A DNA stretch of 27,059 nt, from positions 1 to 27,059 of the IMG/VR virus record IMGVR_UViG_3300013010_000055; one strand, given 5' to 3'. A program made the position numbers and the translations under genes. Source of the stretch: a virus. The notes beneath the pieces were generated by a model that made no database searches, was not told where the DNA came from, and was given only the letters and a program-made list of their open reading frames with translations. Positions 1 through 27,059 of this stretch are shown here, piece after piece. The first letter of the stretch is position 1; the number at the start of each line of letters is the position of its first letter.

Positions 1-14
1 AGGAGATAAATAAT

Positions 15-353
15 ATGTCAGAATTCTACAGTAAATATGACAACGTCACAGGTATTGAGTGGCAGGTATACCTAGAGGAAAATGAACCCACACTCTGGCA
101 CTCATGCGAGATAAAAGATATTACCGCATTCGTGCTACAGCTTGAGCATACCCTGCTTGAGATTATATCTGATGACTCGCTCGATAAAAAAGCTGAGACT
201 CCCAAGCTCATACTCTCTCTCGTCTGGGCTGCACAGCTAAGCAAACTAAATGGACTAGCACTACACGATAAGATAACAACCTTTGAGATCACAGATCCTA
301 AGATGCGTGAGTATCTGTGGGATATAGCCAAGCCGGGTGACAGGAAATGGTGA
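15..353 (+). CDS. Hypothetical early protein, 112 aa
   Basis: I do not recognise this protein. It is 112 aa, acidic and mostly helical, with no signal peptide or membrane segment. The start is well supported: AGGAGA lies at 1-6, about 8 nt before the ATG. It opens a run of tightly overlapping small genes ahead of the RNA polymerase, the usual place for early host-takeover proteins in T7-type phages (inference). Near its C-terminus it carries LALHDKITT, encoded by 28 bp (254-281) identical to 10639-10666 in the Nmad1-like gene. The same nine residues are read in the same frame there. The preceding AQL is shared too, with five extra residues (SKLNG) here. Part of the protein may therefore derive from that gene. 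Confidence 0.75.
   Translation: MSEFYSKYDNVTGIEWQVYLEENEPTLWHSCEIKDITAFVLQLEHTLLEIISDDSLDKKAETPKLILSLVWAAQLSKLNGLALHDKITTFEITDPKMREYLWDIAKPGDRKW
254..281 (+). repeat. 28-bp repeat, copy 1 (in first small gene)
   Basis: These bases match 10639-10666 exactly. Both copies encode the same residues (LALHDKITT) in frame. The flanking GCACAGCTA at 231-239 is also shared with 10631-10639, but 14 nt intervene here, which is five extra codons once the shared A is counted. Confidence 0.9.
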
Positions 354-478
354 GATTCAAACCATTCACTACCTATAAAAAGCTACGCGCTGTAGGTATC
401 TCAGTTACTCAGTCAATCAGAATCACACTACGTATGTATGAACACAGAAACACAGACATTAACAAGACAATAAAATGA
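347..478 (+). CDS. Small basic hypothetical protein, 43 aa
   Basis: This is a short reading frame between two accepted genes, read directly from the sequence. ATG at 347 overlaps the previous stop by 7 nt. Its TGA (476-478) overlaps the next ATG at 475 as ATGA, the same coupling used by the following genes. The product begins MVRFKPFTTYKKLRAVG and is basic (many K/R), with no membrane segment. The ribosome-binding site is poor (AGGA only 1 nt before the ATG), so expression probably depends on coupling to the upstream gene. The exact fit between neighbours is the main evidence. I do not recognise a family. Confidence 0.5.
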   Translation: MVRFKPFTTYKKLRAVGISVTQSIRITLRMYEHRNTDINKTIK

Positions 479-693
479 ACACAGAAAATAACTTTAAACC
501 TACCACACAAGACGAAAAGCTGTTTGCTATCCGCGGTCGTCATGCAGTTAAACGAGTGGTGGATGGTACTACATTCGAGCTACGCTATAGATTTAATGTA
601 CCGCCTGTCGCTTATGGAAAATGGACGGATGAAGACTGGGTAAAATATATAGACGGTCCCGATGGTGTGTGGGAGTGGAGGGTACAAGCATGA
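475..693 (+). CDS. Hypothetical protein, 72 aa
   Basis: Unrecognised 72-aa soluble protein. It is rich in aromatic residues (WTDEDWVKYIDG and VWEWRVQA near the C-terminus) and has no signal or TM segment. It starts inside an ATGA overlap with the preceding 43-codon frame and ends in an ATGA overlap with the next gene at 690, so it sits inside a translationally coupled early operon. No strong Shine-Dalgarno precedes its ATG. Position before the RNA polymerase suggests an early accessory role, but the sequence gives no function. Confidence 0.65.
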   Translation: MNTENNFKPTTQDEKLFAIRGRHAVKRVVDGTTFELRYRFNVPPVAYGKWTDEDWVKYIDGPDGVWEWRVQA

Positions 694-893
694 ATCAAGA
701 TCCTTTTGATCAAGCAGTTGACATGGCAAAAAGATTGCTGGTCTTTATTGACAAGCATGGAATTAACTCTAGCGATGTGGACTACATGTGGAACGTCGCA
801 CAGACCGACTTTGATGCAGACAAAGAGTACGAAGCAGAAAACCCGGACAAACTACAAGAAGCACTGGAGTGGATGAAGAAGGAGAAAGCATGA
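690..893 (+). CDS. Hypothetical protein with a DNA-polymerase-derived C-terminus, 67 aa
   Basis: The start is set at 690 rather than 669 because ATG 690 overlaps the previous stop as ATGA and follows GGAGGG (676-682) at good spacing. The product is small and acidic (DFDADKEYEAEN). Its last ~14 residues, PDKLQEALEWMK plus KEKA, include a stretch encoded by 36 bp (843-878) identical to 8203-8238 in this phage's DNA polymerase gene, in the same frame. In the polymerase this segment is a predicted helix of the 3'-5' exonuclease domain, between motifs ExoI and ExoII. Zero silent differences over twelve codons suggest recent copying. Function unknown; a decoy or interaction role would be speculation. 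Confidence 0.7.
   Translation: MNQDPFDQAVDMAKRLLVFIDKHGINSSDVDYMWNVAQTDFDADKEYEAENPDKLQEALEWMKKEKA
843..878 (+). repeat. 36-bp repeat, copy 1 (in 67-aa gene)
   Basis: Exact match to 8203-8238 inside the DNA polymerase gene, encoding PDKLQEALEWMK in both places. The identity ends abruptly on both sides (C842 versus G8202; A879 versus G8239). Confidence 0.95.
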
Positions 894-1108
894 ACTATCT
901 AAAGCGCTTATATCACACGTCGAAAACTTCTATAGCTAATGACCCTACATTTCCTGCGTGTATGCTGATGCTGCTGCTCTTTACTATCTGCACATATGCA
1001 TCACTAGAGCTACACAATAAAAGGATTACGACACTAGAGTCAGAGCTATATGAGCTAGAAGAAAAGCACTACGATTTACTAGAGTTAATAGTATTCAGGG
1101 AGAATTAG
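890..1108 (+). CDS. Small single-TM membrane protein, 72 aa
   Basis: The start at 890 is chosen because it overlaps the previous stop as ATGA and lies about 7 nt after AAGGAG; an in-frame ATG at 869 is less likely. Residues ~21-39 (FPACMLMLLLFTICTYASL) form one hydrophobic transmembrane helix. Residues ~44-68 (ITTLESELYELEEKHYDLLEL) have heptad-like leucines and alternating charge, predicting a coiled coil. The basic N-terminus (KRLYHTSK) suggests it faces the cytoplasm. This layout fits an early inner-membrane protein such as an inhibitor, superinfection-exclusion factor or small antiholin-like protein, but no family is recognised. It is far from the minus-strand lysis genes, so a lysis role is less likely. 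Confidence 0.7.
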   Translation: MNYLKRLYHTSKTSIANDPTFPACMLMLLLFTICTYASLELHNKRITTLESELYELEEKHYDLLELIVFREN

Positions 1109-1110
1109 AT

Positions 1111-1800
1111 ATGAAAAGATTAACTAAGAAATATCTAAAAGAATTAGTAGATGAAAATGTAGGGGGCATGAGTGATGCATCTAAGATGCCTTGGAAATCA
1201 TGGTCCCTCAACTCTGACGATTGTAAGCTAGGCTCGGTACTTAAATTCACAGAGGGTACTGTCTGCTCTAAATGCTACGCCGATAAGGGTAACTATAATT
1301 ATCCTAATGTTGTAGCAGCACAGGATAAAAGATTATCCTCCATATCTACTAGCCTAAAAGCTAGGGCTAAGTGGGCTGATACTTTCGTTGAGTATTTCAA
1401 GGGACACCTAGAGCTAGGACTACCAGAAGAGCAGCGATACTTTAGGTGGCTAGACTCTGGTGATATCCAGACAGTAGAAATGCTGGAGGATATATCATAC
1501 ATAGCATCACGTGTACCAGAGATACAGTTCTGGCTACCCACTAGAGAGACATCTATCTTTAAGCAGTGGTTTCTAGAAAATAATCCACCAGATAATCTAT
1601 GTATTAGATTCTCTGCTAATGTGATAGGCAAGCCTGTTACCCATGGCTTGGCTATACTACACAAGAATCTCTCAGAATCTGCTGTCGATTATACTGACAA
1701 AGATTATGAGGAATGTCCTGCACCTAAGCAGGGTAACTCGTGCGGTGACTGCCGCAAATGCTGGGATCCTACCGTTAAGGTAGGGTACTTACTTCACTAA
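1111..1800 (+). CDS. GP88-family Cys-rich phage protein, putative Fe-S protein, 229 aa
   Basis: It resembles the phage 'gene product 88' family. The N-terminal signature SWSLNSDDCKLGS is followed by EGTVCSKCYADKGNY, then RWLDSGDIQ and FWLPTRE. Cysteines are at 38, 52 and 55 (the CxxCYA portion resembles radical-SAM-like phage proteins such as Gp37/Gp68-DUF5131), with a second cluster C202-x8-C211-x2-C214-x2-C217 near the C-terminus. The second cluster looks like an iron-sulfur or zinc site. Start: ATG preceded by AGGGAGA at 7-nt spacing, 2 nt after the upstream stop. The biochemical role of the family is not known to me. Radical-SAM or nucleic-acid-modifying activity is inference from the Cys pattern. 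It sits with a DUF932-type gene just downstream, a pairing consistent with early accessory functions. Confidence 0.75.
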   Translation: MKRLTKKYLKELVDENVGGMSDASKMPWKSWSLNSDDCKLGSVLKFTEGTVCSKCYADKGNYNYPNVVAAQDKRLSSISTSLKARAKWADTFVEYFKGHLELGLPEEQRYFRWLDSGDIQTVEMLEDISYIASRVPEIQFWLPTRETSIFKQWFLENNPPDNLCIRFSANVIGKPVTHGLAILHKNLSESAVDYTDKDYEECPAPKQGNSCGDCRKCWDPTVKVGYLLH

Positions 1801-1814
1801 AGGAAACTATAACT

Positions 1815-2591
1815 ATGATTCAAACTACATTCGATGTCCCCGGATTACTAGCTACCGAGGGAGCACCTAACTTAGTATCTGGTAGATACAATCACATCTC
1901 TACACGAGAGATGCATGATGTCTTAGGTGCTCTGGGTTGGGATGCTCACCGAGGATACACGGTAAAATCTAAATCAATCGACCCACTGTATCGTAAGCAT
2001 ATGATCCGTTATAGATCAGAGATGTTTAGTGCTACGGAATTCCCTGAGATCGTGATGATTAATTCTCACGATGGCTCGTCATCTTTCCAGTTAAAGTCTG
2101 GAATCTTTCGCTTAGTGTGTAGTAATGGGTTGATCGTACAATCCAAGACATACAAAAGCCTAAGCATACGGCATAATAATAAGGTAGCTGGTGAGCTTGA
2201 TGAGATGTTAGATATCATTGCTGACTATGCTATGCATGTTCAGGATATCATGCGTATACCTGACACATGGAAACGTATTATGGTTGCGTATGAAGATCGT
2301 CTGGATTACTACCGCAAGGCAGCACAGCTACGCTCTAAGACTATGACAGAGCATGAGATCTGGGACTTTGAATCTGCTAGGCGTACCGAAGATCAGTCAA
2401 ATGATCTATGGACTATGTATAACAGGACTCAAGAACACCTAGTAAACGGTGGATACCTAGCATCTAGTGCTAACGGTAGACAATCAACGGCTAGACCAAT
2501 CAATAGTATTGATGGGCTAGATAGAATCAACACGAAACTATATCAGATGGCTGAAGACATTGCCTTTACCGCTATACACGGGTGTAAATAA
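1815..2591 (+). CDS. DUF932-type phage/plasmid protein, 258 aa
   Basis: Resembles the DUF932 / phage-plasmid-like family. The central HDGSSSFQLKSGIFRLVCSNGLIV (HDGS...F...GI.RLVCSNGL) is the family signature, preceded by an N-terminal region with STREMHDVLGALGWD. The helical C-terminal half has DRLDYYRKAAQLRSK and LWTMYNRTQEHLVNGG, also typical. It is close to family length, so intact. AAGGA at about 1800-1804 precedes the ATG. The family occurs widely in phages and plasmids, often near recombination or replication genes, but its activity is not established. Here it lies between the GP88-type gene and a small gene before the RNA polymerase. Confidence 0.75.
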   Translation: MIQTTFDVPGLLATEGAPNLVSGRYNHISTREMHDVLGALGWDAHRGYTVKSKSIDPLYRKHMIRYRSEMFSATEFPEIVMINSHDGSSSFQLKSGIFRLVCSNGLIVQSKTYKSLSIRHNNKVAGELDEMLDIIADYAMHVQDIMRIPDTWKRIMVAYEDRLDYYRKAAQLRSKTMTEHEIWDFESARRTEDQSNDLWTMYNRTQEHLVNGGYLASSANGRQSTARPINSIDGLDRINTKLYQMAEDIAFTAIHGCK

Positions 2592-2593
2592 TT

Positions 2594-2818
2594 ATGAATA
2601 TCAACGAACTTAGAGAGATAGAGAATGCTGAGTCAGATGCCGAGCGGGCAGCTTGGATATCTACATACATGAGCAAGTTAGATACGTATGACCCACCCGA
2701 GGCACTGATGCGTACGATTGATCAGTACCGCAACGCCTATGGTGTGACGCATACTGAAGCAACACGCTGTGTGCATGAGATTATCTGGGAAAAGCTAGGT
2801 ACTTCACCTACTAAATAG
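2594..2818 (+). CDS. Hypothetical protein, 74 aa
   Basis: Unrecognised 74-aa, mostly helical, acidic soluble protein (INELREIENAESDAERAAW at the N-terminus). It begins 2 nt after the DUF932-type stop, and its TAG (2816-2818) directly abuts the ATG of the RNA polymerase at 2819. No TM or signal segment and no Cys cluster. Its position suggests co-translation with the polymerase, whose own ATG lacks a clear Shine-Dalgarno. The small gene may serve partly to deliver ribosomes to the polymerase start (inference). Confidence 0.65.
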   Translation: MNINELREIENAESDAERAAWISTYMSKLDTYDPPEALMRTIDQYRNAYGVTHTEATRCVHEIIWEKLGTSPTK

Positions 2819-5104
2819 ATGGACGGACAGCAGATAAAACTAAGCAGACTTCTTGCGATACAGGAGAGGGGGATAGAGCACAATGCTATTGCTCTAGCTC
2901 TCCCTCCCTATCGTAAGATAGTACGCACGGTGACATCTGCTCTCGTCCCTATTATCTATGAGTACATAGAGATGGCACAGTCAAAGCGTGGGAGGCCGGG
3001 GAAAAACCTAGCCGCTCTACCCTATATTAAAAGTATAGGCGTGGAGAAAGCTTGCGCTCTAGCTGTGTCATCTCTCGTTAATAACTTCGCACGCCCCATT
3101 ACATACCAGAGCATGGCTAGTAAGATAGGCCAAGCTATATCATATGAGTGGGGGATACTACAGGAAGACCCAGCCCTAGTAGAGCGGATTAATAAATCTA
3201 TACATAGAGGTAGCGTGACATCCCGACGCTACGTGTACCTAGCGCAGTACATTAAAAAGAAATACGATAGGAATATACCGTACATCCCTGCATTAGCACG
3301 GCATTGCATCGGTGATTTGTTCCTGTCTCATGCACTACAGATCAAGAATCTCCTGAAGGTTCAGAGTATTAAGCGTACTAAACACAAGAGACAGACATTA
3401 ATTACAGCAGACCCTGTATTAATTGAGTGGATTCAGGATGAATTACGTACAGATTCTATAGAAAATCCACAGCATCTCCCACATTTATCGCCCATACCTA
3501 CGCATCATACAACTGTATTAAAACCACAGCGCGGTAGACATATGCCTGAGTCTACCACTACCCCAGATTCTCTGCTCGTTAAGGCAGCAGATAAACTAAA
3601 CACGGTAGGCTACAAGATAAACACACAGCAGCTACAGTTTATACGTGAGCTATCTATGCGTGGTGATGAGACGCTAGGTCTAGCAGGACACAGACAGCCT
3701 GACATGCCACAGTATTTAGAGGGCATGACAGCAGAACAGATACAGCAGGTGCGTGCAGCTAAAGCTAAGTGCTATGCAGATCGTGCGATGTGGCGAGCAA
3801 AGAGAACAAACCTGTTAACACAGCTAGGATTACTTCAACAATATATAAACAAGGAGATTTACTTTGAAGTCGAAGCAGACTTTCGTGGGCGTCTATACCC
3901 AACGGCAAACTCACTCTCTTATCAAGGTCCCGACTGGATGCGTAGCGTCTGGTCCTTTTCAGAAGGTAAAGAAATCAATGCAGAGAATGAGAGGTGGTTG
4001 TTTATTCATGCCGCTAATTGTTACGGCTTGTCTCGTCTATCCTATGAGTCTCGTGTGGTACATATGCGTAGACTCTATCATCAGATGTGTGCACTGGTTG
4101 ATGACCCCGCTGCGGAAATAGAATTCTTATACACAGCCAAGGAACCATTCAGATTCCTAGCCGCTGCGCGTGAGATCGTACAGTATAAACAGCATGGCCC
4201 CGGCTACCTGTCTCATCTACCTATCTTTATTGATGCGTCATCACAAGGCATACAGATATATGCAGCGCTCTTAAACGATAGAGAATTAATGGAGGCATCT
4301 AATGTCCTACCTATTGAGAGCGGTGATCCTCGTGATATCTACCAAGAACTAGCTGACACTATCAATGAAGAAGCACGGGTAGAATCAGGCAGTGCTGCTG
4401 CATGGGTGCGACAGAATCCAGTAGACAGGAAGACAGCCAAGAGAATCACAATGCTCATACCATACGGTGGGAAACTACACTCAGCGTACAAGGTGACACA
4501 GGAGATACCACACATACCATCTGTTGCATCAGTGTGGTTAGCTAAAAGACTTTACGACACAGCAGCAGACATGCTCAACAGTCTAGTAAAGTTTCAGGAC
4601 ACAGCAGAAGAGACAGTCTCACGACAAACCAGAGAGACAGACAAACATTCATACACATGGTGTGCTCCATCAGGTGTACGAGTAACACAGACATACAAGA
4701 AACAAAAGATCGTGAGGATACGGACAGCCATTAAGGGACATCTTTATTCTTATCGTTCTGATACAGACAAACCAAACTACACAAAACTAGGTGCAGCATT
4801 TGTTCCAAACTTTACGCACTCTATCGACGCTTCTCTTCTCTGCCATGCTGTTGTTTATTCTGATTGTCTATCTCTGTGTACTATTCACGATAGTATAGGG
4901 ATGCATGCTGCTGACGTAGACAAAGTACAGAGACAGCTAGGCTTGTCGTTCACATGGGCTATCGACGGGATGCGAGCGGAGCTAATGCAACTTGGTATTC
5001 CCATTAATGGCACAAAAGAAATTCAAGAAAGGGGTCAAGTCCCCCCGTACCCAGCCGATGTATATAGTATCCCTAGAGGACCCAACAGCTATCTCTTCAG
5101 TTAG
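2819..5104 (+). CDS. Single-subunit (T7-type) DNA-directed RNA polymerase, 761 aa
   Basis: Phage-encoded RNA polymerase that would transcribe middle and late genes. Recognisable T7 motifs in order: VEADFRGRLYP (residues ~350-360); motif A LPIFIDASSQGIQIYAALLND with catalytic D472 (T7 D537); motif B TAKRITMLIPYGG with K541, R542 and Y549 (T7 K631, R632, Y639); PNFTHSIDAS; motif C TIHDSIGMHAAD with D691 (T7 D812). The C-terminal end SYLFS is hydrophobic like the T7 foot. At 761 versus 883 aa it is a short member. About 65 residues are missing before motif A, ~25 between A and B and ~31 between B and C, so the N-terminal promoter-recognition part and the specificity-loop region are reduced. The ATG directly follows the upstream stop with no clear Shine-Dalgarno. 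Promoter sequence specificity cannot be deduced here. Confidence 0.95.
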   Translation: MDGQQIKLSRLLAIQERGIEHNAIALALPPYRKIVRTVTSALVPIIYEYIEMAQSKRGRPGKNLAALPYIKSIGVEKACALAVSSLVNNFARPITYQSMASKIGQAISYEWGILQEDPALVERINKSIHRGSVTSRRYVYLAQYIKKKYDRNIPYIPALARHCIGDLFLSHALQIKNLLKVQSIKRTKHKRQTLITADPVLIEWIQDELRTDSIENPQHLPHLSPIPTHHTTVLKPQRGRHMPESTTTPDSLLVKAADKLNTVGYKINTQQLQFIRELSMRGDETLGLAGHRQPDMPQYLEGMTAEQIQQVRAAKAKCYADRAMWRAKRTNLLTQLGLLQQYINKEIYFEVEADFRGRLYPTANSLSYQGPDWMRSVWSFSEGKEINAENERWLFIHAANCYGLSRLSYESRVVHMRRLYHQMCALVDDPAAEIEFLYTAKEPFRFLAAAREIVQYKQHGPGYLSHLPIFIDASSQGIQIYAALLNDRELMEASNVLPIESGDPRDIYQELADTINEEARVESGSAAAWVRQNPVDRKTAKRITMLIPYGGKLHSAYKVTQEIPHIPSVASVWLAKRLYDTAADMLNSLVKFQDTAEETVSRQTRETDKHSYTWCAPSGVRVTQTYKKQKIVRIRTAIKGHLYSYRSDTDKPNYTKLGAAFVPNFTHSIDASLLCHAVVYSDCLSLCTIHDSIGMHAADVDKVQRQLGLSFTWAIDGMRAELMQLGIPINGTKEIQERGQVPPYPADVYSIPRGPNSYLFS

Positions 5105-5220
5105 TTATGGGGCTTCATAAAAAAGGAAACAAAAATATAAAACACCTATTGATCTATGTGGATCATTAGGGATCGTTCTAGCTATGCTAGATTACTTACT
5201 TCTTCTATATAAATAGACAA
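5105..5220 (+). promoter_or_regulatory. Largest early intergenic gap, AT-rich with two short palindromes
   Basis: This 116-nt gap between RNA polymerase and SSB is the longest non-coding stretch in the early half. It contains two small inverted repeats: TGATC-TATGTG-GATCA at 5150-5165 and CTAGC-TAT-GCTAG at 5178-5190. An AT-rich segment (TTCTTCTATATAAATAG) runs up to the SSB start. It is a good place for a phage promoter or operator, but I see neither a T7-like 23-bp promoter nor a convincing sigma70 promoter, so this is inference from position and palindromes. No strong terminator is visible. Confidence 0.35.
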
Positions 5221-5847
5221 ATGAAAAAGTTATTTGAACCGAAAGACTACGCTCAGAAGATCACTACCCCTGCGGGTAAGGCACGATGGGCATCACTTAA
5301 AACTCCGAAGGGATTTCCGGGAGATGAGAAAGAACATTATCTCTGTAATATCTTACTGACAGAGGAGGAGGCACAGCCTATCATTGATACCATCACTGGT
5401 ATTCAAGAGAAGCTGATTGATATGTGCGGCAAGGAGGATCGGAACATGAGACGTTCCCACTTCAACCCGTGGAGCACACACGCAGATGATGAGCGTGTGC
5501 CCGAGGGATTTGTACAACTCAAATCTAAGAAGCGTCACTTCCCTGCCAAGTCAGGTAAGCCAGCATCTCGCCCCGTTGACACATACGTTGATGGTAAGAA
5601 GATTGACTGGGATGCTGTGGACTATGACTCTATCGGAAACGATAGCATCATTAGGCTAGGGCTTGTTGCCACACCGTACTACGTACCTACGCTAGGTCTT
5701 GGTGTGACACTGAAGCTTCAAGCTGTTAAGGTTATCGAGCTACAGAAATTCTCAGGGTCCGAGTCATCAGGTTTCGATGATGAGTTCTCTGATGGGGAAT
5801 CTACAACTGCGGCTACATCGTCAGATGACGATAACTACTTCGATTAA
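5221..5847 (+). CDS. Single-stranded DNA-binding protein (T7 gp2.5-type), 208 aa
   Basis: Likely ssDNA-binding protein that coats template strands at the replication fork and contacts the polymerase and helicase. The N-terminus (KITTPAGKARWASLKTPKG) resembles the start of gp2.5-type/DUF2815 OB-fold proteins. The middle has a basic patch (KSKKRHFPAKSGKP) and repeated beta segments (IIRLGLVATPYYV, GLGVTLKLQAVKVIEL). The C-terminal ~27 residues form a disordered acidic tail ending DDDNYFD, the hallmark partner-binding tip with an aromatic residue in the last positions. Length is close to gp2.5 (~232 aa). It sits upstream of the replication genes as in T7. No clear Shine-Dalgarno is seen directly before the ATG. 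Confidence 0.85.
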   Translation: MKKLFEPKDYAQKITTPAGKARWASLKTPKGFPGDEKEHYLCNILLTEEEAQPIIDTITGIQEKLIDMCGKEDRNMRRSHFNPWSTHADDERVPEGFVQLKSKKRHFPAKSGKPASRPVDTYVDGKKIDWDAVDYDSIGNDSIIRLGLVATPYYVPTLGLGVTLKLQAVKVIELQKFSGSESSGFDDEFSDGESTTAATSSDDDNYFD

Positions 5848-5895
5848 TCTCCTCCCCTCCCTCCTGAGCACGAGGCTAAACTGCTCACCTTTACT

Positions 5896-6111
5896 ATGGA
5901 CGATAACTTAGAACTACAGGAAGAGATCACGAACATGTCAATGCTTGTACGTGCCGAAGGCATGATGCAGGACATTGAGAAAGTCTTAGTGGAATACGGA
6001 CACGCATCTGATACATGCGCCTCTAAGATTGCAGAGATTCTAGGAGTTTCCGAGAAGCTCCCTGATGTTGAAGAAGTCCCTAGCTCACTGCGGTCTGAGG
6101 TGAATAAATAA
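5896..6111 (+). CDS. Small acidic helical protein, 71 aa
   Basis: Unrecognised acidic, helical protein (71 aa). The region reads MLVRAEGMMQDIEKVLVEYGHASDTCASKIAEILGVSEKLPDVEEVP. ATG 5896 lacks a good Shine-Dalgarno, whereas ATG 5935 follows AGGAAGAG (5918-5925) at 9 nt, so the true product may be 58 aa. It is the last gene before the terminator at 6135-6177 and appears to form a transcription unit with SSB. The pyrimidine-rich spacer 5848-5866 shows no obvious signal. Confidence 0.6.
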   Translation: MDDNLELQEEITNMSMLVRAEGMMQDIEKVLVEYGHASDTCASKIAEILGVSEKLPDVEEVPSSLRSEVNK

Positions 6112-6134
6112 ACAGACACGAAGTGTGTTTCCTA

Positions 6135-6177
6135 GAGGGGGTGGGAGTTTAGTTCATCTCCCATCCCCTCGTTTTAT
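6135..6177 (+). terminator. Strong intrinsic terminator after SSB unit
   Basis: A 13-bp stem: GAGGGGGTGGGAG (6135-6147) pairs with CTCCCATCCCCTC (6158-6170) with only one G-U wobble, around a 10-nt loop, then GTTTTAT. It ends 3 nt before the RusA ATG. It should stop or attenuate plus-strand transcription between the SSB unit and the replication genes. Confidence 0.85.
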
Positions 6178-6180
6178 CTC

Positions 6181-6534
6181 ATGGAATTCGATTCACATTT
6201 TATTCTTCCCGGCATCAACCGCTTGCTGCGTATGCACTGGGCTGTGCGGAAGAAACTACAAGCTGAGTTAGTTCAGCACATACAAGACAACCACGATTGC
6301 CAACCTATTGAGGGGCCTGTCATCGTGGAGTATTGCCGCCGCAGCATACGTCTCATGGACTGGGACAATGCGGCTGGTTCGTTTAAGTTACTAGGAGATG
6401 CACTGGTTCAGTGCGGAATTCTGGAGGATGACAATCCTTCAGTGATAGAGGAGTTTAGACCTGATCAAGAAAAAGTATCAAAGCGAGCGGAGCAAGGATT
6501 CCGACTCGTCATTCGTAGGACACACATCATGTAG
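6181..6534 (+). CDS. RusA-like Holliday-junction resolvase, 117 aa
   Basis: Resolves branched DNA (replication and recombination intermediates), the role T7 gives to gp3 endonuclease I. The RusA signature is clear: N-terminal FILPGINRLLRMHWAVRKK (Asn13, Arg-rich), then RLMDWDNAAGSFKLLGDAL with D60, D62, N63, K69 and D73, then GILEDDNP with D83/D84. These match the catalytic Asp residues and Lys of E. coli RusA by pattern. Length 117 aa is normal. The start is fixed by the conserved N-terminal strand, yet no Shine-Dalgarno is seen: the ATG comes 3 nt after the terminator. Its last 74 nt (6461-6534) also encode the N-terminus of the primase-helicase in another frame. Confidence 0.85.
   Translation: MEFDSHFILPGINRLLRMHWAVRKKLQAELVQHIQDNHDCQPIEGPVIVEYCRRSIRLMDWDNAAGSFKLLGDALVQCGILEDDNPSVIEEFRPDQEKVSKRAEQGFRLVIRRTHIM
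6447..6463 (+). promoter_or_regulatory. Shine-Dalgarno and CTG start of primase-helicase, inside RusA
   Basis: AGAGGAG at 6447-6453 lies 7 nt before CTG 6461-6463 in the primase frame. An in-frame TAG at 6446-6448 closes the frame just upstream. No ATG, GTG or TTG occurs between that stop and the zinc finger, so CTG is the best start candidate; ATC 6464 is a weaker alternative. Confidence 0.6.
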
Positions 6535-8095
6535 TAAATGTGGGAGCAGCGATGCTAATGCCGTCTATGACGATGGGCATACATTCTGTTTCTCATGCCA
6601 GACAGTAGGAGATGGAGGAGTAGTGCAAGAGAAGAAGCAAGAAGCACCGATCATTAAACCGCAAGGAGAATTCGCAGCATTAACTAAGCGCCGCATATCA
6701 AAGGAGACTTGTTTCTTCTATGAGTATTCCGTTGGAGATCACAACGGGGACCGCGCTCACTTTGCTCAGTACTTCAACGTAGATGGTACGGCTGCTGGTA
6801 TTAAGATACGTCAGCAGAACAAGAAGTTCATGTGGCGTGGTACGCAACCCGGAACCTTTTTTGGTCAACAAAAATTTTCGGGTGGAAAGATGCTGGTGGT
6901 TACCGAGGGAGAGATAGATGCCATGAGCTATGCGGAGACGCATGGCTGCCGCTGGCCTACAGTCTCAGTACCTAACGGTGCACAGTCAGCTACCTCTGTA
7001 TTCAAGAGGAACCTTGAGTGGCTGTGTGGATTCGAGAAGGTAGTCTTGATGTTTGATCAGGATGATCCCGGTCGTAAAGCAGCAGAAGAATGTGCGTTCC
7101 TCCTGCCTCCCGGCAAAGCATACATTGCCACGCTGACGAAGAAGGATGCCAGTGAAGTTCTTGTGTCAGGTGACAGAGAAGAACTGAAGCGAGCGGTGTG
7201 GAATGCACGAGAGTACATCCCCGGTGGGCTCGTCAAGGGTGAGGATCTATGGGATGTTATTAGTAATGTCCCAGAGACTACAGCTATCCAGTACCCGTGG
7301 ATAAACATGCAGACCAAGACTCGTGGGCTACGCCTAGGAGAACTGGTCACGTTCACTGCTGGTACAGGTATCGGTAAGTCTCAGGTGTGTAGAGAGATTG
7401 CGTACCAGTTTGCACAGCAGGACTGGAAGGTAGGATACTTTGCACTAGAGGAAAGCGTACGTAAGACTGCGCTCAACTTCATGGCACTGCATCTAGGCAT
7501 GCCACTCTTTGAGCTAGAGGAAAACTTCAAGGAGATATCAGACGAGACAATGAAGGCTGCCTACCAAGAATCTGTAGGTAACGGTAACCTTGTTTTGTTT
7601 GATCACTTCGGCTCACTGCACAGCGATGCACTGCTTACTAAGATTCGGTATGCCATCAAGGCTATGGACTGTAAGGTTATCTTCCTTGATCACCTATCTA
7701 TTGTGGTCAGTGAGTTTGCTGACACGCAGGAGAGAACTGCTATTGATTCCACGATGACTAAGCTGCGTGGGTTAGTAGAGGAGACGGGCTGTGCTATGGT
7801 GCTGGTATCTCACCTGCGTAGATCAGACGGTAGGCCACACGAAGAGGGTGGTTCTGTATCACTGGCGCATCTGCGTGGGTCACATGGTATCGCACAACTC
7901 AGTGATATTGTGTGTGCCTTTGAGCGTAGCCAACAAGCTGATGGCGATGAGAAGAACCTCATGCACATCCGCGTACTAAAGAATAGGTACAGCGGAGAGA
8001 CAGGACCGAGTGGTTTCATACGCTACGATCCTCCCACTGGTAGGTTGCACAATCATCAAGATGAAGATGAAGGTGATCCCTTCGGAGATGACTGA
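6461..8095 (+). CDS. Bifunctional DNA primase-helicase (T7 gp4-type), non-AUG start, 544 aa
   Basis: Unwinds DNA and makes primers at the fork. Domains with CTG as residue 1: zinc finger C24-x2-C27-x15-C43-x2-C46, exactly the T7 C17/C20/C36/C39 spacing; TOPRIM primase VTEGEIDAMS (E149) and LMFDQDDPGRKA (D199, D201); linker; RecA-type helicase with Walker A GTGIGKS (K306), FALEES, VIFLDHLSIV, VSHLRR, LRGSHGIAQLSD and arginine-finger region VLKNRYSGETG; acidic tail ending GDPFGDD. DSDSSFVGHTSC before the finger matches T7 DSDSVFLYHIPC residue for residue in spacing, so translation must begin by 6497, inside RusA. The 490-aa form from GTG 6623 would lack the finger, like T7 gp4B. The stop overlaps the polymerase ATG by 1 nt. 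Confidence 0.88.
   Translation: MIKKKYQSERSKDSDSSFVGHTSCSKCGSSDANAVYDDGHTFCFSCQTVGDGGVVQEKKQEAPIIKPQGEFAALTKRRISKETCFFYEYSVGDHNGDRAHFAQYFNVDGTAAGIKIRQQNKKFMWRGTQPGTFFGQQKFSGGKMLVVTEGEIDAMSYAETHGCRWPTVSVPNGAQSATSVFKRNLEWLCGFEKVVLMFDQDDPGRKAAEECAFLLPPGKAYIATLTKKDASEVLVSGDREELKRAVWNAREYIPGGLVKGEDLWDVISNVPETTAIQYPWINMQTKTRGLRLGELVTFTAGTGIGKSQVCREIAYQFAQQDWKVGYFALEESVRKTALNFMALHLGMPLFELEENFKEISDETMKAAYQESVGNGNLVLFDHFGSLHSDALLTKIRYAIKAMDCKVIFLDHLSIVVSEFADTQERTAIDSTMTKLRGLVEETGCAMVLVSHLRRSDGRPHEEGGSVSLAHLRGSHGIAQLSDIVCAFERSQQADGDEKNLMHIRVLKNRYSGETGPSGFIRYDPPTGRLHNHQDEDEGDPFGDD
6614..6625 (+). promoter_or_regulatory. Internal ribosome-binding site and GTG start for a short helicase form
   Basis: GGAGGAG (6614-6620) precedes an in-frame GTG at 6623, residue 55 of the long form. 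Initiation here would give a 490-aa helicase without the zinc finger, parallel to T7 gp4B (internal Met64). Spacing is short (about 4 nt from GGAGG), so use is plausible but unproven. Confidence 0.45.
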
Positions 8096-9885
8096 TGCGA
8101 GATATAGTATTTGATATCGAAGCTAACGGTCTACTCGATGAAGCTACCGACATTCACTGCATCGCTGTATCAGAGAATGGTGACGAGCCCGTGTGCTACG
8201 GGCCGGACAAACTACAAGAAGCACTGGAGTGGATGAAGGGTGCAACCAATCTTATTGGGCACAACATTATCCAGTACGATCTACCTCTGTTGCGTAAGCT
8301 ACTGGGGTGGGATGTACCAGTAGGTGTACAGATAAAGGACACCTTCCTTCTTACTCGTATGTGTTTCCCTGACCTGCTGCACAAGGATGCCAAGCTTGCC
8401 AAGATCCCACGCACAGAGTGGGGTAAGTATTCTCTGCGCTCCTTCGGGCACAGGCTTGGGATGCACAAGGGAGACTACGATGACTGGACAGCGTACACAG
8501 ATGAGATGGCTGAGTACTGCAAGCAAGATGTGCGCGTGACGCACAGGCTGTGGGAGAAGCTGCCATCGAGTGGTATCACTGGCCCTGCCGTGCGGATGGA
8601 GACAGAGTTTGCTTGTCTTGCTTTTCGTATGCAGCAGAAGGGTATCGAGTTTGATAGGGATGCTGCCATTGATCTGTTCAAACAACTGGACGAGAAGAAG
8701 GGAGAGATCCTCGACGCTCTTGTTGATCTTGTCCCACCGAAACGACAAGAGATGAAGACACCGCAGTACTGGATTGATCCAGTCACTGACGTACACTTTG
8801 TCAGGAAGAATGATGCACCCAGCGGTATCCGCAAGGAGCTAGTAGCTGGACCACTCAAGGTTAAGGAGACAAAGTTTAATCCTATGTCTCGACCGCAGGT
8901 GGCTGAGTTCTTAGTTACTCGTGGGTGGGAGCCATCGGCAAAGACAGCCACTGGTCAGGTGAAGGTAGATGAATCTATCCTTAGCCAGATCCCTGACATC
9001 CCTGAAGCCTCGCTAGTCGCTGACCTGTACCGAGTACAGAAGATCTTTGCAATGCTCACAGGGGACAGGAGAGGCTGGCTCAGTCTTGAACGTAACGGCA
9101 GGGTACACCCGAAGCTTAAAACATTAGGCGCGTACTCTGGGCGTACATCCTGCGTTGATCCTAATCTTCAGCAAGTGCCAAGCACTCGACTACCATTCGG
9201 TAAGGAGTGCCGCGCTCTGTTCACGGCATCCAAGGACAATGTCTTGGTTGGTTGTGATGCTAAATCTCTAGAGGTTAGATGCTTCGCTCACTACATGGCA
9301 CGCTTCGATGACGGTGAGTTTGCTGACGTAGTTCTTCGTGGTGACATACACCAAGCAAACGCTGACATGATGGAGTGTGATAGACAGACAGCGAAGAACA
9401 CATTCTTTGCCCTGATCTATGGCGCAAGCTCACGCAAGATTGCGGCGATGCTTGACATCCCTATGCGTAGGGCCAGTGCTCTAGTCACACGCTTGTTTAA
9501 TGAGCGGCCAGCTATGCGTAGGCTCATCAACAAAGTAAAGAAGACCAGCGCAGAGAAGGGATACTTCAAGGGACTGGACGGTAGAATCTTACGGCCTAGG
9601 TCTGAGCACTCTGCTGTTAATCTCTTGATCCAAAGTGCTGGAGCCTGTGTATCCAAACGTGCTGCACTAAACCTAGACTTTCACATAATGTCTAACAACT
9701 GGGCGGACACACACATCGTTGGTTTCATTCATGATGAGATGATCATCGAGACACCCGACACTAATGTTGGTGACGTTGTGAGTACAGCTATACAATCCTT
9801 TAAGGAAACAACAGAGCAATACAAACTACGCTGCCCTATGGATGGGGACGCAATGATCGGAATGAACTGGAGCGAGATCCACTAA
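8095..9885 (+). CDS. Family A DNA polymerase (T7 gp5-type), 596 aa
   Basis: Replicative DNA polymerase with proofreading. Exonuclease: ExoI FDIEANG (D7, E9), ExoII LIGHNIIQYDLPLL, ExoIII EYCKQDVRVT. Polymerase: LGAYSGRTSCVDPNLQQVP; motif A VGCDAKSLEVRC (D388); motif B RQTAKNTFFALIYGAS (K434, F438, Y442); motif C GFIHDEMIIE (D547, E548). F438 is at the position of E. coli Pol I F762 / T7 Y526, which governs dideoxynucleotide discrimination. At 596 versus 704 aa it is short. Most of the deficit lies between the exonuclease domain and motif A, and the stretch matching the T7 thioredoxin-binding loop (around YWIDPVTDVHFVRKND) is compressed, so use of host thioredoxin is uncertain. The PDKLQEALEWMK segment between ExoI and ExoII is duplicated in the 67-aa early gene. 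TGATG overlap with the helicase. Confidence 0.96.
   Translation: MRDIVFDIEANGLLDEATDIHCIAVSENGDEPVCYGPDKLQEALEWMKGATNLIGHNIIQYDLPLLRKLLGWDVPVGVQIKDTFLLTRMCFPDLLHKDAKLAKIPRTEWGKYSLRSFGHRLGMHKGDYDDWTAYTDEMAEYCKQDVRVTHRLWEKLPSSGITGPAVRMETEFACLAFRMQQKGIEFDRDAAIDLFKQLDEKKGEILDALVDLVPPKRQEMKTPQYWIDPVTDVHFVRKNDAPSGIRKELVAGPLKVKETKFNPMSRPQVAEFLVTRGWEPSAKTATGQVKVDESILSQIPDIPEASLVADLYRVQKIFAMLTGDRRGWLSLERNGRVHPKLKTLGAYSGRTSCVDPNLQQVPSTRLPFGKECRALFTASKDNVLVGCDAKSLEVRCFAHYMARFDDGEFADVVLRGDIHQANADMMECDRQTAKNTFFALIYGASSRKIAAMLDIPMRRASALVTRLFNERPAMRRLINKVKKTSAEKGYFKGLDGRILRPRSEHSAVNLLIQSAGACVSKRAALNLDFHIMSNNWADTHIVGFIHDEMIIETPDTNVGDVVSTAIQSFKETTEQYKLRCPMDGDAMIGMNWSEIH
8203..8238 (+). repeat. 36-bp repeat, copy 2 (in DNA polymerase)
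   Basis: Exact copy of 843-878, in the same reading frame. This is presumably the source copy, because it lies within a conserved exonuclease domain. Confidence 0.95.
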
Positions 9886-10625
9886 TGAATGAAAACACTG
9901 ACCCCACCTTTCAACTACTCATAGATGCTGACATCATCTGGCATCGCGCAGCCTTTAGCTGTGAGGATACATATGATTTCGGTGATGATGCTGTGCGCAC
10001 AGTAGATGATCATGCTGTTATCGAAGTGTTCGATGGTATGTTACTTGGTATGTTTGCCCAGCTTAACCCTGCCTCATACCTTATGTGCTGGAGTGACTCA
10101 CGCACGTTCAGGCATGATCTCTTTCCAGACTACAAGGCTAACCGTACAAATGTACGCCGCCCTGTATGTGTCCCAGAAGTGAAACAGCATCTAATAAAAA
10201 AGCACCCAAGTGTACTGGTTAATAACCTAGAGGCCGATGACATAATGGGTATGTTATCCTCACACAACACCATCATATGCTCAGACGATAAGGATCTGCT
10301 GACAGTTCCGGGCTTGCACTTCAAGCCACGCAAGAGAGAGGACGGTGTGTTCAGAGTTAACGAGCAAGAAGCTGACAGGCTGCACCTCAAGCAGACGCTG
10401 ATGGGTGATGCTGTTGATGGCTTCAAAGGAATCCCCGGAGTAGGGGACAAGAAGTCTGACAAGATCCTCGATGCTGACGGAGCTACGTGGGACACAGTAA
10501 GGAGAGCGTACGCCAACGCTAACCTCGACGAAGAGGAAGCTATACTAAACGCACGCCTTGCCAGAATCCTACGCCCCGGTGAGTATGATTATGTTAGGCA
10601 AACCCCTAAGCTATGGACCCCATGA
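9885..10625 (+). CDS. 5'-3' exonuclease (T7 gp6 / FEN-like), 246 aa
   Basis: Removes primers and degrades DNA 5'-3', supplying nucleotides and recombination substrates. FEN/PIN-like pattern: LLIDADIIWHRAA (D14 and D16 region), WSDSRTFRHDLFPDYKANR (the arch/basic region typical of phage 5' nucleases), NNLEADDIMGML, ICSDDKDLLTVPG, then the helix-hairpin-helix-like GDAVDGFKGIPGVGDKKSDKIL. All acidic metal-ligand clusters are present. At 246 aa it is shorter than T7 gp6 (300). ATG 9885 overlaps the polymerase TAA; a second ATG at 9889 is in another frame. Position right after the DNA polymerase agrees with this function. Confidence 0.9.
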   Translation: MNENTDPTFQLLIDADIIWHRAAFSCEDTYDFGDDAVRTVDDHAVIEVFDGMLLGMFAQLNPASYLMCWSDSRTFRHDLFPDYKANRTNVRRPVCVPEVKQHLIKKHPSVLVNNLEADDIMGMLSSHNTIICSDDKDLLTVPGLHFKPRKREDGVFRVNEQEADRLHLKQTLMGDAVDGFKGIPGVGDKKSDKILDADGATWDTVRRAYANANLDEEEAILNARLARILRPGEYDYVRQTPKLWTP

Positions 10626-10933
10626 ACACAGCACAGCTACTAGCACTACACGATAAGATAACAACCGAAGCCAAGAACATCTTAACCATCAAGGTTAGGA
10701 ACTACTCTGGTGAAGGTGACGCCTACACAAACTTCAGAAGGGTGGAGGATCTACAGATCTGCTCCGTACCTACTGGAATCCTAGCTCGTATATCTGACAA
10801 GCTAGGGCGGCTGATCACACACTGTAACCATGATGGGTTGGTAGGTGATGAGTCATTCGATGACAGTATTATTGATATAATCAACTACCTTGTATTCTTA
10901 CAGGGTTCAGTACCGAGGGAGACAGATGACTGA
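10622..10933 (+). CDS. Nmad1 / DUF1599-like protein, 103 aa
   Basis: Resembles the small phage Nmad1/DUF1599 domain (nucleotide-modification-associated domain 1): KVRNYSGEGDAYTNFRRVEDLQ, then PTGILARISDKLGRLITHCNH, then DDSIIDIINYLVFLQG. The R.sDKl.Rl and D...D..NY motifs fit a helical nucleotide-binding/MazG-like fold. The start is set at 10622 (ATGA overlap with the exonuclease stop) rather than 10613. Function is not established; the family is associated by context with modified-nucleotide metabolism. Its N-terminus LALHDKITT is duplicated at nucleotide level in the first gene of the window. Confidence 0.7.
   Translation: MNTAQLLALHDKITTEAKNILTIKVRNYSGEGDAYTNFRRVEDLQICSVPTGILARISDKLGRLITHCNHDGLVGDESFDDSIIDIINYLVFLQGSVPRETDD
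10639..10666 (+). repeat. 28-bp repeat, copy 2 (in Nmad1-like gene)
   Basis: Identical to 254-281, both in frame. Here the shared AQL is directly followed by LALHDKITT without the five-residue insertion seen in the early gene. Confidence 0.9.
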
Positions 10934-11273
10934 AGAGTTCAAGACATGCACCAAGTGCAAGACCGAGTACCTAATCGAAGAGTTCTATACTCGTAGCGAC
11001 AGGCCGGGGTGGCGCGTACCACAGTGCCGCTTTTGTGTGACAGCCGCCGTACGTACAACACAAGAAGAGCGGAGGGTCAGGATCAAAGAAGCTTACGAAT
11101 CAGGTAAACTTACTGTGATCACAGAGAAATGGTGTAAGGTATGTGACGAAGTCAAACCATCCGACCAGTTCTATATGAAGTGGGACTCCAAAGATTACCT
11201 CAGTCACTTCTGCAAAGAGTGCCACAAGTATGACTGCAAGATACGAGCACGAATAAAGAAAGCTAATGCATGA
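10926..11273 (+). CDS. Double zinc-ribbon protein, 115 aa
   Basis: Start chosen at 10926 (MTEEFKTCTKCK), which overlaps the end of the previous gene by 8 nt; an in-frame ATG at 10890 adds 12 residues of poor character. Two similar halves each hold a CxxC...CxxC set: CTKC with CRFC, and CKVC with CKEC. Each half has a pattern C.kC...k....Fy.......CrfC. These zinc ribbons resemble the N-terminal part of phage endonuclease VII/HNH-like proteins, but no nuclease motif follows. It may bind nucleic acid or protein partners. It lies directly before the large terminase, whose ATG overlaps its last codons. Function unknown. Confidence 0.7.
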   Translation: MTEEFKTCTKCKTEYLIEEFYTRSDRPGWRVPQCRFCVTAAVRTTQEERRVRIKEAYESGKLTVITEKWCKVCDEVKPSDQFYMKWDSKDYLSHFCKECHKYDCKIRARIKKANA

Positions 11274-12906
11274 GATCCCCGAAGAACTCAAGGACTTCCG
11301 CAACTTCCTCTACCTTACGTGGAAACACTTGGGCCTTCCTGACCCTACTCCTGTCCAGTATGACATCGCTGATTATCTCCAGCACGGGCCACGCCGACGC
11401 ATGGTTCAAGCTTTCCGAGGTGTTGGTAAGTCTTGGATTACTTCTGCCTTTGGTCTATGGAATCTATACATGGACCCAGACACAAAGATACTCGTAGTCT
11501 CCGCATCCAAATCCCGCGCCGATGATTTCTCTTCCTTCTGTCACCGTCTCATTCGAGAGATGCCCGTCCTACAACACCTCGCTCCCGACGAAGCACAGCG
11601 ATCATCCAAGATCGCATGGGATGTCGGTCCAGCTAGGGCCGCACACTCTCCTTCTTGCAAGTCTGTTGGTATTACTGGGCAGCTTACTGGTAGTCGTGCC
11701 AACCTTATTATTGCAGATGATGTCGAGGTTCCCGGCAACAGTGCTACGGTGGGTGCGCGGTCTAAGCTGGCAGAATCTACGAAAGAATTCGAAGCAATCA
11801 TCGTCCCTGATACTGGAGAAATAGTTTACCTTGGAACTCCCCAATCACAAGAATCGATTTATACCGAACTCCCCGAACGAGGGTATGATGTTAGAATCTA
11901 TCCTGCAAGAATGCCAGAAGATCCGGGAGTATATGGAGGTAGACTTGCCGATTATGTTTCTTCACTTGACGGACAAGCAGGACAGCCTACAGACCCAGAC
12001 CGATTCTCTGATGAAGAGCTTATTGAAAGGGAAGCTTCCTATGGACGGACTGGATTCCAACTACAATACCAACTAGACGTACGCCTATCAGATCTCTCCC
12101 GCCACCCGCTGCGCCTCACTGATCTCATTGTCATGGACTGTGACTCTGAGGTTGCACCAGAACGTGTAGTGTGGCAGAGCTCAGACGTATGGGAAGACCT
12201 ACCCAACACAGGATTTTCGCGTGATAAGTACTGCCGACCTTTATCAATCCATGGTGACATGGTCCCTTACACAGGATCTATCCTTACCGTGGACCCAAGT
12301 GGTAGAGGAACTGATGAAACCTCCTATTGTGTACTTAAGTATCTCAATGGTTTTCTCTATCTACTTGATTGGGGCGGGACCACCCAAGGATATACGGACG
12401 CAACGATGCGTCTCTTGGCGACAAAGGCTAAAGAATACAAAGTCAATGTCATCGTCACCGAAAGTAACTACGGTGGAGGAATGTTCACCGAGCTTCTTAA
12501 GCCGCATCTCCGTGAGATATACCCGGTTACTGTCGAGGAAACGACCGCTAAGGGGATGAAGGAAGCTCGCATGGCCGACACCCTAGAGCCTGTGATGAAC
12601 CAGCACAGACTCGTTGTGAACGCTCAGGCTATACGTAAGGACTACGAGGAAACGCTAGACCGCTCCCCCGACACAGCCGTACAGTATTCCCTGCCCCACC
12701 AGATGAGCAGACTCAGCCGGGACAGAGGCTGCCTAGATCACGATGATAAGCTAGATGCCCTGACCATGGCAGTTGCCTATTGGACAGAGCAAATGGCTAG
12801 AGATGCACGAGATGCAATCAACGAAAGAAAGGACGAACTCCTACAGAAGGAGCTAGACTCAATCATGGAAAAAGGGAACGAACCCCCGACGTGGTTTAAT
12901 GTTTAA
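11266..12906 (+). CDS. Terminase large subunit (T7 gp19-type), 546 aa
   Basis: Packaging motor ATPase plus nuclease. Close in pattern to T7 gp19 along its length: MVQAFRGVGKSWITSAF (Walker A, K55), KILVVSASKSRAD, SVGITGQLTGSRANLIIADDVEVPGNSAT (Walker B ADD), YLGTPQSQESIY (coupling), then nuclease ILTVDPSGRGTDETSY, VTESNYGGGMF and CLDHDDKLDALTMAVAYW carrying the acidic metal ligands. Length 546 versus 586 aa. Similarity to gp19 predicts T7-like packaging with direct terminal repeats (inference). It is on the plus strand, opposite to the late structural genes and to its presumed small subunit, and its stop overlaps the minus-strand stop by 4 bp. Confidence 0.95.
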   Translation: MHEIPEELKDFRNFLYLTWKHLGLPDPTPVQYDIADYLQHGPRRRMVQAFRGVGKSWITSAFGLWNLYMDPDTKILVVSASKSRADDFSSFCHRLIREMPVLQHLAPDEAQRSSKIAWDVGPARAAHSPSCKSVGITGQLTGSRANLIIADDVEVPGNSATVGARSKLAESTKEFEAIIVPDTGEIVYLGTPQSQESIYTELPERGYDVRIYPARMPEDPGVYGGRLADYVSSLDGQAGQPTDPDRFSDEELIEREASYGRTGFQLQYQLDVRLSDLSRHPLRLTDLIVMDCDSEVAPERVVWQSSDVWEDLPNTGFSRDKYCRPLSIHGDMVPYTGSILTVDPSGRGTDETSYCVLKYLNGFLYLLDWGGTTQGYTDATMRLLATKAKEYKVNVIVTESNYGGGMFTELLKPHLREIYPVTVEETTAKGMKEARMADTLEPVMNQHRLVVNAQAIRKDYEETLDRSPDTAVQYSLPHQMSRLSRDRGCLDHDDKLDALTMAVAYWTEQMARDARDAINERKDELLQKELDSIMEKGNEPPTWFNV

Positions 12907-13124
12907 TTATCTGTACCAGTCTTGAATGGCAGCACCTTAGACAGATCAGCAATGGGACTTTCATCCACATCCTCTACATTTACCCCATGATCACGGAGCA
13001 TTTGCCTAGCTACATTGATATCCTGAGACGATGCCTCACCAGATTCGAGGCGTTCAATGAGTCGATCAACTGTGAGATCCCACAGTCGGCTGAGTTTTTC
13101 TTCTTTCATGGTTAATGGATTCAT
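12903..13124 (-). CDS. Probable terminase small subunit, 73 aa
   Basis: Short, helical, acidic-tailed protein: MKEEKLSRLWDLTVDRLIERLESGEASSQDINVARQMLRDHGVNV. The pattern L...LI.RL.SGEAS..DIN.AR..L.D.G resembles small terminase (T7 gp18-like) proteins of podoviruses, which recognise DNA and stimulate the large subunit. That function fits its place beside the large terminase gene, but it is on the opposite strand. A start at 13124 (MNPLTMKEEK) or 13109 is possible, neither with a Shine-Dalgarno; a TTG at 13169 was rejected. It is the only minus-strand gene among plus-strand genes. A transcript reading leftward past 14661 could reach it. Confidence 0.65.
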   Translation of the reverse strand: MNPLTMKEEKLSRLWDLTVDRLIERLESGEASSQDINVARQMLRDHGVNVEDVDESPIADLSKVLPFKTGTDN

Positions 13125-13168
13125 TAGATAGTGACGATAGTATACCTGCCCCGGATGAGGCAGTGACA

Positions 13169-13384
13169 ATGGCTAACCTTATTATGACAAATAAGGTTCT
13201 GGAGGATTTGTTAGATGAGTTTGGGGAGAGGCTACTACTAGCCAAGAGATTAATAGCGTTATGTGAGCAGCTAGAATCGCTTGCTCAAGTTCGTGTACTA
13301 AACCACGCGATCTTTTCCCTTCTTTCCCAACCACTTAAGACAGAGTTCTTGGCCGACTGGCTGGACTCAGATGACGATGACTGA
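13169..13384 (+). CDS. Small acidic helical protein, 71 aa
   Basis: Unrecognised. Helical body (VLEDLLDEFGERLLLAKRLIALCEQLESLAQVRVLNHAIF) and a very acidic tail WLDSDDDD. Start 13169 is preferred: GAGG at 13157-13160 lies about 8 nt upstream. The longer form from ATG 13115 (89 aa) lacks a Shine-Dalgarno and would overlap the divergent small-terminase start. Its end overlaps the metallophosphoesterase start (13371) by 14 nt, so the two are probably co-translated. The region 13125-13168 between the divergent genes is the only candidate for a local bidirectional promoter. Confidence 0.55.
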   Translation: MANLIMTNKVLEDLLDEFGERLLLAKRLIALCEQLESLAQVRVLNHAIFSLLSQPLKTEFLADWLDSDDDD

Positions 13385-14363
13385 CATCCCCTTATTAGAA
13401 AAAGAAATACGCCGCCTGTCCAAGGAGCTTGAGAACCGTGAGGCTATCGAGACTATTATCTTGCGGCGTGCAGACGAGGCACTAAAGAACTTTAGGTGGA
13501 CACCACCAAAGAGAAAAGAAAGAGACAAGCGCAAGCTGCACTCAGAGACTGCTGTCATTCATATCAGTGACACCCAGATCGGCAAGCTTACCTCTACGTT
13601 TGACAGCAAGGTAGCCAAGCAGCGCATGAAGAAGCTGGCAGAGCAGACACTTAAGGTTGTCGAGACTCGTCGGTCTGGTGCTAAGATAGATAACGCAGTC
13701 ATTATGATTGGTGGTGATATCGTAGAGGGCGAGACAATCTTTGCTCACCAGCCTTGGGTAGTTGACTCAGACTTATGGGATCAAGCCATCAAAGTCGCCC
13801 CAAAGATACTCTCTGATTTTATCATCGAAATGTCTAGCGCGTTCCGCAGCATAACGGTCAGTGCTGTCCCCGGTAACCACGGCAGGAGCCAGCCCAAGAA
13901 TGCTGGAGCTTCTCCGCGCACCAACTTCGACATGATTGCTACGGTTGTGACGAGGCTTATGGTAACGAGCGTGATCAAAGACTCCCGCATTACGTGGGAC
14001 GTAGACCATGATTCTTTTTATCGTGTCGTTAATGCGGAAGGACATAACTTACTCCTTGTTCATGGCGATCAAATCTCAGGGGGAGGTGGTCTTGGAGGCT
14101 ACCCGCTCACAGGACTTGCTCGAAAGGTAGCAGGATGGAGCGGCAGTCTCCCTGAAGAGTGGGGCTACATCTTTCTTGGACACTTCCACAGACCAATGTC
14201 TGGTGTAGTTCAAGATAAGATCTTCTTTGCTAACGGCACTATCGAGAGTGACAACGACTGGGCTCTTGAAGTTATCGGTGAGTCAGGAAGACCCTGCCAA
14301 CGAGTAGTCTTCTTTAACAAGAAGCATGGCCCTGTTGCTGACAGCTTGATCTGGCTTGACTGA
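13371..14363 (+). CDS. Calcineurin-like metallophosphoesterase, 330 aa
   Basis: Metal-dependent phosphoesterase or nuclease (SbcD/Mre11-like superfamily). After an N-terminal coiled-coil segment (residues ~5-40) and a basic linker (PPKRKERDKRKLH), motifs come in order: HISDTQIG (D67), MIGGDIVEG (D116), VPGNHGR (N169, H170), LLLVHGDQ (H231) and IFLGHFHRP (H271, H273). The usual first motif D-x-H is D-T-Q here (Q69), a substitution at a metal ligand; the other ligands are intact, so activity is still plausible. Length 330 aa suits a phosphoesterase domain plus extension. ATG at 13371 or 13377. It may process DNA ends or cleave phosphodiesters during replication or packaging (inference). Confidence 0.85.
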   Translation: MTMTDIPLLEKEIRRLSKELENREAIETIILRRADEALKNFRWTPPKRKERDKRKLHSETAVIHISDTQIGKLTSTFDSKVAKQRMKKLAEQTLKVVETRRSGAKIDNAVIMIGGDIVEGETIFAHQPWVVDSDLWDQAIKVAPKILSDFIIEMSSAFRSITVSAVPGNHGRSQPKNAGASPRTNFDMIATVVTRLMVTSVIKDSRITWDVDHDSFYRVVNAEGHNLLLVHGDQISGGGGLGGYPLTGLARKVAGWSGSLPEEWGYIFLGHFHRPMSGVVQDKIFFANGTIESDNDWALEVIGESGRPCQRVVFFNKKHGPVADSLIWLD

Positions 14364-14671
14364 TGCAGGTTAGCTGGAAAGAAACTCTGGAAAACCTACG
14401 AGTAAGCGAGCCGTTACCATTCCCAGTAACAGTGTCAAGACGTAAGCTATCCAACGGGTTACAGGGTTATTGTAAATTGTTAATGAACGGCACTACGAAG
14501 ATAAGCATCGTAGTGGATAAGAAACTATCGGAAGGTATGCAAGCAGATGTGCTAGTGCATGAGTGGGCACACGGTCTACTCACGCCACTAGTCCATGAGT
14601 ATACCGAGCACGGTAGTTTGTGGGGTATGATGTACGCACGTTGCTACAGAGCCGCATACATTAGTAGCTAG
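14363..14671 (+). CDS. SprT-like zinc metallopeptidase, 102 aa
   Basis: Minimal zincin. LVHEWAHGLL gives the HExxH zinc site (H66, E67, H70), and EHGSLWGMMYARCY provides the third ligand His83 with the H.S.WG motif typical of small phage SprT/DUF45-like peptidases. Beta strands SISIVVDKKL-like lie before it (TTKISIVVDKKLSEG). At 102 aa it is only the catalytic core. It follows the phosphoesterase by a 1-nt overlap. Substrate unknown; the SprT fold in cells acts on DNA-protein crosslinks, but for phage versions this is not established. The stop codon overlaps the end of the convergent minus gene by 11 nt. Confidence 0.8.
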   Translation: MQVSWKETLENLRVSEPLPFPVTVSRRKLSNGLQGYCKLLMNGTTKISIVVDKKLSEGMQADVLVHEWAHGLLTPLVHEYTEHGSLWGMMYARCYRAAYISS

Positions 14672-14912
14672 TCACGATATTCCAGACTAGTGTGCCGATA
14701 GCACCGAGCACACCAAGACTGATCCACCGCTTCATCGACTCCTGCTCTGTGCGGAAGTCCTCAAGCGCGTGGATCTTTTCTTGTTGCAGCGCAAACTCTG
14801 TAAAGAGTCCTTTCTTCCCATTGCCACGAAGAGATACGTCAATCCTGTCTACAGTTTCCTGTAGATCATCAAGCTTTCTGCTAAGTTGGAGGATATCTTG
14901 ACTACTCACCAT
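14661..14912 (-). CDS. Coiled-coil, one-TM lysis-associated protein (XhlA-like), 83 aa
   Basis: Start chosen at 14912 after AAGAAGAG, inside the preceding gene's end. The N-terminal ~60 residues are a predicted coiled coil (SRKLDDLQETVDRIDVSLRG; FALQQEKIHALEDFRTEQE). Residues ~64-81 (ISLGVLGAIGTLVWNIV) form one transmembrane helix, followed by a short tail. This architecture is shared with XhlA/holin-accessory proteins. It is last in the minus-strand lysis cluster, downstream of a two-TM holin candidate and a u-spanin, which supports a lysis role such as holin or antiholin partner. Family assignment is by architecture only. Confidence 0.65.
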   Translation of the reverse strand: MVSSQDILQLSRKLDDLQETVDRIDVSLRGNGKKGLFTEFALQQEKIHALEDFRTEQESMKRWISLGVLGAIGTLVWNIVTSY

Positions 14913-15267
14913 CACTCTTCTTTGGTTTTTCTTCTTTACCGTCAACGATGCTCTTAAGAATCGCAGCCAGCGATGTCACCACGAGCGTGATAAGCCCCGT
15001 GATTGTGCCTAAAGATTCTGCTGGCAAATACAAGCACGAAAACAGGAAAATTGTCACCATGAGAGTCATGTACAATCCTGCCCATGTGCTCAGGTGAAGC
15101 GAAGCAAGCTCGGAAGCTGACTGCTTTGCCTTCATCTCTGCCATGCGAGCCTTAGCCTCGACTTCACGAAGCATTACCTCCGCTTGCGTATCAATCACAT
15201 TCGCTCTGCGCGTCTGATCTGCTTCTGTCATTGGTCGAATCCTTTTAAGTAGCCAGTCTAGTGCCAT
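14902..15267 (-). CDS. Holin candidate, two TM segments, 121 aa
   Basis: Likely holin that permeabilises the inner membrane. Basic N-terminus (DWLLKRIRP), an Ala/Glu-rich helix (residues ~25-55, QAEVMLREVEAKARMAEMKAKQ), then two transmembrane segments: ~62-82 (WAGLYMTLMVTIFLFSCLYL) and ~86-107 (LGTITGLITLVVTSLAAILKSIV). The tail is charged (KEEKPKKSDGE). A two-TM layout with charged ends fits class II or related holins. The ATG lies within the end of the u-spanin gene (10-nt overlap). An alternative reading is a virion membrane protein; cluster context favours holin. Confidence 0.65.
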   Translation of the reverse strand: MALDWLLKRIRPMTEADQTRRANVIDTQAEVMLREVEAKARMAEMKAKQSASELASLHLSTWAGLYMTLMVTIFLFSCLYLPAESLGTITGLITLVVTSLAAILKSIVDGKEEKPKKSDGE

Positions 15268-15680
15268 TGGTTGTTACGCCGAGCCTTCCAAGCCACAGCT
15301 AAAACAAAAATAAGAAGTATAAATGCTGCAATCAGAAGCACCCATTTAGGAGGAGGCTCTACCCCGTCACGGATGTTCATTTTTATTTCTGGCTCCGCAA
15401 TTTCAGCCTCTGCTTCTAAGGCTGCTGTACGGATCTCTGCTCGTTCTTCTACGGACATGCGTTCATGCCCTATTTCAGGGAGATGCCACGTTAGAGCGGC
15501 GTACGTGCTCTCTGAGGCTCCCTCATACTTACCATCTAATTGGCCTAGTTTGTTTTCACCGTAGTGATCGCCAGAACTAGCCCCAAATGTAAGCTCATCA
15601 GGAAGTAGGGTGTTGCCTACCTCTGTTGCGGTACAAGAAACCAACAACAGAGGCAGGACAACGAAAAAAGATTTTACCAT
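15258..15680 (-). CDS. Unimolecular spanin (u-spanin) candidate, 140 aa
   Basis: The last step of lysis in Gram-negative hosts disrupts the outer membrane. This protein has both anchors needed in one chain: an N-terminal lipoprotein signal (MVKSFFVVLPLLLVSC, lipobox LVSC with Cys16) and a C-terminal transmembrane helix (~113-131, WVLLIAAFILLIFVLAVAW) followed by a basic cytoplasmic tail (KARRNNQWH). Between them lies a ~95-residue periplasmic segment with a helical, acidic part (VEERAEIRTAALEAEAEIAEPE). This is the T1 gp11-type u-spanin layout, in contrast to the two-gene T7 gp18.5/18.7 spanins. It is next to the holin candidate. ATG 15680 overlaps the upstream stop by 7 nt. Confidence 0.8.
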   Translation of the reverse strand: MVKSFFVVLPLLLVSCTATEVGNTLLPDELTFGASSGDHYGENKLGQLDGKYEGASESTYAALTWHLPEIGHERMSVEERAEIRTAALEAEAEIAEPEIKMNIRDGVEPPPKWVLLIAAFILLIFVLAVAWKARRNNQWH

Positions 15681-15931
15681 TTTACTTTGTTAGCCCAGTA
15701 CGCAGCACTGAGCGGTCCTCTGGCTATGTTTTTAGCATGTCGAGCCTTGAAGGAACGAGATCTAGCTGTATTGCCTCTGTCCCCAGTCTTTCCTTGCTGA
15801 CCAAAACGAATTGTTTTGATCGTGCCTTTAGATTTGGCAACAACCACATGAGACTTCGTCTTGTGGGACGGGGTGCGCTTAGGTTTGTTAAACCCTGACA
15901 CACCAGCCCTAGCTAACCGAGGGTCTTTCAT
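15674..15931 (-). CDS. DUF6321-like basic protein, 85 aa
   Basis: Small, strongly basic protein. The start is at 15931, where ATGA overlaps the stop of the upstream lipoprotein gene. Conserved-looking segments are NKPKRTPSHKTKSHVVVAKSKG, IRFGQQGKTGDRG and SFKARHAKNIARGPLSAAYWANKVKW, which I recognise as typical of the DUF6321 family found in many aquatic phages. No TM segment. The basic character suggests binding to nucleic acid or to an acidic partner, possibly in the virion, but function is unknown. Confidence 0.7.
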   Translation of the reverse strand: MKDPRLARAGVSGFNKPKRTPSHKTKSHVVVAKSKGTIKTIRFGQQGKTGDRGNTARSRSFKARHAKNIARGPLSAAYWANKVKW

Positions 15932-16233
15932 ACAGCAGCTTCCTCCTCTTCTTCCACAACCTCCCACTCTTCAGCGTCCTTCTTTGCCTTGTGCTTCTTA
16001 GCAGCAAACAAAGCAGCAGCACCGCCAAGCATGGTAGCGACAGCACCACCCATAGCAGGGTTGCCTGTCATCATTGTGGTGATTGTGCCAGCTTGCTCGG
16101 CAAGCATGGGAGCACTCTCCATCATGGTGTCACCCATTTCAACAGCTTGCTCTTCACCACCGGGGAGAAGTTTGCCAACGGTTGCACAGGCAGGAATAAA
16201 AAAGTAGATAGGGATGAGGCTGAGTTTTTTCAT
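15928..16233 (-). CDS. Small lipoprotein-like membrane protein, 101 aa
   Basis: Start taken at 16233 (MKKLSLIPIYFFIPAC), 2 nt after the giant gene's stop. The upstream in-frame start at 16314 would lie inside the giant gene and bury the signal. Hydrophobic N-terminus with a lipobox-like IPAC (Cys16; Pro at -2 is unusual). A second hydrophobic, Gly/Ala-rich stretch (~59-78, PAMGGAVATMLGGAAALFAA) could span a membrane. It is followed by a Lys-rich turn and a highly acidic tail (EEWEVVEEEEEAAV). It could be a lysis accessory or a virion/ejection membrane protein; context does not decide. Confidence 0.65.
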   Translation of the reverse strand: MKKLSLIPIYFFIPACATVGKLLPGGEEQAVEMGDTMMESAPMLAEQAGTITTMMTGNPAMGGAVATMLGGAAALFAAKKHKAKKDAEEWEVVEEEEEAAV

Positions 16234-16235
16234 AG

Positions 16236-19200
16236 TTATTTTTCTAATTGTCGGACAACGGGTTGAAGAAGAGGGTGCTTTAACCAACCAAACACACGTT
16301 TGGTCCGCGCCCAATCATGGTATTCAAAGTCTCGCTGCCCAGTGCCTATGCCAATAGCGGCTCGACCAGACCCAGCAATATCGCCAAGCCATGAGAACAA
16401 CGGGACTTGTTCAAAAGTTGAATCAGCTAGTCCGTAACGGTGCGTATTACCGTACGTGTCAACACCAAGAGTCAAACTTAGTGCTGGGTTAGCTACATCC
16501 ATTAGCGTTCCAGAGAACGGGGAGCGTGATATTGCTCCGATAGCCAAACGAGTTGGGCTCATGCGTTCTTTTAATTTGCGGCGACCGTCAGCGCTATCTT
16601 CGTAAGCAAAGAGGTTACTTAACATGTAAGTAAACAAACCGCCCATAGCACTTGTTGTAAACATCATTGCTGCACGACCGTCAGCGGCTGTTACGTTTCT
16701 TGTCAAGACGTTACGGTGCGCTGAAATACCAAAGCGTCTAAACTGAAGAAGGATATGTCCAAGAGCGCGGTGCAGCCCTGACTTCGCAAACCACTCAGGA
16801 AGGTCAGTCCTATCTCCTCGCGTTACGTTTGCCAAGACTTCAGAGTACATAGCGTTCATAAACTTAGCTGCAACAATCTGATCATCCCACTCGTCAAGGT
16901 TTAAACTCAAGGAGTCCAAGCCATTTTCCCCAGTGGTGTTTCGCATGTGCTTTCTAAGCTGCGCTGTCATAGCGTTCCAATCATCAAGCGTTATACCCAT
17001 CTGAGAGAGCCGTGCCTGATTAGGTACATCACCCTTTAGCATGGCTTGCACGTTTGCGTACGTGTTGATTCGCATAGACATTTCTTCTGTCCATTGAGTA
17101 ATCGGGTTTAGACCTGACAACTCAGCCGTTATGTTTGTTGCGCCTTTAAGCAACCTGCGTGCGTCAGCAGCAAAGTTAGATCCCGGCATACCTTCTTCAA
17201 GGTGTTGCGACATAAAGTCTAGCTTGCCAAAGCGCCTTGCTGAAAGACCCATGCCCTGCGCCTCAAGCATAAACTTAATGTCTTTGCGCGAGATAGGTAT
17301 TTCACCAGTACTGACTCTACGAAGCACTCCGTTTGCCTTAAGCATGTTGGCAATCCCCCGCCCAAACAGCGTAGGAATAACTTCACTTAGTGCCGCTCTT
17401 CCAAAAGTAGATCCATAACCAAAGGAGAACACGGCATCTTTAAACATTGATGCATTCTCACCAAACTTAACTGAGTCTTGGAAACCCCGTCCTCGCGCCG
17501 TACGGATAACCATGTCAAGTTGTTCTGTTATGTGGCGAACATCAAGACCTCGTGCTCTAGCGTCATCAACAATAAACGACTTGATATCATCAAGGTTGGT
17601 GAACAGTCCCGGCCTTCCAAGTTTGTTGTTAAATCGTTTAATTGTTTCTGCAACAAGTGTGCTGCTAATAACTTCCCAGTTGTACCTATCCGTAAGGTTA
17701 AACATGTTTGATTCAAACAGTTCACGGATATCTACGTTACGCTGGCCTGACTTACCAACTAGCTCAAGGTGCGCTGTTTCGTCCATAGCAATGCGATGCA
17801 GTGCACGCCCCGGTCCTTTTTCTGACTGGGCAAAGAAAGCCGCCATTTCATCTGCTTGCTCAGGATCTATCCCAAACTCTTTAACAAGCTTATCTGCAAA
17901 CTTAGATGGATCTCGTGTAGTACGCGGATCGTTAAGCCAAGTCATCCCAGACTTTGCTTGGCCTGACTTGGTTAGGTACATCTTTGCAAACTTGTCTGCG
18001 TTCTCTTTGTTTAACTTAGGGTTCCCAAGCCGAAGAGCATGCGAAAGAAGTTTTGTTACGTTCTTTTCACCAAACTCCAATAATAATTTTTGATACTTGG
18101 TTGTTGAGAAAATACGAGGGACGTAGTTAGGGTTGTCAGGGATATCCTTCCAACGCTCAGGGTCATTCTTTTTAAGCCACTTAAGAATGTCTCGATAATG
18201 ATCTTGATGTAACAACGCAGCATCGCGTACCAACTTATCAGAGTCGCTTAGTTGCCTTCTAGGAATTGACATCATTTTTGGATCACCAAGATGTCGCGTA
18301 ATCTGCTCACCAAACTCTTCCTGAGCAAGGCCAGCAAGGTGTTTTGCAAAGCCCATTTTATTTAACTTGCGCCACTTGTGGTAGATGTCCCACGACTCTA
18401 AACGAGCTTTGGCAAACCGACCTGTTCTAAGCTGTTGGCGTGTAGTTTCAATACCTAAACGGTTAATGCCGTCAGCAGCATCTACAACAGGTTTGATTGT
18501 TCCATCAGCAGACTGCATGCCAGCCTGATTACCATATACGTCAAACCCTAAAAAGCGCATCGCTCCGCTTACACTTGACTGCGCTCTTGTTTTAAGAGAG
18601 TTCCATACCTTGTCCCCAGTGCCAAGTACATTGCCAAGAATCCGAGGGCTAACGCCAACGTCGCCAAAAGCTTCTTCAGCCGTAATGCCAGCTTCGTCTA
18701 AAGCTTTTTGCACATCATCAAATGCTCCGGGATCCTGTTGCCCGTGATCTGCATTGTTCTTTCTACGTGTAAGCGCATCATGTCGTGTAGTTAACTCATC
18801 GAGTTGATTCATTAACTGATTCGGTGCGGTAACCTCACCTGTGCGTTTGTTGTAGATAAAGAAAACATCCTGTGCTCCTGTGTTAAAGATCTTCTTAGCA
18901 GGAGGAACAAAGTCTGAGTCAACACGGCCACTAATAACCTCACCACGACCGTCTAGTACAACGATATCTTCGTCGGTAAGGCTGGTGTCTTTCTTTGTCT
19001 TTTTACCAACAACCTTTCCGTCAGGTGTTTTAAGCTCGCGTGCTTTTGCTTTTGTAGGTTTAACTTCTAGATCATCAAGCGCAGCTTTCAAAGCTTGCCA
19101 AACAGGAAGACGCCTAAGTGCGGGTATATCGGCTAGGCGCTCAAGGGCGGCTCGACCGACCTCTGCCTTCCCTCTGACCGCCTTCCGGGCTTGGTTGAGC

Positions 19201-22200
19201 GTTGCTACCTCTTCAGAAAGATCTTGCTCTGTGCGTGCAAGTTGTTGCTCTCTCCATGCTCGAACATCGTCAGCTTGCTTCTGACGTTTATTTCTTCTGA
19301 TAATTAACTGCGCTTCTTCAATGGCAGCAGACTTTGTTCGTGCTTGTAGTTTGATTGAGTTACGTGAAGAACCATGCAAGTCAAGCTCAAAAACCTTCTT
19401 GCTTCCTCGCGTTAACGGAGCACCTGTCTCATCACTTACACGAATAACAACAAACGTATCTTCGATTGTGCCAGTTATCTCAGTGGCAACTGAGTTCTTG
19501 CCTTCTTGTTTTTTTAGATCGCTTAGTGTTTTAGTTAGCTGCGCTGACAGTGCGTCTACTTCCGCACGAGCCGCATCGTAAGCTTCTACACGGATCGGAT
19601 CAGGCGCAATGGGCTCAGGCTCAGGTTTAATCTTACCGCCCTTTGTGGGGTGTACACGCTTGGGTCGGATAGGCTCAGGCTTGGGCTCAGGCTTAGTCCG
19701 CTTTACCAAGCGTTCTTTTCTAGGTTTTGTTGTATTGCCAGTATCAGGATCAACAATAGGTCCCGGCTCGGTAATAGGTTCAGACTTACCCGAAGGAACT
19801 TTTCTAGGTGGCTGGACGCCTTCACCAATCTTTTTACCAATCACTTCGGCAGCCTTATGGCCGTCCAGCAATGACTGCATAAGTTCGTCTGACGCCCAGT
19901 CCATGTCATCAAGAACTTCGACTACACCTTTAATGCCATTTTGATCCATTAACTGACCAAGCACTGCTTGAAATTCAGGTGCGGTAAACTCAGTTTCTTT
20001 GACACCACCAAGCAGAATCTTAAGTTGCGCTTCTACAGCGGCGTCAACTTCGTGTTTTGTTCGGGGCATTGTAGAAGTAAGGTTACCTGCTTTTACATCC
20101 TCCGTAGCTGTTTTAATAAACTTATCCCGCTGCCTCAGCAGTGCCGTAGCTAACTTACTTCCTTTTTTAACATTAGGTCTAATGCCTAGAGTAAGTGCTG
20201 CAACAACATCAAGAGTTTGTATTACTCCCGGAGATACGTCAGACATTTCCTTAAGTGTGCCAGTTATCTTGTCCAACATCTTACCCCAAAAAGTGTTAAC
20301 AGCTACTTCAGCTTTTGCCTCGGCTGCTAAAAACTTTTTACTACGCGATGCTGCACGCATCCTGCGCATAACAAACGTAGACATTAACTGAGCACCAAAC
20401 TCAGTTGTCATAGAGACGTAGTGACCAACATCTCGTGTCCCCATAACAGACCGAACAAACTCTGGGTACGAATCACCAAGATCTGATTTAATTTCGTTAG
20501 CTGTTTTTACAAGTAAACTTTGCGTTTCAGTCCCCACGTACCTTGCACCACCCTGAAGTGTGATTGTCTTAGGCTTTGCTTTTCGCCCACTAGGGAGCAA
20601 TATTTGTTCGCTTGATACGCCATCTAAAATATGACCAAGCTCGTGAAGCAAAACAGACAAAGGCGATCTTTCAGCGGGAGATGTTCTTCCAGAAGTCATT
20701 AATGCGCGTTTGCTTAACTCGATAACTTTTCTATCAACTCTGTAGTTCTGTGTCTTAGGAATACCAACACCACGACCGGGAGCGCTAGGATTAATGAAAC
20801 CTCTCGCTGCCCCAAATGTTCGCTCGGTACCGCCAGTTACCAGTTGTCTTGGACTTACTGCAAAATTAACTAAGTATGGGTGAGCGTTTAGATTGACTGT
20901 CTTTAACGCCATGTCAAGCAGTTCAACATCTGTGTCGCTCAACATGCCGTCTTTCCACAGCTTGTGTATAGCCTTTAAGTAGTTGCGTTTTTCAGGATGT
21001 AGGCTCCAGACATCATCTTGAAATAACTTACGCGCTTTTTTAAGATCAGACCAAGACTTGTAAGCTGTTGGAGGGACATGCTCATAGTCAGGTATAGGAG
21101 TAACGCCTTCTGCTGGCGCGTCCGGGGTTTCTTTGGCTGTCGGAAAATCAAAATCAGTTTGTTTAATGTCTTTAAATTGACCGTAACCGTAGCCGCGTTC
21201 GTTTTTAAGGACTTTAACGTCAAGGTCTTCCAGAAGCCCAGTTAGGTCAAACCCAACTGCCTCTCCTGTCTTGGGATCAATACGCTGACCGCCTTTAATA
21301 AGTACAGGAACAAGACCATCGCCTAGCTCATCCATAGCCGCCACACGGTGCCGCCCATCGTGCCCTGTTACTTCGTATGCACCTTCACGACTTGGCTTAC
21401 CTTTTGATGCAGCCTCGCGTGACACAGTTAAGGTGGGCAGTTCGTCCATTTTTGTTCCTGCCTCCATAAGATCACGGACACTATCTACAGACTGCCCCTT
21501 GTCTCCTATAGTGCCTTCACGCAGAGGAACAGTAAAAGAACCAAACTCATCAGGAGTCATGTAGACAAGGTGTACATTACTCTCTGGGTCATTTGATAAC
21601 CGCCGTGCTTCTTCGAGAGCTTCATCAGCAAACCTAATGTCACCAGATCGTCCTATACTCTCCGAAGGAGCGGCAACTTCTCGCTTTAAGCTGTCGCGTT
21701 TGTCCGTTGCTATGCGAAGTCTGCGCTTAAGGTCATTAATAAAATTACGTGCGTTTGTAATTTCAGGCGTATCATTAACGCGAACTTGTGTGTTTTTAAG
21801 CTTAGACTTTGTGACTCTTGGGGGAAGAAGGATCTCAACATCCTTCTGACCAACAGTCCTTTGTCTGCCCGGAGTTAAAACATCCGCACCCTTTACGTCA
21901 GGACCGCCTGTAAGAATAGGGCGATCTCCCTCAACTCCACGGATCTCTCCAAAGTCTACATCCATGACATCTTCGCCATCAGCGTTTTTGTACACTCGTG
22001 TGACTACGCCAATCTCGTGCGTCTTTGGATCGTAGATTAGATTGCCGCTACGCTTCGGGCTGTCAAGTGCAGCTTGCTTTGCTTCACGCTCTGCTTGCAG
22101 AACCTTATCTCTTGCCGCATTAAGTTTTTTGCGTACTCGTTTTTGTTGTCCTCTTGTCAAGCGCTCTAACGCTGACGTAGACAACTTAGCTAAAGACTCA

Positions 22201-24293
22201 GGGTTGTGATCAGCTAAAAACTTAATGTCTTCGTATGTTAAGCCATCAATGTAGTCTTTGCCGCCAGAGCGTCTGTAGTACACATCACGCATAAACTCCT
22301 TGAAAGCTTCTTCTGCTTCAAGATCAATAGCCCCTTGCTTTACAGAACGTAGCTCGGCTTCAGGCATCCCCTCGTAAACATCTTCCATGCGCCGCAGAGC
22401 AGCTTTTGATGTGAGGCTTTTACGCAGTGTGCTTACGGCAGCTTTGTCTATGTTGGCAGAGAAACGCTGTAGTCTCTCAGGCAACCACCGACGCATGTAC
22501 GCATCACCAAAGATGTTTCGAGTCTTGCGGGATAACGCACGGATCGTATCACCAAGGTGCTCAGGGTAGCGCGTAGCTCCTTGTCCATCGACCTCTGCGC
22601 CGTCCGGGTCAATGTGTTGCCGCAAGTCTGCCTTGTCAATCTCTCGTGAAGACGGCTTAGGATACTTACGCATAATGTGGTCAGGGCGACCGTTAAATAA
22701 TGCGTCAACATCATCAGCAATAACTTCCTGAGAGTCTGACCAAGCTTTGTTAAATTTTGCTTCTATTGTTTCTGGGTGGATAGGTGTATCAAGTCGTGAT
22801 GCTTGTGCGCCTTCTTGGATAGTGATTGAGTCACCGTCAATCTGAAGACGGCCTGTGTCATCTAGTGCACCGTGCATAGTCCTAACACCATCACGAATAA
22901 CAACACGCTTATCGTGATGAACAACCATCCCCATGTCATCGCCTAGATCAAAAGCAATGCTCTTAAAGTTGCGGAAACGATCACCAATAAAAGAAATAGA
23001 TCCGTAGCTTTTTCTTGTTGGTTTTGGTGAGACGCGCCGAGGTCCGGGGGGCGGGACTACTCCACTAACAGGCTTAGGCTGTGCGCGATCTTGCTTGAGC
23101 GCCTCGTTGAGCCTCTCAAATGTCTCTAAATAAGCGTCACCAGCGGCATCTCCAGCTTCTTTACCCTTGTCTCTGGTTACATTTTCCCTGATTGTGTCCG
23201 AAATCTTCTTGTTGCGGCCTTGCTGGTTTGCAGTCATCCCGCCTTGCCTGAAGTTTTTGCGAGCACTTCTTTGATGCTTGGCTATCCCTTCGTCAACTGA
23301 GTCTGGAAAGTTAGCCTCATCCTCTGTTGCAAGGCGGTTAAACTTGTCCTTAATAGGCTCTCTAGTTGGTTTTGGTGAGACGCGTCGTACGTTTATAGAG
23401 CCATCACCGGAGATGGCGGTCGCCTGTGCGCCAGTGGTGTCCCCTAAAACTCCAAAGGCTGCCTTTCTAAAGTCCATGTAGTTGGACTGGAGGTGGTCAG
23501 GAACCCACTCGAAAAACATTTCATGATCATCAAAAACTGACTTCCACCAGTTTGATCCTTTTGAAGCGTCTCGATACCCCTGCTCAGTAGCCGCCTGTCG
23601 TGTGTTTGCTCCGTCGATTACTTGGCTTGAGTCTCCAATACGAGTACGAGCAAGCGATGATAGACCACCTGCTAAGACTCCTGAGATAGCTCCCACGGTA
23701 AGGATATCTCCTTCAGACATCAGGGGATCTCCGGGCGCACGGGCAGCGGCAAACGCTGCGCCTTCCCCCGCTGCTAATGCGCCAACATTCCTAAACCGTT
23801 GTAGACGTGTAAACTTAGCAGCATTGGCGGCAGCTTTATACACAGGAGCGCCAGCCGCATTAACCAGTAAAGCTTCTGGCTGAAAGAAACCAGAAACAAT
23901 GTATGCGCCCATTACTCCAGCAGTACCGTACTTTTCAGAAAAGATCTGCGACGCTTCTTGCGTTTTAAGTGTGTGATCTCGAATAGCTTGGGCATGAGCT
24001 TCAGACTTAGCTGTATAGATATGCTCATCAGCACTCGCTGGAAGACCATCTGAAAAGCGTGCAAACGTCTCTTCATCCATGACAAAGTCAGGATCATCAA
24101 CAAAGTTTTGCGGTGCGTAGTCAGAAAAGTACGGAGTAAACGTACTTGTTTCAGAAAATGCGTGTGCAAAAAGATCACCACCCGAAGCATTTCGGATCTT
24201 ACTTTGCGTTCGTGCAGCATCACGCTCTCTTTGCCGCTCTTCTTCGCGTGTCGGGTGCTGCGGCAGCGAGCTAAAAAAGTCTTCGTTACTCAC
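16236..24293 (-). CDS. Giant polyvalent / internal virion ejection protein, 2685 aa
   Basis: Probable virion protein injected with the DNA, in the T7 gp16 role but about twice its length. Visible parts: Gly/Ala-rich hydrophobic helices at ~120-215; two SPKPTR linkers; a ParB-like GHDGRHRVAAM motif (G977-R983); a zincin LLHELGHILDG (H1217, E1218, H1221) with probable third ligand E1298 in YVSMTTEFGA; a Pro/Lys-rich linker (~1490-1565, KPEPKPEPIRPKR); charged coiled coil ~1640-1720; and a long helical C-terminus (~1900-2685) with LLQFRRFGISAHRN and AMMFTTSAMGGLFTYML, resembling LPD38-type polyvalent-protein regions. The multi-enzyme layout fits phage polyvalent proteins that act on host targets on entry. 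GTG start, 8-nt overlap with the gene upstream. The frame is uninterrupted. Confidence 0.85.
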   Translation of the reverse strand: MSNEDFFSSLPQHPTREEERQRERDAARTQSKIRNASGGDLFAHAFSETSTFTPYFSDYAPQNFVDDPDFVMDEETFARFSDGLPASADEHIYTAKSEAHAQAIRDHTLKTQEASQIFSEKYGTAGVMGAYIVSGFFQPEALLVNAAGAPVYKAAANAAKFTRLQRFRNVGALAAGEGAAFAAARAPGDPLMSEGDILTVGAISGVLAGGLSSLARTRIGDSSQVIDGANTRQAATEQGYRDASKGSNWWKSVFDDHEMFFEWVPDHLQSNYMDFRKAAFGVLGDTTGAQATAISGDGSINVRRVSPKPTREPIKDKFNRLATEDEANFPDSVDEGIAKHQRSARKNFRQGGMTANQQGRNKKISDTIRENVTRDKGKEAGDAAGDAYLETFERLNEALKQDRAQPKPVSGVVPPPGPRRVSPKPTRKSYGSISFIGDRFRNFKSIAFDLGDDMGMVVHHDKRVVIRDGVRTMHGALDDTGRLQIDGDSITIQEGAQASRLDTPIHPETIEAKFNKAWSDSQEVIADDVDALFNGRPDHIMRKYPKPSSREIDKADLRQHIDPDGAEVDGQGATRYPEHLGDTIRALSRKTRNIFGDAYMRRWLPERLQRFSANIDKAAVSTLRKSLTSKAALRRMEDVYEGMPEAELRSVKQGAIDLEAEEAFKEFMRDVYYRRSGGKDYIDGLTYEDIKFLADHNPESLAKLSTSALERLTRGQQKRVRKKLNAARDKVLQAEREAKQAALDSPKRSGNLIYDPKTHEIGVVTRVYKNADGEDVMDVDFGEIRGVEGDRPILTGGPDVKGADVLTPGRQRTVGQKDVEILLPPRVTKSKLKNTQVRVNDTPEITNARNFINDLKRRLRIATDKRDSLKREVAAPSESIGRSGDIRFADEALEEARRLSNDPESNVHLVYMTPDEFGSFTVPLREGTIGDKGQSVDSVRDLMEAGTKMDELPTLTVSREAASKGKPSREGAYEVTGHDGRHRVAAMDELGDGLVPVLIKGGQRIDPKTGEAVGFDLTGLLEDLDVKVLKNERGYGYGQFKDIKQTDFDFPTAKETPDAPAEGVTPIPDYEHVPPTAYKSWSDLKKARKLFQDDVWSLHPEKRNYLKAIHKLWKDGMLSDTDVELLDMALKTVNLNAHPYLVNFAVSPRQLVTGGTERTFGAARGFINPSAPGRGVGIPKTQNYRVDRKVIELSKRALMTSGRTSPAERSPLSVLLHELGHILDGVSSEQILLPSGRKAKPKTITLQGGARYVGTETQSLLVKTANEIKSDLGDSYPEFVRSVMGTRDVGHYVSMTTEFGAQLMSTFVMRRMRAASRSKKFLAAEAKAEVAVNTFWGKMLDKITGTLKEMSDVSPGVIQTLDVVAALTLGIRPNVKKGSKLATALLRQRDKFIKTATEDVKAGNLTSTMPRTKHEVDAAVEAQLKILLGGVKETEFTAPEFQAVLGQLMDQNGIKGVVEVLDDMDWASDELMQSLLDGHKAAEVIGKKIGEGVQPPRKVPSGKSEPITEPGPIVDPDTGNTTKPRKERLVKRTKPEPKPEPIRPKRVHPTKGGKIKPEPEPIAPDPIRVEAYDAARAEVDALSAQLTKTLSDLKKQEGKNSVATEITGTIEDTFVVIRVSDETGAPLTRGSKKVFELDLHGSSRNSIKLQARTKSAAIEEAQLIIRRNKRQKQADDVRAWREQQLARTEQDLSEEVATLNQARKAVRGKAEVGRAALERLADIPALRRLPVWQALKAALDDLEVKPTKAKARELKTPDGKVVGKKTKKDTSLTDEDIVVLDGRGEVISGRVDSDFVPPAKKIFNTGAQDVFFIYNKRTGEVTAPNQLMNQLDELTTRHDALTRRKNNADHGQQDPGAFDDVQKALDEAGITAEEAFGDVGVSPRILGNVLGTGDKVWNSLKTRAQSSVSGAMRFLGFDVYGNQAGMQSADGTIKPVVDAADGINRLGIETTRQQLRTGRFAKARLESWDIYHKWRKLNKMGFAKHLAGLAQEEFGEQITRHLGDPKMMSIPRRQLSDSDKLVRDAALLHQDHYRDILKWLKKNDPERWKDIPDNPNYVPRIFSTTKYQKLLLEFGEKNVTKLLSHALRLGNPKLNKENADKFAKMYLTKSGQAKSGMTWLNDPRTTRDPSKFADKLVKEFGIDPEQADEMAAFFAQSEKGPGRALHRIAMDETAHLELVGKSGQRNVDIRELFESNMFNLTDRYNWEVISSTLVAETIKRFNNKLGRPGLFTNLDDIKSFIVDDARARGLDVRHITEQLDMVIRTARGRGFQDSVKFGENASMFKDAVFSFGYGSTFGRAALSEVIPTLFGRGIANMLKANGVLRRVSTGEIPISRKDIKFMLEAQGMGLSARRFGKLDFMSQHLEEGMPGSNFAADARRLLKGATNITAELSGLNPITQWTEEMSMRINTYANVQAMLKGDVPNQARLSQMGITLDDWNAMTAQLRKHMRNTTGENGLDSLSLNLDEWDDQIVAAKFMNAMYSEVLANVTRGDRTDLPEWFAKSGLHRALGHILLQFRRFGISAHRNVLTRNVTAADGRAAMMFTTSAMGGLFTYMLSNLFAYEDSADGRRKLKERMSPTRLAIGAISRSPFSGTLMDVANPALSLTLGVDTYGNTHRYGLADSTFEQVPLFSWLGDIAGSGRAAIGIGTGQRDFEYHDWARTKRVFGWLKHPLLQPVVRQLEK
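23017..23039 (-). repeat. Short direct repeat in giant gene, copy B (VSPKPTR linker)
   Basis: This 23-bp segment differs from 23365-23387 at one base. Both encode RRVSPKPTR in frame, flanking a charged segment of ~110 residues. Confidence 0.85.
23365..23387 (-). repeat. Short direct repeat in giant gene, copy A (VSPKPTR linker)
   Basis: Partner of 23017-23039 with one mismatch. The repeat is a basic, proline-containing linker, followed here by EP and in the other copy by KS. Confidence 0.85.
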
Positions 24294-27059
24294 CGAAAGC
24301 CCCCTGTGCTAGTTCTTGTAGTGCCATTGTGCCCCTAGCGTGCGTTACTTGGAACCCCCGCGCGAGATTTTTAAAACGCCCCCCAAAATCGAGGGAGAAG
24401 GGGCTACTAGCAATGTACGCGTCCAGTACTGCCGAGGGTATTCCGCTGTAGTCACGTTCTGCAAGAGCTTTTCCTAATGGACTCACAACATCAGAGATAT
24501 AACCACCCACGCTGTCTGACCAAGCACGTATTACTCCCGCCTCTTCTTTTGTAATGTCAGCAGGAAACCAAGAGTCACGGCGAGTACGGTCTTGATTTAA
24601 AGCATCATGTGCCAAGTCTGAATTAGCAAGCTTTTCATATCTTTTGTTTTTTACGTCTCCTCGGTAGTTTTTAATAATCTCCGTAGCACGATGATCAGCA
24701 ATAATGTGAAGATATCCGTTTTGATCTATAGTGCTAATAGAGCCGTCTTCATTTAGTACGACAGAAGCAGCCCTTGCCCCTGCGTCATCAACAGGTGCAT
24801 CAATCGCTACATCAATGCCAAGCGCTTCAGCATACTCTAAGATAGCATCGGGCTCTCGTTTAAACAGCCCTTTAAAAGATACTGGTTCATCGTATGATAC
24901 ACCAAGTATGTTACCAGCAGCTCCTTTAAGATCACCTAAAAAAGTAGTTTTTGGTCTAAATACTTTATAAGGAACATCAGTGTCAAGTCTGTGCTGTAAC
25001 CGATCATCTTCTCCAAACTTGAATAAGTCTTCTATATTAGCACCCATGCTGCCAAGCATATTTAGACTTGAAGGGGTTGAGTAGTCATTCATAATAAGAA
25101 GATGATCTAGATCAATGCCCGCACCTGAAAACTTCTGCTCTAACAATTCTAGTTGGACTTCATTATGCATCTTGCCAACATGTTGCGCAAAATCCTCCAA
25201 GGACTCACCCTCACTTGTAAAGGCGACGTTGCTTAAGTTCAAGTCGTTTTCGTTACGCTCGATACCCTCTAAGAATTCGTTAAGTTTTTCTGCGGCTTCT
25301 TCAGGCCCGTACCGTGTACGTAACTCATCGTGCTTTTGTGTAGCTGCATTGTTAAGGCGTATCATTGTGTCTTCACTAAGCCCCTCCTCTGAAAACAATC
25401 CGTTAACAGAATCGGCAATAAATTCGGGAAGCACAGAATCTCTTTGAGCTTGTAAGTTTTTGTACTTTTCTGTACCTCCTGCTTGAAGTATCTCAAACAA
25501 TACTTTGTCAGGAGATTTTGATGGTTCGCTTTCTAGAGCTTGGTGCACTTCCTCAAGAAGAACGTATGCAGGATCAGCACTCCCAAAGTCTCCAACACCG
25601 CCTTGGCGCATACGCTTGTAAGTTTCAGCAGCTTGAACAAAGTTAGGGTCTACATCATCAATGGTATCAGGAGTGCTGGTAACAAAGCTCCGCATTTGCT
25701 GCGCAAGCATCCACTTGTATTGACGCGGAACGTGGCCGCTAGAGGCATGAAACAAAATCAATTCGTCAACTACGTTTGCTTGCACACCTTGCGATAGTTT
25801 CTTAGCCACTCTTTGCTGAATTTCGGCCATAAATTGAGGATCTAAACTGTTGCGCTGCGCAGTAGTTAAAGAACTCGTTGCCGAAAGATAGCTACCACCA
25901 GTAGTAACAGACGTAAACGCAGAGTTAATAGCAAATTGATTAGCTTGCATTTCTGCGTATTTTTTGTCTTGTTCTAGCTGAGACTTAACAAAAGAAAGCA
26001 TCTCTCTAGAATATGTAGGACCAAGCGTCAGGTAATAATCTACAATTTCTTGTGCTTGTGTTTTTCTTTTTGTGTTTGCCTCATCAAAAGACATAGTCCC
26101 GTTAAGTACAGCCGTGTCAAGATTTACAAGAGCTAGTTTAAGATCTCCAAGTTTTCCACTGTATTCAATTAGTTGAGCTTTTGTGTGAGACAACTCTGCG
26201 GCTTTCCGATCATCGTCAACACCATCACCTAAAAATGCTTTAACTTTTTTTGTGTCGGCCCACTTGGTAGTGCGTGGCGTAGCTGGGTCAGTAGATTTAG
26301 GTCCAGTCAGTATACTCTGCAAAAGTGTGTTAGCACTCTTTGCGTGCGTCGGTGATGTTAGAAGACCTTTAATTCCAGAAAGTATAGCATCCTGAAACTC
26401 AGGGGTCCATAAAGCTCCATCGGCTAACGCATCAATGGTTGTCTGTACGCCGCCTATTATATCCTTTATTTCATCGTCATCTGCGGCGTTAGTTATGTCA
26501 ACAATAGCAGCCGCAATAGATTCAACGTCCGCGTCGGTTCGTCTTGCTAAAGCTCGTCGGTGCGCGAGGCTAGTTTCTTTATCAACAACTTCTTCAAAGT
26601 AAGTGTTTGCTTTGTTGTGAAAAGCCCCCTCCCAGTAATGTGACTGTGTCCCACTAGCGTCAATTACAGTTTGCCTCTTGGCTTCAAAGAACTTTGTAAA
26701 CCCGTCAGGCTCTGTACCTCTTGAATCGTTTGGGTCGTTTGCGATTGCTTTCCATTCGTTACGCGCTTCACGGATTAGTGCTGTAGCTTGTTTATCTCCG
26801 TCACGTTTCATAGCTCCAACAGCAACCCAAGGGTTCTGCATAGGATCTATATCTCCGTCCTTTACGGCATCCTTGTAGTTTTTTTGTGACGCTGCTTGCA
26901 GTGCATCACCTTCTGCCAAAGCTTTTTCAATGTTTTGTTTGTTTGCTACCTGCTGCGCACTAGAGATACTTTGAGATAAACCAGCAAAACCTCTTAAAAA
27001 AGCTTGTGCTCCAAGGTCTTGCGGTGCTTGCCCACTAAGGCCACCAACCTGCTGTTGTA
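24286..27059 (-). CDS. Large internal virion protein, 5'-truncated by window edge, at least 923 aa
   Basis: The frame stays open from the first possible start (a TTG at 26919) through to the window end, with 46 more codons (QQQVGGLSGQAPQDLGAQAF...) before 27059. The gene therefore begins outside and 26919 is not the start. The visible part is helical and charged, with few Cys and no enzyme motif that I recognise. Examples are LIREARNEWKAIANDPND, a DDxxD-rich region, and a C-terminal globular-looking part VVLNEDGSISTIDQNGYLHIIADH. Its place immediately before the giant ejection protein matches T7 gp15 preceding gp16, so an ejectosome component is the best guess. It ends FGE, with the stop inside the next gene's start. 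Confidence 0.75.
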   Translation of the reverse strand, partial: QQQVGGLSGQAPQDLGAQAFLRGFAGLSQSISSAQQVANKQNIEKALAEGDALQAASQKNYKDAVKDGDIDPMQNPWVAVGAMKRDGDKQATALIREARNEWKAIANDPNDSRGTEPDGFTKFFEAKRQTVIDASGTQSHYWEGAFHNKANTYFEEVVDKETSLAHRRALARRTDADVESIAAAIVDITNAADDDEIKDIIGGVQTTIDALADGALWTPEFQDAILSGIKGLLTSPTHAKSANTLLQSILTGPKSTDPATPRTTKWADTKKVKAFLGDGVDDDRKAAELSHTKAQLIEYSGKLGDLKLALVNLDTAVLNGTMSFDEANTKRKTQAQEIVDYYLTLGPTYSREMLSFVKSQLEQDKKYAEMQANQFAINSAFTSVTTGGSYLSATSSLTTAQRNSLDPQFMAEIQQRVAKKLSQGVQANVVDELILFHASSGHVPRQYKWMLAQQMRSFVTSTPDTIDDVDPNFVQAAETYKRMRQGGVGDFGSADPAYVLLEEVHQALESEPSKSPDKVLFEILQAGGTEKYKNLQAQRDSVLPEFIADSVNGLFSEEGLSEDTMIRLNNAATQKHDELRTRYGPEEAAEKLNEFLEGIERNENDLNLSNVAFTSEGESLEDFAQHVGKMHNEVQLELLEQKFSGAGIDLDHLLIMNDYSTPSSLNMLGSMGANIEDLFKFGEDDRLQHRLDTDVPYKVFRPKTTFLGDLKGAAGNILGVSYDEPVSFKGLFKREPDAILEYAEALGIDVAIDAPVDDAGARAASVVLNEDGSISTIDQNGYLHIIADHRATEIIKNYRGDVKNKRYEKLANSDLAHDALNQDRTRRDSWFPADITKEEAGVIRAWSDSVGGYISDVVSPLGKALAERDYSGIPSAVLDAYIASSPFSLDFGGRFKNLARGFQVTHARGTMALQELAQGAFGE

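Follow-up and report, generated by a model that had tools for sequence, protein, structure and literature searches.

A T7 gp16-type ejectosome protein of 2,685 residues with a polyvalent-type cassette inserted at the TMH I / gp16-C junction

Main finding

The virus record analysed here (27,059 bases, hereafter the window) encodes a protein of 2,685 residues which, judged from its sequence, is a homologue of T7 gp16, the inner-membrane protein of the DNA ejectosome, and which is larger than any gp16 examined here or found reviewed (609-1,337 aa in the review, PMC8954989). The gp16 homology is split by a single large insert, located at a junction where zincin-like domains are also found in the gp16s of other T7-family phages, and this insert contains a ParB/Srx-type module and a probable zincin. 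What is new here is that a T7 gp16 carries a polyvalent-type cassette, and that it does so at an insertion junction which recurs. The preferred reading, to which a probability of about 60% is given, is that the protein serves as the gp16 of a T7-like DNA ejectosome and carries enzyme cargo in addition. The original prediction had described an injected protein with a ParB-type module, and these two elements are retained; the gp16 identity, the single insert shared by the two motifs and the zincins of related gp16s had all been missed.

Phage and gene neighbourhood

The source of the window is, judging by its gene content, its late operon and its terminase matches, a T7-family phage. Indeed, (i) a single-subunit RNA polymerase, a gp2.5-like SSB, a primase-helicase, a DNA polymerase, an exonuclease and a terminase large subunit are encoded on the plus strand, (ii) the terminase shares 50-56% identity with those of Autographiviridae, many of these phages being from marine or soil bacteria, and (iii) a T7-type late operon is present. 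The last point was established with an IMG/VR contig of 32,968 bases, identical over the whole protein, which is a longer copy and supplies the upstream genes missing from the window. Its late genes are ordered portal, scaffold, capsid, tail A, tail B, gp13, gp14, gp15 and gp16; PHROG matches were obtained for the T7-type connector, the scaffold, the major capsid protein, two tail proteins and gp13, and gp14 and gp15 were assigned from position and size. On the basis of gene order and PHROG matches, the gene of the 2,685-aa protein is the last internal virion gene of this operon (Table 1). The gp15-like protein showed no family match and no match to other gp15s.

Several other genes of the window were annotated. 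The terminase small subunit (12903-13169, minus strand; PF11123, E 7e-13) and the large subunit (11266-12906, plus strand) are encoded on opposite strands, tail to tail with a 4-base overlap, an arrangement that differs from T7. The protein encoded at 15258-15680 (minus strand) resembles a unimolecular spanin in having a lipobox-like LLVSC at its N-terminal end and a hydrophobic stretch at its C-terminal end, and a GP88 family protein is encoded at 1111-1800 (plus strand; PF17338, E 7.5e-26). A second HExxH protein of 102 aa (14363-14671, plus strand; HEWAH...HG) lies directly 3' of an exonuclease-type gene and has a weak SprT-like match (PF10263, E 8e-4, under its cutoff).

Table 1. Features of the 2,685-aa protein and of the adjacent gene (positions in the window)
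Feature	Position	Strand	Basis
Entire protein (2,685 aa), ejectosome protein of T7 gp16 type interrupted by a large insert	16236..24293	-	Open frame; both ends match PHROG 342
Residues 14-219, gp16 N-terminal scaffold (molecular tape end + TMH I region)	23637..24254	-	phrog_342 201-404, E 1.3e-14
Residues 220-1772, insert at TMH I / gp16-C junction	18978..23636	-	Gap between phrog_342 positions 404 and 428
Residues 402-430, Pro-rich linker ending RRVSPKPTR	23004..23090	-	Composition
Residues 892-1004, ParB/Srx-type GH[DE]GRHR module	21282..21620	-	Family HMM E 2.4e-18 (partly expected, sequences collected by motif); AF2; Foldseek; SbnI profile matches
GHDGRHR motif, residues 977-983, strand-helix turn	21345..21365	-	Sequence + predicted fold
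Residues ~1127-1345, putative zincin domain	20259..20915	-	Motif arrangement only
HELGH, residues 1217-1221; Asp1224 three residues past second His	20631..20645	-	Sequence
Glu1298, candidate third zinc ligand (YVSMTTEFGAQLMS)	20400..20402	-	Local context
Residues 1490-1570, Pro/Lys/Arg/Glu-rich linker, pI 9.9	19584..19826	-	Composition
Residues 1773-2684, gp16-C + TMH II region	16242..18977	-	phrog_342 428-1223, E 1.5e-70
gp15-like tunnel protein	24286..27059	-	Synteny, size; 938 aa in longer copy, 5' end cut in window

The gp16 scaffold

The uninterrupted 8-kb frame described earlier was found at exactly the predicted coordinates, with a GTG start, 2,685 codons and no internal stop. Both ends of the protein match the T7 gp16 family, PHROG 342 ('internal virion protein with endolysin domain'), and a separate HMM built from eleven gp16s recovers the same two blocks, the N-terminal one with an i-E of 1e-15. 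Residues 32-216 align to T7 gp16 224-409, and the gp16 homology of the C-terminal block starts at about 1773-1805. A clear T7 gp16 homologue within a T7-type late operon agrees with the proposal of an injected virion protein, whose incorporation into the virion, ejection and topology would be those of T7 by analogy; the channel role also suggested is one that has been proposed for T7 gp16 itself only, and would be transferred here in the same way. The two N-terminal membrane-like stretches (126-144 and 191-209) have only a mild hydrophobic character (Kyte-Doolittle 1.2-1.3), yet they fall where T7 gp16 has its TMH I region.

The N-terminal lytic transglycosylase of gp16 was not found in the 2,685-aa protein: the first 200 positions of phrog_342, which include it, have no counterpart, and there is neither an alignment to positions 1-110 of the gp16 HMM nor a transglycosylase motif. 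This region is likewise missing from the gp16 of LKD16, phiKDA1, phiNV3 and Vibrio BD1, and is therefore not defining for the gp16 family as a whole. The insert could be a replacement for the missing transglycosylase, acting on the cell wall in the periplasm with the zincin as a peptidoglycan endopeptidase. In line with this, gp16, gp15, gp14 and tail B have no transglycosylase motif and gp15 has no lysozyme match. However, the insert follows TMH I and is expected on the cytoplasmic side; Pradovirus and a Limnohabitans phage retain the N-terminal transglycosylase region alongside a zincin; and phiKMV-type phages are annotated with a lysozyme motif on gp15, so that loss of the transglycosylase from gp16 is common. 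A role in cell-wall degradation is thus considered very improbable. Neither a transglycosylase nor an endolysin was recognised in gp14, gp15, gp16, tail B or the scanned small genes near gp16, in a contig that is incomplete.

The insert and its junction

In T7 gp16, TMH I comprises residues 243-410 and the cytoplasmic gp16-C residues 411-1118 (PMC8954989). At the corresponding junction of the 2,685-aa protein, 23 profile positions are absent and about 1,550 residues are present; the insertion point is equivalent to T7 gp16 residue ~409-410, and the insert therefore starts at the TMH I / gp16-C boundary. GHDGRHR and HELGH both lie inside it.

For two thirds of the insert, no domain can be assigned. 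When the whole protein and ten overlapping pieces were searched against Pfam, PHROG and PDB sequences, nothing but gp16 was returned, and weak matches to RICH, GCV_T, DUF3584, cytidine deaminase and glucosyltransferase were dismissed as chance. Neither Pfam nor PHROGs has a match to residues 220-880 or 1010-1770, phage records contain none of significance, and scans of IMG/VR and GTDB for relatives of the insert gave the identical contig or nothing. Of the segments originally held to resemble nothing known, most are thus confirmed as such, but the end of the one placed at 1570-1900 belongs to the gp16 homology. Proline linkers, also noted earlier, are real and are found at about 391-440, 1041-1080 and 1481-1580. 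A 27-base direct repeat (23013-23039 / 23361-23387, 93%) encodes RRVSPKPTR twice, from residues 303 and 419; the two copies flank a very basic segment and may reflect the gain or exchange of a domain at linkers.

The ParB/Srx-type module

The pattern GHDGRHRAAA gave no match. The broader pattern GH[DE]GRHR retrieved 120 stretches in IMG/VR, with many off-frame false matches filtered out, and is present in many giant phage ORFs of 600 to more than 2,500 residues, which share the upstream signature MxPxxFLxLA. Companion domains of the module in these giant proteins include ART-PolyVal, LPD39, DarB-like and virion RNA polymerase-like regions. An HMM of the module, from which the 2,685-aa protein was left out, matches residues 892-1004 well beyond the motif, with an E-value of 2.4e-18 that is in part expected since its sequences were collected by the motif.

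Three further lines of evidence were obtained: (i) an AlphaFold model of the module computed with 31 sequences has a pLDDT of 81 and a pTM of 0.76; (ii) the top 30 Foldseek matches in the PDB all belong to the ParB/Srx superfamily (PadC, sulfiredoxin, Noc, ParB, Osa, free serine kinase, SbnI), with modest scores (best E 4e-3, TM-scores <=0.53), and viral fold matches include proteins named ParB/Sulfiredoxin; (iii) an independent profile search matches SbnI (E 0.0067), which is also among the fold matches. In the predicted model, GHDGRHR closes a strand (973-979) and opens a helix (981-989), its Arg being placed at the strand-helix turn of the active-site pocket. Pfam superfamily models gave no match to the 2,685-aa protein at their cutoffs; among the 31 aligned module members, ParB_N was matched by one and PFIN by two (E 0.02-0.06).

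Profile and predicted fold thus agree with the ParB-type domain of the original prediction, GHDGRHR being inside a predicted ParB/Srx fold. The module is assigned with good confidence to the ParB/Srx superfamily, and it is this superfamily membership that is claimed, not membership of the DdrB-like subfamily. The DdrB-like ParB lineage is characterised by an Asp/Asn at the end of strand 2 and by an extra helix with a conserved Tyr. The module is probably a nucleotide- or DNA-acting enzyme, a function that is putative.

The insert could also be structural filler or a decayed remnant, which adds bulk to the core or keeps gp16-C at a distance from the membrane, with vestigial motifs. Large stretches without a family and zincin flanks without detectable similarity would fit such an origin, but HELGH, GHDGRHR and the Glu context are intact, the 8 kb are free of stops, and ParB/Srx positions outside the search motif are kept, among them P117 and the nearly invariant P74, L76, G112 and V118 (alignment A2). 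Filler or decay is consequently regarded as quite improbable.

The candidate zincin

HELGH and a Glu 77 residues beyond its second His were both located as predicted. A GF.NP segment precedes HELGH, and Glu1298, within TTEFGAQLMS, lies in surroundings similar to those of the equivalent residue in other gp16 zincins, NLSNEKEFITYGLT and FLSDIYEFTAGLYS among them. An Asp three residues past HExxH is a feature of a common phage-type zincin clade (Iyer et al. 2017, PMC5512222).

Profile searches and structure prediction count against a zincin. No Pfam zincin family matched up to an E-value of 5, and AlphaFold on the single sequence of the region failed to produce a fold (pLDDT 38). With two zincin models, shuffled flanks scored at least as well as the real zincin flanks; a model of HELGHxLD built on 84 viral stretches could not tell the 2,685-aa protein apart from shuffled flanks. 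Given that no zincin profile matches, the domain is termed a probable zincin and is not filed as a member of a family.

HELGH could be a chance motif in an unrelated helical segment, the ParB/Srx module alone being real. In 3,000 shuffles of the protein, some HExxH arose in 4.8%, and HELGH and GH[DE]GRHR in none; a bare HExxH is therefore weak evidence, and the full HELGH and GHDGRHR are not chance. The frequency of the bare motif, together with the missing profile and fold support, speaks for coincidence. Against it stand the count of zero for HELGH, the agreement of the third-ligand context and of the interval with the zincins of other gp16s, and the fact that other giant phage proteins also have HELGHxLD after a G-x-Y/F segment. 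Coincidence is accordingly considered improbable. The zincin claim stays plausible through its motif and candidate third-ligand context, but profile searches and fold prediction did not add to it; from motif, context and position, it is very likely that residues ~1127-1345 contain a true zincin, which would bind zinc and be catalytic.

The tape-measure protein of L176 (5077-11343, minus strand), another virion protein that may carry a zincin, has an embedded HELGHLFD; with its GLGIP...HELGHLFD arrangement and similar spacing it was tried as a homologue and rejected, the flanks not being significant. ORF24 of Xanthomonas citri phage CP2 (L156:1789-9225), a protein of 2,478 residues whose gene precedes the tail fiber gene, contains two HExxH (926 HEVLH, 1265 HEMGH) and does not match the gp16 HMM used.

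Zincin-like domains in other gp16 proteins

A query zincin from another giant phage protein unexpectedly matched the gp16s of Xanthomonas phages, and further searches found the domain in the gp16s of phiKMV-like, KP34-like, Pradovirus, Bordetella and Limnohabitans phages. HExxH with a conserved Glu is present in the same interval in the 12 other Autographiviridae gp16s that were read for it, four of which are from IMG/VR relatives of f30-Xaj. The Glu lies 47-69 residues past the second His in all 12 and has a common context, e.g. LANTDELISYGLT, LSNEKEFITYGLT and LSDIYEFTAGLYS. Between positions 336 and 500 of the gp16 HMM, gp16s without a zincin have 109-221 residues (n=10, T7 included), those with a zincin 241-556 (n=12) and the 2,685-aa protein 1,778; these counts are approximate, f30-Xaj and PAS7 having been measured from an earlier HMM position and the value of 241, that of PM75, being probably too low because the aligner set the end of TMH I beyond HExxH. 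A HERLH at residue 559 of T7 gp16 does not have the matching context and was read as chance.

An hhalign comparison of the zincin domain of the 2,685-aa protein with the gp16 zincins aligned 13 columns around the motif with a probability of 3%, so that homology is not demonstrable by this means; a scan with the gp16 of YIMV22061 found nothing. In the open-access literature searched, no paper was found on zincins at the TMH I / gp16-C junction of gp16. That this insertion junction recurs in several genera is the finding of wider reach, and it seems undescribed in that literature.

Proposed role of the cassette

In T7, gp16 is attached through its N-terminal part to the periplasmic gp15 tunnel and inserts into the inner membrane with TMH I; a hub in the cytoplasm is proposed for gp16-C, whose state after ejection is partly modelled. 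The cassette of about 1,550 residues sits between TMH I and gp16-C and, with a topology as in T7, would therefore be the first large segment past TMH I to reach the cytoplasm; it would emerge on the cytoplasmic face during ejectosome assembly, before most of the genome. It contains the ParB/Srx module, the probable zincin and several unassigned segments joined by Pro-rich linkers, as in polyvalent proteins, and would most likely, during the initial minutes of infection, act on host components or, to release the cargo, on its own chain. The originally suggested cleavage of a host defence protein is a speculative form of the former. Iyer et al. 2017 (PMC5512222) discuss an early effector role for polyvalent proteins and a processing role for their zincins. 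The nearest working analogue is N4 vRNAP, an ejected multi-domain enzyme of 3,500 residues with a HExxH domain (PMC12633501).

The zincin might instead act in cis only, cutting its own chain in the head or after ejection and so freeing cargo from the membrane-anchored ejectosome or permitting the oversized protein to be packaged, with no host target. Self-processing was proposed for the zincins of polyvalent proteins by Iyer et al. 2017, phage P1 DdrB is cut before packaging (PMC5512222), and the long Pro-rich linkers that flank the zincin region on both sides could be cut sites; N4 vRNAP, however, has a zincin and is nevertheless packaged uncut (PMC5512222). A purely self-directed protease is considered rather unlikely.

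A broader reading of the enzyme-cargo proposal, put forward tentatively, is that gp16s of the T7 family have, at the TMH I / gp16-C junction, a general cargo port, an evolved loading site for enzymes that are threaded into the cytoplasm before the genome as part of the ejectosome; most of the gp16 cargo observed would then be one small zincin-like domain, expanded in this phage to a multi-domain polyvalent cassette. The usual view of T7 gp16 is that of a membrane protein that handles DNA. If the cargo-port reading is true, many T7-like phages deliver enzymes before their own genes are read, as N4 delivers its RNA polymerase, and this idea could be tested by single point mutations in cultured phages (phiKMV-type, Pradovirus, KP34-type).

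Comparison with known systems

The 2,685-aa protein shares with T7 gp16 (1,318 aa) a homologous TMH I region and gp16-C, the same place in the late operon and the same expected role in DNA ejection, but is twice as long, has no N-terminal transglycosylase and carries its insert at T7 residue ~410. With the gp16s of Pradovirus f30-Xaj, phiKMV-like LKD16 (gp37), KP34-like phiKDA1, Bordetella phage BB8 and Limnohabitans phage YIMV22061 it shares HExxH...E in the same interval. In these five gp16s, however, the interval is 3-7 times shorter, no GH[DE]GRHR module was seen, and HExxHAAT is the prevailing form of the motif, followed by the Glu at +47 to +69, whereas the 2,685-aa protein has HELGHILD with the Glu at +77.

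Polyvalent proteins (Iyer et al. 2017; P1 DdrB, N4 vRNAP) are likewise giant and virion-associated and combine zincin, ParB/Srx and unknown domains. They are defined by at least two unrelated enzymatic domains within a single polypeptide of a mobile element, for which the ParB/Srx module is supported here and the zincin is indicated by its motif only. In contrast to these proteins, no Pfam model of the polyvalent set matched the 2,685-aa protein, and the carrier of the domains is a T7 gp16.
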